From Clostridiales bacterium SIT11 (GTDB lineage Bacteria > Bacillota > Clostridia > Tissierellales > Peptoniphilaceae): a stretch of 64,000 nucleotides of DNA. Position numbers and translations under genes: made by a program. Under the pieces are notes generated by a model. It searched no databases. It was not told where the DNA came from and was given only the letters and a program-made list of their open reading frames with translations. This document shows positions 1-64,000 of this stretch, in pieces; position 1 is the stretch's first letter, and each line of letters begins with the position of its first letter. The DNA is taken from the NCBI GenBank assembly GCA_001299455.1, contig CYUK01000003.1:992001-1056000 (forward strand), given 5' to 3'.

Positions 1-53
1 CCTCCACAAGTACAATCCTTCTCTCTTTTTTCTTTCTTACCAAATAATCTCAT
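1..53 (-). CDS. Start of thioredoxin-like small redox protein (partial)
   Basis: Only the first 17 codons are inside the window; the gene continues to the left. The visible N-terminus is MRLFGKKEKREKDCTCGG, a lysine-rich start leading into a Cys-x-Cys-Gly-Gly motif. The start is fixed by an AAGGAGG site six bases upstream of the ATG. Small thioredoxin or glutaredoxin-like proteins with such a cysteine-rich start are often encoded next to ArsP/DUF318-type permeases, and this one lies 85 bases downstream of such a permease on the same strand, so it is probably the last gene of the arsenic operon. The family assignment rests on context and the CxCGG motif only. Confidence 0.5.
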   Translation of the reverse strand, partial: MRLFGKKEKREKDCTCG

Positions 54-138
54 TTTTTCCTCCTTAATCCACACCTATTGTTTTCACAACAGCATATATT
101 TTTTACTTTCTACTTCATAGTTTCATTTTACTTGCCCA

Positions 139-1134
139 TTAAATTAAAATAGGGCTAAAAATGTTAAATAAATATCCTACAACAATGATACCAAAAATAC
201 AAATTCCTATGAATAGAAATAAAAGCTTTGGTTTAACCGCTTTTTTTAACATAATCAATGATGGTAGGCTGAGTGTTGTTACTGCCATCATAAAAGATAG
301 GACAGTTCCTAGTTGAGCGCCTTTTGCCAATAGAGCTTCTGCTATTGGTATACTTCCAAAAATATCAGCATACATTGGTACTCCGATAAAAGTTGCCAAA
401 ACTACTCCAAGTGGATTCTTGCTGCCTAAGATATTTTCCACCCAAGTTTGAGGAATCCAATTGTGGATCAATGACCCTATGCCCACACCTACTAAAATAT
501 AAGGGAAAACTTTTTTGAACGTGTCACTAACTTGCGTTTTAGAAAAATCAACCCTGTCTTTTAATGTTAAGCTTGGAGAGCTAATATCAACTTGACTGGC
601 ATTTTTTATAAAATCTTCTACATACCTTTCCATATGCATTTTTTCGATGAGGCTCCCACCAATTACAGCAATAATTAGCCCGAAGACGACATATGCTAGA
701 GCTATTTTGCCTCCAAAGATACTCATAAGTAAAATAAGGCTACCCAAATCAACCATTGGAGAAGATATTAAAAATGAAAAACTCACTCCAATAGGCAAGC
801 CAGCACTTGTAAAGCCCATGAATATGGGGATTGAAGAGCATGAACAAAAAGGTGTTACGGTGCCTAGTAAGGCAGATATGATATTTGCCCCTAATCCATC
901 AAAACGCCCCAGAATTTTTTTACTTCTTTCAGGTGGGAAATAGCTTTGTATATAAGAAATGATAAAAATCAACACGCAAAGTAATATTGTAATTTTTATA
1001 ACATCATAGATGAAAAATTGTACGCTTCCTCCAAGTTTTGAAGTCATATCAAGGCCAAGATTTGTTAATACTCCTCCTATCAATTCATTGAGCCATTTCA
1101 TTCCTAGAATTTGATCTTGAATAAAGTTCCACAT
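139..1134 (-). CDS. ArsP/DUF318-family permease
   Basis: A 331-residue polytopic membrane protein with about eight hydrophobic segments. The hallmark is the stretch TPFCSCSSIPIFMGF near residues 93-107, followed by AGLPIGVSFSFLISSPMVD, the cysteine-containing core of the PF03773 permease family. Members export organoarsenicals (ArsP) or other metal and metalloid species; the cysteines are thought to bind the substrate. It follows acr3 with only 17 bases between them, so it is probably co-transcribed with arsR and acr3. The exact substrate cannot be told from sequence; arsenic is inferred from neighbours. Confidence 0.85.
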   Translation of the reverse strand: MWNFIQDQILGMKWLNELIGGVLTNLGLDMTSKLGGSVQFFIYDVIKITILLCVLIFIISYIQSYFPPERSKKILGRFDGLGANIISALLGTVTPFCSCSSIPIFMGFTSAGLPIGVSFSFLISSPMVDLGSLILLMSIFGGKIALAYVVFGLIIAVIGGSLIEKMHMERYVEDFIKNASQVDISSPSLTLKDRVDFSKTQVSDTFKKVFPYILVGVGIGSLIHNWIPQTWVENILGSKNPLGVVLATFIGVPMYADIFGSIPIAEALLAKGAQLGTVLSFMMAVTTLSLPSLIMLKKAVKPKLLFLFIGICIFGIIVVGYLFNIFSPILI

Positions 1135-1151
1135 CTCTAACCTCTTTAAAT

Positions 1152-2210
1152 TTAAGATTCTTGATTTTCTAAAAACCAGTGTTTTGTATTATTCGCAATA
1201 TTTACTAAGAATAACATAACTGGTACTTCAGTAAGAACACCTACAGTGCAGGCTAATGCAACTGGTGAATCTATCCCAAATATTGCTATTGCAACAGCTA
1301 CAGATAATTCAAAAAAATTTGAAGCTCCAATCATGCCTGCTGGTGCTGCTATTTCAAAGGGTAGGCCTACTTTTTTGCTTAACCCATAGGCTATAGTAAA
1401 AATTAGGAATGTTTGAAGGGTAAGGGGAATAGCTATCAATAAAATATGAAATGGGTTTTCTAAAATTACATTTGCTTGTGAAGAAAATATAATGATTAGG
1501 GTCAATAGTAGTCCAACTGTTGTCATTCCGTCAAATTTACTTAAAAATTCTTTTTCAAAATAATCCTTTCCTCTTTTATCAATTACTATTTTCCTTGTGA
1601 TGGCACCTCCTAATAATGGAATAGCAACAAATAAAAACACACTAATAAATAATGTGCTATAGGGTACTACAACATTAGATACGCCTAATAAAAACTTCAC
1701 GATAGGTACAAAAGCAAGTAAAATAATTAAATCATTTGTGGCTACTTGAACCACAGTGTAAGCAGGGTCACCCTTTGTCAGAGTCGACCACACAAAAACC
1801 ATCGCAGTACATGGCGCAGCTCCAAGCAAAACAGCCCCCGCTAAATAATCATTGGCCAAATCATTAGGAATGATATTTTTAAATATAATAAAGAAAAACA
1901 AATAAGCTATTCCAAACATAGTAAATGGTTTTATTAGCCAGTTAACAGCCCATGTTACAAATAGGCCTTTTGGATTTTCTCTAACTCTTTTTATACTTTG
2001 AAAATCTACTTTCATCATCATTGGATAAATCATAATCCAAATTAATATTGCTATCGGCACAGATATACCTGCAATTTGCATTTTACCTAAGGCAGATGGG
2101 ATTATAGGTATATATTTTCCTATAAGTACCCCCACAATCATGCAAAATAATACCCATAAAGTTAGGTATTTTTGAAATACATTAATTCCTTCATTCTTAT
2201 TTTTTTTCAT
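1152..2210 (-). CDS. acr3: ACR3-family arsenite efflux transporter
   Basis: A 352-residue protein with about ten membrane segments. The motif GAAPCTAMVFVW near residue 131 carries the conserved cysteine of ACR3 arsenite/antimonite exporters, and TNDLIILLAF follows, also typical. Such proteins expel As(III) using the proton gradient. The start is supported by a GGAGGAAGAACT-type site directly upstream. It lies 61 bases after the ArsR-type repressor and 17 bases before the ArsP-type permease, giving an arsR-acr3-permease operon. Length matches the family. Confidence 0.92.
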   Translation of the reverse strand: MKKNKNEGINVFQKYLTLWVLFCMIVGVLIGKYIPIIPSALGKMQIAGISVPIAILIWIMIYPMMMKVDFQSIKRVRENPKGLFVTWAVNWLIKPFTMFGIAYLFFFIIFKNIIPNDLANDYLAGAVLLGAAPCTAMVFVWSTLTKGDPAYTVVQVATNDLIILLAFVPIVKFLLGVSNVVVPYSTLFISVFLFVAIPLLGGAITRKIVIDKRGKDYFEKEFLSKFDGMTTVGLLLTLIIIFSSQANVILENPFHILLIAIPLTLQTFLIFTIAYGLSKKVGLPFEIAAPAGMIGASNFFELSVAVAIAIFGIDSPVALACTVGVLTEVPVMLFLVNIANNTKHWFLENQES

Positions 2211-2271
2211 AGTTCTTCCTCCTCGTTAGTATAGATACATTTAAATGTTTCTATGTGTAGTGCAGAAAAAT

Positions 2272-2583
2272 TTACTTCGTCCAAGTGTGACAAATACATT
2301 CCTCTCCGCTATTAAATATTTCCTTTAAGTCGGATTGCATCTCCTTCAGAATCTTCTTATTGGCAATGTAATATATGTTTTTTCCTTCTCTACGACTGAT
2401 CACTAGATTAGCATCCTCTAATCTTTTCATATCATTCGATAGTGTTGGTTGTGTTATATCGAATTGCTCTAATATCTCACAAGCACAAAACTCATTGCAA
2501 GATAACATATCTATAATTTCTAATCGTTTTGGATCACTCAAAACTTTTAATTTTTTTGATATCTCTATATATTTATTCTTCAT
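2272..2583 (-). CDS. arsR: ArsR/SmtB-family metalloid-responsive repressor
   Basis: A winged-helix repressor of 103 residues. The DNA-recognition helix is ITQPTLSNDMKRLEDANLV, and the start of the preceding helix holds CNEFCACEIL, whose Cys-x3-Cys-x-Cys layout resembles the As(III)-binding cysteines of classical ArsR. A further CICHTWTK lies at the C-terminus and could add ligands. I chose the start at 2583 because AGGAGG sits seven bases upstream; a longer reading to 2640 would run through the promoter. The repressor probably shuts off its own operon and releases on arsenite binding. Confidence 0.9.
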   Translation of the reverse strand: MKNKYIEISKKLKVLSDPKRLEIIDMLSCNEFCACEILEQFDITQPTLSNDMKRLEDANLVISRREGKNIYYIANKKILKEMQSDLKEIFNSGEECICHTWTK

Positions 2584-2611
2584 GTAAACCTCCTTCCTCT
2601 TTTCATATAAG

Positions 2612-2640
2612 ATTATACAAATCATATAGAAGGTTGTCAA
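2612..2640 (-). promoter_or_regulatory. Consensus promoter of the arsenic operon with likely ArsR operator
   Basis: On the minus strand TTGACA (2640-2635) and TATAAT (2617-2612) are separated by exactly 17 bases, a perfect vegetative promoter. The spacer and -10 lie within an imperfect inverted repeat, ATATGATT then AATCTTATAT, which is a plausible ArsR operator. The arsR start codon is about 30 bases downstream. Operator function is inference. Confidence 0.85.
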
Positions 2641-3162
2641 TGTGTTTTTCCTTTATTTCTTAAAATAATTTTTATTGTTTCCTTTTCACCATCTCAACTC
2701 ATTTATATCTATAAACTTGCCTTATCGCTGTGCATTATCCCTAATTTTATTCTTTGAACTATATTCTCACTCTTTCTAAGATTCTCATCATAAAGATTTC
2801 TCCTAGCTGATTTTTGTTCTTGAATTTTTTTAATACCTTCTTCCTCTCAATAATTGCTTCACAGTTGTCTTTTGCAAGCTAATAATTTTCTTTTTCAAGT
2901 TCTTTGACAATGCTTATGATGCTTTTCTCTTCTAAGTGCTAATTAAATATTTTCCTGATGCAATATTAATATAATATATATAAGCTTCCAATTGGAATCA
3001 TAAGATGTAAGTCTAGTTAAAGCAGATATTTGTGCAATTAAACTGGTTAACATGTGAAAATAGGCTAAGAAATCTAGTTGTAAAAACCAAATCTCTATTC
3101 TTAAAATCAACTACCTAATTATTACTGTTAAAATTTTCGCCCTTTACTTTTTTCATTCAAAA
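2641..3162. other. Gene-free AT-rich stretch with decayed coding traces
   Basis: No intact gene. On the minus strand between about 2,740 and 2,940 there is a coiled-coil-like reading (HLEEKSIISIVKELEKENY, a TAG stop, then LAKDNCEAIIERKK) that looks like decayed coding sequence, and a second open stretch between about 3,100 and 2,950 includes LTRLTSYDSNWK. I recognise neither. Both lack a start and ribosome binding site, so they are best seen as remnants of lost island genes. Confidence 0.35.
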
Positions 3163-4806
3163 TTACTCTGATCTCAACTTTCTGACTTCTTCTTTTAATT
3201 GCTCATTTTCTTTTCTTAGTGCTTCATTAATAACATTATTTGAATTTTTCCGCCAATTCAGTATATCTAATACCACTTTATACAGATTGGGATTATTAAT
3301 AATAACCACTTCTAGTTTATCTCTAACTCTTGTTAACGCTTCAAAGTAACAGCTGAATTCATCGTATGGATAATTTCTATAATCATCACTTTCTTTATAG
3401 TTAGACGCCAATTTAGCCGTTTCTTTATCGTAAAAAATATACTCATCAAATATCACAATGACATTGTTATATTCTTTTCCTATAACATCATGGATGTTTT
3501 TTGAATTAAATACAAAATTTTTCCTTTGCCTTCTTCCTGTGGTTTTTGTACTATATTCCGTTAATTCAATAGGTATAAATTGGTCATGACGATACCTATG
3601 CTCTATATAATCTGATGCCCCTTCTCTATGATTAAAGTATTTAACAGTTACTTTTTTATAATCAGCTGGTTGACTCTCTCTATCCGTAGGTTGTAATATT
3701 TTTCTAATAAACCACGACATCTCATTATTTTGTCTAATCTTATCACCTAGAAAATAATTAGTAATTTTTATATCTTGATTAAGTTTATCTTCTATATTTA
3801 ATGTTTTCTCAGTAGGATGTAGTGTTTGTTTTTTGTCGACACTATAAACAACTAGTTCTACGTCTAAATTTATTAAAATATTATGCTGCTCTTCTCTAAC
3901 TCTTTGAAATTCATCAAATAAAACAACATCATACTTTCTAAGCTGTGAAAAATCAGAACTTATTGACTTAATATCAAAAATATCAAAGTTATGAATTCTA
4001 CTTAATTCTCTGAAGTTCTCTAATTTACCACAAAAAACTAAAATTACTTTTTTACCTTGTTTTATAAATTCTGCGGCTAAATCAAATAGTACAAGTGATT
4101 TTCCAGTGCCTGCCCTGCCCGACACACTATGATATACCGATCTAGATTTTAATATTTTATCGACTACTTCTCTTTGTTCCTGATTTAAGTAGTAAGAGTT
4201 CTTTACGAATTTTTCAGGCTCACTATAAGGAGATATTATTAAATCTTCTGGTTTTATCATTTCAAGCTTATTACATTCAATGTAGTCACTTGATATATCT
4301 AGAATCAAGCTGGAAAATCCTACTTCTACCAACTTATAATCTTTATTTGAACAACCATCAGTTGGAACTAACCTATACAATTTTTCATCACTTAAAACAT
4401 ATGTATAATTAATTACATTTTCTGTGCAATTTAATAAAATATGATTTTGTCTTCTTAAAGTATCTTCCAATTTCTCCTTACCACCATTTGGATATTCAGA
4501 CTTTAATTCAATATTTAAAGTTGTATCTTTGGTAAATCTTAATAAATCAAATTCCTGATTAATAGCTTTACTGTTTTTATAACCATAATAAAAAGCTTCT
4601 TTTTGTTCAGAATTCAATTTACTGCTTATTTTTTCATATAAAGATTTAAAAGTTTCCAGTTCTCTATACTTTATCTGAACATTTGAAATATTTTGGATTT
4701 CGTCATCTAGAGTTGCTAAAAAGTTTTTCATTATATTTTCGTCATTATAGATAACAGGATTGCTTATAATTTGATATAAAGACTCTAAATTAATACTTCT
4801 ACTCAT
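3163..4806 (-). CDS. DUF2075-type ATPase/helicase with N-terminal PD-(D/E)XK-like domain
   Basis: A 547-residue protein. Residues 85-102 read EFDLLRF...LNIELK, matching the D...(D/E)xK pattern of PD-(D/E)XK nucleases (D87, E100, K102). From about residue 207 a superfamily 1 helicase-like ATPase follows: LNQEQREVV, Walker A GRAGTGKS (230-237), Walker B VVLFDE (294-299), a VDKKQ motif III, and late motifs GKEYNNVIVIFDE and EALTRVRDKLEVV. The last 25 residues form a short charged coiled coil. Nuclease plus SF1 helicase in one chain is a layout of several phage-defence proteins, and the gene sits alone in a decayed mobile region, but defence is inference. The nuclease call is weaker than the ATPase call. 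Confidence 0.75.
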   Translation of the reverse strand: MSRSINLESLYQIISNPVIYNDENIMKNFLATLDDEIQNISNVQIKYRELETFKSLYEKISSKLNSEQKEAFYYGYKNSKAINQEFDLLRFTKDTTLNIELKSEYPNGGKEKLEDTLRRQNHILLNCTENVINYTYVLSDEKLYRLVPTDGCSNKDYKLVEVGFSSLILDISSDYIECNKLEMIKPEDLIISPYSEPEKFVKNSYYLNQEQREVVDKILKSRSVYHSVSGRAGTGKSLVLFDLAAEFIKQGKKVILVFCGKLENFRELSRIHNFDIFDIKSISSDFSQLRKYDVVLFDEFQRVREEQHNILINLDVELVVYSVDKKQTLHPTEKTLNIEDKLNQDIKITNYFLGDKIRQNNEMSWFIRKILQPTDRESQPADYKKVTVKYFNHREGASDYIEHRYRHDQFIPIELTEYSTKTTGRRQRKNFVFNSKNIHDVIGKEYNNVIVIFDEYIFYDKETAKLASNYKESDDYRNYPYDEFSCYFEALTRVRDKLEVVIINNPNLYKVVLDILNWRKNSNNVINEALRKENEQLKEEVRKLRSE

Positions 4807-4860
4807 TTTATTACCTTCCCTTAAATTTATTCTTGTGATAAATACTTACCTATGATAATT

Positions 4861-5742
4861 TTATACAATATAATTGCTTACACTTTGCCCTTTATGAATA
4901 TATTTGCCTCTATACATAGAGTAGTCAAAATCTGACTTAATCGGTCTTGAATCATACCTATTATAATCTTCTATTTTATCAACTTTTATGTCTTTAAATT
5001 CAATCGGAAGTCCAGCTGATAATACAAAGCCTTTTCTATTTTGTACATGAAAATGTATATGAGGTTCCGTTGTATTGCCTGAATTCCCACACTCAGCTAA
5101 TTTTTGATATCTTTTTACTACATCGCCTTTTTTAACTAAAAAGCTATTTGGCTTAATATGGCAAATTAAAGAATACTCATTCTCCGTATGTTTGATTACA
5201 ATGTAATTTCCTCTGATATCTTTTATTAAAGGATCAGTAAAATTATTCCACATAATCTTACTATCTTTGCATTTATTAGATACTTCAATTACTATACCGT
5301 CTGCTGGAGCTATTATATCACTTCCGTAACAATAATAATTTTCTAGTTTTTTTCTGTCGCCACTATAACTTTTTAGTTTATCATCTAACTTTATGAAGTC
5401 ATAAGCATATCTTTGAGCGTTAATACTCCAAGAGTGTGATAATTCCTTATCCACACCTCCATTAACTACTGTCCATTTACCTTTGAAGGGTAAGGAGTAC
5501 TTAATATCGCTTTTATAATTTGAAACACTAGGAACAGGATTATTTTTTAATGGAATAGCAAACATTGCCAAAAGTTGTCCTAAGGATTGAATGAAAATTG
5601 GCAAAGTAAATAATAACTCAAAAAAACCAAATATCCAAAATCCCCATAAAATGTTCCATAACTGATTATCAAAAACAAATCCTAAGAAACCAAATAATCC
5701 TACCCATTTAAGATATGATGCTAATTTAATAAAAATCCTCAT
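4861..5742 (-). CDS. Membrane-anchored M23 (LytM-type) metallopeptidase
   Basis: 293 residues. Residues 10-65 are strongly hydrophobic and should form two or three membrane segments. The rest is an M23 domain: YGSDIIAPADGIVIEV (139-154), the YxxICH histidine at 195, and the PHIHFH motif (227-232). The usual first HxxxD zinc ligand pair reads RxxxD at 111-115, though a histidine stands at 103, so zinc binding needs care. M23 enzymes cut peptidoglycan cross-bridges or other glycyl peptides. The gene follows an XRE regulator (9 bases apart) and a small membrane protein on the same strand, suggesting a three-gene unit. Biological role unknown. Confidence 0.75.
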   Translation of the reverse strand: MRIFIKLASYLKWVGLFGFLGFVFDNQLWNILWGFWIFGFFELLFTLPIFIQSLGQLLAMFAIPLKNNPVPSVSNYKSDIKYSLPFKGKWTVVNGGVDKELSHSWSINAQRYAYDFIKLDDKLKSYSGDRKKLENYYCYGSDIIAPADGIVIEVSNKCKDSKIMWNNFTDPLIKDIRGNYIVIKHTENEYSLICHIKPNSFLVKKGDVVKRYQKLAECGNSGNTTEPHIHFHVQNRKGFVLSAGLPIEFKDIKVDKIEDYNRYDSRPIKSDFDYSMYRGKYIHKGQSVSNYIV

Positions 5743-5751
5743 AAATACCCC

Positions 5752-5952
5752 TTATTCATCTATAACGTTAAAAATATCTTCAATACTCACATTAAATATC
5801 TTGGCAATATTCCAAGCCAATTCCAAAGATGGATTATAACGGCCATTCTCTAAATTTCCTATCGTTTCTCTTCTAACACCTACTAATTTCGCCAAATCAG
5901 CTTGTGTAAAATTATACTTTGCCCTATATTCTTTTATTCTATTTTCAATCAT
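5752..5952 (-). CDS. Small XRE-family transcription regulator
   Basis: A 66-residue Cro/C1-type helix-turn-helix protein: NRIKEYRAKYNFTQADLAKL, then VGVRRETIGNLENGRYNPS as the recognition unit, and a short acidic tail. It has no effector domain. Its start overlaps the end of the upstream membrane-protein gene by eight bases, so the two are translationally coupled; the M23 peptidase follows nine bases later. Pairs of such a mini-regulator with a small membrane protein are common in Bacillota and are usually autoregulated. Confidence 0.88.
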   Translation of the reverse strand: MIENRIKEYRAKYNFTQADLAKLVGVRRETIGNLENGRYNPSLELAWNIAKIFNVSIEDIFNVIDE

Positions 5953-6310
5953 TTCTCATACCTAGCTTTTCTCTAAACTCATAAATTATAATTAATATCG
6001 TATATACGAAAATTGACATAATCCAAGCTAGTATTAAAGCAAATATAAAAGATTCATATAATCCATAATTTAGAACAAAGAATCTATATACACTAATTAT
6101 TGCAAAAACTAAATTTCCAGCAAAAAAAGAAAATGTAGCAGATTTATTAGTATAGTTTTCTAACATCTCATCAATATCAACAAATAGATATTTAAAATGT
6201 ATTAAAAATGCAAAGAAGCACAGAAATAGCTTATTCTCTGTATAGATTCCTAAAATTCCTAATGCTGATAACAGTCCTAAGGATCCATATATTACTTTGT
6301 ATTTATTCAT
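5945..6310 (-). CDS. Small multi-pass membrane protein
   Basis: 121 residues, with four hydrophobic segments at about 6-24, 28-44, 60-80 and 87-110. No family signature is clear to me; the size and the coupling with a mini XRE regulator resemble DUF3796/DUF2178-type membrane partners. It is the first gene of the three-gene unit that continues with the regulator and the M23 peptidase. A role in sensing or modulating the regulator is only inference. Confidence 0.6.
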   Translation of the reverse strand: MNKYKVIYGSLGLLSALGILGIYTENKLFLCFFAFLIHFKYLFVDIDEMLENYTNKSATFSFFAGNLVFAIISVYRFFVLNYGLYESFIFALILAWIMSIFVYTILIIIYEFREKLGMRND

Positions 6311-6481
6311 AGTTCATTCCTTTGTGGTGTATTTCTATCATTTTGATAAAATTGTACCACATTTCCGAATGTAAGACAATTAAAATCATCCTCTTTATAG
6401 TTCAATTAATCTAAGACCTAATAAAATGAATTAATAATATGAATTTTCATATGTTTATTCTCATAAATCATTATGAGCACA

Positions 6482-6522
6482 AAAATAGTCTTTTAGGATT
6501 TAAAATCAAACCCCAAAAGACT
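6482..6522 (-). terminator. Hairpin terminator in gene-free stretch
   Basis: On the minus strand AGTCTTTT pairs with AAAAGACT around a short loop and is followed by ATTTTTG. It would end a minus-strand transcript, fitting the fragment at 6549-6634 as the tail of a lost gene. Confidence 0.55.
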
Positions 6523-6548
6523 ACTATTTAACTGCATATTCTTTCTTT

Positions 6549-6634
6549 TTATATATCTAACTGAAAATCATCTATTCTCCATCCATACCACCCCATGCTT
6601 TTAAGCATCTTAGGTAAACCATCAAATCTATTTT
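6549..6634 (-). pseudogene. C-terminal fragment of an unrecognised gene
   Basis: A minus-strand reading frame gives RFDGLPKMLKSMGWYGW followed by RIDDFQLDI and a stop, with a stop also a few codons upstream. The composition (tryptophans, balanced charge) looks like real protein, and a terminator hairpin lies just downstream. There is no start codon with a ribosome site. I do not recognise the family. Confidence 0.3.
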
Positions 6635-6933
6635 AATTTATGAATTCATCTATTATTCTATTCTATAAAACAATAAAATTTTTACTTGCTTGCTTACATT
6701 TATGGGAGATTAGTGAGATTTCTTCACATTATTTCTTCTTATAACCAAAAGACCCGACTTGGTTCGCATTATACTAAAAGACGTGTCGGGTACTGTTAAG
6801 TATTATAATACACATTTAAATCTATTTTCAAATCTTCTATTTCTTATATAAATTTTCCAAACTAATTATATATAATTAGTTGTCTATTTCTACTACCTCA
6901 AAAATTAATAGCTAGACAAAGAGGAGGTATTAT

Positions 6934-7452
6934 TTAATGATTTCCGTCTAAGTAATCCTCAAATTGATATTCGTTCCCATCAACTTCTATAAACCATGTG
7001 CTATACGCATCTATATTTAAAGGATTATCATCAACAACATGAGTTTTATAGTAATTTGTATATATGCTGTACACGAGATTCTTTCTTGTGTCATTCTTAT
7101 CTATTTTCCCATTATAAAAAGAGATATATACAGTAGATACTTTTGTATCTTTTGCCCAATATTTGCTTGCAATTTCATCCATGTGATTGGTATTTATGAA
7201 TGGCTTTAATTTATCTATTACTTTTTTTACATCATTAATTTTAAAATTTTCAGATGTAACAAAATTAATATATAAGGATGGTCTTAAAAATTTTATTTGA
7301 ATCTCACCTATTTTTTTATTTGATGACATCTCTTCTTTAAACAAATGAAACTCTTCACTTTTAACATTTTTTTCTCTAGAACAAGCAGTTATAAATATCA
7401 ATCCTATCATTAAAGTCACTATTATTAAATGTTTCCTGTTTTTATTTTTCAT
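6934..7452 (-). CDS. Putative lipoprotein of unknown function
   Basis: 172 residues. A lysine-rich N-terminus, a hydrophobic core and the lipobox ITAC (cysteine 24) mark a lipoprotein signal peptide cleaved by signal peptidase II, so the protein should be anchored outside the membrane. The mature part is charged and shows no motif I know; the end is rich in acidic and aromatic residues (FIEVDGNEYQFEDYLDG). A weak AGGAGT site precedes the start. It stands alone between two gene-poor stretches of the AT-rich region and is probably cargo of the lost mobile element. Confidence 0.7.
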   Translation of the reverse strand: MKNKNRKHLIIVTLMIGLIFITACSREKNVKSEEFHLFKEEMSSNKKIGEIQIKFLRPSLYINFVTSENFKINDVKKVIDKLKPFINTNHMDEIASKYWAKDTKVSTVYISFYNGKIDKNDTRKNLVYSIYTNYYKTHVVDDNPLNIDAYSTWFIEVDGNEYQFEDYLDGNH

Positions 7453-7664
7453 TTAAAATACAACACTCCTTAAGCTAGATTCCCATCAAGACTAGATAGC
7501 TTTAGCAAAACATCTGATAGGGAGTTTAATTTAATTATTTGAAATCTATTAAATTATTTTGTTTTATAGCATTCGTCTATAAAAAATTTGAGACTATAAA
7601 TTAATAATCACATTTATAGTATACCATTACCACTTATATTAAAAACAGCCCCCTTACGGATTTG

Positions 7665-8840
7665 CTACTTGTTGATATCAATTTCAATTCCAGACTTGAA
7701 TATTACTTTTAATTTCTCATCATAAATTACTATCTTCTCTATAAGTTTCCTTACTAAATCTTCATCGTATCTTTCTATTTCTAATTGTTGACTGTCTAAA
7801 AACTCTTCTAATTCCATTAGCCTGCTTTGTTCATTCTTCTCTTCCGCTAAATCTAGAAGTATCTTTTCTTTTTCATTCCTTAATTCTTCCACTCTGCCTG
7901 CAAGGTCTGTGTAGTCTTTCTTGGCATTAGCAACTTTTAAAAGCTCTTCTTGAACCTCCAGCATTTCTTTGTCTATTTCTTTGATTTTGCTACTTCCATC
8001 ACCTGTGATGGCTTTTTCTATATTCTCTTTTATTATTTCTTTTAATTCACTGCTTTCAGATATAAGTTGATTAATGGCTTCTACGACTGCCTCTTGTAGG
8101 TCTTCTTCTCTTATAGTTCTTGCTTCACATGCTTCTGGTCCATGGGTTACTCTTGTACAACATCTCCAAACAGTGTACTTTTTCCCTCTGTTATTCCATG
8201 CTATTATCCTGTAAATATCCCCGCATTTAGAGCAGTAGACAATACTTGAAAGGGCGTATTTGCTTGAATAAATTCTTCTCTTTCCTTTGCCGCTCACCAT
8301 ATTGGCTCGTCTATCCATTTCTTCTTGGACTCGCATGAATATTTCTTTTGGTATGATGGCTTCGTGGCTATTTTCTACATAATATTGAGGTGCTATTCCA
8401 TCATTCTTTACTCTTTTCTTATTTAGAAAATCCACTGTATAAGTCTTTTGTAATAGGGCGTCTCCCATATATTTCTCATTAGTTAATATTTGATTGATGT
8501 TTGATACATGCCACTTCTTATTTCCTGCTCCATTTACTATCTTATCTTTTTCAAGTCCTTCTTTTATATCTCGTAGGCTTGCTCCTTCCAAGTATTCTCT
8601 GTAGATCCTTTTTATAATTTTTGCTTCTTCAGTAACGATGACAAGTTTTCCCTCTTCGTCTTTTGTGTAGCCTAAGAACCTATTATGGTTTACTTGGACT
8701 TGCCCTTGTTGAAATCTGTATTGAAAGCCTAACTTCACATTTTGCGATAAGGATTGACTTTCCTGTTGTGCAAGAGATGCCATAATGGTAAAGAGGACTT
8801 CTCCCTTAGGGTGTATAAGTGCGTCCTTGTAAACAAGAGA
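7665..8840 (-). pseudogene. Large serine recombinase lacking its catalytic domain
   Basis: The frame reads [19 protein letters not shown], the end of the resolvase catalytic domain, then the recombinase domain (from [14 protein letters not shown]), a zinc ribbon with [12 protein letters not shown] and WRCC, and a C-terminal coiled coil (residues about 265-325). The N-terminal part with the catalytic serine is missing: in frame upstream there are only about eight further codons and then the TAG stop of the broken DUF3847 gene. If translated at all, it could begin at the ATG at 8783 (372 residues). Such recombinases insert and excise integrative elements; this one cannot catalyse strand exchange. 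It documents a deletion that fused two parts of an element. Confidence 0.88.
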
Positions 8841-9134
8841 CTATTCCTCTATGTCCGTTTCTTCCTCTTGTGTTTCTGTATTTTCATTTTTCCTTTCTTT
8901 TCTATTCTCAATAATTTCTAAGATTTTTTGATTTATTACCTCTTTGATATTTGTGAATTAGATTAGTTGATAAAATTCGTCTTTGGTTAATTCTTTGCTT
9001 TCGGTAAAAATACTTTCAAATACTCCTCCTTTTTCATAAAGCCGTCTATCTCTCTTTTTTCGTGCTTCCTCTTTCTGCTGACTGATGAGCTTCTTTCTTT
9101 TATTTTGTAACTGCTTGATTTCTTCTTTTGCCAT
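8841..9134 (-). pseudogene. Broken DUF3847-type mobile-element gene
   Basis: The minus frame begins MAKEEIKQLQNKRKKLISQQ, continues KKRDRRLYEKGGVFESIF and ELTKDEFYQLI, hits an in-frame TAA at 8960-8958, then resumes FTNIKEVINQKILEIIENRK up to a TAG at 8843-8841. The lysine-rich coiled coil followed by (R)RLYEKG and LTxDEFYxLI matches small DUF3847 proteins of clostridial mobilisable elements. An earlier ATG at 9160 (MKDIEEKF) is out of frame by one base, so a frameshift may also have occurred. The family call is from memory of the pattern. It is directly fused to the recombinase remnant. Confidence 0.6.
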
Positions 9135-9190
9135 TAAAATTTTTCTTCTATGTCTTTCATTTTCTTTGTCCTTTCTTCTTGATTTTGAGC

Positions 9191-9223
9191 AATAAAAAAA
9201 CAGTAAACCGATTTGATTTACTG
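9191..9223 (-). terminator. Rho-independent terminator of the flavodoxin gene
   Basis: On the minus strand CAGTAAA pairs with TTTACTG and is followed by seven Ts. It lies about 60 bases after the flavodoxin stop codon. Confidence 0.8.
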
Positions 9224-9282
9224 CTTCGTGAATTGCTATCTTGTATCTTTTATTTGGTTATTTGAGTTTAATAAACTGGGAT

Positions 9283-9744
9283 TCATAAATTACTATCTAA
9301 CCATGTTTTTAGTTCATCAAAACTGTAATCTCCTTTTAACGCTATTCCATCTTTAATAATTGAATTCTTACATTCCTTTTTGTAATCTTCAATCATTCTC
9401 CCAAAACCACCTCCGCCATGCGTGCAAAACGAAATAATTGTCTTTCCACTTAAATCAACCGTTCTTAAAAACGATAGCACGGGTGGGGCAAAAGTTTTAA
9501 GCCAATTAGGAGAACCAATAAAAACCACCTCCGCATTTTCAATAGTTTCTGCCCCTTGAATAAGAGGTGGGCAATATCCTTTTTCAATTTCTTCTCTCAC
9601 TTCTTTTACAGCTGTATTATATGAGAATGAATAAGGCTTTTGTGGCTTCAGCTCTCTCAAATCTCCATCAGTAATCAACGCAATATCTTCTGCTAATCTT
9701 CTTGTTATTCCTGAATATGAATAATATACAACTAAAGGACTCAT
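9283..9744 (-). CDS. Flavodoxin-family protein
   Basis: 153 residues with a flavodoxin fold. The FMN-phosphate loop is YYSYSGITRRLAEDI near residues 7-21, and FIGSPNWLKTFAPPVLSFL plus the glycine-rich FCTHGGGGFGRMIEDYKK follow, as in the flavodoxin_4 group. It probably binds FMN and moves electrons or reduces small molecules in the cytoplasm. The start has an AAGGAGG site. It is the last gene on the AT-rich side of the composition break and has its own terminator. The redox partner is unknown. Confidence 0.85.
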   Translation of the reverse strand: MSPLVVYYSYSGITRRLAEDIALITDGDLRELKPQKPYSFSYNTAVKEVREEIEKGYCPPLIQGAETIENAEVVFIGSPNWLKTFAPPVLSFLRTVDLSGKTIISFCTHGGGGFGRMIEDYKKECKNSIIKDGIALKGDYSFDELKTWLDSNL

Positions 9745-9910
9745 TATAATTGCCTCCTTAATTCAACCTAATTACTGTTATATCATTTTTGTTATATGAT
9801 AAGTAGCCTGATATTATCTATCCTGTTCACTCCCCCTAAAATATACATAGTGTCTACACACCCTGCAATAATCTACACTTGAAATGTTCCCACAAGGTAT
9901 TTTTCAAATA

Positions 9911-9953
9911 GAAAAATGGCTTTTAAGATTTTCTTAAAGATTCTAAAAGCCAT
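9911..9953 (-). terminator. Terminator after the rRNA methyltransferase gene
   Basis: On the minus strand ATGGCTTTTA pairs with TAAAAGCCAT, with an inner AAGATT/AATCTT-like helix, followed by five Ts. It ends the phosphodiesterase-methyltransferase transcript. Confidence 0.8.
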
Positions 9954-9982
9954 TGATTTCAACAGTCTTACAACATCTTATC

Positions 9983-11329
9983 TTAATTTCTTGACATCAA
10001 TGCCACACTCTCCACATGGACAGTTCTTGGGAATTGGTTAAAGGCCACGAGTTTTTCCAATTTATATCCTTCTTCTACAAATTGGTCCAGGTTGGCCTTC
10101 ATGGTCCGGGGGTTGCAGGAGATGTAGACGATTTTTTGGGCCTGGGTCTTTAGGATATTCTTCATGGCTTGGGGAGACAGGCCCATTCTTGGGGGGTCCA
10201 CCAGGACGAAGTCTGCTTTTTTATCCAGGCTTTCCAGGACTTTTCCCACGTCGCCGCAGTAGAAGTCAATATTGCCCAGGCCGTTTTCTTTGGCCATTTC
10301 TCTGGCGCTTTCCAGGGCGTCTTCTACAATTTCTATGGCGGTAACTTTAGCGCCTTCTTGGGCCATGATCTGGGCCAGGGTTCCTGTCCCGGAATAGAGG
10401 TCAAAGGCTTCTTTCCCCTTAAGGTCTCCTGCCCAGTCCAGGGCTTTTTCGTAGATTTTTTCTATGCCCAGGGGGTTGGGCTGGAAGAAGGAAAAGGGGG
10501 TAATTTTAAAGGTGAGCCCCATTAATTCTTCATAAATGCCTTCTTCTCCATAGAGAAGCCGGGCTTCATCACAGAGGACGGCGTCTCCCCGCTGGTCGTT
10601 TAGGGTGTGGTAGACGGAGGTAATTTTCCCATCTAAGTCTAAATTTAAAAGACCTTTTAGATAGTCTTCCAAGTAGATTTCTCCCTGGGACCGGGTGACT
10701 AGGTTGACCATCAGGGTGTTTTTTCGAAAGGACTTCCGAAGGACTAGGTGGCGGAGAGTGCCTTGGACCCGCCGTCTTTGGTAGGCTGGGACTTGTCTTT
10801 CCCGGTAAAAGTCCTGGGTATAGGTCCGAATTTTTTCAAAGTCCTTGGGGGCGATGGTACAGCCTCTTGTATCTACAATGTCGTGGGAGGAATACCTCCG
10901 GTGGAGGCCTAAAACCAAGGGGCCGTCCTTGACTTCGTCTCCAAAGGTGTATTCCATTTTATTCCGGTACTGGTCCGGGTCCAGGGCTTCATAGAGATGG
11001 GAATCCTGGGTCCAGTAGTCTTCAAAGAGTCTTTTCAGCTGGTCTTCCTTGAGGGCATGTTCCTTTTTCAGGCTGGTTTTTTGGTAGTCGCAGCCGCCGC
11101 AGGCTCCATAGGCCGGACAGCCTTCCTGGACTTCATAGTCGGCCAGGCGTATCCGCCGCCGGACCTTAGATTTTACATATTGGGGCCGTTTTTTTATAGG
11201 GATAATTTCCATGGTTTGCCCTGGCAGACCTGTTTTAAACTGAAAGGTCTGGCCGTCTAGGTCTCCATAGGAAATGTTGGGGTAGTCGGTCCTTAAAATT
11301 TTTACTTCTTTTAATTTCTTTTTTGCCAA
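9983..11329 (-). CDS. rlmD: 23S rRNA (uracil-5-)-methyltransferase, RlmD/RumA family
   Basis: 448 residues. The N-terminal part resembles a TRAM RNA-binding domain, followed by CPAYGACGGCDY, three cysteines of the family's iron-sulfur site. The methyltransferase domain has DLYSGTGTLAQI for SAM binding, LVDPPRMGL, and the catalytic ISCNPRT with the nucleophilic cysteine. The enzyme makes 5-methyluridine in 23S rRNA. The start is a TTG with AGGAGG five bases upstream. It lies nine bases after the phosphodiesterase gene. The 3' end of this gene type is a known insertion site of some Gram-positive integrative elements, and the AT-rich island begins just beyond it. Confidence 0.92.
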   Translation of the reverse strand: MAKKKLKEVKILRTDYPNISYGDLDGQTFQFKTGLPGQTMEIIPIKKRPQYVKSKVRRRIRLADYEVQEGCPAYGACGGCDYQKTSLKKEHALKEDQLKRLFEDYWTQDSHLYEALDPDQYRNKMEYTFGDEVKDGPLVLGLHRRYSSHDIVDTRGCTIAPKDFEKIRTYTQDFYRERQVPAYQRRRVQGTLRHLVLRKSFRKNTLMVNLVTRSQGEIYLEDYLKGLLNLDLDGKITSVYHTLNDQRGDAVLCDEARLLYGEEGIYEELMGLTFKITPFSFFQPNPLGIEKIYEKALDWAGDLKGKEAFDLYSGTGTLAQIMAQEGAKVTAIEIVEDALESAREMAKENGLGNIDFYCGDVGKVLESLDKKADFVLVDPPRMGLSPQAMKNILKTQAQKIVYISCNPRTMKANLDQFVEEGYKLEKLVAFNQFPRTVHVESVALMSRN

Positions 11330-11338
11330 AAAAGCCTC

Positions 11339-11845
11339 CTAAAGTTCAATTAATGTCCACTGGCCCTGGTCGTAGAGGGCACAGGAAGGGGTTTTGTCCT
11401 TGGGCAGGGTGGTAGACCCTGGATTAACAATGGTTAGACCATCTCTTTCTTCCAACATTTTCACATGACTATGGCCAAAACACAGGGTATTGGCGCCTAG
11501 ATTTTTTGCCTTTTGGATTCGGTCTTCCAAGCTGTCCTTGTAGCCATGGACACAGTAGAGGGCCAGGGGCCCCAGCTTAAAGAGGCCTTCTTCCTTGCCC
11601 AGGTCCTTGCCAATAACCATGGCATCCACGTCTGCATCACAGTTTCCTCGGATGTAGGTCATTTCTTTGTCCTTTAAATAGTCTGCCAGCCGGGCCGGTT
11701 CATAGGTTTCATGGACAGGATTTCGAGGTCCATGGTAGAGGACGTCTCCTAAATGGATGATTATATCACAGGTCCCTAGGGCCTCCAGAGCCTTTTTTGT
11801 TTGAGTGTAGGACCCGTGGGTGTCTGATAGTAGTCCGATGCGCAT
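11339..11845 (-). CDS. YfcE/MJ0936-type metallophosphoesterase
   Basis: 168 residues of a calcineurin-like phosphoesterase. Metal-binding motifs are clear: LLSDTHGSY, HLGDVLYHG, IRGNCDAD, VHGYKD and FGHSHVKM, closing with NPGSTTLPKD. The family cleaves phosphodiesters with two metal ions; natural substrates are mostly unknown. The start is set by GGAGGG seven bases upstream. It is the first gene of a two-gene transcript with the rRNA methyltransferase. A plausible extended -10 (TGATAAAAT) lies about 20 bases upstream of the start. Confidence 0.9.
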   Translation of the reverse strand: MRIGLLSDTHGSYTQTKKALEALGTCDIIIHLGDVLYHGPRNPVHETYEPARLADYLKDKEMTYIRGNCDADVDAMVIGKDLGKEEGLFKLGPLALYCVHGYKDSLEDRIQKAKNLGANTLCFGHSHVKMLEERDGLTIVNPGSTTLPKDKTPSCALYDQGQWTLIEL

Positions 11846-12372
11846 AGGCCCTCCTTTCTTCTTTTATTTTATCATAGGCTTGGGAAGAAAAGCAGCCTCT
11901 TCTTTTGGAAACAATGAAGGACGTTTAGGTTTTTATGGGGTATAATGAATGGGTATGGCCCGGTTCCATAAAACTGGGCCCCAAAAAAGAAACAAGCATG
12001 AGGACAAGAGCGTCGGCCTTGTACCTGTGGGGTAAGGACAAAATTTTTCCTCCTTCTGTGGACGTGAAGGACAAGAACATGAACTTGATCCGGCTCTTCC
12101 CAGCCAAGTTTTGGTGGAGGAAAATAGAGTAGAAATCCCCAAATATCGAAAGAAATCAGTTTGCTATGACCCCGGTCCTTAATTCAAGGCTTGGTGTGCC
12201 ACCATGAGCAAATTTTTGCCATGGATTCCAGCTCCAAGAGGCCTTTTCAGTGGCCGCCTAGGTGGTTTCTAGCCTGTTTTCCCTTCGAGGGCTCCTTGAT
12301 TTTCTCATGCAAAGTAGCTTATTCCAGTCCCTAGCTAGGGACCCAAGAAAGAGAAGACACAAGGAGGAACCT
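11846..12372. other. 527-bp gene-free, hairpin-rich region before the cyclase gene
   Basis: No convincing gene on either strand. The plus strand has TATAAT at 11941-11946 without a clear -35. After it come a hairpin GGCCCGGTT / AACTGGGCC (about 11,957-11,980), a long-range pairing AAGAGC..CGG with CCGGCTCTT (12006-12016 with 12090-12098), a CCCTTCGAGGG hairpin (about 12,281-12,291), and a 16-bp perfect palindrome at 12327-12342. This could be a structured leader or a small RNA. I could not match it to a riboswitch, T-box, 6S, tmRNA, SRP or RNase P RNA. Confidence 0.4.
12327..12342. promoter_or_regulatory. 16-bp perfect palindrome upstream of the cyclase gene
   Basis: GTCCCTAGCTAGGGAC lies 30 bases before the cyclase start codon, just upstream of its ribosome binding site. 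It may be a repressor operator or a hairpin in the leader. Confidence 0.5.
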
Positions 12373-13068
12373 ATGTCTGAAAAAATTGTTAAATTAGGCT
12401 ATCCTATTTATGAAGGAATGCCTGTCTATCCCGGCCTACCAGAAGTGAAAGTGACCTTGAAAGAGGATAAGAAAAAGGGAGACCCCTGGAATGGGTCTGT
12501 CCTCTCCATTTATTTACACGCTGGAACCCACGTGGATGCGCCCTTCCACCATTTTAACGACTCTCCCTTAGGAATTGATGGCATCCCAGCAGACCATTTT
12601 GTCTATGACCATCCTTTGGTCATTGATATTGACGTCACTGAAAAAGACCAGCTCATTACAGTAGAAGACTTAAAGGCGGCTGGCGATGCCCTCTATGAAG
12701 CGGACTTTTTAATTTTTAATACAGGCGCCTATAAAAAACGGGACAAGGACTTTATGGACTTTGCCACAGGTTTTGCCACTGTAAGTCCGGAGGCTGCTCA
12801 GTTTATCCGCCAAAACCTTCCCAAGGTCAAGGCTGTGGGAACAGACACCTTGAGTATTGAAAATATTCCCAATGGAAGTGAAGATGGTTTTAGTGTCCAC
12901 AAGGCCTTTTTAGATCCTGGCGGAAAGAATTCTTTAATTTTAATTTATGAAGATTTAAACATCGCTCCTATTGTAAGCAAAAAAATTCAATCCATTTTTT
13001 GCACACCCCTAAGCATTGTGGGAAAAGACGCAAGTATTGTCAACCCCTTTGCCCGGATTGAAGACTAA
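12373..13068 (+). CDS. Cyclase-family hydrolase (kynurenine formamidase-like)
   Basis: 231 residues. The motif LHAGTHVDAPFHHF (H-x-G-T-H-x-D-A-P-x-H) supplies the metal ligands of the PF04199 cyclase / kynurenine formamidase family, which hydrolyse amides or lactones with a bound metal. LGYPIYEGMPVYPG at the start is also typical. I set the start at 12373, where AAGGAGG precedes ATG by six bases; a longer frame upstream has no ribosome site. It is a single-gene unit with its own terminator and an unusual long leader. Substrate unknown; no tryptophan-degradation genes are near. Confidence 0.85.
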   Translation: MSEKIVKLGYPIYEGMPVYPGLPEVKVTLKEDKKKGDPWNGSVLSIYLHAGTHVDAPFHHFNDSPLGIDGIPADHFVYDHPLVIDIDVTEKDQLITVEDLKAAGDALYEADFLIFNTGAYKKRDKDFMDFATGFATVSPEAAQFIRQNLPKVKAVGTDTLSIENIPNGSEDGFSVHKAFLDPGGKNSLILIYEDLNIAPIVSKKIQSIFCTPLSIVGKDASIVNPFARIED

Positions 13069-13080
13069 ACGATGTATAGA

Positions 13081-13112
13081 ACCCCTAGGTCCCTGTGGAC
13101 TTAGGGGCTTTT
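13081..13112 (+). terminator. Terminator of the cyclase gene
   Basis: CCCCTAGGTCC pairs with GGACTTAGGGG around a four-base loop, followed by CTTTTC. Confidence 0.85.
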
Positions 13113-13121
13113 CATAAAAAA

Positions 13122-13155
13122 GACGCCCTCCCTAAGGAAAGGCGCCTTTTTACAA
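13122..13155 (-). terminator. Terminator of the DUF4342 gene
   Basis: On the minus strand GGCGCC...GGGCGTC forms a hairpin flanked by A and T runs, directly after the stop codon of the DUF4342 gene. The flanks would also work in the plus direction. Confidence 0.75.
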
Positions 13156-13159
13156 ACTT

Positions 13160-13645
13160 TTATAGGCCAATATATTTTTTAATATCAATGACTTCTCCAT
13201 CATCCATATAAACCTTGATGGAATACTTGGAAATCACTGTGGCTCCCAGGCCGATTAAGGCAATGACTGGCTTAATGGCAATGGCCAGGGCGGATACATT
13301 TAAGCTGACGCTTAAGACGGTTTTTCCTTCTTCATTTTCAATGGCCAAGCGGGAGGCATTCCCCTTGTGCCAAATTTCCTTAATGGCATCGACCACTTGG
13401 TCCACAAAGTTTTCTACATCTTCCTTGGCATCCTTAAAGCCTTCTTCAGATTTCTTTTCATAGTAATCTTCATAGGAGCCTTCTTCCAGGTGGTCATCCT
13501 CGGAAAGGTAGTCTTGGCGAGATGTTTTTAACAGGTCTATAGCCTTATCCACATCTCCATTGGTGTCTAAAAGGGCCTTACGAACAACGCTGTAGCCTTC
13601 TCCTGTCATTGCAATGACATAGTCAATTTTTTCCATTGTAATCAT
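13160..13645 (-). CDS. UBA-like plus DUF4342 protein
   Basis: 161 residues. The N-terminus (MEKIDYVIAMTGEGYSVVRKALLDTNGDVDKAI) is a UBA/EF-Ts-N-like three-helix domain. A charged acidic linker follows, then a DUF4342 domain with a beta-rich part (RLAIENEEGKTVLSVSLNVSAL) and a hydrophobic glycine-containing segment (IKPVIALIGLGATVI) that may associate with the membrane. Function of DUF4342 is unknown. The start has AGGAGG nine bases upstream. It is a single-gene transcript between two terminators and diverges from cysteine synthase. Confidence 0.8.
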   Translation of the reverse strand: MITMEKIDYVIAMTGEGYSVVRKALLDTNGDVDKAIDLLKTSRQDYLSEDDHLEEGSYEDYYEKKSEEGFKDAKEDVENFVDQVVDAIKEIWHKGNASRLAIENEEGKTVLSVSLNVSALAIAIKPVIALIGLGATVISKYSIKVYMDDGEVIDIKKYIGL

Positions 13646-13836
13646 GGTTTTTTTCCTCCTTACATCCTCTAAGTCGGTGATCTATTGTCATTGTACCCTA
13701 TTTTTTAGAAAAAATATCCTATTTTTGACAAACTTTGACTTTTCTTTAAAAGACCTTAAAAGTCTATATATTTTTGTAAAGACCTGCTTTTAATTCTATG
13801 GTATAATACTCTAAAGTGCGAAAAGGAGATGACTTT

Positions 13837-14817
13837 ATGCGGAAACTTGAAGATATACAGGGTCTCATTGGAAACACCCCTCTGGTGGAAATTCACTACC
13901 TCTACAAGGGCCAGCCTGGGAAGATTTACGCCAAGCTAGAGGCCATGAATTTTTCCGGGTCCATTAAAGACCGGATGGCCTATGGGATTCTTAAGGAGGC
14001 CATAGGCCGGGGAGATTTAAAGGAGGGGGCTCCTATTATCGAAGCCACCAGCGGAAACACGGGAATTTCCTTTTGTGCCTTGGGGGCCTACCTGGGCCAT
14101 CCTGTGGAAATTTACATGCCCGACTGGATGAGCGAGGAAAGAAAACAGCTGATTTCTTCTTTTGGGGCCAAGATCCACCTGGTCTCCCATGAAGAAGGGG
14201 GCTTTTTAGGAAGCATTGACCTCTGCCGAAAGCGGGCCAAGGAAGACCCAAAAGTCTTTTTACCAGAACAATTTACCAATGAAGACAATTCCAAGGCCCA
14301 GGAAAGTCTAGGAGAGGAAATTTTAAGGCAAATGAAGGACCTCCCCCAGGCCTTTGTGGCCGGTGTTGGGACTGGAGGGACGGTCATGGGGGTCGGCCGG
14401 GCCCTTAAACGAGCCAATCCCCAGGTCCGAGTCCATCCCTTGGAACCAGCGGAATCTCCCACCTTGTCTACAGGAAACCAGGTGGGAAGCCACCGGATTG
14501 CCGGCATTAGTGATGAATTTATTCCGGCCATCTGCCATCTGGACCAGTTGGATAAGGTAGTGGCTGTCCATGACGGAGATGCTATTTTAATGGCCCAAAA
14601 ACTCTCCCAGGCCGGCCTAGGTGTAGGGATTTCCTCTGGAGGAAACTTCCTAGGTGCCTTGAAAGTGGCCCTGGAGATGGGACCGGAAGCCAAGGTGGTC
14701 ACTGTCTTTGCCGATGATTCCAAAAAATATCTTTCTACAGACCTCTTAAGAGAAGAACCGGTCCGGGAAGACTACCTATCCAAGGACCTGGACCTTGTAT
14801 CTATTCAAAGCCTATAA
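13837..14817 (+). CDS. cysK: Cysteine synthase (O-acetylserine sulfhydrylase family)
   Basis: 326 residues of a fold-type II PLP enzyme. The PLP lysine is in NFSGSIKDRMAYG, the substrate loop is ATSGNTGIS, and GTGTGGTVMGVGRAL-type glycines (VGTGGTVMG) bind the PLP phosphate. It makes cysteine from O-acetylserine and sulfide. The start at 13837 has AAAGGAG at the right distance; an upstream GTG at 13816 would overlap that site and is rejected. A TATAAT lies 30 bases upstream. A strong terminator closes the single-gene unit. Close relatives can act as cystathionine beta-synthase. Confidence 0.88.
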   Translation: MRKLEDIQGLIGNTPLVEIHYLYKGQPGKIYAKLEAMNFSGSIKDRMAYGILKEAIGRGDLKEGAPIIEATSGNTGISFCALGAYLGHPVEIYMPDWMSEERKQLISSFGAKIHLVSHEEGGFLGSIDLCRKRAKEDPKVFLPEQFTNEDNSKAQESLGEEILRQMKDLPQAFVAGVGTGGTVMGVGRALKRANPQVRVHPLEPAESPTLSTGNQVGSHRIAGISDEFIPAICHLDQLDKVVAVHDGDAILMAQKLSQAGLGVGISSGGNFLGALKVALEMGPEAKVVTVFADDSKKYLSTDLLREEPVREDYLSKDLDLVSIQSL

Positions 14818-14854
14818 AAAAATCCTAGGGATTCTATTTTCCCTAGGATTTTTT
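14815..14854. terminator. Strong bidirectional terminator
   Basis: AATCCTAGGG pairs perfectly with CCCTAGGATT, with A-run before and T-run after. It ends cysK on the plus strand and could also act on the minus strand. Confidence 0.9.
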
Positions 14855-14915
14855 CGTCTTTATAAAGAAAAGTTTATAATTTCATTTTTCCCATGACAAG
14901 TTTGTACTTTCTCCC

Positions 14916-16085
14916 TTAAAAGTCTGCATTGTTGTGGATGGTGTAGCCTCCTGGGAAGAGATTAGCCAGCTGGTCCAGGTCTTTTTCAGGGCACTTGGCA
15001 AGGCCTAGAAAGTGGAGGTCTTGAAAGGAAATTTCCTTACAAAAAAGGCTGGCCAAAACCTGGTCACTTGTCCTAAAGCTTAGGCTGGGATTGGGCCCTG
15101 TTTTTAATTCTTTGTTCCCTAAGTTGATGCTTATATCAGGACCTTGGGGGTAGAGGGTCTTGTAAAAGCCCACTGGATCTAGGACCTTGGCCATGAGTCC
15201 AATGGCCTGGATATTGGTTTGTAAATAGCCATTGGCAAAGTAAAAATCGCTAGTGTCTGTGGGATTTTCGAAATAATGGGCTAAGTTTTTTTCTTGGCTA
15301 AAGAATTGGATATATTGGGCCTGGTCTGCCTGGGTCCTTAGGTAGGCAAAAATTCCCAGGTAACCTTGGCCATCCAGGGCCAAGAGATCGTCAAGAACCA
15401 GGGCATTTTTTGTATAATTACTTGCATTTAAACTTTCCCAATGATAGATGGCTATGGCAATGAGCCGGTCTTCCTGGTAGCAGCCTAGGTAGACGGTAGC
15501 CAGGTCTTTTACATAGGCCTTCTTTTCCACTTCCAAGGGCAGGGTCAGGCCATGAACCTTGTCGGTTGCCTGGATCCGAAAGTCTAGGGCTTCTTTTGGA
15601 CTGATTTCCTTATAAGTATAGTCAGCCTCTGCCTTGGGTAGGCTCAAGGGGTCAAGCCTGTAGAGATTCATCTTCCCCAGGTAACCATAGCCATGGATAT
15701 GGTAAAAATCTGGCCTAAAGGGCAGGAGGAGGCCTAGATTTTCCCCAGCTTCCAGGGCTTTTTCTTCAAAAAAGTTTAAAAGCTTACTGGCGATTCCCTG
15801 CTTTTTATAGAGGGGGTCTACGGCTAGATAGCCAAACCCCGCCACGGGGACAAGCTTGCCAAAGAGGTTCATTTGAAAATGGATATGACGGAAAACTCCT
15901 AGGAGCCTTCCATCCTCTTCTGCCCCATAAAAGTCTTCTTCATTTTTCTCTCCTAGGCTCTTGCCCACCTGGGCCCGGTAGTTCCTTTGCCCTTCTTCAG
16001 AAAAATCCCTTAGGCCCGGATAGGCCTGGTAGGAAATTTTTTGGTATTGGTCTAAATCTTTTTCTGTCAATAATCGAATTTTCAT
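14916..16085 (-). CDS. Eis-like GNAT acetyltransferase
   Basis: 389 residues, the length of Eis-family proteins with two GNAT-type domains and a C-terminal SCP2-like domain. The acetyl-CoA loop appears as AVDPLYKKQGIASKLL around residues 88-103; HGYGYLGKMNLYRL and the C-terminal LGLAKCPEKDLDQLANLFP are typical. Eis enzymes acetylate amines, including aminoglycosides in some bacteria. The start has GGAGG seven bases upstream. It appears to be a single-gene unit. The substrate cannot be inferred. Confidence 0.83.
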   Translation of the reverse strand: MKIRLLTEKDLDQYQKISYQAYPGLRDFSEEGQRNYRAQVGKSLGEKNEEDFYGAEEDGRLLGVFRHIHFQMNLFGKLVPVAGFGYLAVDPLYKKQGIASKLLNFFEEKALEAGENLGLLLPFRPDFYHIHGYGYLGKMNLYRLDPLSLPKAEADYTYKEISPKEALDFRIQATDKVHGLTLPLEVEKKAYVKDLATVYLGCYQEDRLIAIAIYHWESLNASNYTKNALVLDDLLALDGQGYLGIFAYLRTQADQAQYIQFFSQEKNLAHYFENPTDTSDFYFANGYLQTNIQAIGLMAKVLDPVGFYKTLYPQGPDISINLGNKELKTGPNPSLSFRTSDQVLASLFCKEISFQDLHFLGLAKCPEKDLDQLANLFPGGYTIHNNADF

Positions 16086-16169
16086 GGGTCCTCCTTTTTC
16101 CTTTTTCCTTATCCCTTTCTCCTTTTATTTTACCTTCTAGAGCAAAGATTGCAAGACCTAGGCAAAGAA

Positions 16170-16208
16170 AGGCCCCAAGACTTGGCTTTTCTCCAAATCT
16201 TGGGGACC
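16170..16208 (-). terminator. Terminator of the permease-RocB operon
   Basis: On the minus strand CCCCAAGA pairs with TCTTGGGG, followed by CCTTTCTTT, just after the permease stop codon. Confidence 0.75.
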
Positions 16209-16220
16209 TTATCAGGGATT

Positions 16221-17645
16221 TTATAGGTCAATATTTAAGGACCGGGCATCCTTGTGTTTTTTGGTGTAAATATAGGACCCGATATAGATGACGATATAGA
16301 GGGGAACGCAAACCAGGAAGCTCACCCGCTCTTCCGGATCCATTAAGGAAACAACCAGCATGGCTAAGAAGGCAAGAATCCCAAGGATTGGTGTAATGGG
16401 ATAGGGGACCTTGTAGTTTAGGTCTTGGTCCTTGCCTCCTTCCTTCCGGAACCTCTTCCGGAAGTTCCATTGGCAGATACAAATTAAAGTATAGACAAAA
16501 ATGTTGACTCCGCCAATAAAGTAGATTAAGAACCGGTAGACGGTATCTTCAGCTACAAATTCTGACACAATGCCGATTAAGGCAAAGGCCATAGACACGC
16601 AAAGGGCCAGGACGGGAATCCCCTTTTTGTTGACCTTGGAAAGGACTTTAGGGGCTTGGTCAAATTTTGCCAGGGACCAGAGGTAGCGGGTACAGGCATA
16701 GACAAAGTAGTTCCCGGAGGTCAAGGCGGAGGTTAAGACGATAATGTTAACAATAAGTTCTGCAGAAGGCATCCCTACATTCCGGAAAACATAGGCAAAG
16801 GGAGAGCCTTGAAGGTCTGCTTGGTTCCAGGGAAGAAGGGCAGACAGGATTAAAACCAGGACAATATAGGCCCCTACCAGGAGGATTAAGGTCCAGTTAA
16901 TGACCTTGGGCATGTCCTCTTCTTTTTTTAATTCTCCACCGGATACGGCCACCATTTCCGTCCCCCCAAAGGCATAAAAGGAGGAGAGGATGACGGAGCC
17001 TACAGCCCCAATTCCTAGAGGGAAAAAGCCTCCATGGGCTGTATAATTTTTAAAGCCGATGGCTTGTCCTCCGTGGCCCAGGCCAAAGAAGATCATTCCT
17101 AGGCCGATAAGGACAAAGACGCCCAGGGCCACAATTTTAATAGAAGAAAAGTAAAAGGAAATATCCCCAAAGGCCGACACCCTAAAGAAGTTCACAGCAA
17201 AGAGGAGGGCTGAAAAGGCCAAAATCCAAACATAGGTGGAGACATTGGGAAAGATATTTTTCATAATAATAGCCGCGGCCACAATCTGGGTGGTGATGGT
17301 AATGGCCCCGCCAATCCAGTTGACCCAGCCAATGGTAATCCCCATGGCGGGGTTAATAAATTCTGTACAATAGGCTTGCATGGACCCGGCGACTGGCATG
17401 GCAGAGGCCAATTCACCTAAGCAAGCGGTCATTAGCCAAATAATGAAGCCTCCCAGGAGGTAGGCGATAATGGCACCGCCTGGGCCGGCCTTGGCCAGGA
17501 CATCTCCTGAAGAGAGGAAAATCCCTGTCCCCAGGGTCCCTCCTACGGCCACCATAATGGCATCTCTTGTTTTCATTTCTCTTTTTAAACCCTGACTGGT
17601 GTCCATGACACGTTTTATTGAGGGAAACTTATTGCGATCAATCAT
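16221..17645 (-). CDS. APC-family amino acid permease
   Basis: 474 residues with about twelve membrane segments. VGGTLGTGIFLSSGDVLAKAGPGG near the N-terminus is the substrate-binding first helix of amino acid/polyamine permeases of the LysP/GabP type, and YAFGGTEMVAVSGGE is the sixth-helix signature. It imports amino acids with protons. It follows rocB by ten bases and shares its terminator, so the substrate is probably arginine, ornithine or a related amino acid; this is inference from context. The start has AGGAGG seven bases upstream. Confidence 0.88.
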   Translation of the reverse strand: MIDRNKFPSIKRVMDTSQGLKREMKTRDAIMVAVGGTLGTGIFLSSGDVLAKAGPGGAIIAYLLGGFIIWLMTACLGELASAMPVAGSMQAYCTEFINPAMGITIGWVNWIGGAITITTQIVAAAIIMKNIFPNVSTYVWILAFSALLFAVNFFRVSAFGDISFYFSSIKIVALGVFVLIGLGMIFFGLGHGGQAIGFKNYTAHGGFFPLGIGAVGSVILSSFYAFGGTEMVAVSGGELKKEEDMPKVINWTLILLVGAYIVLVLILSALLPWNQADLQGSPFAYVFRNVGMPSAELIVNIIVLTSALTSGNYFVYACTRYLWSLAKFDQAPKVLSKVNKKGIPVLALCVSMAFALIGIVSEFVAEDTVYRFLIYFIGGVNIFVYTLICICQWNFRKRFRKEGGKDQDLNYKVPYPITPILGILAFLAMLVVSLMDPEERVSFLVCVPLYIVIYIGSYIYTKKHKDARSLNIDL

Positions 17646-17655
17646 GACAAACCTC

Positions 17656-19299
17656 CTATTTCTTTAGTAGTTCATTAATCATTTGAATATAGAGCTGGGG
17701 AAGGACTTGGAAGTTATAGTGCTTATGGAGGCGCTCCGTATGCTTGTGGAAGTCCTTGCCATAGCCTCCCATAACAATGCCTGGCACCTTAAATTCCTTC
17801 ATATCTTCTCCCGGGAATTGGTAGAGACTCCCTGTCCCCACTAGGTTTTGGAAGAGCTCATCAAAGTCCCGTCCCTCTTGGAGGCCTGTATAGCACATGT
17901 CTGAAATCCCCATATACCAGTCCTTCATCTTGAGGGGTTCTTGGAATTCCTTGTCTGCGTAGTCTATAATTTTCTCGCAAACTTCCATGAGCCGGGCCAC
18001 TTTTTCTTGGTCCTTGGGCAGGTAGGAGTCGGGGTAGAAGGGAGGAATAAAGGAGAGGATAATCATAGGCCGCTTGTTTTTGTAGACTTCATAGGCCCTT
18101 TTCACCAGATCCACAGCCACACTTTGGATTTCCTTGCCTTCCTTCATTTTTTCCAGGGCAAAATCTTTAAGGTCTTGGTCAAAGTCCCCTTCATAGTCCT
18201 TTTTAATTTCTTTTACAAGTTCTTCAAAGGTATAGACCACAGGCTCATACTTGTAACGGATGGTCTCTTCCCCTGTGATTTTTTCATAGGCCTTGGCTTG
18301 GTCTTCCAGGTAGACAATAGATTCTTCCATGGCTTCCTGGGCCAGGGCCTTTAATTTATCCAGGGTTTCTTCGGGATCAAGGTCTACCGTGACCATGGCA
18401 TAGTAGGCCGCTGCATAGAGAGGGATGGAAGCGGAATAATTGGTCTTTAGGTCCATCATCTTCAGGCAAGATGGAGGTGGAGTGGTCATCCCATGGGAAC
18501 TTTGGCAAAAATCTGTATTTAATTGAAGCTTGTTGTAGACTTTCGCCGACATGAGATTTGGGTCAAGACCTAAGAAGGGCTCCCCAAAGTGGGTGGATTC
18601 CCCAACAAAGAAAAACATGGGCATGACTTTTCCAGAGGACCCGTAGTGGATGTAATGGTTCTTGTCCTTGGCCTGGTCTTCCATCATATAGCACTCTGTT
18701 AAGAGAAAAGCTTGGTAGTCCAGGTTCTTTTCCTTGGCAAAGTCATTAAAGAAGGGAAGGGCCCGGAGCATACCTTCTGAGTTGGTTTCTTCTCCGCAAA
18801 CGGCCACATAGAGGAGGTTACCATCAATTTCTTCTGGATTCTTGGAATAGTAGTCCAAAAGTTCCAGACAGAGGGCATGGCCATACTTCATGTCTGCCGT
18901 CCCCCGGCCGAAAATCCATTCTCCTGATTCATAGTCCCTTAAGGAGTCCTCGTCTAAGGGCATTTCATTGATTCTCTTGGTAATTTCCTCCACATCATAG
19001 GCAATGTCTTGGAGGTGGCCATATTCTTCCACATCCACCACATCATAATGGCCAGACAATATAACTGTCTTAGGGTTGTCCGGGTGGATATTTAAAAAGG
19101 CGGTGACAATGGACCGGTCCAGGAGGTCATCATAGAGGGGAAGAAGTTTTACCTGGTCCCTATGGGCCTTAAAATAGTCCAGGTCATAGAGGAGAGCTTC
19201 CAAGGCATAGGCCCCCTGTCTTTCCTCCTTAGTCCCTGATACAGAGGGGACTTCCACCAGTTTTTTCATATTTTCATACATTCGTTTTGGATCAATCAT
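17656..19299 (-). CDS. rocB: RocB-type M20 peptidase family protein
   Basis: 547 residues, the length of Bacillus RocB. M20 metal-site motifs are ILSGHYDVVDV, FGRGTADMKYG and VAVCGEETNSEG. The family resembles zinc-dependent amidohydrolases, and RocB belongs to the arginine/ornithine catabolic regulon in Bacillus, though its exact reaction is not settled. The frame is open 66 codons further upstream, but AGGAGG lies seven bases before the ATG at 19299, which I take as start. It forms an operon with the amino acid permease. The 200-bp upstream leader shows no clear promoter. Confidence 0.85.
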   Translation of the reverse strand: MIDPKRMYENMKKLVEVPSVSGTKEERQGAYALEALLYDLDYFKAHRDQVKLLPLYDDLLDRSIVTAFLNIHPDNPKTVILSGHYDVVDVEEYGHLQDIAYDVEEITKRINEMPLDEDSLRDYESGEWIFGRGTADMKYGHALCLELLDYYSKNPEEIDGNLLYVAVCGEETNSEGMLRALPFFNDFAKEKNLDYQAFLLTECYMMEDQAKDKNHYIHYGSSGKVMPMFFFVGESTHFGEPFLGLDPNLMSAKVYNKLQLNTDFCQSSHGMTTPPPSCLKMMDLKTNYSASIPLYAAAYYAMVTVDLDPEETLDKLKALAQEAMEESIVYLEDQAKAYEKITGEETIRYKYEPVVYTFEELVKEIKKDYEGDFDQDLKDFALEKMKEGKEIQSVAVDLVKRAYEVYKNKRPMIILSFIPPFYPDSYLPKDQEKVARLMEVCEKIIDYADKEFQEPLKMKDWYMGISDMCYTGLQEGRDFDELFQNLVGTGSLYQFPGEDMKEFKVPGIVMGGYGKDFHKHTERLHKHYNFQVLPQLYIQMINELLKK

Positions 19300-19466
19300 T
19301 GTTTCCTCCTTTGTTGCAACCACTTCTCTTAGTTTCTGCTTTAGTGTATTAAATTTCCAGTCTAAACTTCTCTCTTGGTAAAGATGATTACTCTCTATGA
19401 TACTCTTTTTTTGGGAAAAAAGAAAGCTCTTTTTCCTCTTTCCTGTCCAGTTTTTCTTCCCATAGA

Positions 19467-19514
19467 AAAATCCCCAGAAAGACCGGAGACTTTCCAAGTC
19501 TTTCTAGGGATTTT
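19467..19514 (-). terminator. Terminator of the EamA transporter operon
   Basis: On the minus strand AGAAAGAC pairs with GTCTTTCT, extended by AATCCC/GGGGATT, followed by TTTTTC. It separates the EamA operon from rocB. Confidence 0.8.
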
Positions 19515-19521
19515 ATCTTTT

Positions 19522-20409
19522 CTAAGAACTTGCTTTTTTCTTTCGACCGGGTAGCTCCATTAAGAGGACCGACAGGAGCATTAAAAAGCCGCCAAAGTAG
19601 GCCCGAGCCAGGAGGACTTCCCCGGCAAAGATAAAGGCAAAAATCGAGGCAAAGACCGGTTCCAGGGAAAAGATAACCCCCACATGGGTGGCTGTTGTAT
19701 GTTGCTGGCCTTGGGCCTGGAGGATAAAGGCAAATCCTGTGCAAAAAACAGACAGGAAGAGGATGGCAAACCAAGACATACCTGATTGAGGGAGGCTTGG
19801 CTCTTCAAAAAGAACCATCATAATCCCGTTTAAAATTCCACAAAAGAGGAATTGGTAGACGGACAGGGAAAAGGGATGGGCTCCCTTCTTTTTTATGGCT
19901 CTCTCTGTATAGAGGAGGTGGTGGGCATAGGAAAGGGCTCCAACAATGGAAACTAGGTCCCCCTTAAGGGTCTTGGTTTGGATTTTAAAGTCCTTGCCCA
20001 GGGTTAAAAAGGCAATCCCCACAAAGGATAGGAGGACGCAAAAGAGGGTCCTATTGGAGGGGCGGATTCCATAGTAGAAAAAGGCCAGGATTGGGGTAAA
20101 AATTACCATCAAGCTACATAGAAAGGCTGTGTTGGACATGGTGGTATACTTGACCCCCATGGTGGCTCCAAAATAGACCATAAAGAGAAGGAAGCCTAAA
20201 ATCATCGAGGACTTTAGGGTTTCTCCCTTTAGGGGCTGGAGACGGCCCCGGCCTAGGATAAGGGCCATGGCAAAGGCAATAATAAACCGGTAGGTATTTT
20301 GCCCGTAGACCCCTAGGTCATCCATGACCAGGTCTACAAAATAATAGCTCAGACCCCAGCTTAGGGCTACAAATAAAAGTGATAAATCTGCTTTTAGGGT
20401 TTTGTCCAT
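19522..20409 (-). CDS. EamA/DMT-family transporter
   Basis: 295 residues with ten predicted membrane helices in two repeated EamA domains (about 8-140 and 150-285). FVALSWGLSYYFVDLV at the start and the matching second-half signature FSLEPVFASIFAFIFAGE, ending in a lysine-rich tail, are typical of drug/metabolite transporters that export amino acids or other metabolites. AAAGGAGG precedes the start. It follows a membrane protein gene by twelve bases. The substrate is unknown. Confidence 0.87.
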   Translation of the reverse strand: MDKTLKADLSLLFVALSWGLSYYFVDLVMDDLGVYGQNTYRFIIAFAMALILGRGRLQPLKGETLKSSMILGFLLFMVYFGATMGVKYTTMSNTAFLCSLMVIFTPILAFFYYGIRPSNRTLFCVLLSFVGIAFLTLGKDFKIQTKTLKGDLVSIVGALSYAHHLLYTERAIKKKGAHPFSLSVYQFLFCGILNGIMMVLFEEPSLPQSGMSWFAILFLSVFCTGFAFILQAQGQQHTTATHVGVIFSLEPVFASIFAFIFAGEVLLARAYFGGFLMLLSVLLMELPGRKKKASS

Positions 20410-20421
20410 CCTTGTCCTCCT

Positions 20422-21108
20422 TTAGATCCGTATCCTGTCCCTTAAAATTTCTTGGGGCTTTTCTTCTTTTAGGACCTCTAAAAACTTTTCCTGGACTTTT
20501 GGAGCTTCCAAGGTCACAACATAGTCCTCTTCTGCCTTGCCTTGAATTTGGATACTGGAACCCTTCCCCCTATAAATCCTCTGGATACTTTCATAGCTTA
20601 GGGCAACCAGGCCGAAAACCAGGCCCTCTTCATAGGTCCCTACATAGGCGCCATAGCGGTCAGCTCCAGAAATAAAGGACTTCTTATCTGGAAAGGAAAT
20701 ATTTTTCACCTTCCCCCGGCTAGTCACATCCCCTAGACGGCCATACTGGAGGTTGACAGCATAAATGAAAAGAACCATCACCAGGAGACGGACATCTAAG
20801 ACTTGGACCAGGCTTCCCAGGTCTTTCACATACACTTGCATAAAATAAATTTGCAAGAGGAGGATAAAGAGGTAGTTGGTCACCATATAGACAAATAGGT
20901 TGGTCTTTGGAAAATCCAGGTTCCTTAATTTTAAAATTTTCAACATTTTTTCTGTCATGGGCAGGGCAGTCTGTAAAAGGACTAGGTTTAAGAGAATCCA
21001 AAGGGCTAGAATCATCCACTCTTTTTCTTGGGGAAGTCCTCTTTGAGAAAAGACCATGCCCAACACAGGAATAATAAAGCCCAGGCCCATAGCAATTTTT
21101 TTTACCAT
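20422..21108 (-). CDS. Membrane protein of unknown function
   Basis: 228 residues. Four hydrophobic segments fill the first half (about 5-20, 28-45, 70-90, 97-115), and a soluble beta-rich domain follows (GADRYGAYVGTYEEGLVFG, then IQRIYRGKGSSIQI and YVVTLEAPKVQEKFLEVL). The layout, with membrane helices followed by a PH-like domain, resembles YcxB-type proteins, one of which lies 2.3 kb away. I chose the ATG at 21108 over a start 13 codons earlier because GAGGAG lies at proper distance before it. It is the first gene of a pair with the EamA transporter. Confidence 0.6.
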   Translation of the reverse strand: MVKKIAMGLGFIIPVLGMVFSQRGLPQEKEWMILALWILLNLVLLQTALPMTEKMLKILKLRNLDFPKTNLFVYMVTNYLFILLLQIYFMQVYVKDLGSLVQVLDVRLLVMVLFIYAVNLQYGRLGDVTSRGKVKNISFPDKKSFISGADRYGAYVGTYEEGLVFGLVALSYESIQRIYRGKGSSIQIQGKAEEDYVVTLEAPKVQEKFLEVLKEEKPQEILRDRIRI

Positions 21109-21142
21109 CGATTTTCCTTTCTCCTCTTTAAGTACATAAGAA

Positions 21143-21166
21143 AACAAGGGGCCTAAGCCCCTTGCC
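21143..21166 (-). terminator. Terminator of the 5'-nucleotidase gene
   Basis: On the minus strand CAAGGGGC pairs with GCCCCTTG, followed by TTTTCTT, just after the stop codon. Confidence 0.85.
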
Positions 21167-21181
21167 TTCTCCTAATAAAAA

Positions 21182-23410
21182 CTAAGCTGCCTTCTTTTCT
21201 TGGCTTTTTTCTTCAGCTTTTTTTTGATCCTTTTGATCTTTTTTGTCGTCAGCTTTGTTTGCGTCTTTCTTTTCGTCTACTTTCTTGTCGCTTTCACTAG
21301 GTTTTTTGGCATCCCATTTAAAGTTTTCATTGAGGTTATAGAGGATGGTGACAAGTTCTGCCCGAGTGGCTCCATCTTTTGGAAGGAAGTTTCCATCTGG
21401 AGTTCCTTGGATTAATTTTCCAGCAACAGCTGCATAAATATCTGCTTGTGCCCATTCTCCAATATCCTTGTGGTCTTTGAATTTCGCTGGTTCTGAATAA
21501 ACGAGGCCTTGTTTTTTCAGGTTAAAGGTGTAGCGGGAAATCATAACAGCCATTTCTTGTCTGGAAATTTCCTTGTCTGGCTTAAAGGTTCCGTCTACAA
21601 ATCCCTTAGCTACGCCATTTTCTTGGGCCCAGTTGACATATTTTGTATACCAGCTGTCGTTTTTCACGTCAGTAAACTTGTTTTCCTTCACTTCTTTGAA
21701 GCTACCAAGTTGCTCATCAAAACGGCCAATGGCTGTGACAAACATAGCTCTGGTTACCTTGGTGTTTGGTTCAAAAGTGCTTTCGCTGGTTCCCTTGAAG
21801 AGGCCCTTTTCTACAGCATAGAGAATCTTGTCCTTGGCCCAGTGGCCTTCAATATCTGTAAATTTCACATTTTCCTTGGGTTTTTCTTGGTCATTGACTT
21901 GGTCTAAAACCCGTCCTTCCACCTTAGGATCTACAGGAGAGTGCTTTGCAATATATTTTGCTAAAACTTCAGATAGAAGTTCATAAGCAGCCACTTCCTT
22001 GGATCCCTTAAACATTTCATAGCCGTCTCCACCAATGGCCATAAAGTCATTGGTCACTAGGCTATAGGTCTTGGCCTTGTCTAGGTCTTGGCCCTTAATT
22101 TTTACATCATAAACCCGGCTGCCGGGGTCTTTTTTAGAATCATATTTAAAGGTCATTCCAGCCACATGGGGGAATTTCCCTACAACTTCCGGTGCCTTGT
22201 CTACCCCGTATTCCAGGGCCTTTAAAATGGTGTCCCCTGTAACTTCAAGCTTTACAGGATAGTTGGTGAAGGGGAAGGAAGTAATAATTTGTCCCATGGT
22301 CACATCCCCAGCTGGGATGGAAGACCGGATACCACCACCATTAGTCATGGCTACATCTGCACCAGAAACATCTAACATGGCATCTGTTAAGAGGTTGCCT
22401 AGGTTGGTTTCTCCAGTCCGGACTTTTTCTCTTGTTCCTTCCAGGTCAACCTTGGATTTCCCAACAACCTTGTCTAAAATTGGCTTGTTTTCTTCATTGA
22501 CTTTTTTAATGGCATCTAAAATTTTACTATCTGGACTTAGGGTCTTTAGGCTATCATAGGAAGCTAAAGAAGCTTTTTTGTCCAGGAGCATTCCATTTTT
22601 AAAGCTTAATTTTACATCCCCTACATTGTTAAAATGAGACCCAGTTTGGGCAATCAGGGTGTTGCCAACAAGCTTGCCTTCCTTTAATTCTGTATGGGAA
22701 TGGCCGTCAATGATAACATCAATTCCTTCTACAGACTTAGCCAAAAGATCAGATCTTTGGCTGGAAGATTTGTCTAGGCCTAGGTGAGCCACGCAAACAA
22801 TGGCATTGACTCCTTCATCCTTAAGGGCCTTAACTTCTTGTTTTGCTACAGCAATATAGTCTAAAAATTCCACACCTTGGGTGTTTAAAGGATTGGATTT
22901 TGTCTTGGTTTCTGGAGTTGCCAGACCGAAGAACCCAATTTTTAGACCATTGATTTCTTTTACATAGTGGCCTGCAAATAAGGCTTGGTTTCCCTTAAAT
23001 ACGTTAGCCCCTAGAGTCTTGAAGTTTCCTGCCTTGGTAAGTTCGACCAACCGGTCACTTCCATAGTTGAAATCATGGTTTCCTGGAACAAAAATATCTG
23101 TTCCTGTTTCATTCATTAAATCTACAATAGATTGGCCCTTGGAAATTGTGGCAAAAGTCGTCCCATGAAGGGTATCTCCTGCATCGACCAAGATGGCATT
23201 GTCAAAGGTAGACTTATAAGTTTTGAGCTTGGCATAGCCCAGTTCCTTCTTGTCTTGATTTTCTTCTCCCCGACCATGGCTGTCGTTGGTATGAAGAATA
23301 TCAGCAGTTTTGAGGCTAGTATCTTCTTCAGCAAATACTGGACTCAGGCCTAAAAGGCCAAAAATCATAGCAAATGCAAGAAAAAGAGACCATATCTTTT
23401 TGTGCTTCAT
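21182..23410 (-). CDS. Cell-surface 5'-nucleotidase/phosphodiesterase with SLH domains
   Basis: 742 residues. A signal peptide (KKIWSLFLAFAMIFGLL) leads to a metallophosphatase domain with ILHTNDSHGRG, VDAGDTLHG and PGNHDFNYG, then the 5'-nucleotidase C-terminal domain with MTNGGGIRSSI and AIGGDGYEMF. Three S-layer homology domains follow (from about residues 535, 600 and 660), each with FTD(x)xxHW/SWY and TRAE/SRQE patterns, then a lysine-rich tail of about 40 residues. It should hydrolyse extracellular nucleotides for purine salvage while bound to secondary wall polymer. SLH anchoring implies a wall with pyruvylated polymer. Single-gene unit with own terminator. Confidence 0.93.
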   Translation of the reverse strand: MKHKKIWSLFLAFAMIFGLLGLSPVFAEEDTSLKTADILHTNDSHGRGEENQDKKELGYAKLKTYKSTFDNAILVDAGDTLHGTTFATISKGQSIVDLMNETGTDIFVPGNHDFNYGSDRLVELTKAGNFKTLGANVFKGNQALFAGHYVKEINGLKIGFFGLATPETKTKSNPLNTQGVEFLDYIAVAKQEVKALKDEGVNAIVCVAHLGLDKSSSQRSDLLAKSVEGIDVIIDGHSHTELKEGKLVGNTLIAQTGSHFNNVGDVKLSFKNGMLLDKKASLASYDSLKTLSPDSKILDAIKKVNEENKPILDKVVGKSKVDLEGTREKVRTGETNLGNLLTDAMLDVSGADVAMTNGGGIRSSIPAGDVTMGQIITSFPFTNYPVKLEVTGDTILKALEYGVDKAPEVVGKFPHVAGMTFKYDSKKDPGSRVYDVKIKGQDLDKAKTYSLVTNDFMAIGGDGYEMFKGSKEVAAYELLSEVLAKYIAKHSPVDPKVEGRVLDQVNDQEKPKENVKFTDIEGHWAKDKILYAVEKGLFKGTSESTFEPNTKVTRAMFVTAIGRFDEQLGSFKEVKENKFTDVKNDSWYTKYVNWAQENGVAKGFVDGTFKPDKEISRQEMAVMISRYTFNLKKQGLVYSEPAKFKDHKDIGEWAQADIYAAVAGKLIQGTPDGNFLPKDGATRAELVTILYNLNENFKWDAKKPSESDKKVDEKKDANKADDKKDQKDQKKAEEKSQEKKAA

Positions 23411-23434
23411 TTTTTCCTCCTTACATATTGGTAA

Positions 23435-23959
23435 CTATTTATTACTAAAAAACCCTCTTGGTTTTTTAGGCAACTTGGCTAAGGGACCTTCTTCTAATAA
23501 AAATCGAAAGTCCTCTCGATTCCTTTCATTGAGGGCCTCCTTGGGAACATAAAAGCCTGTATTTTTTCCCAGTTGGAAAATATACAAGGACTCCGTTGGA
23601 TAGACCCGTTCAATATAGTCATAGGCAATTTCCAGATGGCTCTTCCCTTGGTGGATTTCCGCCCGGTCCTCTAAAAACCGGATCATAACCTGGCTTTCTC
23701 CTCCAGTGCTCTTTTCCTCCTGGCCCTTAAACTCCTTAAAAGTCATAGGCAGGACGAAAATCCCTACGAAAATGGAAATAAAACCTGCAGCCAAAAGAAG
23801 GCCGGCCACTAGTAAACTATGGTCCCTGTAGGTTAAATAGGAAAAAATTAAACCTAAAACTCCTACAGACAAGCCTGACATCCGTAGCTTACTTAAAACA
23901 GCTTTTAAAAATTCCTTGATATATGCATCTTTACTTTCATAATAGACAAGTAGCTTCAT
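23435..23959 (-). CDS. YcxB-like membrane protein
   Basis: 174 residues. Two hydrophobic helices (about 28-45 and 49-72) are followed by a PH-like beta domain whose IRFLEDRAEIHQGKSHLEIAYDYIERVY and FYVPKEALNERNREDF match the YcxB C-terminal pattern: a conversion from soluble strands to a VPK(x)AL turn. The function of YcxB proteins is unknown. It ends 24 bases before the 5'-nucleotidase gene, downstream on the same strand, so they may share a transcript. Confidence 0.72.
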   Translation of the reverse strand: MKLLVYYESKDAYIKEFLKAVLSKLRMSGLSVGVLGLIFSYLTYRDHSLLVAGLLLAAGFISIFVGIFVLPMTFKEFKGQEEKSTGGESQVMIRFLEDRAEIHQGKSHLEIAYDYIERVYPTESLYIFQLGKNTGFYVPKEALNERNREDFRFLLEEGPLAKLPKKPRGFFSNK

Positions 23960-24055
23960 ATCTTTTCATAGCACTCCTTGTCTATAGTATACACGATATC
24001 CGAGTTTTTAAAAAGTAGAAAATTTGACTTTAGCTTGACGGTTCCCTTCCTGGTT

Positions 24056-24160
24056 TGTTGATAAAACCCTGTGGATAACTTGTGGATATGTTGATAACTT
24101 GAAGTGAATTCCTTGATTTCAAGCTTAAAAAGAAGACTTTTCTCCCAATTTTGTGGATAT
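24056..24160 (+). other. Cluster of DnaA boxes
   Basis: Five matches to TGTGGATAA in one orientation: 24056-24064 (one mismatch), 24070-24078 (perfect), 24081-24089, 24089-24097 and 24152-24160 (one mismatch each); weaker partial sites follow to about 24,180. The cluster lies between the rRNA operon terminator and the YcxB gene. See findings. Confidence 0.7.
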
Positions 24161-24240
24161 CTATGTGGACCTGGGGATAAAAAATCCCGAGCCAATGTTC
24201 AGGCCCAGGATCTTCTTATGTTATTTGAATTTTAAGTAAA

Positions 24241-24282
24241 CAAAAACCAGCTTCGTGAAAAATCATCAAAGCTGGTTTTTTT
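24241..24282 (-). terminator. rRNA operon terminator
   Basis: On the minus strand AAACCAGCTT pairs with AAGCTGGTTT and is followed by T-rich sequence, just after the 5S gene. Confidence 0.85.
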
Positions 24283-24400
<118 letters not shown>

Positions 24401-24423
24401 ACTATATGACTCCAATTTTCTCT

Positions 24424-29083
<4,660 letters not shown>

Positions 29084-29217
29084 TTTTTCCATTTTAAAGT
29101 CTGTTGACTGACTCGGATTCTTCACTGAAGTTCTCCGCTTATTTGCTTCATGTGTGTTTTCTCTTACACTATTTATTTTCTTTGGTGCATCCCATCTCTT
29201 TTTGAGATAGCTTAAAC

Positions 29218-29246
29218 AGTATATCAAGTTTATTTAAGTCTGTCAA
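29218..29246 (-). promoter_or_regulatory. rRNA operon promoter P2
   Basis: On the minus strand TTGACA (29246-29241), a 17-base spacer and TATACT (29223-29218), about 130 bases before the 16S gene. Confidence 0.9.
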
Positions 29247-29334
29247 GGACTTTTTTAACATTTCGTAAAAAATCTTTTAAGGACTTTTAAACTTTTCTCT
29301 GTTTTTCTTGGCTGTCTTAAGCGACAACTTCTAT

Positions 29335-29363
29335 AGTATAGCAGGATTTAAAATCCTCGTCAA
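29335..29363 (-). promoter_or_regulatory. rRNA operon promoter P1 with a palindromic spacer
   Basis: On the minus strand TTGACG (29363-29358), a 17-base spacer, and TATACT (29340-29335) preceded by TGC, an extended -10. The spacer contains the perfect inverted repeat AGGATTT-T-AAATCCT, possibly an operator. Confidence 0.85.
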
Positions 29364-29481
29364 GGATAAATTTCAAGTTTTCTTAACTTTTTTTAAAAAG
29401 TTTGATATTTCCCTCCTTTCTTTTGTAAAATCCCTCTTTACGAGATATTCAACTTGCCTTTTCCTTCTTTCTTCTTATCTA

Positions 29482-29490
29482 TGCTATACT
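29482..29490 (+). promoter_or_regulatory. Extended -10 element just before mutY
   Basis: TGCTATACT ends six bases before the mutY ATG at 29497, so transcription would start at or next to the start codon. No good -35 is seen. Confidence 0.6.
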
Positions 29491-29496
29491 AGGTTT

Positions 29497-30591
29497 ATGA
29501 TTTTATTTACAGAAAAAGAACTTAAAGAAATAAATGAAAAAATTCTCTTATATTATGAAGAAAATGGCCGGTCTCTTCCTTGGCGGGACCAGGGAGACTT
29601 TTATTCTGTTTGGCTCAGTGAGATTATGTCCCAGCAGACCCGGATGGAGGTGGTTGTGGACTACTACCTCCGTTTTAAGGAGGCCTTGCCGGAGATTGAA
29701 GACCTGGCCCAGGTGGAGGAGGGACGGCTTTTAAAGCTCTGGGAGGGGCTTGGCTACTACAATCGGGCCCGGAATTTAAAGAAGGCGGCCCAGGTTTTAG
29801 TCAATTCTCCAGGTCCTCTTCCCTCTACTTATGAAGACTTAATGGCTCTTCCAGGTATTGGCCCCTATACGGCTGCGGCCATTCTCTCCATGGTCTACCA
29901 CAAGCCCTATGTGGCCTTGGATGGAAACCTCATCCGGGTCTTTACCAGGCTTTTGGCCTATGAAGGGGATGTGGGGACGGCTCAAAGCAAAAGGGACCTG
30001 GAGGATTTTGGCCTCTCTATCATTGGCCAGGACCCTTCTTCCTTTAACCAGGGACTTATGGACCTGGCTTCGGCTATTTGTAGGCCCAAGGGTCAGGCCC
30101 TCTGTGGAGATTGTCCTCTGAAGGACTTTTGCCAGGCCTATAAAAAGGACCAAGTGGAAGACTTTCCTGTCAAGGCCAAGAAAAAACCCCGAAAAGTGGT
30201 CCACCGTAGTCTTTTCCTTCTCACGAAGAGGGGAAGGCTGGCCTTTCGGAAAAGACCCAAGAAGGGGCTCTTGGCAGGCCAATGGGAAATCCCCGGTCTG
30301 GACCAGGCCCTGACTTTAGAGGACGCCAAGAGAATTCTCTTGGAAAGGGACATTTTTTATGAAGAAATCCAAGAGGGACCTTCCTACAAGCATATTTTTT
30401 CCCATGTGGAGTGGCGAATCCAGTCCTATCTTGTGGACCTCAAGGACCTTCCCTTGGTCCGGGATAGTGCTGGAGAAGAAAGGTATTTTTCTTCCAGGGA
30501 AATTCAGGAGGAGGTAGCCGTTCCTTCTGCCTTTAGCCCCTTGGTGGATTTTTGGATGGAAAGGGAGGAAAAAAATGAAGGACGCCTATAA
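29497..30591 (+). CDS. mutY: A/G-specific adenine glycosylase MutY
   Basis: 364 residues. HhH-GPD motif LMALPGIGPYTAAAILS is followed by the catalytic aspartate in YVALDGNLIRV; SQQTRMEVVVDYY holds the glutamine/arginine recognition region. The iron-sulfur cysteines are C-x7-C-x2-C-x5-C (ICRPKGQALCGDCPLKDFC), and the C-terminal domain is the MutT-like 8-oxoguanine reader. It removes adenine mispaired with 8-oxoguanine. I set the start at 29497; an upstream extension of 63 codons has no homology-like content and crosses the promoter. No real ribosome site precedes the ATG. It overlaps the Nudix gene by 17 bases. Confidence 0.93.
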   Translation: MILFTEKELKEINEKILLYYEENGRSLPWRDQGDFYSVWLSEIMSQQTRMEVVVDYYLRFKEALPEIEDLAQVEEGRLLKLWEGLGYYNRARNLKKAAQVLVNSPGPLPSTYEDLMALPGIGPYTAAAILSMVYHKPYVALDGNLIRVFTRLLAYEGDVGTAQSKRDLEDFGLSIIGQDPSSFNQGLMDLASAICRPKGQALCGDCPLKDFCQAYKKDQVEDFPVKAKKKPRKVVHRSLFLLTKRGRLAFRKRPKKGLLAGQWEIPGLDQALTLEDAKRILLERDIFYEEIQEGPSYKHIFSHVEWRIQSYLVDLKDLPLVRDSAGEERYFSSREIQEEVAVPSAFSPLVDFWMEREEKNEGRL

Positions 30592-31084
30592 TTTTTACCT
30601 AGATCATAAGGAGGATCCCAGGATTTACAGCCGGGATATGGACCCCCATTTGACGACATCGGCCTTGGTCCTCGCTCCTGGGTCTTCAAGGGTTCTCATG
30701 GTTTTTCATAAGATTTTTCAGGCCTGGTCTCTGCCGGGAGGCCACCTAGATGGAGACCGGGACCTGGAGGTCTCCTGCCGGCGGGAAATTTTTGAGGAAA
30801 CCGGCCTATCTATAGAAGAAAGAGGGCAACTTTTAGATGTCCGCTACCTAGATGTCAAGGACCACTACCGCCGGGGAGACTTTGTAAAAAGCCACCGCCA
30901 CTTGAACTTTGCCTTTTTCTACCAATTAGAAAAAACCCCTCCTGTCCGTCCTAAGGAGGACGAAAATGAAGGGGTCGACTTTCTTTCGATAAAAGATTTA
31001 GATTTTCTGGTCCAGGAAGCCCATATGCTTCCCTTTTACAAGGACCTGATTGACCAGGCCCTTAACCTGCAAAAAAGGCCTTAA
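30575..31084 (+). CDS. Nudix hydrolase
   Basis: 169 residues. The Nudix box is at 55-78 (GGHLDGDRDLE then CRREIFEETGL). The REIFEE metal-binding core is intact, but the first conserved glutamate of the G-x5-E pattern is arginine 62. Nudix enzymes remove nucleoside diphosphate groups from damaged or surplus nucleotides. It starts within the last codons of mutY (17-base overlap), so the pair is translationally coupled, which fits a joint role against oxidised nucleotides; that is inference. Its 3' end overlaps the convergent aminopeptidase gene by 23 bases. Confidence 0.88.
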   Translation: MKDAYNFYLDHKEDPRIYSRDMDPHLTTSALVLAPGSSRVLMVFHKIFQAWSLPGGHLDGDRDLEVSCRREIFEETGLSIEERGQLLDVRYLDVKDHYRRGDFVKSHRHLNFAFFYQLEKTPPVRPKEDENEGVDFLSIKDLDFLVQEAHMLPFYKDLIDQALNLQKRP

Positions 31085-32327
31085 AGAGGGCAATATAAGC
31101 TTCTTGGTCCCGAGTAGCTCCTAATTCTCTAGCCGAATGCATGGAGAGGATGGGGGTCCCGATGTCAGCTCCTGGAACTCCTAGGGATTCTTGGAGGAGG
31201 GGTCCTAGGGTGGACCCGCCCCGCCTATCTGAAGCGTTGACAAATTTTTGGTGGGGAATGTGATTTTTCCGGCACAATTCTTCAATATAGGCCCCTGTAG
31301 AGCCGCTAGACAAGTAGGACTTGTTGGCGGCTATTTTTATGACTGGGCCCTTTCCTAGCTTAGGTTGGTTCGTGGGGTCGGCCACTTCCTTGTGGTGGGG
31401 ATGGACAGCATGGGCCAGGTCAGCACTGAGTAAAAAACTCTTGTGGAGGGCCTGGTAAAACCTATCTTCATTTCCTCCTAGGGCCAAGACCATCCTGTGG
31501 AGAATTTCATAGACCAGCCTTCCTTGGGCTCCTTCTTCCGACCGGGACCCAATTTCTTCATGGTTTAAAAAGCAGGAGACCTTGGTCCCGTCTGCCTTAT
31601 CTCCTGCTAAAAGTCCAAGCAAGCTGGCATGGGCTGAAGCTAGATTGTCCAGCCGGGCTACGGAAATTAATTCTTCGTTTAAACCGATTTTTTCTCCCTT
31701 TTCATAGGGGATTAAAAAGAGGTCAAAGTCCAGGATTTTTTCCTGGTTTAGATTATAATCTTCTTTTAAAGCCTGGTAGAGGGGGTCTTTTAGGTCTTCA
31801 TTGATCTTGGCAAAAATAGGTAGCAAATCCCCTTGGGGGTTGGGGGCAAAATTTTTATTGGCCTCCCGGTTCATATGGATGGCCAGGGAGGGGATTATGG
31901 TCAAGGGCCTGTCTATATCCACTTTTTTACAGGCTACCTTTCCTCCCTCCTCATAAAAAACTTGGCCAGCCAGCTTAAGGGGCCGGTCAAACCAGGTGTA
32001 GTAGAGGGGGCCTCCATAGACTTCTGTATTGATGGCAATATAGGCCCCGTCCTCCTTGTGGGGGCTGGGCTTAATCCGAAAGCAGGGGGAGTCCAAGTGG
32101 GAAGTGACCAAGCGGAAACCTCCCTCCCAGGGGGCTTTTTTCCCCAGGTCAAAGGCCACCAAGGCGCCCTCTCTTTTTACATAGTAAGAACCTTCTTTTT
32201 CTAAATCAAAGGCATCTTCTAATTTCTGTTCCCTGTAGCCCTTGGCTTTCAGCTCTTCTTCAATAAGATCTACAGCCTGGTAGGGGCTGGGGCTTTGGTC
32301 TATAAAGTCTAATAATTCTTTATCCAT
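31062..32327 (-). CDS. M18-family aminopeptidase
   Basis: 421 residues, the usual length of M18 (aspartyl aminopeptidase-like) enzymes. Metal ligands lie in VTSHLDSPCFRIKP, ARLDNLASAHASL, FLNHEEIGSRSEEGA and SMHSARELGA. The enzyme removes N-terminal residues from peptides in the cytoplasm, in line with peptide and amino acid fermentation. The start at 32327 has AAAGGAG eight bases upstream. It overlaps the patatin gene by eight bases upstream and the convergent Nudix gene by 23 bases downstream; no terminator lies between the two converging genes. Confidence 0.92.
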   Translation of the reverse strand: MDKELLDFIDQSPSPYQAVDLIEEELKAKGYREQKLEDAFDLEKEGSYYVKREGALVAFDLGKKAPWEGGFRLVTSHLDSPCFRIKPSPHKEDGAYIAINTEVYGGPLYYTWFDRPLKLAGQVFYEEGGKVACKKVDIDRPLTIIPSLAIHMNREANKNFAPNPQGDLLPIFAKINEDLKDPLYQALKEDYNLNQEKILDFDLFLIPYEKGEKIGLNEELISVARLDNLASAHASLLGLLAGDKADGTKVSCFLNHEEIGSRSEEGAQGRLVYEILHRMVLALGGNEDRFYQALHKSFLLSADLAHAVHPHHKEVADPTNQPKLGKGPVIKIAANKSYLSSGSTGAYIEELCRKNHIPHQKFVNASDRRGGSTLGPLLQESLGVPGADIGTPILSMHSARELGATRDQEAYIALFKAFFAG

Positions 32328-33222
32328 CTTTTTCTCCTTTTTCAATCCATGCCTTAATTTCTTCCATGTGGTCCCTGGCATAGCTTAAGCCTTGTTGGTA
32401 GTTTTCCTCCAGGTCTTCCAGGTCCCGGTGGTGGTTGCTCACCTTCATAAAAGGCGGGCTAATCATCAGGGCCTTGTCCTCTGCCTCCATGAGCTTTAGG
32501 ACTTCCACGGTCTTATTATATTCTTCATAGCGGTGGAAGAGGGCGTCTAAAAATTGGTCCTTGCCAGGATACCGTCTTTTTAAAATACTCTCTCTCAAGG
32601 GAGTCAGGGGTGGCCGGACATAGTCCCGGGTCTTGGTCCGGATGATTAAAATCCGGTCATAGCCATCATCAAAGGCCTGGTGGATGGGAAGGCCGTTGTA
32701 AATGCCTCCATCTACAAAAAAGTGGCCATTAATTTCTGTCTCCGGCATAAAGAGGGGAAGGCTGGACGAGGCCTGGACCCGGGCCATTAAGTCTTCCGGA
32801 CTTTTGATGTCTTTTTCTGTAAAAGCCACAGGTCCCTGGTCAATGTCGTAGGCCATAATCCGGTAGTGGGCAGGATTGGCAAAAAATTCCTCAAAGTCAA
32901 TATGGAGGGGGCCTCCCTCTTGGACTGCCTCCTTATAAATATAGTCACTTTGCATATAGCCTCCGCCCTTAAAAAAGGACCTCCAGGACATGGTATTGGG
33001 GTCTGTGACAAAGTCTGTAAAGGACCTTTTCATGACTTCCTGGTCCCGGGCCATATAAGTCACCAGGCAGGAAGACCCGGCGGAAACGGCGATAATATAG
33101 TTGAAAAAAATACCTTCTTCAATAAACTGGTTGAGGACGCCGGCTGTAAAAGAGCACCGCATCCCTCCACCCTCTAAGACGAGAGCCGTTTTAAATATAT
33201 TGTTTTTCTTCTCCTTGTCCAT
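32320..33222 (-). CDS. Patatin-like phospholipase (YjjU-type)
   Basis: 300 residues. LVLEGGGMRCSFTAGVL is the glycine-rich oxyanion loop, AVSAGSSCL holds the catalytic serine (the first glycine of the usual G-x-S-x-G is alanine), and FVDGGIYNGLPI carries the catalytic aspartate. The family hydrolyses acyl esters of lipids. It overlaps the end of the methyltransferase/MTHFR gene by 32 bases and the start of the aminopeptidase gene by eight, so it belongs to the same coupled operon. A lipid role beside methionine genes is unexplained. Confidence 0.88.
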   Translation of the reverse strand: MDKEKKNNIFKTALVLEGGGMRCSFTAGVLNQFIEEGIFFNYIIAVSAGSSCLVTYMARDQEVMKRSFTDFVTDPNTMSWRSFFKGGGYMQSDYIYKEAVQEGGPLHIDFEEFFANPAHYRIMAYDIDQGPVAFTEKDIKSPEDLMARVQASSSLPLFMPETEINGHFFVDGGIYNGLPIHQAFDDGYDRILIIRTKTRDYVRPPLTPLRESILKRRYPGKDQFLDALFHRYEEYNKTVEVLKLMEAEDKALMISPPFMKVSNHHRDLEDLEENYQQGLSYARDHMEEIKAWIEKGEKDG

Positions 33223-34942
33223 ATTTTTCCAGCAACCTTTCTATTACATAGAGTCTTTGAAAGGGAGTAATGAGATAAAAACCGTCAACCCAGTCCTCGA
33301 TCTCTTCCATGAACTTTAAGGCCCAGTTCAGACCCCTGGATTCTCCTTCTTCCCGGGTCATGTCTGGGTCAAAGCTATCCAGAACTTCCTGGTCTACCTG
33401 CATACCGGAAACCTGGCTGTGGAGGTAGTAGGCATTTCTATAGCTTACCAGGGGCATAATCCCTCCCAAAATGGGAACATGCAAAGACTTCTTGGCTTCC
33501 TTGATGTTTTCTATAGCATCTTTACCCATAATAGGCTGGGTTAGAAACACTTCTACGCCAGATTCTATTTTTCTTTTTGCCTTTTCCAATTCCTTGTCAA
33601 AGTTTCGGGCATTAATATTCAGGGCAGCAGAGATGGTAAAGGGATTTTCTAGGCTTTGGTTTAAGTTGTTGACAAAGGCAGCCAACCGGGCGGAGTTAAA
33701 TTGGAAAACAGCCTTGACTTCTTCCCGGTCGGCCTGGGGAACGGGGTCTCCTGTAATTAAAAGAATGTCTTGGATTTCTTCCAAGGACAGACCTAGGAGG
33801 AGGGCCTTAATGGCATTAATATTCCGGTCCCTACAGGTCATATGAACTAAGGGATTGAGCTGGTAGTCCCGCTTTAGGATCATGGCTGTTAAGGAAGCAT
33901 CCATCCGAGGCCGGCCAATGGGACAGTCTGCCAAGGTGACGGCATCTACCCTTAGCTTTTGTAAAATTCCCACCTGGTCAAAGTAGTCCCTGGTAGCCTC
34001 TTGGGGCGGATCATATTCCACCACCATAACTTTTTTTCCGGCTTCCAGCTGGGCCTTTAAATGGCTCTTAGTCCTGACCTTGACCTGGTCTTTTTCCGGA
34101 GCCTTCTCCCTGGTAGCAGGTCCTCCCTTGACCCTTTTTATGAGCTCCTTAATATAGGAAGGGTCTGTTCCACAACAGCCTCCCAGGTAGGATAAGCCCT
34201 TGGCTTGGGACAGGGTTTCGGCAAAGTAGACGGGATTTTCCTTGTAGACCAGACGGTCCTCCACCATGGTGGGATAGCCGGAATTAGGCATGAGGCCCAG
34301 AGGGGTCTCATAGGTTTTTAAATCTTCCAGGATTTTCACCAGGTGGTAGGGGCCGGAAATACAATTTAAGCCCATGGCATCTACTTCTGGACTTTGGTCT
34401 GCCTGGTCCAGGACCTGGCTAGCCAAAAGCCCTAGTCGGGTTTCCCCCGAAGGAAAGACGGCGAAGCTTGTAATATGGACAGTATCCGGGTGCCGGTCCT
34501 TAAAGTCCTTTAAAAGGTCTAAAAGGAGGCTGGCCTCAGGAAAGGTCTCCCAGAGAAAGTTCCGGATGCCTGCTTCATAGAGGGCCTCTGCCACAAAAAG
34601 ATAGTCTTCCTTCTTGTCCGCCTCCATGGGACCGATGCTCCCGTAGACTTGGACTTCCTCTTTAAAGCTAAGGGCCAGGCGGGCTCCTTCTCTTAAGTAG
34701 TCTAGAGCAAGGTCCTTGTCATAGCGGAGGGGGTTGGCGCCAAAAGTATTGGTCTTAATGGCTCCGGCTCCAGCTTGAATATAGGCCTTGTGGGCAGCTA
34801 GGACTAAGTCCGGGGCCTTGAGGTTTAATTCTTCAATTCCCCAGTCCTCTTGACTGGCCTTGTCCTGGAGGTAGGTTCCTGTGGCACCATCAAATATCAG
34901 AGGGGCTTCAATTTTTCCTGTAAATCTCTGTTGTCTAGACAA
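33191..34942 (-). CDS. Homocysteine S-methyltransferase / methylenetetrahydrofolate reductase fusion (YitJ-type)
   Basis: About 583 residues. The N-terminal half is a homocysteine methyltransferase: LIFDGATGTYLQ, KTNTFGANPLR and the zinc-binding GGCCGTDPSYI near residue 270. The C-terminal half is a 5,10-methylenetetrahydrofolate reductase: VVEYDPPQ, DCPIGRPRMD, HMTCRDRN and FLTQPIMG. It supplies methyl-folate and can methylate homocysteine. I propose a TTG start at 34942 with AAAGGAG five bases before; longer readings would overlap metH. It follows metH by 19 bases. Confidence 0.9.
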   Translation of the reverse strand: MSRQQRFTGKIEAPLIFDGATGTYLQDKASQEDWGIEELNLKAPDLVLAAHKAYIQAGAGAIKTNTFGANPLRYDKDLALDYLREGARLALSFKEEVQVYGSIGPMEADKKEDYLFVAEALYEAGIRNFLWETFPEASLLLDLLKDFKDRHPDTVHITSFAVFPSGETRLGLLASQVLDQADQSPEVDAMGLNCISGPYHLVKILEDLKTYETPLGLMPNSGYPTMVEDRLVYKENPVYFAETLSQAKGLSYLGGCCGTDPSYIKELIKRVKGGPATREKAPEKDQVKVRTKSHLKAQLEAGKKVMVVEYDPPQEATRDYFDQVGILQKLRVDAVTLADCPIGRPRMDASLTAMILKRDYQLNPLVHMTCRDRNINAIKALLLGLSLEEIQDILLITGDPVPQADREEVKAVFQFNSARLAAFVNNLNQSLENPFTISAALNINARNFDKELEKAKRKIESGVEVFLTQPIMGKDAIENIKEAKKSLHVPILGGIMPLVSYRNAYYLHSQVSGMQVDQEVLDSFDPDMTREEGESRGLNWALKFMEEIEDWVDGFYLITPFQRLYVIERLLEKYGQGEEKQYI

Positions 34943-34961
34943 AATAGCTCCTTTCTTTCCA

Positions 34962-37298
34962 TTAAAGAAAGATTTCTTTGGCAATTTCTACATCTTCCTT
35001 GGCATCCTTGCAGTAGTAATGGGCGCCAATCTCCCGGGCATAGGCCTGGGTTAGGACGGCACCTCCCACCATGACCTGGACATGGGGGCACTTTTCCTTT
35101 AAGAGGGTAATGGTCTCTTCCATACTGGTGACGGTAGTGGTCATAAGGGCAGATAGGCCCACGAGGCGGATATCTTCCTTGATGACTAGGTCCAAAATCT
35201 CTTCCTTGTCCACATTTTTTCCTAAATCATAGACCTGGTAGCCATAATTTTCCAGGAGGACCTTGGCTATATTTTTTCCAATATCGTGAATGTCTCCCTT
35301 GACTGTGGCCAGGAGGATTTTTTCTCCCGGTTCCTGGTTTTTTCCTTCTTTTAATTGGTCTCTCAGGTAGGCAAAGGCCTCCTGAGCAGCCGAGGCCGCC
35401 CCAATGAGCTGGGGCAGGTAGATGACCTTGTTTTCATAGTCCTGGCCCACCTGGTCCAGGGCAGGAATCAGGTCTTCTTGGATGATTTCCATGGGAGTCT
35501 TGGTCTTTAAAGCCTCTTGGACATAAACCAAAAGCTCCTTTTTCTGAGACCGACGCATGCCCCGGTAGACAGAAAAATTTCCCTTTTCTTTTTCTTCCAA
35601 GTCTGGGGCTTCTTCTGCATTTTCCTGGTCCATGTACTGGATATAGTCGCTGGCCTTGTCATCTAATCCCATCAGGACCCGGTAGGTCTTAAGGGCCTCT
35701 TGGATTCTCCCTTCCATGGGGTTAACAATGGGCATATTACAGCCCCGGTCTAGGGCCAGGAGGAGGAAGGACCCGGTAATCAGGCTCCGATGAGGAAGGC
35801 CAAAGCTAATGTTGGAGGTCCCCATAGTGGTGTAGAAACCAGCTTCTTTTAACAAACTTAAAGTTTCTAGGGCGACTTGTCCTGCCTGGGGATGGGAGGC
35901 AATGGTTAAAATCAAGGGGTCAATGACCAGGTCCCTTTGCTTTAAGCCATATTTTTCCGCCTCATGAAGGATTTTTTCTGCTACTTTTAAACGGTCTTTG
36001 GCCGTTTTAGGAATTCCTCCTTCGTCTAGAGTCAAGGCAATAACCTGGGCCCCATAGGTCTTGGCTAGGGGCAGGACTTGATCCATGGACTCCTTGGTTC
36101 CGTTGACGGAGTTAATCACAGGCCGGCCTGGCGTCCTTTTTAGAGCCTCTTCCAGGGCCTGAGGATTGGAAGAATCCAGCTGGAGGGGGCAGTCCACCAC
36201 TCCCTGGAGGAGGAGGCTGGCCTTGGCCAAGTTTTCTCCTTCATTGGTCCCCGGTATGGAGACATTGACATCTAAAATATGGGCTCCAGCTTCTTCCTGG
36301 TCCACTCCCAGGCGGAGGACTTCCTCCATATCCTTCTTGAGGATGGAGTCTCGAAGTCGGGGACGGCCTGTGGGATTAATGGCCTCTCCTACAAGGAGGA
36401 CTTCTTGGTCTAAGTTTAGAACCTTGGTGGAAGAAGCTAGGTAAACCTTATCTTCAAGCCTTCTTTTTGGAAGATTCCTCCCCTTAAAGTGGCCGGCTAA
36501 GCCCTTAATGGTCTCCGGTGTGGTTCCGCAGCAGCCTCCTAGGTAGGCTACCCCTAGTTGGACCAGGTCTTCCATGCCTTGGATAAAATCTTGGTCCTTC
36601 ATTTTGTAGCGGCCCTCTTCATCAGGAAGGCCAGCATTGGCCTTGACCACCAGGGGCTTGTCTGTCACTTGACGGATTTCTTCCAAAATTCCCTTCATTT
36701 CAAGAGGGCCCAGGGAGCAGTTAACTCCCAGGGCCTCCACTCCAAGACTATTTGCCATGACAGCAAAGGACTGGGGCGAGACTCCGGAAAAAGTCCGACC
36801 GTCCTTTTCAAAGGTCATGGTCGTTAAAAGAGGCCCCTTAAAGTGTTTTTTCACTGCCAGGATGGCCGCCCTAAGTTCCAAAAGAGAGGACATGGTTTCA
36901 AGAACCACCAAGTCCACCCCTTCTTCCAGGGCCAGGAGAATATTTTCTTCAAAGAGTTCAAAGGCCTCTTCATAGATCATGGTCCCCATGGGTTCCATAA
37001 GAGCTCCCAGGGGTCCCATATCAAAGGCCACCTTGGCTTTTCCCTGGGCCACCCCTTTACAGGTCCTGATGGCTCCTTGAATTATATTTTTTAAAACTTT
37101 CCTGTCTGGATAGTTCCGGCCATTGGCCGAAAACGTGTTGGTATAGAGGATGTCTGAACCTGCATCCAGGTAACTTTGGTGGATTTCAGCCACCAGGTCC
37201 GGATAGGTTAAATTTAGGTCCACTGGAGGCCCGTCAAAGCCCTTTTTTTGCAACTGGGTCCCCATGGCCCCATCGAGTAGTAAAATTTTATCTGTCAT
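34962..37298 (-). CDS. metH: Cobalamin-dependent methionine synthase without reactivation domain
   Basis: 778 residues. Domains in order: homocysteine-binding (LLDGAMGTQLQ; zinc site GGCCGTTPETIK), pterin-binding (VGEAINPTGRPRLR; ILDVNVSIPGTNEGE), cobalamin cap, and B12-binding domain (ATVKGDIHDIGKNI, the D-x-H-x2-G cobalt ligand motif). The AdoMet-binding reactivation domain of the long MetH is absent and is encoded by the gene just upstream, which overlaps it by 11 bases. The start at 37298 precedes MTDKILLLDGAMG; the frame is open further upstream, but inside the previous gene. It makes methionine from homocysteine and methyl-folate. Confidence 0.94.
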   Translation of the reverse strand: MTDKILLLDGAMGTQLQKKGFDGPPVDLNLTYPDLVAEIHQSYLDAGSDILYTNTFSANGRNYPDRKVLKNIIQGAIRTCKGVAQGKAKVAFDMGPLGALMEPMGTMIYEEAFELFEENILLALEEGVDLVVLETMSSLLELRAAILAVKKHFKGPLLTTMTFEKDGRTFSGVSPQSFAVMANSLGVEALGVNCSLGPLEMKGILEEIRQVTDKPLVVKANAGLPDEEGRYKMKDQDFIQGMEDLVQLGVAYLGGCCGTTPETIKGLAGHFKGRNLPKRRLEDKVYLASSTKVLNLDQEVLLVGEAINPTGRPRLRDSILKKDMEEVLRLGVDQEEAGAHILDVNVSIPGTNEGENLAKASLLLQGVVDCPLQLDSSNPQALEEALKRTPGRPVINSVNGTKESMDQVLPLAKTYGAQVIALTLDEGGIPKTAKDRLKVAEKILHEAEKYGLKQRDLVIDPLILTIASHPQAGQVALETLSLLKEAGFYTTMGTSNISFGLPHRSLITGSFLLLALDRGCNMPIVNPMEGRIQEALKTYRVLMGLDDKASDYIQYMDQENAEEAPDLEEKEKGNFSVYRGMRRSQKKELLVYVQEALKTKTPMEIIQEDLIPALDQVGQDYENKVIYLPQLIGAASAAQEAFAYLRDQLKEGKNQEPGEKILLATVKGDIHDIGKNIAKVLLENYGYQVYDLGKNVDKEEILDLVIKEDIRLVGLSALMTTTVTSMEETITLLKEKCPHVQVMVGGAVLTQAYAREIGAHYYCKDAKEDVEIAKEIFL

Positions 37299-37905
37299 AA
37301 ACACTGCACCTTGCCTTTCCCTCTTCTTGACAAACTTCCCGGTTACAAAAGCCACAACCATTGCGGTAGCTGGGCCTGGTCTTTGTCTCGCCATAAACAG
37401 CCAAGACGGACTTTCGTGGAATTAAGAGGTTTTCCTTACTCAGGCTCAGGCCCAAGTTTTTATAGATATCTAAGACCCTGGCAAAGTCCCTTTGGAGGGC
37501 GTGGTCAATATCTCCATAGCCAGGACTAAAGCGGTCTGTAATGTAATTTTCTGTCTTTCTTTGGTCTTCTTCCTGGATCCGGTCCAGGCTATCTTCCAGG
37601 TAGGCTGACAGAGCTCCGTCCATGACATAAGCCAGGTACTTGTCCTTAACCGACAGCCTTTGGATAAGCCTTTCTGCCTCCTGGCCCAGGGTAATCCCTA
37701 TAAAAATCAGTTGGGAGGCCTGGTCCATTAGGTCTGTAAGAGTCTTGGAAGACCCAAAAAAATCCACCTTCTGGACCCGCCTTTTCACATAGGCAGGCTG
37801 GATTTTTTCCTCAATGAGGTTTTCGCAATAGGAAATTTTTTCTTCCAAGTCCTGGTCAATGACAGGACTTCGTAAAAAACTTTTCAATACTTTTCTTGAA
37901 ATCAT
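37288..37905 (-). CDS. Separate MetH reactivation (AdoMet-binding) protein
   Basis: 205 residues. TDRFSPGYGDIDHALQRDFARVLD matches the R-x-S-P-G-Y-G-D core of the methionine synthase activation domain, and an earlier GVTLG-type stretch (FIGITLGQEAERLI) fits. It should reduce and remethylate oxidised cobalamin in MetH. The C-terminus is cysteine-rich (GCGFCNREVCQEEGKARC), perhaps an electron-entry or metal site. First gene of the five-gene methionine operon; GGAGG precedes the start by seven bases. Splitting of MetH in this way is common in clostridia and relatives. Confidence 0.88.
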   Translation of the reverse strand: MISRKVLKSFLRSPVIDQDLEEKISYCENLIEEKIQPAYVKRRVQKVDFFGSSKTLTDLMDQASQLIFIGITLGQEAERLIQRLSVKDKYLAYVMDGALSAYLEDSLDRIQEEDQRKTENYITDRFSPGYGDIDHALQRDFARVLDIYKNLGLSLSKENLLIPRKSVLAVYGETKTRPSYRNGCGFCNREVCQEEGKARCSVYDR

Positions 37906-37924
37906 AATAGCCTCCGTCTTGTGC

Positions 37925-37965
37925 TATACTAAGTGTAGAAAAAGCCCCTAGTAATCACTAGAAGC
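37925..37965 (-). terminator. Terminator of the PAP2 gene
   Basis: On the minus strand GCTTCTAGT pairs with ACTAGGGGC (two G-T pairs) and is followed by TTTTTC. It overlaps the end of the PAP2 gene. Confidence 0.65.
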
Positions 37966-38479
37966 CCTTTTTTTGAAAACTATGAATAAGCTTGGTTGCC
38001 AGGACCACGGAAATACAACTGACAAGAATCCCTCCAAGAACATCTGTGGGAAAATGGACAAAGTGGTAAATCCTAGACAGGGCAATGAGGCTTGCTAAAA
38101 TTAGAGCCCAAATTCCCCAACTTTTCTTGTAGTGAAAAATCGAAAGAGCTCCAGAAAAACTCACCATGGTGTGCCCACTGGGGAAGGAAAAATCCTGGAG
38201 GTGGGGAACTAAAATGGAAATAGACGGGTCCAGCCAATAGGGCCTTGGCCTTTGGACCATATTTTTCAAAAAAAGATTGCCTATGAGAAAGGAAAAGAGC
38301 ATACTCAAAAGCATGGTCATCCCTAGGGTCCTGGTCTTTTTAAAATAGAGGAAAATGAACCCCAGGCATATCCAAAAGGCTCCCTTGGAAGCCAGGTGGG
38401 TAATCCCTGTCATCAAAAGGTCCAAGCAAGGACTATGTAGTTTTTGAAAGAAATAAAGAACAGACCATTCCCAGGACAT
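37958..38479 (-). CDS. PAP2-family membrane phosphatase
   Basis: 173 residues with five or six membrane helices. The three phosphatase motifs are complete: KNMVQRPRPYW, FPSGHTMVSFSG, and SRIYHFVHFPTDVLGG. Such enzymes dephosphorylate phosphatidic acid or undecaprenyl diphosphate at the membrane; recycling of the wall lipid carrier is likely but not shown. A GGAGT site precedes the start. Single-gene unit, divergent from the C39-like gene. Confidence 0.9.
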   Translation of the reverse strand: MSWEWSVLYFFQKLHSPCLDLLMTGITHLASKGAFWICLGFIFLYFKKTRTLGMTMLLSMLFSFLIGNLFLKNMVQRPRPYWLDPSISILVPHLQDFSFPSGHTMVSFSGALSIFHYKKSWGIWALILASLIALSRIYHFVHFPTDVLGGILVSCISVVLATKLIHSFQKKGF

Positions 38480-38562
38480 GACAAACTCCTTTACAAATTT
38501 TTAAAAATAATATTCCCTATTGTACCACACTTATCCCCTAGAAAAAAGAAAGAGAGGCTAGA

Positions 38563-39123
38563 ATGGAAAAAATCGAACTGGACTTTCCTAGAATTGAAGG
38601 CCATTATGGGGTCAACCAGGCCTGGATGGGAAAGACTCCCTATATCCGGAACCGGTCCTGTGGCCTGGCGGCTCTTTTAAATGTCTTGATTTATGAAAAA
38701 ATCCTTCCTATCCAAAGTCGGAAAAAAGCGGCCTACTACCTGGACCAAATGGTTAAACCCTGGCTTCCAAGGCCCTGGGGGATTCCCAACTTCCTGGTCC
38801 TCCAAGGCCTCTTTAAAACTTTTACCAAAAAGCCCTACCGGCTGGTTTCCTATAGGGGGCCTTTTGGGGATACAAAAAGAGTGGCCACCTTTATTAAGGA
38901 GGGCCTAAAAAAGGGTCACCCCCTCCTCCTCTTGACCTATGGCCACAAAAATCCCCACTTCCACAACCACTGGGTCACCTTAACAGGCCTTTTTGAAAGA
39001 GAAGGAAAAACCTACTTTATCGCCTCCAACTGGGGAGAGCGGCGGATTTATCAGCTGGAAGACTACTTGTCCCTTCCCTCTCCCTACCGGTCCCTAGGTT
39101 ATTTTGAGCCTAAAAATAAATAA
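38563..39123 (+). CDS. Papain-fold (C39-like) protein of unknown role
   Basis: 186 residues without signal peptide. NRSCGLAALLNVL (cysteine at about 29), HNHWVTLTGLF (histidine at about 137) and IASNWGE (asparagine at about 158) give a Cys-His-Asn order like papain-fold peptidases such as C39. No transporter or bacteriocin gene is near. AGAGGC is the weak ribosome site before the ATG. Single-gene unit with a strong terminator. It could be a cytoplasmic peptidase or amidase, or a secreted protein exported by another way. Confidence 0.6.
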   Translation: MEKIELDFPRIEGHYGVNQAWMGKTPYIRNRSCGLAALLNVLIYEKILPIQSRKKAAYYLDQMVKPWLPRPWGIPNFLVLQGLFKTFTKKPYRLVSYRGPFGDTKRVATFIKEGLKKGHPLLLLTYGHKNPHFHNHWVTLTGLFEREGKTYFIASNWGERRIYQLEDYLSLPSPYRSLGYFEPKNK

Positions 39124-39130
39124 GTCCTAT

Positions 39131-39159
39131 GAAAAAAGCCCTGGACCAGGGCTTTTTTC
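39131..39159. terminator. Bidirectional terminator between converging genes
   Basis: AAAAAAGCCCTGG pairs with the AGGGCTTTTTT side around a three-base loop; works for both the C39-like gene (plus) and the desulfhydrase operon (minus). Confidence 0.92.
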
Positions 39160-39170
39160 GCAGTTTATCT

Positions 39171-40214
39171 TTATAAGTCTCCAATAATTTCTTTTTCTGA
39201 AAATAGGGCCGTGGCCCCTCCTGTGTGGAGGAAGACTACAGAATCTCCCTTTTTATACCGGCCTTCTCTTATATCATGGAGAAGGCAGGAAAAGGCCTTG
39301 CCTGTATAGACAGGGTCCAGGAGGATGCCCTCTGTCCTGGCCAAATATTGGATGGCTTCTGTCGCCTGGGCATTGGGCCTTTCATAGCCAGGGGCGTAAA
39401 AGTCCTTTCTTAAATGAAAGTCTTCTTCTTTTACCAGGTCCCCTAAGCCTAAAAGACGGAGGCTTTCATTGGCCAGCTGGGCCTTGACCCTGCCGTAAGA
39501 ATCTCCACTATCTAGGACCAGGACAGATTCAATAGCTGTGGAAGCGTCCAAGGCCTTTTTTCCTGCCATAAGGCCGGCCATGGTTCCTCCAGACCCACAG
39601 GCATGGTAGAGGGCCTTGAAATCAAGTCCCCTTTCCTTGGCCTGGCTATAGACTTCCAGGAAACCTTCTACATAACCCAGGCTTCCCACAGGGTCTGCCC
39701 CGCCCATGGGGATTTCTTGGACCTTCCTTCCCTGGGCTTCCAGGTCCTGAATATAGTTCCTTCCCAAGTCTACAGACCGTCTTTCAACACTGGCAAAGTC
39801 TTCCCCAGGTTCTGGAGTCACTAGGTGGAGGTCTGTATCAAAAATCCGGTTCAAAAGAAGGTTGGCCCGGTAGTCTTCCGGGTCTGGTTCAACCAAGGCT
39901 GCCAGGAAGAGGACGGCCTTCAAGTCATGGACCTTGGCGGCCCAGGCCGTTTGCATGGCATGGTTGGACTGGCTGGCCCCATAGGTGACTAGGGTATCGG
40001 CTCCGTCTTTTAAGGCCTTACCCAGCAAGTATTGGAGCTTCCGGGTCTTGTTTCCCCCAAAGAGGCAGCGACCTGTAAAATCATCTCTCTTGATATAAAG
40101 GTCGACTCCCAGGTCTTGGGACATCCGGTCCAGGCGGACCAGGGGAGTTGGAAAATAGCCCAAGTCTGCCTTGTTCATTTTTTCTAATCTTTCTTTCAGG
40201 TCTTCTATGGTCAT
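39171..40214 (-). CDS. D-cysteine desulfhydrase / ACC deaminase family
   Basis: 347 residues of a fold-type II PLP enzyme. The PLP lysine is in FGGNKTRKLQYLL, YGASQSNHAMQTAW is the substrate loop, and ACGSGGTMAGL binds the phosphate. The family degrades D-cysteine to pyruvate, ammonia and sulfide or deaminates ACC. I chose the ATG at 40214, which has AGGAGG seven bases upstream and overlaps the previous stop codon by four bases (ATGA). Last gene of the trkA-ung-hydrolase operon. D-cysteine use is the likelier role in an anaerobe. Confidence 0.87.
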   Translation of the reverse strand: MTIEDLKERLEKMNKADLGYFPTPLVRLDRMSQDLGVDLYIKRDDFTGRCLFGGNKTRKLQYLLGKALKDGADTLVTYGASQSNHAMQTAWAAKVHDLKAVLFLAALVEPDPEDYRANLLLNRIFDTDLHLVTPEPGEDFASVERRSVDLGRNYIQDLEAQGRKVQEIPMGGADPVGSLGYVEGFLEVYSQAKERGLDFKALYHACGSGGTMAGLMAGKKALDASTAIESVLVLDSGDSYGRVKAQLANESLRLLGLGDLVKEEDFHLRKDFYAPGYERPNAQATEAIQYLARTEGILLDPVYTGKAFSCLLHDIREGRYKKGDSVVFLHTGGATALFSEKEIIGDL

Positions 40215-40948
40215 TTGCTGGCCTCCTTTGTCCAATTCTTTTTTATCCTACTTAAATGAGGGTCTTCCTGGAATAAAAAGTCCAGGCCCCCCTCTAGCAT
40301 ATTTGTCGTGACAACATGGCCTGTCCCTTCAAAAACCTGGAAGGTCCAGGGACCTTGGCCTGTTTCCTCCAAGGCATGGTAAAAACTTTCCTGGTAGGGG
40401 GCCAGAACAGTGATGTCCTCCCGGCCATTTCCCAGAAAAAGAGTCTTGTCCTTAAATTGGTCCAGCCGATCCATGGGATTTAAGACCTCCTGAAAATCCA
40501 CTTGAGCCCCATAAAAACGGGCAAAACCAGAAAAATCAAAGGCCCCGTTAAGGCTCAAGGCCCCCTGGACAGGGTAGGTGGCCAGGATGGCCCCTGTGGT
40601 CATGGCTCCCATGGAATGGCCGGCTAAGTAAATTTTTTCTCCCTTCAACTGGTCGTAGAAGACTTGAAATTCCTGGCGGTTTCTTTCAATCACCTTAAAA
40701 AGCTCATTCCAATCCACTTCTCCTTCTGTGGAATGGTCCGGAGATCTCCTCCTGCCATGGTAGAGGGCATCTGGCAGGTAGGTGTCAAAGCCGAAACTTG
40801 CCAGGATTTTTCCCCGGAAAATAGAAGATTCGGCGGAAGAATTCCAGCCATGATAGTAGACCATGGTGGAATGGCCTCCTCCCCTGGGGCTGATATGAAT
40901 GTAGGGAAGGCCCTTAAAATTTCCTTCTTCCACAAGCAAATTAAACAT
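40211..40948 (-). CDS. Alpha/beta hydrolase
   Basis: 245 residues. HGWNSSAESSIFRG near residue 32 is the oxyanion region, LAGHSMGAMTTGAI holds the nucleophile serine, GREDI a candidate aspartate and GTGHVV the histidine. The group is close to YitV/BAAT-like esterases; the substrate is unknown. It overlaps the ung stop by eight bases and the next gene by four, so it is coupled to both. AGGAGG-like GGAGGA lies before the start. Confidence 0.85.
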   Translation of the reverse strand: MFNLLVEEGNFKGLPYIHISPRGGGHSTMVYYHGWNSSAESSIFRGKILASFGFDTYLPDALYHGRRRSPDHSTEGEVDWNELFKVIERNRQEFQVFYDQLKGEKIYLAGHSMGAMTTGAILATYPVQGALSLNGAFDFSGFARFYGAQVDFQEVLNPMDRLDQFKDKTLFLGNGREDITVLAPYQESFYHALEETGQGPWTFQVFEGTGHVVTTNMLEGGLDFLFQEDPHLSRIKKNWTKEASK

Positions 40949-41627
40949 GGTCTTCCTCCTTTAATCTCCAGTCAATAGGATCTAGGCCAGCTTCCTGTAA
41001 AAAGTCATTGGTTTTGGAAAAGGGCCGGGACCCGAAAAATCCCCTGTAGGCAGATAAGGGAGAAGGATGGACGGACTCCAAAATCAAATTGTTTTCCCCT
41101 TGGATTAAGTGCTTCTTGGACCGGGCATGGCCTCCCCAAAGGATAAAAACTACTGGACTTTCCTTTTGGGCCAGGAGGGAAATAATGTGGTCTGTGAACA
41201 TTTCCCAGCCAATTTTACTGTGGCTCATGGGGCTGTGGGCCCTGACCGTTAAAGTAGTGTTCAGTAAAAGAACTCCCTGGCGAGCCCAGTCCATTAGGTA
41301 GCCTGACTTGGCTGGAGGAATTCCCAGGTCCTCCTCTAATTCCTGGTAAATATTTTTTAAACTGGGGGGGAGGGCCACTCCAGGCTTGACAGAAAAAGCC
41401 ATACCATGGGCCTGGCCCGGTCCATGGTATGGGTCCTGGCCCAGGATGACCACCTTGGTCCCTTCATAGGAAGAGGCATGGAGGGCATTGAAGATATCCC
41501 CCATGGGAGGGTAGATGGTGTAATTTTTATATTCCTCTACCAGGAGTTTCCGAAGAGCCTGGTAGTAGGGTTTTTCCATTTCCCCAGCCAAGAGGTCCTG
41601 CCAGTCATTTTTAAAAATTTCTTTCAT
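40941..41627 (-). CDS. ung: Uracil-DNA glycosylase, family 1
   Basis: 228 residues, the usual size. VVILGQDPYHGPGQAHG carries the catalytic aspartate, LLNTTLTVRAH and WGGHARSKKHLI are conserved, and HPSPLSAYRG holds the catalytic histidine and the intercalation loop. It removes uracil from DNA. Start at 41627 with GGAGG six bases upstream; the ATG overlaps the trkA stop in ATGA. Cytoplasmic repair enzyme, second gene of the operon. Confidence 0.96.
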   Translation of the reverse strand: MKEIFKNDWQDLLAGEMEKPYYQALRKLLVEEYKNYTIYPPMGDIFNALHASSYEGTKVVILGQDPYHGPGQAHGMAFSVKPGVALPPSLKNIYQELEEDLGIPPAKSGYLMDWARQGVLLLNTTLTVRAHSPMSHSKIGWEMFTDHIISLLAQKESPVVFILWGGHARSKKHLIQGENNLILESVHPSPLSAYRGFFGSRPFSKTNDFLQEAGLDPIDWRLKEEDHV

Positions 41628-42979
41628 TCCTGCCCTCCAATCCATTTCTTTAAGAGGGAAACTTGTTCACTTTTGTAGATTCTCTTTAAGAGTTGGTCCC
41701 TGAGAGAGGACTTGGCAAAGATAATTAAACTGTCTTCGCCCTGGAAGATGAGTTCCCCCGAGGGGATAATTAACTGGCGGTGGCGCAAGACAGCCCCCAC
41801 AATAACCCCTTCCTTTAAGGAAATCTCCTTTAAACTTTTGCCTACAAGGGGGGAATCTTTCAAGAGTTCCAGTTCCAAGACCTCTGTTGTGGCCCCAGGA
41901 AGGGGGGTAATGTGAATCTTGCCCGGCTGGTGGATCATGGTAAAAATGGAGGAGGCCATCATGGCCCGGGGATTTAATTGAAGGCCAACCACCACTTTTT
42001 CTGTGGCCTTGGCATAGTCCTTGTGGTTAATCAGGCAGAAAGTTTTCAAAAAACCCACCTGGCCAGCCAGGATTGCCATGAGGACATTGTCGTTATCCTC
42101 CCTGCTGGCGCAAATAACCCCCTGGTAGTCCTGGGGATTTACATTGGAAAAAGTCTCTAGGCTGGTCAGGTCCTCCTCCTTGATATAGGCCTTGGGAAGG
42201 GCCAGCCGCCAGGCTCTCAGGTCTTCTCCCCTAGGAAGGGAGATGTCCACGTCAAAGTCCCGGTCCATTAAAGACAGGGCCAGGTTTTTTGCATCCAGAG
42301 AGGCCCCTAAGATCCAAAATTTTTTCCTTTGGCCCTTGGGAGCAAAAATAGAATCCTTCCGGCGGAAGACCTCCATGGATCCGGACCCTAGGAGATAGAG
42401 CCGGTCCCCTTCCTTTAAAAGAGTATTCCCCCGGGGAACAAAAAAATCTCCATCCCGGTAGATGGTCACCACCAGGGTCCTGTCCAAGCTTAGGTCCTTT
42501 AAGGGCTTGCCTAGGATGGGGTGGTCCCTTTCCAGGGTATAGGTCCAGATATCCAGCTTGGGATGGAGGTAGCGCCTTTGAGGAAGGCCTCCTTCTTCCA
42601 CAGCAAAATTGACAATTTCATCCGCCAGGTTTCTTCCCGGATAAAAGTAGTCATCAATATAGGGAAACAGGTCCCTGACCTGAGACTGGGCCAGGTCATG
42701 GTCTTGAATTAAAACCATCACCGTCCCCTCTCCATTTTTTTTACAAAGAGAAGCCCTTAAAATATTTTCCTCATCCCGGTCCCCCACCAGTAGAAAATAA
42801 TCCATGGGCCCCAGGGCCCCTAATTCTTCATAGCTAAAAGGGAGGATGTGGAGCCTTTTATTTGCCGGTCCATCCACAAAATCCCCCTGGGTCAGCCAAT
42901 AAACGTCATTTTTCTGGGTCAATAAAAATTCAACCAGGTCTAGGGCAATTAAATTGTCCCCTACTACACAAAACTTCAT
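41624..42979 (-). CDS. trkA: Potassium uptake regulator TrkA
   Basis: 451 residues with two RCK_N-RCK_C halves (about 1-225 and 228-450). VVGDNLIALDLVEFL opens the first nucleotide-binding domain; WILGASLDAKNLALSLMDRDFDVDI the second. The second RCK_C ends with GELIFQGEDSLIIFAKSS. TrkA binds NAD(H) or ATP under the membrane and gates a TrkH channel; no TrkH gene is in the window. GAGGGGG precedes the ATG at 42979. First gene of a four-gene coupled operon. Confidence 0.9.
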   Translation of the reverse strand: MKFCVVGDNLIALDLVEFLLTQKNDVYWLTQGDFVDGPANKRLHILPFSYEELGALGPMDYFLLVGDRDEENILRASLCKKNGEGTVMVLIQDHDLAQSQVRDLFPYIDDYFYPGRNLADEIVNFAVEEGGLPQRRYLHPKLDIWTYTLERDHPILGKPLKDLSLDRTLVVTIYRDGDFFVPRGNTLLKEGDRLYLLGSGSMEVFRRKDSIFAPKGQRKKFWILGASLDAKNLALSLMDRDFDVDISLPRGEDLRAWRLALPKAYIKEEDLTSLETFSNVNPQDYQGVICASREDNDNVLMAILAGQVGFLKTFCLINHKDYAKATEKVVVGLQLNPRAMMASSIFTMIHQPGKIHITPLPGATTEVLELELLKDSPLVGKSLKEISLKEGVIVGAVLRHRQLIIPSGELIFQGEDSLIIFAKSSLRDQLLKRIYKSEQVSLLKKWIGGQE

Positions 42980-43133
42980 ACTTTCCCCCTCTTCCTTGGT
43001 CTTAATCAAATTCTAATCCATTGAAGAAATTTATACAAGTTTTTCCCCTGGCTAGAAAGAATTCCTTGGACAATACCTGGTCTATTCCTGAAATACTTCC
43101 ATATTTCTTCTATAAATCCTCCAATCCTGTTTA

Positions 43134-43142
43134 CCCCCCCCC
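43134..43142 (+). repeat. Nine-base C tract upstream of a lipoprotein gene
   Basis: Nine consecutive Cs in the 224-bp divergent region, 61 bases before the lipoprotein start codon and followed by TGTTCCGGGG, with which it can pair. See findings. Confidence 0.6.
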
Positions 43143-43203
43143 TGTTCCGGGGTATCTAGTAAATAAGAAGCTTATATTTCTTTTTTATTTTAGGAGGATT
43201 CTT

Positions 43204-43926
43204 ATGAAAAAATATCTACTTATTTTATGTCTCCTTGCCCTCCTTTTAGGAGGCTGTGGAAACCAGGAAAAAACCAAGGAAGATCCAGTTTTTTCCCACT
43301 TCTTAAGCCAAGAGGACTTGACGTCTTATGTCTTAAAGTCCAAAAGCCAAGCTAGCTTTCTCGGCTCTCTCAAGGAAGACTATACAGGTCTTCTGGAAAG
43401 GACCAAGGACCCAGACGTCTCCCACAGTATCTGGGAAGGCCTTGAAGAAGGGAAAAAAGTCACCGTTGAATCCTATCAGGTGGACAAGGTCCTTTATTCC
43501 CGAGAAAATGGAAAGTCCTGGCAAAAATCTTCCCTGGAAGACGGGGCCCAAGGGAAGGAAAAAACCTCTTTTGTTGGCCAAACAATCTTAAGTCCAGATA
43601 AGCTTTTAAAAAACCTAAAAGACTATTATACTGTCCAAGAGGAGGACGGGACCTATCTAGCCAGCCTAGAATCCAGTCCCGAAACCCTTGGAGAAATCCA
43701 AGACATCCTCTTTGGCAAGGATGGAAAGGACCCGGTTTTTGGAGACTTAACTTCCTTTAAGGCAAAATTTTCCTTTGAAAAAGAGACCTACTATCCCCTG
43801 TCCTTTTCCTGGGAAGCGGACTTTTTAAGTCCAGACAAGAAGGCCACCACCATCAACCAGGAAGGGACCTATGAAAAGGTCAATGCCTTAGAAAAAATAG
43901 ACCTGCCAGAAGAAATTCAAGAATAA
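43204..43926 (+). CDS. Putative lipoprotein of unknown function
   Basis: 240 residues. The signal peptide MKKYLLILCLLALLLGGCGNQ ends in the lipobox LGGC (cysteine 18). The mature protein has a repeating strand-turn pattern with many aromatic and charged residues (for instance TVESYQVDKVLYSRENGKSW), resembling beta-rich lipoproteins of the LppX/LolA-like type, but I cannot assign a family. The ATG at 43204 has AGGAGG eight bases upstream; the frame is open earlier without a ribosome site. The upstream C tract could switch expression. Confidence 0.72.
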   Translation: MKKYLLILCLLALLLGGCGNQEKTKEDPVFSHFLSQEDLTSYVLKSKSQASFLGSLKEDYTGLLERTKDPDVSHSIWEGLEEGKKVTVESYQVDKVLYSRENGKSWQKSSLEDGAQGKEKTSFVGQTILSPDKLLKNLKDYYTVQEEDGTYLASLESSPETLGEIQDILFGKDGKDPVFGDLTSFKAKFSFEKETYYPLSFSWEADFLSPDKKATTINQEGTYEKVNALEKIDLPEEIQE

Positions 43927-43992
43927 AGTCTGTCAATGAATCCTTTTTAAGAAGGTTTATCTTTCTTAAAATGACAAAAAGAAGTGGTATTC

Positions 43993-44466
43993 ATGACTCG
44001 ATTTATAGAAAAAATCCTAGATAAAACAAGAAGATGGGTCCTGCCTCTGGCCTTCTTAAAGGCTTTTTTCATCTTCCCCTTGGGCCTAAGTCAGATTGTT
44101 TTTGCTGTCTGGCTCTGGCCCCTACGGGCCGGCCTCATCCTTCTAGGTTTAATCGGCATGGTCTTTGGGACCCTGTCCATCTACCTAGACCTTGTAGGAT
44201 CTGTCTACTATCTAGTGAAAAGAAGAAAGAAGGACCGGATTTTTCTATGGGCCCTCCTCCCTCATCTTCTATACTTTTTTAACGCCATGCTGGGAGAGCC
44301 TATCTGGACCTGGGGCCAAGACCAGTGGTTTTCTGTCTTAGACTATACTTTTGGGGGCCCCTTCCTTTGGGGCAAGTTCTTCCCTATTTTCCTAGAAGAA
44401 GGAGGAAAAATCCTCTTTCATCCCACTTATATTCCGGACCCCTTTAATGAACGAGGTCCCCACTAA
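43993..44466 (+). CDS. Small membrane protein of unknown function
   Basis: 157 residues with about four hydrophobic segments (14-30, 36-52, 56-72, 80-96), separated by a basic loop (RRKKDR), and a less hydrophobic C-terminal third rich in aromatics. I do not recognise a family. The ATG at 43993 follows only a weak AAGAAGTGG site; a GTG three codons earlier is possible. It lies 66 bases after the lipoprotein gene on the same strand and shares the downstream terminator, so they may form one transcript. Confidence 0.6.
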   Translation: MTRFIEKILDKTRRWVLPLAFLKAFFIFPLGLSQIVFAVWLWPLRAGLILLGLIGMVFGTLSIYLDLVGSVYYLVKRRKKDRIFLWALLPHLLYFFNAMLGEPIWTWGQDQWFSVLDYTFGGPFLWGKFFPIFLEEGGKILFHPTYIPDPFNERGPH

Positions 44467-44485
44467 TCATTTTTACAAGTAGATT

Positions 44486-44521
44486 GCAAAAAGGAAGCGA
44501 GTTTTCACCAGCTTCCTTTTT
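44486..44521. terminator. Bidirectional terminator
   Basis: AAGGAAGC pairs with GCTTCCTT, with A-run before and T-run after. It serves the small membrane protein gene and the converging CDF transporter gene. Confidence 0.88.
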
Positions 44522-45675
44522 TAATATTCCAGGTCAATATCCACAACAGCCTGGATTCCCTGGAAGTTTTCTTCTAAATAGTCTGTCACTTCTTGCCGGA
44601 CCAGGTCCCGAGAGGATTCTTTCCGGTAGGCATGACCCAGGACGGTAATATCTACATAAATTTTCTTTTCCTCTTCCACATAGCTTAGGTCATGGTAGCC
44701 TAAAAGGTCTCTGTGGGTCCGAATATACTGGTCCAGGGCCTTCATAATCTTCCGTTCAAAGGGAGATTCACCGCCAATAGGGTCCACATGAACAATTAAA
44801 TGGACGTCCATTTCTTTGGAAATTTCCCGCTCCGCCTGGTCAATAATTTCATGGACTTCCACCAGGGACAGGTCTGCCGGAAACTCTGCATCCAGGACCA
44901 CCACTGTTTTTTCCGGGCCAAAGGAGTTAAAAATCATGTCATGGACTCCTAGGACATGGTCATAGGACATCATCCGGGTGTAGAGTTCATTTTGGACTTC
45001 CAGGCTAGGGGCCTCGCCAATGAGTTCACTTAAGGTTTGGGAAATTAAATCCCAGCCGGACTTCATAATTAAAATAGAGACGACCAGGCCCACACTTCCG
45101 TCCACTGGAAAAGCCACCAGAGGGTCTAGGAAAATAGAAACTAAGACCACTCCCGTCACCAGGCAGTCCCCTAAAGAATCCATGGCCGTGGCCTTTAGGG
45201 GGGAGGAGTCGATACTTTCCCCTATTTTTTTATTAAAGTTTGCCTGCCAAAATTTGACCCCAATAGACAGGACCAGGACCACCAGGCCTATAGGTGTAAA
45301 GTGGGTTTTTATAGGATAGAGAATCCGGTCAATGCTGGTCCTTGCAAATTGCAGGCCCACCACCATAACAAAGGCGGAGATAATCATTCCCGTCACATAT
45401 TCAATCCGTCCATGGCCCTGGGGATGGTCCTCATCGGCGGGTTTTCCGGCAAAGTGGGTGCCGGCAATGGTAATGATGGAGGAGGTGGAGTCCATAAGAT
45501 TGTTAATGGCGTCGGCCATCACAGAAACAGACCCAGACATCCAGCCTAGGATGAGTTTTACAATAGTTAAAATTCCGTTGGAAATCAGGCCTACAATGCC
45601 GGCCCAGAGGGCAATTTTCGTCCGATTTTCCCCCTCCCGATTAAAATTTCCCTTATTTAACACCCACTGGATCAT
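44521..45675 (-). CDS. Cation diffusion facilitator transporter
   Basis: 384 residues: six membrane helices in the first 210, then a cytoplasmic ferredoxin-like domain and a further C-terminal extension. Metal-binding signatures are [14 protein letters not shown] (D-x3-D type, helix II) and [13 protein letters not shown], plus [15 protein letters not shown] in helix V. CDF proteins export zinc, manganese or iron with protons. HVDPIGGE in the tail is typical. It overlaps the small DUF896 gene by four bases. The metal cannot be told; lack of a histidine-rich loop speaks somewhat against zinc. Confidence 0.9.
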
Positions 45676-45893
45676 TGGTCTTCTTTCTCTCTTTCTGCAC
45701 GAATTTTTTCCGGAGTGACGTCTCTTCCCTCTTCATCCACCACCTTGGTGTGAACTAGGGTCTTCCGAAAGCTTTCCCTGAAGTCCTTGATATAATCTTC
45801 CCGTAATTTTTTTTGTTCTGCTTTTTCTTCTTCTGTCAAGTCTCTGGTCTTCGAAAGTCTTGCCAGTTCATTTATTCGATCTAAATTTGTCAA
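45672..45893 (-). CDS. DUF896 (YnzC-type) small protein
   Basis: 73 residues: [32 protein letters not shown] is the two-helix core of the DUF896/UPF0291 family, followed by a charged tail. In Bacillus such proteins (YnzC) are under SOS control, but function is unknown. The start is a TTG with GAGGGA five bases upstream. An extended -10 promoter (TGGTATAAT) lies about 35 bases before it. It is coupled to the CDF transporter gene. Confidence 0.9.
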
Positions 45894-45925
45894 AAAATCC
45901 CTCTTTTCTTCCTGGTATTTCCACT

Positions 45926-45934
45926 ATTATACCA
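45926..45934 (-). promoter_or_regulatory. Extended -10 promoter of the DUF896-CDF operon
   Basis: TGGTATAAT on the minus strand, 33 bases before the TTG start; no clear -35. Confidence 0.6.
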
Positions 45935-46009
45935 TGTTTGGCCTTATTTTTCCTGGAAATTCCCTCCTAGAATTCTTTTCAAAAGATTAGGATTTTCTTT
46001 AAGAATCCT

Positions 46010-46038
46010 TTGAAAATATGGCCCGTATCATGTATTAT
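46010..46038 (+). promoter_or_regulatory. Promoter of the phosphate cotransporter gene
   Basis: TTGAAA (46010-46015), a 17-base spacer and TATTAT (46033-46038), 25 bases before the start codon. Confidence 0.75.
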
Positions 46039-46063
46039 AAATGTAGATACAAAGGGGGAATTT

Positions 46064-47662
46064 ATGACCATATATACCGTCTTTGCCATGCTAGGTGGTC
46101 TTGCTCTATTTCTCTATGGAATGGATCTCATGAGTGATGGCCTTGAAACCACAGCTGGCAATAAGCTTCATACTCTGATTGAGAAGCTTACATCATCTAC
46201 AGGAAAGGGGCTTTTGGTCGGGATTTTTGTCACGGCCTTAATCCAGTCTTCTTCCGCTACCACAGTTATGACTGTAGGTTTTGTAAATGCAGGACTTATG
46301 AGTCTTCGCCAGTCTGTCGGGATTATTATGGGGGCCAATATTGGGACCACTGTCACTGGACAATTGGTGGCCTTAAATATTACAAAATCGGCTCCACTTT
46401 TAGCCTTTGGCGGATTTGTCATCTATAAGTTTATTACGAAAAAAACCATATCGAGTCTAGGGTCTGTTATTATGGGCTTGGGGCTTCTTTTTATGGGTAT
46501 GGACATTATGTCCTCCTCTATGAGCCCCCTCCAAGAAAGTCCTTTATTTGCTGACCTTATGATGAAATTTTCCAACCCCCTTCTTGGGGTCTTAATTGGA
46601 GCCTTGGTTACCGCCTTGATCCAATCTTCTTCCGCTTCCATGGGGATTCTCCAAGCCCTATCCAATAAAAACTTGGTGAGCCTATCTTCATCGATGTACA
46701 TTATTTGTGGCTTTAACATTGGGACCTGTATTACATCCATCCTCTCTTCCATGGGGTCCTCTGTCAATGCCAAAAGAACGGCCATGGTCCACGTCCTCTT
46801 TAATTCCATTGGGACGATTATTTTTATTTGCCTGGCCCAGTTTTTGCCTATCGAAGCCTTTATCCGGTCCATATCCAAAGACTTACCGGCGGCCCAATTG
46901 GCCAATCTCCATACCCTATTTAACGTGGCTTCCACAGTCATCCTCTTTCCTTTTTCTAAGCACCTGGCTGGTCTTGCCACGAAGATTCTTCCCATGAAGG
47001 ACTCTCCCATGGACCAAATGAGCCTGCGCTATATTAAGCCGAAAAATGTCAATGATGCCACTTTGGTTTTGACAGACGTCCGGGCAGAAGTAAACCGGAT
47101 GTTGGAGCTTTCCAAGAAAAACTACTACCTGGCCATGGAGTGTTTTTACTATTATGACGAAAAAAAGCATGAGGAAATCCTCCACAATGAAGAAGTGATT
47201 AACTTCTTAAATTCACATATTACCAAGTACATTATTGACCTTTTAAGTGAATCCATGGACGACACTCTTGCTTCTTACTTTACAGCCTATATGCGGATTG
47301 TCCGGGATATTGAACGGGTGGGCGACCACGTCAAGAGCATTGCTGAATACTCTGAAGTGTCCAGCCGCCGTGACCTTTCCTATTCAGACAAGTGCTACGA
47401 AGAATTAGAAATTTTAAATGACGATTTGATTCATTTTTATGACCTAGTTATGAATGAAAAAAATCGAGACATTCGCCGGAACCAATCTCGAAAGACGGAC
47501 TTGGCCATTGAAGAAAAGATTGAAAACTTCCGGAACCAACATCTAGACCGGATGAAGGACGGGATTTGTGATCCAGAAAGTGGCTTAATTTACGAAAAAA
47601 TCTTATCTGCCTATGAACGGATTTCTGCCTACTTGAGAAATATTGGAAAATTAAAACAATAA
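46064..47662 (+). CDS. Na/Pi-cotransporter family protein with PhoU-like domain
   Basis: 532 residues. Two inverted repeats carry TALIQSSSATTVM and TALIQSSSASMG, the sodium/phosphate-binding QSSS motifs; GANIGTTVTG and GFNIGTCITS accompany them. From about residue 330 a soluble PhoU-like helical bundle follows (VRDIERVGDHVKSIAEY). It imports phosphate with sodium, or regulates by the PhoU part. Start at 46064 with AAAGGGGG before; a good promoter lies upstream, which excludes an earlier start. Single-gene unit with strong terminator. Confidence 0.92.
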   Translation: MTIYTVFAMLGGLALFLYGMDLMSDGLETTAGNKLHTLIEKLTSSTGKGLLVGIFVTALIQSSSATTVMTVGFVNAGLMSLRQSVGIIMGANIGTTVTGQLVALNITKSAPLLAFGGFVIYKFITKKTISSLGSVIMGLGLLFMGMDIMSSSMSPLQESPLFADLMMKFSNPLLGVLIGALVTALIQSSSASMGILQALSNKNLVSLSSSMYIICGFNIGTCITSILSSMGSSVNAKRTAMVHVLFNSIGTIIFICLAQFLPIEAFIRSISKDLPAAQLANLHTLFNVASTVILFPFSKHLAGLATKILPMKDSPMDQMSLRYIKPKNVNDATLVLTDVRAEVNRMLELSKKNYYLAMECFYYYDEKKHEEILHNEEVINFLNSHITKYIIDLLSESMDDTLASYFTAYMRIVRDIERVGDHVKSIAEYSEVSSRRDLSYSDKCYEELEILNDDLIHFYDLVMNEKNRDIRRNQSRKTDLAIEEKIENFRNQHLDRMKDGICDPESGLIYEKILSAYERISAYLRNIGKLKQ

Positions 47663-47671
47663 AAATCCAAC

Positions 47672-47707
47672 AAAAAAAAGGGACCTCCAGGGGTCCCATT
47701 TTTTATT
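47672..47707 (+). terminator. Terminator of the Na/Pi-cotransporter gene
   Basis: GGGACC pairs with GGTCCC around TCCAGG, followed by ATTTTTTATT. Confidence 0.88.
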
Positions 47708-47807
47708 GATGACTTATTATGAAATAGAGCTGGCTTAGGTTTTAACTAAATTAATAATGTTTCCTTTTATTTATATTTCTTTCTAAAATAAAGTCTTTCT
47801 TTTGAAA

Positions 47808-47958
47808 CAAGGGGGAAAGCGAAAGGCGTCATTGAAGCCCTAGTCCAAAATCTCTGATTTTGTGGCAGGTCTCATGTCAAGATTTCCCAAGAAACCGAGT
47901 GTAACGAAAGTTGATTGGGTGAAATCGACGACTATTCGCCCTCATGCTTTCCCCCTTG
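47808..47958. repeat. 151-bp element with perfect 13-bp inverted ends (MITE-like or structured RNA)
   Basis: CAAGGGGGAAAGC (47808-47820) is perfectly repeated in inverse as GCTTTCCCCCTTG (47946-47958). Inside are the hairpins CAAAATC / GATTTTG (47846-47862) and GATTTCCCAA / TTGGG-T-GAAATC (47881-47926, one bulge). Composition differs from the neighbouring AT-rich sequence. It may be a non-autonomous mobile repeat or a folded RNA; only genome-wide comparison can tell. Confidence 0.6.
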
Positions 47959-47998
47959 ATATCCCCCTTTCATTACACCCTAACGCACTGAATGTAAG

Positions 47999-48076
47999 AA
48001 ATAAGCCAAAGGCCTAAAAATTTTGAACTCGCTTACGCTCAAACACAAAATTTTCTTCACGACCGTTGGCCTATTT
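47999..48076 (-). repeat. Large imperfect hairpin downstream of brnQ
   Basis: AAAATTTTG (48017-48025) pairs with CAAAATTTT (48046-48054), and AGGCC (48010-48014) with GGCCT (48068-48072); the loop has GAACTCGCTTACGCTC. It lies just after the brnQ stop codon and may end its transcript or be an intergenic repeat unit. Confidence 0.5.
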
Positions 48077-48110
48077 CCTTTTTTCTATATTTTCTAAACC
48101 TATTTTCCTT

Positions 48111-49391
48111 TTATGCCTCTGCATTTTCTTTAATGGGAAGAAAGCTAAAGAGTATGCCTAGGGCCAGGGCAAAAATCACCCAGGCAAAGGTCCCTACATT
48201 TTCTGAGAAAAGTTCTTGGAATTGTCCATAATAGTCTGTTTTAATGACAAAGGACAGGATTTGGGAAATGGCTGGAACGAGGGCGCCCAGGACCAAGCCA
48301 ATATAGGTGGATCTTTTTTTCACTATAGGGTCTAAAAGTGTGGCCAGAATCAAGGTAATGGCTACAGGGTAGATGCCTGCTAAAATTGGACCGGATACTT
48401 TAACAATATAGTCTACTCCACCTAGGGAAAGGAAGAAGGAAACGAAGACTAAAATAAGAACCCAAATTGTGTAGGAAATTTTTCCCTTAGTCATGTCTCT
48501 AAAGTAGTTGGCACAGGTAACAATCAGGCCAATGGCTGTTGTTAAGCAGGCAAGAGACATGGCAGCACTTAAAACGACCATTCCCCAGTAGCCTAGGGTA
48601 GAATTCGTCGTTTTTATTAATAATTCCACTAGGCTTAAATTTTCATAGCCTGCACCGGACACAGTGGCTCCCAGGTAGACCAGACCTCCATAGATGAGGG
48701 TCAGGCCAAGGCCTGCAACAATAGCTGCCTTCTTTGCCACTTGGGTCAAGTCTTCTCCCCTATGGCCTTGGTTTTCAAAGTTGGCCATAATAACAGAGGC
48801 AAACATAAGAGAGGCCAGGCAGTCCATGGTTTGGTAGCCTTTTTCAAAACTGGACCCAAAAACCCCACTTCCTGTATAGGGAACGGGTTTTCCTGGAGGG
48901 GCCACAATGGTGGCGATAATAATGACGGCCAAGGTGACTAAAAGAGCAGGTGTTAAGTAGGCTCCTAAAATATCAATGACCTTCCCCTTAGACAGGGAAA
49001 AATAGAGAACTAGGGCAAAAAAGATGCCGCAAATAACATAGGCAGGTATGTTGGGGAGTAGGCTGGCTTCAATGAGCTCATGGGTTGTGGCTCCTGTCCT
49101 TGGAATGGCCAAGCCTGGACCAATACATAGGACAATTAAAAAACTAAAAATTTGGGCAAAGGGTCGACTGACCTTAAGGCCCATGTTTATCAGGCTCCCG
49201 TCTCTTTTAATGGCAGCTAGGACACCTAGCATAACAAAACCTACAGCTGTTGCTATAAAGCCTAGAGTGGCTGTGACCCAATGACTACCAGCTTCCAGTC
49301 CTACACTTGGTGGGAAAATTAGGTTTCCAGCACCAAAGAACATGGAAAAAAGAGCAAATCCAGAAATAATAATTTCTCTGTTGCGTTTCAT
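48111..49391 (-). CDS. brnQ: Branched-chain amino acid carrier BrnQ
   Basis: 426 residues with about twelve membrane helices. FALFSMFFGAGNLIFPPSVG at the N-terminus is the family signature (LIVCS transporters), and GPGLAIPRTGATTHE follows. It imports leucine, isoleucine and valine with sodium or protons, feeding amino acid fermentation. Start at 49391 with AGGAGG seven bases upstream; TGATATAAT about 30 bases upstream serves as extended -10 promoter, which rules out the longer frame. Single-gene unit. Confidence 0.92.
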   Translation of the reverse strand: MKRNREIIISGFALFSMFFGAGNLIFPPSVGLEAGSHWVTATLGFIATAVGFVMLGVLAAIKRDGSLINMGLKVSRPFAQIFSFLIVLCIGPGLAIPRTGATTHELIEASLLPNIPAYVICGIFFALVLYFSLSKGKVIDILGAYLTPALLVTLAVIIIATIVAPPGKPVPYTGSGVFGSSFEKGYQTMDCLASLMFASVIMANFENQGHRGEDLTQVAKKAAIVAGLGLTLIYGGLVYLGATVSGAGYENLSLVELLIKTTNSTLGYWGMVVLSAAMSLACLTTAIGLIVTCANYFRDMTKGKISYTIWVLILVFVSFFLSLGGVDYIVKVSGPILAGIYPVAITLILATLLDPIVKKRSTYIGLVLGALVPAISQILSFVIKTDYYGQFQELFSENVGTFAWVIFALALGILFSFLPIKENAEA

Positions 49392-49422
49392 AACAAACCT
49401 CCTATTTAAGTAATATTTGACT

Positions 49423-49431
49423 ATTATATCA
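49423..49431 (-). promoter_or_regulatory. Extended -10 promoter of brnQ
   Basis: TGATATAAT on the minus strand, about 31 bases before the brnQ start; no good -35. Confidence 0.55.
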
Positions 49432-49479
49432 CTTTTTCCCAGTCTTTCATAGGAAAAGTTTTCCAAGGAGGTTCTTTTT

Positions 49480-49941
49480 TCAATCTTTTTTGTTTTCCCT
49501 TAAATTTTTAAAGAAACTGGAGAGGAGGTCTCCTGTTTCTTTTTCCATGCATCCTGAAACCACTTCTATCTTGTGGTTGGAAGCAGGGCTTTTTAAGAGG
49601 TCTATGGCAGACCCACAGGCCCCAAACCGGGGATTTTTCGCTCCATAGACCAATCTTGAAACCCTTGTATTAATTAAAGCTCCGGCACACATGCTACAGG
49701 GCTCCAGGGTGACATAGAGGGTACAGCCTTCCAGCCACCAGGTTCCCAGGGCCTGGGCTCCCTGGTTTAAAGCCAAAAGCTCTGCATGGTAGAGGGCATT
49801 TTGTTTTTCTTCTTTTTGGTTGGCCCCTTGACCAATGATTTTTCCCTTATAAACTAAGATGGCTCCTATGGGGACTTCCCCCTTGGATCCTGCCTGTCTG
49901 GCCAAGTCCAGAGCCTTTTTCATATAGTCTTGATCTTGCAA
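49480..49941 (-). CDS. tadA: tRNA-specific adenosine deaminase TadA
   Basis: 153 residues. Zinc and catalytic motifs HAELLAL and PCSMCAGALI are complete, and the C-terminal part (NPRFGACGSAIDLLKSP) matches TadA rather than other deaminases. It converts adenosine 34 to inosine in tRNA-Arg(ACG) for decoding. It lies nine bases after a Nudix gene on the same strand. Essential housekeeping enzyme in most bacteria. Confidence 0.95.
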   Translation of the reverse strand: MQDQDYMKKALDLARQAGSKGEVPIGAILVYKGKIIGQGANQKEEKQNALYHAELLALNQGAQALGTWWLEGCTLYVTLEPCSMCAGALINTRVSRLVYGAKNPRFGACGSAIDLLKSPASNHKIEVVSGCMEKETGDLLSSFFKNLRENKKD

Positions 49942-49949
49942 AATAACTC

Positions 49950-50456
49950 CTAACGTAAGAGGTCCTTGTAGTAGGGATAGGCCCAGCGCAGGCGTTCTTC
50001 CATAGGCGGGGCATAGTCTCCATTTTCCAGGTAGGAAAAAAATTCTTCCTTGGTAAAAAATCCCCCCTGGGCCACTTCTTCTTTTTGTAGCCTTAAATCT
50101 TCTGTCTTGGCATCTATTTTAAGTAGGTAAATATAGGAAAATTTATCCTCCTGGCGGAGAATTCCCAAAAATTCCAGGTCTTCTTTTTTGGCTGGAAGGC
50201 CAGTTTCTTCATGGACTTCCCGCAGGCTCCCCTCCAGGGGGTCTTCCTCGGGATTTAGGGTTCCACAAGTACACTCTAGAAAAAGAGGGTAGTTGACTTT
50301 TTCCTGACTCCTTCGGGTAATTAAAATTTTCCCTTCTTGGTTAATGATAATAACACAGCCTACATGGTAGTATTCTCCCGGCTTTAAGGGTGTTCCCCGG
50401 GGGACAATTTTTCCCAAAGGCTTGTTGTCCTTGTCATAGAGTTTCCAAAGGTCCAT
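49950..50456 (-). CDS. Nudix hydrolase (IDI/YfcD-like)
   Basis: 168 residues. The Nudix box is canonical (GTLNPEEDPLEGS then LREVHEETGL), preceded by LWKLYDKDNKPLGKIVPRG, typical of the subgroup related to isopentenyl-diphosphate isomerase and YfcD. Substrate unknown. I set the start at 50456, with GGAGGAG upstream; it lies inside the last codons of the racemase gene (23-base overlap). Part of a racemase-Nudix-tadA transcript. Confidence 0.87.
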   Translation of the reverse strand: MDLWKLYDKDNKPLGKIVPRGTPLKPGEYYHVGCVIIINQEGKILITRRSQEKVNYPLFLECTCGTLNPEEDPLEGSLREVHEETGLPAKKEDLEFLGILRQEDKFSYIYLLKIDAKTEDLRLQKEEVAQGGFFTKEEFFSYLENGDYAPPMEERLRWAYPYYKDLLR

Positions 50457-51147
50457 CCTTGACTTCTCCTCCTGCAAATAAAATGGCCTCCCTGGCCAGT
50501 TCCAGGCTGGGATCAATAAAATTTCCCTCCCAGCCGTAGATTTTTTGAGCCAGGGGAAGTTCTGTACAGCCTAAGATAAAGGCATCCCCTCCCTGGTCCC
50601 TAAAGTGGTCAAAGGCCTTTTTGATTTTTGCCTGGTCCAGGGAAAAGTTTCCCTCCTTGACCCCTCGGTAGATGACTTCCTGGATGGCCTCTTCCTCTTC
50701 TTCATTGGGCAAAAGATAGTCCAGGCCCCTTTCCTCCAGGGCCCTTTGGTAGAGGCCTACAGCTAGGGCCCCCTTAGTTGCCATAATCACCGGCTTTTGA
50801 AACTTGGACCCCTCTATGGCCTTGGCGGCAATTCTTTGCATATGGAGGATGGGAATATCCACCTCCTCCAGGAGCTGGTCATAGTAGTAGTGGCTGGTAT
50901 TGCAGGCAATGGTTAAAAAGTCCGCCCCCATTTCCTGGAGTTTCCGGCAGGATTCCAGGAGGGCCGGATAGGGACTTTTTCCCTTGTTTAAGATGGCCTC
51001 TGTTCTATCTGGAACTTGGGTATTGTTGTAGATTAAAATTGGTAGATGGTCCTGGTCCTCCTGGGCCTTGGTGTTTAAAACAATTTTTTCAAACAAGTCC
51101 ACCGTGGCCAGAGGGCCCATGCCACCAAGTAAGCCAATGGTCTTCAT
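50434..51147 (-). CDS. Aspartate/glutamate racemase family protein
   Basis: 237 residues. IGLLGGMGPLATVDLFEKI is the family start; the two catalytic cysteines are in IACNTSHYY (about 82) and LGCTELPLA (about 196). The group racemises aspartate or other amino acids without PLP (RacX/YgeA-like). D-amino acids could serve the cell wall. GGGGAG precedes the start. First gene of the transcript with Nudix and tadA. Exact substrate unknown. Confidence 0.9.
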   Translation of the reverse strand: MKTIGLLGGMGPLATVDLFEKIVLNTKAQEDQDHLPILIYNNTQVPDRTEAILNKGKSPYPALLESCRKLQEMGADFLTIACNTSHYYYDQLLEEVDIPILHMQRIAAKAIEGSKFQKPVIMATKGALAVGLYQRALEERGLDYLLPNEEEEEAIQEVIYRGVKEGNFSLDQAKIKKAFDHFRDQGGDAFILGCTELPLAQKIYGWEGNFIDPSLELAREAILFAGGEVKDGPLETL

Positions 51148-51242
51148 AGTCTCCCCTTTATTGGTCTCTTCCCTTCTTCTAAAGCTTGGCTTTTAAGGGT
51201 TATTTCTTCTATTTTTACTTCACTGATTTTAAGTCTTTTTCT

Positions 51243-51815
51243 TTACTTATTTTGACACAGTCCCTTAAAGTTTTCAATAGGGGCCTTTTTCAGGTCTTCC
51301 TGGGTCTTAAAAAAATCCTCTAACCCCTTCTTTAAATCGTCAATACTCCCCTTGTTTTCCAGGTTATAGGCAAGAAATTGGTCCTGGTCCCTTTCAAAGG
51401 AGGAGGATTCTAAAAGGGCAAATGCTTCGAGGCTGATCTTTTTTCCGTCTCTTTTTTCTAGGCGGTCCTTTCTTAAAGACGGGGGACTGGTGACACGGAG
51501 AAAACTAAAGCCCAGGTCCTTTAAAACAGCATATTCCAAGGGTCTACGGACACCTGACAGGACGATATTTTGGTCTCCATGGGACTTTATTTCTTCTTCA
51601 ATCCCCCTTAAAAGATAGTAGGGGTCCTTTTGAAATTCTTCATTCCCCACCCGGTTTAAGAGGGCCCGGTCCTTTTCCTTCATCCCATATTTTTCCCGGC
51701 AAATTTTTTCCAGGGGTCCGGTCATGGACAGGGCGTAAAATCCATAGTCTTCTTTTAAAATCTTCCCCAAAAGGTCCTTGCCGGACCCGGCCTTTCCTAT
51801 GATTCCTAGTCTCAT
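51243..51815 (-). CDS. P-loop nucleotide kinase-like protein
   Basis: 190 residues. IIGKAGSGKDLLGKIL is a Walker A motif at 7-14, and NIVLSGVRRPLEYAVL resembles the substrate region of deoxynucleoside monophosphate kinases and dephospho-CoA kinase-like enzymes (the deoxynucleotide monophosphate kinase group found in phages and bacteria). FLRVTSPPSLRKDRLEKRDG suggests an arginine lid. It likely phosphorylates a small nucleotide. Substrate not assignable. It precedes the DUF2007 gene in the opposite order on the same strand with no coupling. Confidence 0.65.
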   Translation of the reverse strand: MRLGIIGKAGSGKDLLGKILKEDYGFYALSMTGPLEKICREKYGMKEKDRALLNRVGNEEFQKDPYYLLRGIEEEIKSHGDQNIVLSGVRRPLEYAVLKDLGFSFLRVTSPPSLRKDRLEKRDGKKISLEAFALLESSSFERDQDQFLAYNLENKGSIDDLKKGLEDFFKTQEDLKKAPIENFKGLCQNK

Positions 51816-51858
51816 TTTTTCTCCTTAAGAAAAATAGACAGCCGAAACTGCCTATTTC

Positions 51859-52107
51859 CTAGTTTCTATTTAAAACGCCCTCTCCCAGGACGCTGATGAT
51901 CACATCTCGGGCCTGGTCTAAGTCTTCTTCATTTACATATATTTGACAGCCATAAATGGAGCCCCCGGCCACTAGCCGCATGAGGTTGCCTGCCCCAAAA
52001 TCCTTTAAGGCATAGCCAATGCCTGCATCTTCCAAGCTCGTTGTGGCAATGCCTCTTTCCAGGTCATTTTCTGCCGTCATAACCAGGACAATATTTTCTT
52101 CCATCAT
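51859..52107 (-). CDS. DUF2007 signal-transduction-like protein
   Basis: 82 residues. IVLVMTAENDLERGIATTSLEDAGIGYAL and the C-terminal IYVNEEDLDQARDVI match the DUF2007 (PF09413) fold, an ACT/GlnB-like ferredoxin domain of unknown role. The start overlaps the stop of the DJ-1 family gene in ATGA, so it is coupled to it. The double methionine at the start leaves a one-codon uncertainty. Confidence 0.82.
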   Translation of the reverse strand: MMEENIVLVMTAENDLERGIATTSLEDAGIGYALKDFGAGNLMRLVAGGSIYGCQIYVNEEDLDQARDVIISVLGEGVLNRN

Positions 52108-52682
52108 TTTTTATAGTCCTTTAAAAGCCGGGTGTACTGGGTTTCATCTTCAATGTCCTTGCGGACTTTTTCCCCTCTCAGGCGTTCAATAACAGTAAAG
52201 GCCAGTTCTAGGGCGGCTGCTGGTCCTAGGGCTGTAATGACATTTCCATCTTCCACCACCACTTCATCTAGGCGGCCCTGGGTTTTTAACTTTCCTTCAT
52301 AGCCTGGGAAACAGGTAAACTTGCCTTCTGTCAAAACCCGGGCCCGGTCTAGGGCTGCTGGTCCTGCACAAATAGAGGCAATGAGCTTTCCTTCTTTTTT
52401 AAAGTCGTCTAGGGCATAGATAATTTCGTCTCGGTCACGAATGGTCTCTGCCCCAGGAAGGCCTCCAGGAATAAAAATGGCCCCATAGTCATCAAAATTT
52501 GTATCTTTTAAGAGCTTGTCTGCAAGGACCCGGACCTGGTGGGCTGACCGGACTTCTAAGCCTTCTTCTATACTAATCATATCTAGGTCCACCCCTGCCC
52601 GGCGGCAAAAATCCACCATCGTTAGGGCTTCAATATCTTCAAAGTCATTGGCTAAAATCACAGCTAAGTCTTTCATATCCAT
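52104..52682 (-). CDS. DJ-1/PfpI family protein
   Basis: 192 residues. AVILANDFEDIEALTMVDFCRRAG is the family start, and IASICAGPAAL holds the nucleophilic-elbow cysteine (about 105), with EDGNVITALGPAAALELAF near the end, as in YajL/DJ-1-like proteins. Members act as glyoxalase III, protein deglycase or chaperone; roles are debated. Coupled with the DUF2007 gene. GGAGG precedes the start by seven bases. Confidence 0.9.
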   Translation of the reverse strand: MDMKDLAVILANDFEDIEALTMVDFCRRAGVDLDMISIEEGLEVRSAHQVRVLADKLLKDTNFDDYGAIFIPGGLPGAETIRDRDEIIYALDDFKKEGKLIASICAGPAALDRARVLTEGKFTCFPGYEGKLKTQGRLDEVVVEDGNVITALGPAAALELAFTVIERLRGEKVRKDIEDETQYTRLLKDYKK

Positions 52683-52742
52683 CCTCCTTTTTATTTCTTA
52701 CTTCCTCTTACTCATACCCAAAAATTGAGGATTTTATCCAGC

Positions 52743-53513
52743 TTAAGAGAATTTAGCCGCTTCAATGACTGCCTTGGCAATAATAGACCGGAGGGCGCCT
52801 TCTTCTAATTTTTCCACTCCACGAATGGTAGACCCTCCTGGAGAACAAACTTCATCCTTTAAAACTCCAGGATGTTTCTTGCTTTCTTCTAAGAGGACAG
52901 CCACTCCCTTTAGGGTTTGGGCTAAAAATTCATAGGTTTCCTGTCTTTTTAAACCGCATAAGACTCCTCCATCAGAGGCCCCTTCAATAAAAATATCCAA
53001 GAAGGCTGGCATACAGCCACAAAGGGCACAGAAGGCAGGAAAGTTTTCTTCATCAACTTCCTTGTAGTGGCCAAAGGCAGATAAAAGTTCTTCTATGTCC
53101 TTCCGGTCCTCTTCCTTGATATCGTCGCCAAAGGCCACGGCCGTCATGGATTCTCCTACAGCGGCTGGCGTATTGGGCATAATCCTGGCCACTTCCTTGT
53201 GACCTAAAAGACTTCTTAAGTCTCCCAGACTTTCTCCGTTGACCATGGATATCACAGGTTTTTTTAAGTGGTCTCTTATTTTTTCCATGAGGCCTTCCAT
53301 TTGTTGAGGTTTAACCCCAATAAAGACAAGGTCCCCTTCCTTGGCTGCCTTGATATTGTCATCTGTAATTTCCACTTGGTCATATTTTTTAAATTTTTCC
53401 AATTTTTCTATGGACCGGTTGGCTAAAATTAAAGAGTAGCCCTTTTCTGCCAGGGCTTTAGCTATGGACCCTCCCATATTTCCTACACCGATTATGGCAA
53501 TTTTTCTCTTCAT
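52743..53513 (-). CDS. proC: Pyrroline-5-carboxylate reductase
   Basis: 256 residues. IAIIGVGNMGGSIAKAL binds NAD(P)H; VIRMPNTPAAVGESMTA-like ARIMPNTPAAVGESM and the C-terminal DEVCSPGGSTIRGVEKLEEG are diagnostic. It reduces pyrroline-5-carboxylate to proline, the last step of proline synthesis from glutamate or ornithine, and fits with RocB-linked arginine use. It starts only 19 bases after the terminator of the SigB module, with no room for a full promoter, so it may depend on partial readthrough or a promoter within that gene. Confidence 0.95.
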   Translation of the reverse strand: MKRKIAIIGVGNMGGSIAKALAEKGYSLILANRSIEKLEKFKKYDQVEITDDNIKAAKEGDLVFIGVKPQQMEGLMEKIRDHLKKPVISMVNGESLGDLRSLLGHKEVARIMPNTPAAVGESMTAVAFGDDIKEEDRKDIEELLSAFGHYKEVDEENFPAFCALCGCMPAFLDIFIEGASDGGVLCGLKRQETYEFLAQTLKGVAVLLEESKKHPGVLKDEVCSPGGSTIRGVEKLEEGALRSIIAKAVIEAAKFS

Positions 53514-53531
53514 TTTTTCCTCCTTTTAAAA

Positions 53532-53563
53532 ATAAAAAAGTAGTTCCCCCTAGGAAACTACTT
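53532..53563 (-). terminator. Terminator of the SigB module
   Basis: On the minus strand AAGTAGTTTCC pairs with GGGAACTACTT around TAGG, followed by TTTTATTTTT. It overlaps the last codons of the PsiE/CorC-like gene. Confidence 0.85.
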
Positions 53564-54181
53564 TGGTTGAATGGTCACAAGTTCAATAATGCCGTTAGAC
53601 ACTTTTTCAACTTGATAAATATAGTGCTTGTCTCCAATAAGTTCTCCGGCCCGTATACTTGAGCCTGATTGTTTTAATAAATAGTAGACCAGGCCCCCAA
53701 TGGACTGAAAACCAAGATCCTCTATATCGTAATTAAATTTATTATTTATCTCTTCAATTTTTGTGGCTGCAGAAAAAATTCCTGCGTTGACATCAATATC
53801 CAAGTCTCTCTTCATAATAAAGTTTTTCACAAAGAAAAGAACAGCGATGGATATAGACCCAATTAAAAGGTCAATCATGGTGTCGGACTTTACAAGGAGT
53901 TTTCTGGCAATCACAAAGGTAATTAAGTAGATGATGTTGTTATCCGAATAGGCAATGAGCATGAGGATAAACTCCATGCCGATAACCAGCATCAGAACAT
54001 GCTTTAAAAATTCTTGAAAGATGATGTAGGAGGTGTTAGCATCACTTCCCACAATTTTAACAATGTACTTAAATAGGTCGGGTATAGAAAGGACAATCCC
54101 AATTAGAATGGTTGCTGTCAAAAAAACTTCTAGGATGTAGATAAACTTACTAATGAGCATGAGGTTCTCTTTTTTGTTCAT
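53558..54181 (-). CDS. PsiE-like membrane protein with CorC/HlyC transporter-associated domain
   Basis: 207 residues. Four hydrophobic helices (12-33, 50-75, 80-95, 100-118) resemble the PsiE family. Residues about 140-207 (FNYDIEDLGFQSIGGLVYYLL to YQVEKVSNGIIELVTIQP) match the transporter-associated domain found in CorC/HlyC and some antiporters. The combination suggests a ligand-sensing membrane protein. It lies ten bases after the sigma factor gene and shares its transcript, so it is probably part of the stress response. Function unknown. Confidence 0.6.
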   Translation of the reverse strand: MNKKENLMLISKFIYILEVFLTATILIGIVLSIPDLFKYIVKIVGSDANTSYIIFQEFLKHVLMLVIGMEFILMLIAYSDNNIIYLITFVIARKLLVKSDTMIDLLIGSISIAVLFFVKNFIMKRDLDIDVNAGIFSAATKIEEINNKFNYDIEDLGFQSIGGLVYYLLKQSGSSIRAGELIGDKHYIYQVEKVSNGIIELVTIQPK

Positions 54182-54190
54182 AGATTCCTC

Positions 54191-54979
54191 CTATAGGCCG
54201 GCCGTCTTATAGGCCTCTTTTCGTATTTTTTCTAATAATTTCTTTTCAATACGAGAAACTGTCATTTGAGAAATCCCCAATTTTTCCGCTATGGAAACCT
54301 GGGTCTTCTTTTTGTAGTAACGATCAATTAAAATCGTTTTTTCTACGTCTGTTAACTTTTCCATGGATTTTTCGATAAAGTCATTGACTTCAATTTGGTT
54401 AAAATATTTTTCATCTTCCCCAACTAAGTCGGCTAGGTTAATTTCCTTATCATCTCCTGACCCTTCAAATCTTAAGTCCAGGGAGGCCGGTGCATAGACC
54501 TTGGACGCCTCCATGGTTTCTAAAACTTCTTCCTGGCTGACACCTAGGTAGTCGGCAATATCCCGGATACTTGGTGTTCTTTGGTAGTTTTGGGACAGGG
54601 TCACCTTTGCATTGTTAATTTTTTTCGATAGCTCTTGGACCCTCCTAGGAACCCGGATGGTCCAGCCCTTGTCCCGAAAGTATTTTTTTATTTCTCCAAT
54701 AATTGTAGGTGTGGCAAAGCTTGAAAATTCGTAGCCCTTGGAAGGGTCATAGCGTTCCACTCCATAAATCAAACCAATCGAGGCCACTTGATAAATATCA
54801 TCGTAGTCAATCCCCCGGTTGGCGTACTTTTTGGATAGAATTTCTGCAATGTAAAGATGTTCTTCAATGAGGATATCTCGCAGGTCTTGGTCTCTTGTCT
54901 GGGCATATTCTTCAAAAAGTTTTTTTCTTTCTTCTTTTGAAAGAGGACGGTCCATCTGGTAGTAGGTTTCTTTGTTCAT
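54191..54979 (-). CDS. sigB: SigB/SigF/SigG-type alternative sigma factor
   Basis: 262 residues. Region 2 includes LYIAEILSKKYANRGIDYDDIYQVASIGLIYGVERYDPSKGYEFSSFA (core and -10 binding), region 3 KGWTIRVPRRVQEL, and region 4 a helix-turn-helix QVSIAEKLGISQMTVSRIEKK. That set is the sigma-70 group 3 of stress and sporulation factors. Upstream genes encode RsbV and RsbW, so control is by partner switching. I chose the ATG at 54979, five bases after the rsbW stop. No sporulation genes are near, so general stress is likelier than sporulation. Confidence 0.9.
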   Translation of the reverse strand: MNKETYYQMDRPLSKEERKKLFEEYAQTRDQDLRDILIEEHLYIAEILSKKYANRGIDYDDIYQVASIGLIYGVERYDPSKGYEFSSFATPTIIGEIKKYFRDKGWTIRVPRRVQELSKKINNAKVTLSQNYQRTPSIRDIADYLGVSQEEVLETMEASKVYAPASLDLRFEGSGDDKEINLADLVGEDEKYFNQIEVNDFIEKSMEKLTDVEKTILIDRYYKKKTQVSIAEKLGISQMTVSRIEKKLLEKIRKEAYKTAGL

Positions 54980-54983
54980 GGCC

Positions 54984-55340
54984 TTATCCTGAAATGTCTT
55001 TATAAATGACCATTTGGTCTTTTTCATACTTGACACCATCTGCTAGACTTTGAATAATGGCCTCGCTCATTTGCAGGTGGTCTTCCTCTTTTATTTTCTC
55101 CTGGTCTAGACTTGAAATCCCAAAATAAAATCCTTGGTCTTCAATTTTTATTTTTAACTGAATCTTGTCTTCACATTCAAGAAAATAACACAAGTTACAG
55201 GCTTCTGTAATCATCAGCCGTAAGTCTTCAATGGTATCCATATCCAAATCTTTTAGGGAGGCCACAAAGGCTGTGGCCAGTCTGGCTACAGAAATATAGT
55301 CCTTGGCTCTGGGAAATTCCAGTTTCAATTCATCTTTCAT
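54984..55340 (-). CDS. rsbW: Divergent RsbW-type anti-sigma factor
   Basis: 118 residues. Position and size fit a serine-kinase anti-sigma factor. The N-box region reads ITEACNLCYFL instead of the usual SEA-x2-N-x3-H, and the glycine-rich ATP-lid boxes are not clear (GISSLDQEKIKEED), so it may bind the sigma factor without normal kinase activity. It starts at 55340 with GAGGA upstream and overlaps the rsbV end region closely. By family it should hold SigB inactive and phosphorylate RsbV. Confidence 0.75.
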   Translation of the reverse strand: MKDELKLEFPRAKDYISVARLATAFVASLKDLDMDTIEDLRLMITEACNLCYFLECEDKIQLKIKIEDQGFYFGISSLDQEKIKEEDHLQMSEAIIQSLADGVKYEKDQMVIYKDISG

Positions 55341-55344
55341 GGAA

Positions 55345-55662
55345 TCAGTCCTCAAATAAAAATAGGTCGTCTAGTTGGGTAATGGTAAAAAGTTTCCGGA
55401 TGGACTTTTTCATCTTCCCTACAGTGACTTTTTTCTCCTGGTCTTGGCATAGCTTTAAAAGGTAAATAAAGGCTCCAAGTCCAGTAGAATCCATATATAT
55501 TAAGTCTTCTGCATCAATATAGACATCCGACTGGTAGCGGGAGAATTCTTTTTCAGCGATTTTCTTAAACTCAGGCGTACTTGCGATGTCTAGTTCTCCC
55601 TTTGGTTTTAAAATTAATTGTTCTTTTTCTTCGTCAAAATGTCTTGCAATTTGAAAAGACAT
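55345..55662 (-). CDS. rsbV: Anti-anti-sigma factor RsbV (STAS domain)
   Basis: 105 residues of a single STAS domain. YMDSTGLGAFIYLLK carries the phosphorylatable serine 59. ILKPKGELDIASTPEFKK is the typical first half. Dephosphorylated RsbV should bind RsbW and free the sigma factor. First gene of the module; a consensus-like promoter lies directly upstream. No phosphatase gene (RsbU/P) is in the window. Confidence 0.92.
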   Translation of the reverse strand: MSFQIARHFDEEKEQLILKPKGELDIASTPEFKKIAEKEFSRYQSDVYIDAEDLIYMDSTGLGAFIYLLKLCQDQEKKVTVGKMKKSIRKLFTITQLDDLFLFED

Positions 55663-55685
55663 GGCACCCTCCTTATTTTAACCCC

Positions 55686-55714
55686 ATTGTATCCTACTTC
55701 AGGGGATTTGTAAA
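55686..55714 (-). promoter_or_regulatory. Promoter of the rsbV-rsbW-sigB module
   Basis: On the minus strand TTTACA (55714-55709), 17 bases, TACAAT (55691-55686). The -35 abuts the gyrA stop codon. A sigma-A-like promoter; no SigB-type sequence is evident. Confidence 0.7.
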
Positions 55715-58141
55715 TTATTCTCCTAGGTATTTGGCTACAGAAACCACCTTAGAATCCTTAATATTCATCAGCTTCACTCCAGAGGTATTCCGTCCCAGGA
55801 CAGAAATTCCCTTGGTCTCTAATCGGATAATGGTTCCTGTTTCTGTAATCATCATGATTTCGTCTTCTTTATTTACAACCTTACCTGAAACTAAAGGTCC
55901 TGTCTTCTTGTTGACCTTGTAGGTAATGAGGCCCTTGCCTCCCCGGTTTTGTTCCTTGTACTGGTCTAGGGAGGTCATTTTTCCATAGCCGTTTTCAGAA
56001 ATAACTAGGAGGTAGTGGTCTTCCTTAGCCAGGTCAAAGGCCACCACTTCATCATCCTTAGATAGGTCAATGGCCTTGACCCCCATGGTGGTCCTTCCCA
56101 TGTTCCGCACATCTTCTTCCTTAAAGCGGATGGCATAGCCTTCTTTTGTCACCAGGACAAACTGGTCCCCAGGACAGGATTGGCGGACCATCACAAGCTC
56201 GTCTCCTTCATTTAGGTTAATGGCATTTAGGCCATTTTTCCGAATATTTTCATATTCACTCAGGAGGGTTTTCTTTACCAAGCCATATTTTGTAACAAAA
56301 ACAAGAGAATTTTCCTCATTTAAATCTTTTACTGGCATAATTCCCTGGATTTTTTCATCTTTTTGTAAATTTAAGAGGTTGACAATAGCTGTTCCCTTGG
56401 CCGTCCGTCCTCCTTGGGGGACTTGGTAGGCTTTTAAGCTATAGACCCGACCCTTGTCTGTGAAAAATAAGATGGTATCATGGGTGGATGTGATGTAGAG
56501 GTTGGAGACAAAGTCTTCATCCCGTCTGGACAGGGCAGAAATTCCCTGGCCTCCTCGTTTTTGAGGCTTGTAGGTTCCTTCTGGCATCCGCTTAATATAG
56601 CCGAAGTTGGTCATTGTCAGGACCACATCTTCTTCTTCAATTAAGTCTTCGTCGTCAAATTCCCCTGGATTGGGCTCAATCACTGTCCGCCGTTCATCTC
56701 CGAACTTGGCCTTAATTTCTAGAATTTCTTCTTTTACTATCGAAATTAAAATTTGCTCGTCCGATAGGATTTTCTTGTACCATTCGATATTGTCTTTTAA
56801 TTCCTTGTATTCTTCTTCCAATTTATCCCTAGACAGACCTGTTAACCGGCGGATTCGCATATCTAAAATAGCCTGGGATTGTTCATCTGAAAGCTTAAAT
56901 TCCTGGGCCATCTTATCCTTGGCTTCCTGGTCTGTTTGAGATCCTCTGACAATTTGGATAATCCGGTCAATATTGTCAATGGCAATTCGCAGCCCTTCAA
57001 TAATATGGGCTCTTTTTTCTGCCTTATCCAGGTCAAACCGGGTCCTCCGGGTAATAACGTCTTTTTGGTGGTCCACATAGTGGCTGATTAATTCCTTTAA
57101 GTTTAAAACTTTTGGAACTCCATTGACCAGGGCCAGGTTAATAATCCCAAAGGTGGATTGGAGTTGGGTTTGCTTGTAGAGGTTATTTAAAAGAACGTGG
57201 GGGTTGGTGTCCCTCTTACATTCAATTAAAATTTTAATTCCATTCCGGCCAGACTGGTCGGCTATATAGGAAATTCCATCAATTTGCTTGTCCTTAGTTA
57301 AGTCGGCAATTTTCTTTACCAGAGAAGCCTTGTTGACCTGGTAGGGAAGTTCTGTAATGACAATGGCTTGCTTGTTTTTTATCTTTTCAATTTCTGCCAC
57401 AGCCCGCATAACAACCCGTCCACGTCCTGTATGGTAGGCTTCTTTGATGCCGGCTTTCCCCATGATTTGGCCTCCTGTGGGAAAGTCTGGTCCCTTAATA
57501 TACTTCATTAAGTCATCAATGGAAATATCTGGATCATCCAAGTAGGCTACAACCCCATCAATGACTTCGTTTAGGTTGTGGGGAGCCATATTTGTGGCCA
57601 TCCCTACAGCAATTCCTGTGGATCCATTGACAAGTAAGTTGGGAAAACGTGAGGGAAGGACTTCCGGTTCTTCCCGGGTTTCATCATAGTTTAAGCCATA
57701 GTCTACTGTGTCCTTGTTAATGTCCCTTAGCATTTCCTGGGCCAGGGAGGTCATCCGGACTTCTGTATACCGCATGGCTGCGGCCCCGTCCCCATCAATG
57801 GACCCAAAGTTTCCTTGGCCTTCTACCAGCATATACCGGGTGTTAAAGGGTTGGGCCAGGCGGACTACGGCATCATAAATAGCTGTGTCCCCATGGGGAT
57901 GAAATTTCCCCATGACAAATCCAACTAAGTTGGCTGATTTTACTGTGGGCTTATCTGGTGTCATGCCCTCTAATTGCATTCCATAGAGGATCCTACGATG
58001 GACAGGTTTTAACCCGTCTCGCACATCTGGAAGGGCCCGACTGACAATGACACTCATGGAATAGTCAAGATAGGCCTTTTGCATTTGTTTTTCTAGGATG
58101 ACATCACTGACTGTTTCTTCCTTGTGCTCAAATTCGTCCAT
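55715..58141 (-). CDS. gyrA: DNA gyrase subunit A
   Basis: 808 residues. The breakage-reunion domain has AMRYTEVRMTSLA with the catalytic tyrosine and the quinolone-resistance region FHPHGDTAIYDAVVRLAQ; the C-terminal beta-pinwheel holds the GyrA box QKRGGQG. The position equivalent to Ser83 in E. coli is threonine here, common in anaerobes. It works with GyrB to introduce negative supercoils. It follows gyrB by 14 bases; GGAGGG lies before the start. No terminator is visible between gyrA and rsbV. Confidence 0.98.
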   Translation of the reverse strand: MDEFEHKEETVSDVILEKQMQKAYLDYSMSVIVSRALPDVRDGLKPVHRRILYGMQLEGMTPDKPTVKSANLVGFVMGKFHPHGDTAIYDAVVRLAQPFNTRYMLVEGQGNFGSIDGDGAAAMRYTEVRMTSLAQEMLRDINKDTVDYGLNYDETREEPEVLPSRFPNLLVNGSTGIAVGMATNMAPHNLNEVIDGVVAYLDDPDISIDDLMKYIKGPDFPTGGQIMGKAGIKEAYHTGRGRVVMRAVAEIEKIKNKQAIVITELPYQVNKASLVKKIADLTKDKQIDGISYIADQSGRNGIKILIECKRDTNPHVLLNNLYKQTQLQSTFGIINLALVNGVPKVLNLKELISHYVDHQKDVITRRTRFDLDKAEKRAHIIEGLRIAIDNIDRIIQIVRGSQTDQEAKDKMAQEFKLSDEQSQAILDMRIRRLTGLSRDKLEEEYKELKDNIEWYKKILSDEQILISIVKEEILEIKAKFGDERRTVIEPNPGEFDDEDLIEEEDVVLTMTNFGYIKRMPEGTYKPQKRGGQGISALSRRDEDFVSNLYITSTHDTILFFTDKGRVYSLKAYQVPQGGRTAKGTAIVNLLNLQKDEKIQGIMPVKDLNEENSLVFVTKYGLVKKTLLSEYENIRKNGLNAINLNEGDELVMVRQSCPGDQFVLVTKEGYAIRFKEEDVRNMGRTTMGVKAIDLSKDDEVVAFDLAKEDHYLLVISENGYGKMTSLDQYKEQNRGGKGLITYKVNKKTGPLVSGKVVNKEDEIMMITETGTIIRLETKGISVLGRNTSGVKLMNIKDSKVVSVAKYLGE

Positions 58142-58155
58142 TTACATCCCTCCTT

Positions 58156-60081
58156 TTAGGCATCAATATTTTCTGCATAGACGGCATTTTCTTGGATAAA
58201 TTCCCGTCTTGGTTGGACATCCGACCCCATTAAAACAGAAAAAACTTCATCGGCTTTTTGGGCATCTTCAATTCCCACCCGGAGTAAAATCCGGTGTTCT
58301 GGATTCATGGTGGTTTCCCAAAGTTGGTCGGCGTTCATTTCCCCCAGCCCCTTGTAGCGGCCAATCTTATATTTTTGGTCCCGGCCCAGTTCATCCATGG
58401 CCCGTTTTAATTCACTGTCGCTATAACAGTAGCGGACTACCTTGGACCCTTTTTTAATCCCATAAAGGGGTGGTTGAGCCACATAGACATGGCCATGTTC
58501 AATAAGGGGTCTCAGGTAACGGAAGAAAAAGGTTAAAAGTAGGGTTTGGATATGGGCACCGTCTACGTCGGCATCGGTCATAATAATAATTTTTCCATAG
58601 CGGAGTTTGCTTAAGTCAAATTCAGATCCAATTCCTGTCCCAAAGGCCGTAATCATAGCCTTGATTTCATCAGAATTAAGCATCCGGTCAAGTCTGGCCT
58701 TTTCCACATTCATAATCTTCCCTCTTAAGGGGAGGATGGCCTGGGTCATGTGGTCTCTTCCTCCCTTGGCAGAGCCTCCGGCAGAGTCCCCTTCCACTAG
58801 GAATATTTCTGTCACTTCATTATCATCTAACTGGCAGTCTTGGAGCTTACCTGGTAGGACAGTAGAATCTAAAATAGATCGCTTTCTTGTCAGGTCCCGA
58901 GCCTTTCTTGCAGCTTCCCGGGCCCTTCTGGCTGACAGGGCCTTTTGGAGGATGGCCTTGGAGACCTTTGGATTTTCTTCTAAATAGGCTTCCAGATTTT
59001 CTGTCACAACAGCATCTACGACACTTCTGGCGTCACTATTCCCTAACTTGGCCTTGGTTTGTCCTTCAAATTGAGGTTGAGGAAGCTTCACACTAATAAT
59101 TCCTGTAATCCCCTCCCGGACATCTTCTCCTGAGAGGTTTTCTTCCTTTTCCTTTAGGATATTATATTTCCGCCCGTATTCATTAATGGACCGGGTTAAG
59201 GCAGATCGAAAACCGGAAAGGTGGGTCCCTCCTTCTTCTGTATGGATGTTATTAGCAAAGGTTAGAATATTTTCTGAAAAGGAGTCGGTATATTGGAGGG
59301 CGACTTCCACCAAGATACTTTCCTTCATTTGTTCCATGTAAATGACTTTTTTATGGATGGGGGTCTTCTTTTTATTTAAGTATTCGACAAAGCTTTTAAT
59401 TCCACCTTCGTAGTGGAAGACTTCTTCTTTTTCCTGACCCTCCCGGTGGTCTTTAAAGACAATTTTAACTCCCTTGTTTAAAAAGGCCATTTCCCGGAAC
59501 CTCTTGGCTAGAACTTCATAGGAAAATTCTGTTGTCTCTGTAAAAATCTCCTGGTCCGGTCGAAAAGAAATCTTGGTTCCGTGTTCTTCCTTGCCAGCCT
59601 CTCCCAGGACCTTTAATTCTGTCTTTGTCAGCCCCCTGGAAAATTCTTGCTGGTAGGTTTTTCCATCTCTTTTTATGGTGGCTATTAAGTGGTCTGAAAG
59701 GGCGTTGACAACACTGACCCCGACCCCATGGAGTCCCCCACTGACCTTGTAGGCTCCGTTGTTAAATTTTCCTCCGGCATGGAGGATGGTCAAGACCGTT
59801 TCTACTGTGGACTTGCCTGTTTGGGGGTGGGTTTCCACAGGAATTCCTGACCCGTTATCTGTAATGGTTACCCAACCATTTTTTTCTATTTCCACAAGGA
59901 TGGTATCACAAATTCCTGCCAGGGCCTCATCAATGGAGTTGTCCACTACTTCATAAACTAGGTGGTGGAGTCCCCTAGGTCCTGTGGACCCAATATACAT
60001 TCCAGGACGTTTTCGTACAGGTTCAAGTCCTGTTAAAACCTGGATATCACTTGCAGAATATTTTCTATTCTTTTCTGACAT
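58156..60081 (-). CDS. gyrB: DNA gyrase subunit B
   Basis: 641 residues. GHKL ATPase motifs [26 protein letters not shown] and [16 protein letters not shown]; the Toprim domain has [29 protein letters not shown] and [11 protein letters not shown]; the C-terminus ends with [17 protein letters not shown]. It supplies the ATP-driven part of gyrase. Follows recF by 19 bases, within the dnaA-gyrA cluster. Confidence 0.98.
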
Positions 60082-60100
60082 GCATGCCTCCTATCATCTC

Positions 60101-61201
60101 TTATCTTTCCTTTACTTGGTTATTTTCTATTTTATATTGCTTAAGATTTCTATCTTCTCCTGGAGACTCTTTTAAGGAGTCCGTAGTGGTAATAAAGGAC
60201 TGGCAGTCTCTTATGGAGGAGAAAAACAAGGCCTGCCTCTGGTCATCTAATTCAGAAAAGACGTCATCTAAAAGTAAGACGGGCATTTGACTTGTTAATT
60301 TTTTTATGACTTCAAGTTCCCCTAACTTAAAGGCCAGGACAATACTCCTTTGCTGGCCTTGGCTGGCATAATTTTTTGCCTCTCTGCCAGAAATTTTAAT
60401 GTCCAAGTCCTCCCTGTGGGGACCAAAACTTGTGGTTTTTAAGTGTAAATCCTTGGACCGGTCTTTTTTTAACCTCTCCCAGTAAATTTTTTTCATGTCC
60501 TCCAGGCTTGTGTCTTCAGAAAAAGAAGATTGGTAGGAAATAGTCACCCTTTCTTCCCTTCCTCCCCTGGAAATTTTCTCATAATTTTCTTGGACCCGGG
60601 GGCCTAGAAGCCTTACCAGGGCAAAGCGTTTTAGGATTATTTGACTGCCTAATTGGCTGAGCTGGCGGTCATAGACATCAAAAAGAAGAGGATCTTCCTC
60701 TTTTTTTAAGGCCAGATTTTTCTGGTAGAGGATTTGCCTGTAGCTTTTTAACAAGGAAGCATAGGACCCATCCACCTGGTCCAGGAGGTTGTTTAAGTAG
60801 GCCCGCCTAAGGTCCGGCCCCTCCTTGACCATTAAAATATCCTCCGGCTGAAAGAGAACCACAGGATTGTTCCTGTTGTAGTTTAAAAGAGAATCAATGC
60901 TTTCTTCATTGACCCGGAGTTTCTTGGCCTCCTTCCTGGAAAGCTTGACTTCATGGATATAGTCAAAACCAAAGGACTCCACCCGGCCCCTTATAAAGGA
61001 AAAGTCTTTATCAAAGGCAATGGCCTGGCGGTCATTGGCCTGACGAAAGCTCTTGGCCCGTAAAAGGATGTAAATAGCTTCCAGTAAATTGGTCTTTCCT
61101 TGAGCATTTTGCCCATAAAAGATATTCATTTTTCTGTGAGGTTTAAAGTAAATATTCTCGTAATTGCGAAAAGATAGGAGCTGAATATCTTTTACAAACA
61201 T
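60101..61201 (-). CDS. recF: DNA replication and repair protein RecF
   Basis: 366 residues of an SMC-like ATPase. Walker A is FYGQNAQGKTNLLEAI (30-37), signature YASQGQQRSIVLAFKLGE, and Walker B PVLLLDDVFSELD. It loads RecA at gapped DNA. It lies 15 bases after the S4-domain gene. Typical length and position for Bacillota. Confidence 0.96.
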   Translation of the reverse strand: MFVKDIQLLSFRNYENIYFKPHRKMNIFYGQNAQGKTNLLEAIYILLRAKSFRQANDRQAIAFDKDFSFIRGRVESFGFDYIHEVKLSRKEAKKLRVNEESIDSLLNYNRNNPVVLFQPEDILMVKEGPDLRRAYLNNLLDQVDGSYASLLKSYRQILYQKNLALKKEEDPLLFDVYDRQLSQLGSQIILKRFALVRLLGPRVQENYEKISRGGREERVTISYQSSFSEDTSLEDMKKIYWERLKKDRSKDLHLKTTSFGPHREDLDIKISGREAKNYASQGQQRSIVLAFKLGELEVIKKLTSQMPVLLLDDVFSELDDQRQALFFSSIRDCQSFITTTDSLKESPGEDRNLKQYKIENNQVKER

Positions 61202-61216
61202 CCTTCCACCTACTTT

Positions 61217-61420
61217 TTATTGAATTTCAATACAGTCTTCTTCCACTTGGACCTGGTCACCGGGAACCAGCTTTTTCCCTCTTCGCCTTTCCACCTGACC
61301 ATTGACCTTAACTTGGCCTTCTTGGATTAAAATTTTTCCGTGACCTCCTGTTTGGACAAGGTCTGCAAGTTTTAAGGCTTGCTCCAAACGGATATAGTCT
61401 CCTTCTATTTTTAACTTCAT
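61217..61420 (-). CDS. S4-domain RNA-binding protein (YaaA/RlbA-type)
   Basis: 67 residues, one S4 domain: IRLEQALKLADLVQTGGHGKILIQEGQVKVNGQVE, with the conserved RRGKKLVPGD end. In Bacillota it always sits between dnaN and recF, as here (three bases after dnaN). In Bacillus the homologue influences ribosome assembly. Probably binds rRNA. Confidence 0.93.
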   Translation of the reverse strand: MKLKIEGDYIRLEQALKLADLVQTGGHGKILIQEGQVKVNGQVERRRGKKLVPGDQVQVEEDCIEIQ

Positions 61421-61423
61421 TTT

Positions 61424-62524
61424 TTATTGGCCAGCTAGGCGGACAGGAAGGACAAGATAAATATAGTCCTCATTTCCCTTGCCCTTTAAGATACAGGGAT
61501 TGACTGAGTCAATAAAGTGGCAGACAATCTCCTCTTCTGTAATGGCCTTAACTCCTTCCATTAAATATTTACTGTTAAAGGCAATGTCTAAGTTTCCATC
61601 TTCCCCCTTACATGGGAGGACTTCGTGGACATCTCCAATATCTGAATTTGATTCAATGTTTAATTGGTCTTTTTCAATGTGGAGCTTGACTAGATTAGCC
61701 CGTTCTTCTTTGGCCAGAAGATTGGCTCTTTCAAGGCCTTGGACAAAGTCCTTCCGGTTTAATTCCACATTGAGCTTGTGGTCTTGGCGGACAAGGCCCT
61801 TGTATTGGAAAAAGTCTCCATTAATGAGCTTGCTGACAAAGGTGGTCTTGTCCAGGTCTATTTTGATATAATTTTCTGTCAATTCCAGGGTAATGGTGTC
61901 CAAAGACTCGTCTAGGAGGCGGACAATTTCTGTACAGGCCCTGGCAGGGACGATGGCTTGGATCTTTTCTTGGTTGGGAATTTCCAGTTTGTTTAAGGCC
62001 ATCCGGTAGCCGTCTAGGGCAACAAAAGTTATGGCTCCTTCTTCGATATCAAAGAGGACGCCAGTTAAGGCCATACGAAGGTCGTCTAAACTTACGGCAA
62101 AGCTGGTGGCTCTTAGGGAGTTGACCAGGGATTCTCTAGGAAGAGAAATTTTCACTCCCTTGTCCACTTCTGGCATAGGAGGAAATTCCTGGCTAGACTG
62201 GCCCAGGATGTTAAATTCTGATTGTTGGCAGCGGATATTTAAGTTTTTTTCTTCCAGGTTAAAGTAAATCATGGAAGATGGGAGTTTTCGGATTATTTCT
62301 CCAAAGAGTCTGGAATTGACAACAAGGTCTCCTTCTTCTTCCACTTGAACAGGTAATTTTGATTTTATGGAGATTTCTCCATCTGTCCCCATTAAGGTAA
62401 GAAAATTGTCCTTAACCTGGATGTAAATTCCTTCCAGGATGGGAAGAGGTGTCCGGCCAGAAATTGCTTTTTGGACGGTGGTGATGGGACCGAGCAAGTC
62501 TTCTTTATGAATTTGAAATTTCAT
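61424..62524 (-). CDS. dnaN: DNA polymerase III beta subunit (sliding clamp)
   Basis: 366 residues, three repeats of the clamp fold. TPLPILEGIYIQV, LRMALTGVLFDIEEG and the C-terminal YLVLPVRLAGQ are typical. It forms the dimeric ring that tethers polymerase III to DNA. GGAGATACC precedes the start. Separated from dnaA by a 154-base spacer with DnaA boxes. Confidence 0.97.
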   Translation of the reverse strand: MKFQIHKEDLLGPITTVQKAISGRTPLPILEGIYIQVKDNFLTLMGTDGEISIKSKLPVQVEEEGDLVVNSRLFGEIIRKLPSSMIYFNLEEKNLNIRCQQSEFNILGQSSQEFPPMPEVDKGVKISLPRESLVNSLRATSFAVSLDDLRMALTGVLFDIEEGAITFVALDGYRMALNKLEIPNQEKIQAIVPARACTEIVRLLDESLDTITLELTENYIKIDLDKTTFVSKLINGDFFQYKGLVRQDHKLNVELNRKDFVQGLERANLLAKEERANLVKLHIEKDQLNIESNSDIGDVHEVLPCKGEDGNLDIAFNSKYLMEGVKAITEEEIVCHFIDSVNPCILKGKGNEDYIYLVLPVRLAGQ

Positions 62525-62683
62525 GGTATCTCCTTTACAGTTTCGTATAGATAATAGATAAGATTTAGTATTAGTAGTAGGGCCTGGTAAACTGTGGATA
62601 AGTTCCTAAAAGATGAAAATCTTAAAATTTTCTTCCGTGGACGGACTGTGGATAAATTCTGGACTTATCCAGACTTATTCACA
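62525..62683. other. Part of the replication origin: dnaA-dnaN spacer with DnaA boxes
   Basis: Two perfect TGTGGATAA boxes (62593-62601 and 62647-62655), TTATCCAGA (62665-62673) and TTATTCACA (62675-62683, reaching into the dnaA stop), one mismatch each. The stretch at 62,545-62,580 is AT-rich and could be the unwinding region. In many Bacillota the origin is split around dnaA; the other half would lie beyond 64000. Confidence 0.75.
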
Positions 62684-64000
62684 ATTCTCCTTTGACTTCC
62701 CGAAGCATTTGGTGGACCCTTCCTTGGAGGCTGGGATTTTTTTCTAGATCTTCGGAAATTTTTTCATAGGCATGGATGACTGTAGAGTGGTCTCTTCCTC
62801 CAAAAGATTCCCCAATTTTAAGTAGGGACAGGTCTGTATACTTCCGGCACATGTACATGGCAATTTGCCTGGGATAGGAAATGGCCCTGGACCGGTTTTT
62901 ACTGTCTAAATCTTCCAGGCTCAGATTATAATTTTTGCAAATCACCTTTTTAATAGAGTCTGGAGTAATGGGTTGAACCTTTTGGTTCTTGTAGAGATCA
63001 TTTAAGGCAAGGGAGGCTGTTTCAATATCCAAGTGGCCGGTGGTGAGCTTACTATAAGCTGTAACCCTGGAAAGGGCTCCTTCCAGTTCCCTGATATTAC
63101 TTTGGACCTGCTTGGCAACGTAATTAATCACCTCATCGGGGACTTGAAAACCTTCAGCATCAGATTTTTTTCTTAAAATAGCAATTCTCGTTTCTAGGTC
63201 TGGTGGAGCAATATCCACAACAAGACCTCCGGCAAAGCGGGAAATTAACCGGCTTTCCAGGCGAGGAATGGTATTCGGTGGCTTGTCCGATGTGAGGACA
63301 ATTTGCTTGTTGGCATTGTAGAGTTCATTAAAGGTATGGAAAAATTCTTCCATAGTCGTTTCTTTGTCGGCGATAAATTGGATATCGTCAATTAAGAGAA
63401 GGTCCATGGACCGGTATTTATGTCGAAATTCTTCATTTTTATTGGTCCGAATAGAATTAATAAATTCATTGGTAAACTGTTCACTGCTGACATAGAGGAC
63501 CTTTTTGTTTGGATCTCTTTCCAGGACTACATGGCCTATGGCGTGCATTAAATGGGTCTTTCCAAGGCCTACACCGCCATAGATAAAGAGAGGGTTGGCA
63601 TTGGCTTTTTCCAGACTATCTGCCACAGAGACGCTGGCTGCATGGGCAAATTCATTGGACTTCCCCACAACAAAGGTATCAAAGGTGTATTTTGGATTGA
63701 GCCGGCTCCGCTCTAAGAGTTGGTCCTGGCTGGTGGGCCCAAAGTCCTCTACCACCTCTCCTGTCTGGACAAATTCAAAGTTTAGTTTTCTTCCTAGTAA
63801 CTTTTCGAAGATATCCACCATATACTTGTAGTAGGATTCATTGGTTTTCACATGATTTCCAATAAAAAAGTTGGGACTGCTGATGTAGAGCGTATCTTCC
63901 GTTAGTTTGACTGGGGCCAACTTCTTAAAAAAAGCATCATAGGAAAGGGTTGAGATTTCTGTTTTTTTGAGATCACTGAGAAAGGATTCCCAAAGGTGAC
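62679..64000 (-). CDS. dnaA: Chromosomal replication initiator DnaA (5' end outside window)
   Basis: At least 440 residues; the frame runs open to the right window edge, where it begins HLWESFLSDLKKTEISTLSY, part of domain I, so the true start is a few codons beyond 64000. A start at 63920 would cut domain I and is wrong. Walker A GGVGLGKTHLMHAIGH, Walker B LLLIDDIQF, and the domain IV signature GGRDHSTVIHAYEK are present. It binds DnaA boxes and opens the origin. Domain II is very short. Confidence 0.98.
   Translation of the reverse strand, partial: HLWESFLSDLKKTEISTLSYDAFFKKLAPVKLTEDTLYISSPNFFIGNHVKTNESYYKYMVDIFEKLLGRKLNFEFVQTGEVVEDFGPTSQDQLLERSRLNPKYTFDTFVVGKSNEFAHAASVSVADSLEKANANPLFIYGGVGLGKTHLMHAIGHVVLERDPNKKVLYVSSEQFTNEFINSIRTNKNEEFRHKYRSMDLLLIDDIQFIADKETTMEEFFHTFNELYNANKQIVLTSDKPPNTIPRLESRLISRFAGGLVVDIAPPDLETRIAILRKKSDAEGFQVPDEVINYVAKQVQSNIRELEGALSRVTAYSKLTTGHLDIETASLALNDLYKNQKVQPITPDSIKKVICKNYNLSLEDLDSKNRSRAISYPRQIAMYMCRKYTDLSLLKIGESFGGRDHSTVIHAYEKISEDLEKNPSLQGRVHQMLREVKGEL

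Follow-up and report, generated by a model that had tools for sequence, protein, structure and literature searches.

An array of DnaA boxes between an rRNA operon and a YcxB-like gene

What purpose might a tight group of DnaA boxes serve when it lies 38 kb from dnaA, immediately behind an rRNA operon? The question is raised by positions 24056-24180 of the window, by which we mean the whole stretch of 64,000 nucleotides analyzed here (C3:992001-1056000 of a 1.76 Mb Urinicoccus genome; Peptoniphilaceae, Tissierellales). Defining a site as TTATCCACA with at most one mismatch, we found six sites in this interval, one of them perfect and all in a single orientation on the minus strand. The perfect box lies at 24070-24078; the other five, with one mismatch each, are TTATCAACA at 24056-24064 and 24089-24097, ATATCCACA at 24081-24089 (overlapping the 24089 box by one base) and at 24152-24160, and TTATCCCCA at 24172-24180. 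The preliminary description of this DNA had counted five boxes. Five do stand within 105 bp, and four of them within 42 bp, but the total is six, and the box at 24172 ends exactly where that description had ended the cluster.

The cluster sits between a probable rRNA operon terminator (24242-24280, minus strand), marked by a perfect 12-bp inverted repeat, and the start at 23959 of a leftward gene for a YcxB-like membrane protein (23435-23959, minus strand), 97 bp upstream of that gene. The rRNA operon occupies 24283-29079 on the minus strand (16S, 27557-29079; 23S, 24423-27279; 5S, 24283-24399). With 38.3 kb separating it from the dnaA-dnaN spacer and 38.5 kb from the dnaA open reading frame in a 1.76 Mb genome, the cluster has the oriC-proximal location of extra-origin DnaA-box clusters in Bacillota. 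Its earlier placement on the left arm behind the rRNA terminator holds as to the adjoining probable terminator, while "left arm" is merely nominal: the cluster is on the dnaN side of oriC because dnaA and dnaN point left. Elsewhere, positions 1-9000 of the window have a G+C content of 27-34%, compared with about 39-51% in the rest of the window, together with a strong negative GC skew, and look like acquired DNA.

The density of boxes exceeds chance expectation

To assess rarity at the level of the genome, we relied on pattern counts, on stretches of at least 700 bp around perfect boxes and on an evenly distributed sample of 400 kb; clusters that have no perfect box and lie outside the sample may escape notice by this approach. 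The 1,762,219 bases of the genome contain 678 sites with at most one mismatch, 42 of which are perfect. From this density, about 1e-6 windows with at least six sites in 125 bp would be expected per genome, and dinucleotide shuffles of the local spacer (20,000 runs) yielded a maximum of three sites. Within the 400 kb sample (141 sites), no 125-bp window held even three sites, and sites were about as dense outside open reading frames (0.38 per kb) as overall (0.35 per kb). Around isolated perfect boxes, each of 27 stretches had no more than one additional site within 125 bp. Clusters that include a perfect box fell into four groups only: upstream of dnaA (14 sites), the dnaA-dnaN spacer (four sites), the 3' side of tsaD/gcp (six sites, three of them perfect) and 24056-24180 (six sites). 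Equal density elsewhere, which had been named beforehand as grounds for doubting a role for the cluster, was thus not seen in the perfect-box stretches or the sample, where density was far lower. The density had also been put at no less than that of the dnaA-dnaN spacer; it is higher than that of the spacer with its four sites, although the other, larger part of oriC, on the upstream side of dnaA, has 14.

The interval at 24056-24180 is, then, a dense intergenic group of DnaA boxes outside oriC, and it is not a product of chance. Taken together, the possibilities that the boxes came together by chance or are sites of a protein other than DnaA appear very unlikely. Another factor with a similar motif could in principle explain the conservation described below, but the organism's own oriC has the same motif (14 + 4 sites), which is retained in a sister species, and the chance expectation is the minute figure given above. 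Nor are the boxes a general feature of rRNA operons, an explanation we rejected: only one of the four 5S-bearing loci of the genome has them, the three remaining 5S loci showing no box cluster. No cluster was found at the other 5S matches of the Urinicoccus massiliensis genome (G001) either; among the 5S loci compared, L131 and L130 are incomplete or of short length.

Two footprints are conserved at a fixed spacing

We examined conservation through one comparison between two Urinicoccus species, in which the counterpart of the cluster in U. massiliensis lies at C13:715255-715366. In ungapped alignment, identity is concentrated in two 34-bp footprints, at 24068-24101 (30/34 bases, 88%) and 24148-24181 (29/34 bases, 85%). 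The 46 bp between them (24102-24147) have kept their length but not their sequence (16/46), and together with the left flank (7/48) and right flank (13/49) they range from 15 to 35% identity, which is near random similarity. The spacings between boxes, 19 and 63 bp, are identical in both species. The perfect box and the boxes at 24089 and 24152 are retained, the 24081 and 24172 boxes have become ATATCAACA and TTATACCCA, each with two mismatches, and the 24056 box is lost, such that three of the six sites are within one mismatch in U. massiliensis and five within two. Loss of the cluster in close relatives, the other finding that had been proposed to count against it, is therefore not what we observed: both footprints and their exact spacing persist in this one sister species, while no retention was seen outside the genus. 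Two protein-sized blocks held at a constant distance, with drifted DNA between them, are the apparent mark of selection on binding sites.

The distance from the cluster to dnaA is also similar (38.5 kb in the window genome and 38.0 kb in U. massiliensis). This is not independent evidence, because the rRNA operon region is a syntenic block, with MutY, NUDIX and M18 peptidase genes flanking the operon in both genomes, and the kept 38 kb may be plain synteny. Synteny is broken on the YcxB side, where the gene 97 bp from the cluster in the window genome is 26.7 kb away in U. massiliensis; there, the cluster is flanked by the final gene of a sugar-transport operon, a gene that ends toward the cluster, and by a 72-aa open reading frame.

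This break bears upon the possibility that DnaA bound at the cluster controls transcription, through repression or activation of the leftward YcxB-nucleotidase genes or by curbing read-through out of the rRNA operon. The position just upstream of the YcxB gene would suit such a role, as would the fact that several DnaA clusters of B. subtilis lie at promoters, those of sda, ywlC and ywcI (PMC4447404). However, U. massiliensis keeps the cluster amid different neighbors, and a conserved role as a YcxB promoter is unlikely because YcxB is so distant there. Furthermore, the gap between 5S and cluster is 102 bp in the window genome versus about 500 bp in U. massiliensis, and a search for a promoter-like match within the cluster found none. 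We consider regulation of these transcripts unlikely.

The cluster lacks the hallmarks of an origin

Could the cluster instead be a secondary, relocated or relic replication origin? In favor of this idea, its box density matches that of the dnaA-dnaN spacer, and the doublet TGTKGATATGTTGATAA that it contains is shared by dnaA-dnaN spacers from other families, some of which have DnaA-trios next to it. Yet a complete oriC, in the order rpmH-boxes-dnaA-boxes-dnaN, is present at dnaA. There, dnaN (61424-62524, minus strand) is separated from dnaA (62679-63920, minus strand, with a 5' end that may extend beyond the called frame toward the window edge) by a spacer at 62525-62678 that has four sites, the last overlapping the end of dnaA; the larger half, with its 14 sites upstream of dnaA, starts just beyond the end of the window. 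In B. subtilis, the unit essential for unwinding consists of DnaA boxes adjoining DnaA-trios (PMC6669920), and the spacer carries a TAG-type DnaA-trio adjoining a perfect box, whereas the same search found no trio at the cluster. Similarly, GC skew turns positive at dnaA, at about 61-62 kb, and undergoes no lasting sign change at the cluster. A similarity search of plasmid records with the cluster gave no match. An origin here is highly improbable, and the earlier judgment that a second origin was the less likely reading is borne out.

We also rejected a plasmid or phage origin, given the lack of any plasmid match; a single 45-bp match to a microvirus-sized sequence (E 4e-3) was taken as chance.

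Box clusters elsewhere in the order

Of 249 genomes of the order, 9 contain the 17-base core of the first footprint, comprising the doublet TGTKGATATGTTGATAA. Outside the genus, the core occurs in dnaA-dnaN or dnaA-upstream spacers (G039, G134, G198 and G205), near dnaB-GNAT-purA (G035 and G051) and within a coding frame (G046). Behind rRNA operons, neither the 17-base nor an 18-base core motif was found in other genomes of the order (n = 249). Among named genomes, exact matches to the 20-base second core were limited to U. massiliensis and Legionella massiliensis, the latter being taken as chance, as was a match in G017 that falls in coding sequence and contains only one site. In the U. massiliensis genome the second core also recurs with one mismatch, as TTGTTGATATCTATGTGG, at C13:754928-754945 (L034:1501-1518), in the box-rich spacer upstream of dnaA, meaning that oriC and the cluster share an element in this species.

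Several box groups came to light in the course of these searches. Clusters in two other families, at L015:1489-1559 (G035, by a GNAT gene adjoining purA) and L069:5485-5602 (G051, by a GNAT gene adjoining dnaB), carry the TGTGGATATGTTGATAA doublet of the 24056-24180 cluster. Another genome (G121:C4:84116-84308; L068:10617-10809) has three like-oriented boxes 12 bp apart and a fourth 160 bp further on; a YycJ-like gene and an rlmH gene are nearby, and a dnaA match is about 8.4 kb away. In B. subtilis, a DnaA cluster lies upstream of yydA, which we take to be rlmH; we rejected orthology of that cluster with the one studied here, as rlmH lies at 917 kb, far from this locus. Like-oriented clusters near the origin thus recur in the order, at no single shared locus.

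A second extra-origin cluster in the window's own genome (G000:C3:902151-902272; L003:4152-4273) is the six-site group that directly follows the 3' end of tsaD/gcp, a position that in B. subtilis holds a strong DnaA-binding region (PMC4447404). In 16 of 30 Tissierellales genomes (loci L070-L099), the 530-bp stretch at the tsaD 3' end has at least four sites, whereas the 530 bp preceding the gene have two at most in all 30. Box starts in the tsaD cluster are spaced 9, 43, 12 and 9 bp apart, a pattern that is common in whole or in part to several families. A search of a limited set of papers for DnaA boxes together with tsaD found no report. This recurrence across many families of the order may be worth more than the 24056-24180 cluster. 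That spacing is kept at both extra-origin clusters suggests selection for an ordered complex and not simply for box number.

A probable role in DnaA titration

We favor the view that the cluster is an oriC-proximal, non-origin DnaA-box cluster that acts like those of B. subtilis, probably by titrating DnaA. We infer binding by DnaA, and with it titration and any effect on the timing of initiation, by analogy. Several DnaA molecules would load in one orientation onto two groups of boxes, some 63 bp from one another. Because the site is 38 kb from oriC, it would be copied soon after initiation, and the extra copies would then bind free DnaA, so that less of it is left to start another round; the B. 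subtilis clusters are believed to work jointly in this way. The preliminary description had arrived at titration or control of initiation by analogy with known systems, and the far lower density of sites elsewhere in the genome and the footprints kept in the sister species lend this reading support as the probable one.

Alternatively, the boxes may bind DnaA in some other role, whether datA-like hydrolysis of DnaA-ATP, DARS-like reactivation or organization of the origin region, options that are not separable from sequence. Two blocks at a fixed spacing would suit an ordered complex better than a loose sink, and the tsaD cluster has a fixed spacing of its own; on the other hand, B. subtilis has no known locus for nucleotide exchange or hydrolysis (PMC13220808) and is reported to lack IHF, which datA requires. 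Such a role seems rather unlikely for this cluster. A bolder proposal is that a genus-specific, two-footprint DnaA complex, an ordered array of like-oriented boxes near oriC, actively alters DnaA's nucleotide state or its availability when the replication fork moves through this site behind the rRNA operon. The cluster would then be a functional equivalent of datA or DARS in a Bacillota lineage, where none is known; we regard the proposal as a long shot.

The restraint of re-initiation in Bacillota, which manage without Hda, SeqA or datA, is incompletely understood, and the principal cis-acting evidence that the supply of DnaA matters comes from the six clusters of B. subtilis. The genome studied here appears to have just two box-dense extra-origin clusters with a perfect box, so that deleting both would test DnaA titration far more simply than the six-fold deletion needed in B. 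subtilis.

Comparison with known systems

Of the eight regions to which DnaA binds with high affinity in B. subtilis, two constitute oriC and one is downstream of gcp (PMC4447404). Deletion of the six clusters outside oriC causes early initiation, which is partly relieved by restoring one of them (PMC5295017, PMC13220808). The datA locus of E. coli is about 1 kb in length and acts with IHF in stimulating DnaA-ATP hydrolysis (PMC5295017), and B. subtilis is reported to have neither IHF nor datA (PMC13220808). Of the two analogies drawn at the outset, that with the Bacillus clusters holds up well, whereas datA is the weaker match because it acts with IHF, reportedly missing from B. subtilis.

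The bipartite oriC of Bacillota has the same box consensus as the Urinicoccus cluster and a similar density, but the cluster is situated away from dnaA and has neither DnaA-trio nor skew switch. Like datA, the cluster is non-coding and outside oriC, and datA has a comparable number of boxes (about five); it differs in its compactness, with 125 bp against an IHF-dependent locus of about 1 kb. The resemblance to the B. subtilis clusters (the gcp, sda, ywlC, ywcI, yydA and trmE regions) is closer, as these too gather many boxes into a short intergenic stretch outside oriC and the Urinicoccus genome likewise has a cluster 3' of tsaD/gcp. In contrast to them, the present cluster has six boxes all in one orientation and lies behind an rRNA operon, a position that is not among the top regions in Table 1 of PMC4447404. 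It appears ordinary in kind, of a type already known from B. subtilis, and is well supported for a claim drawn from sequence.
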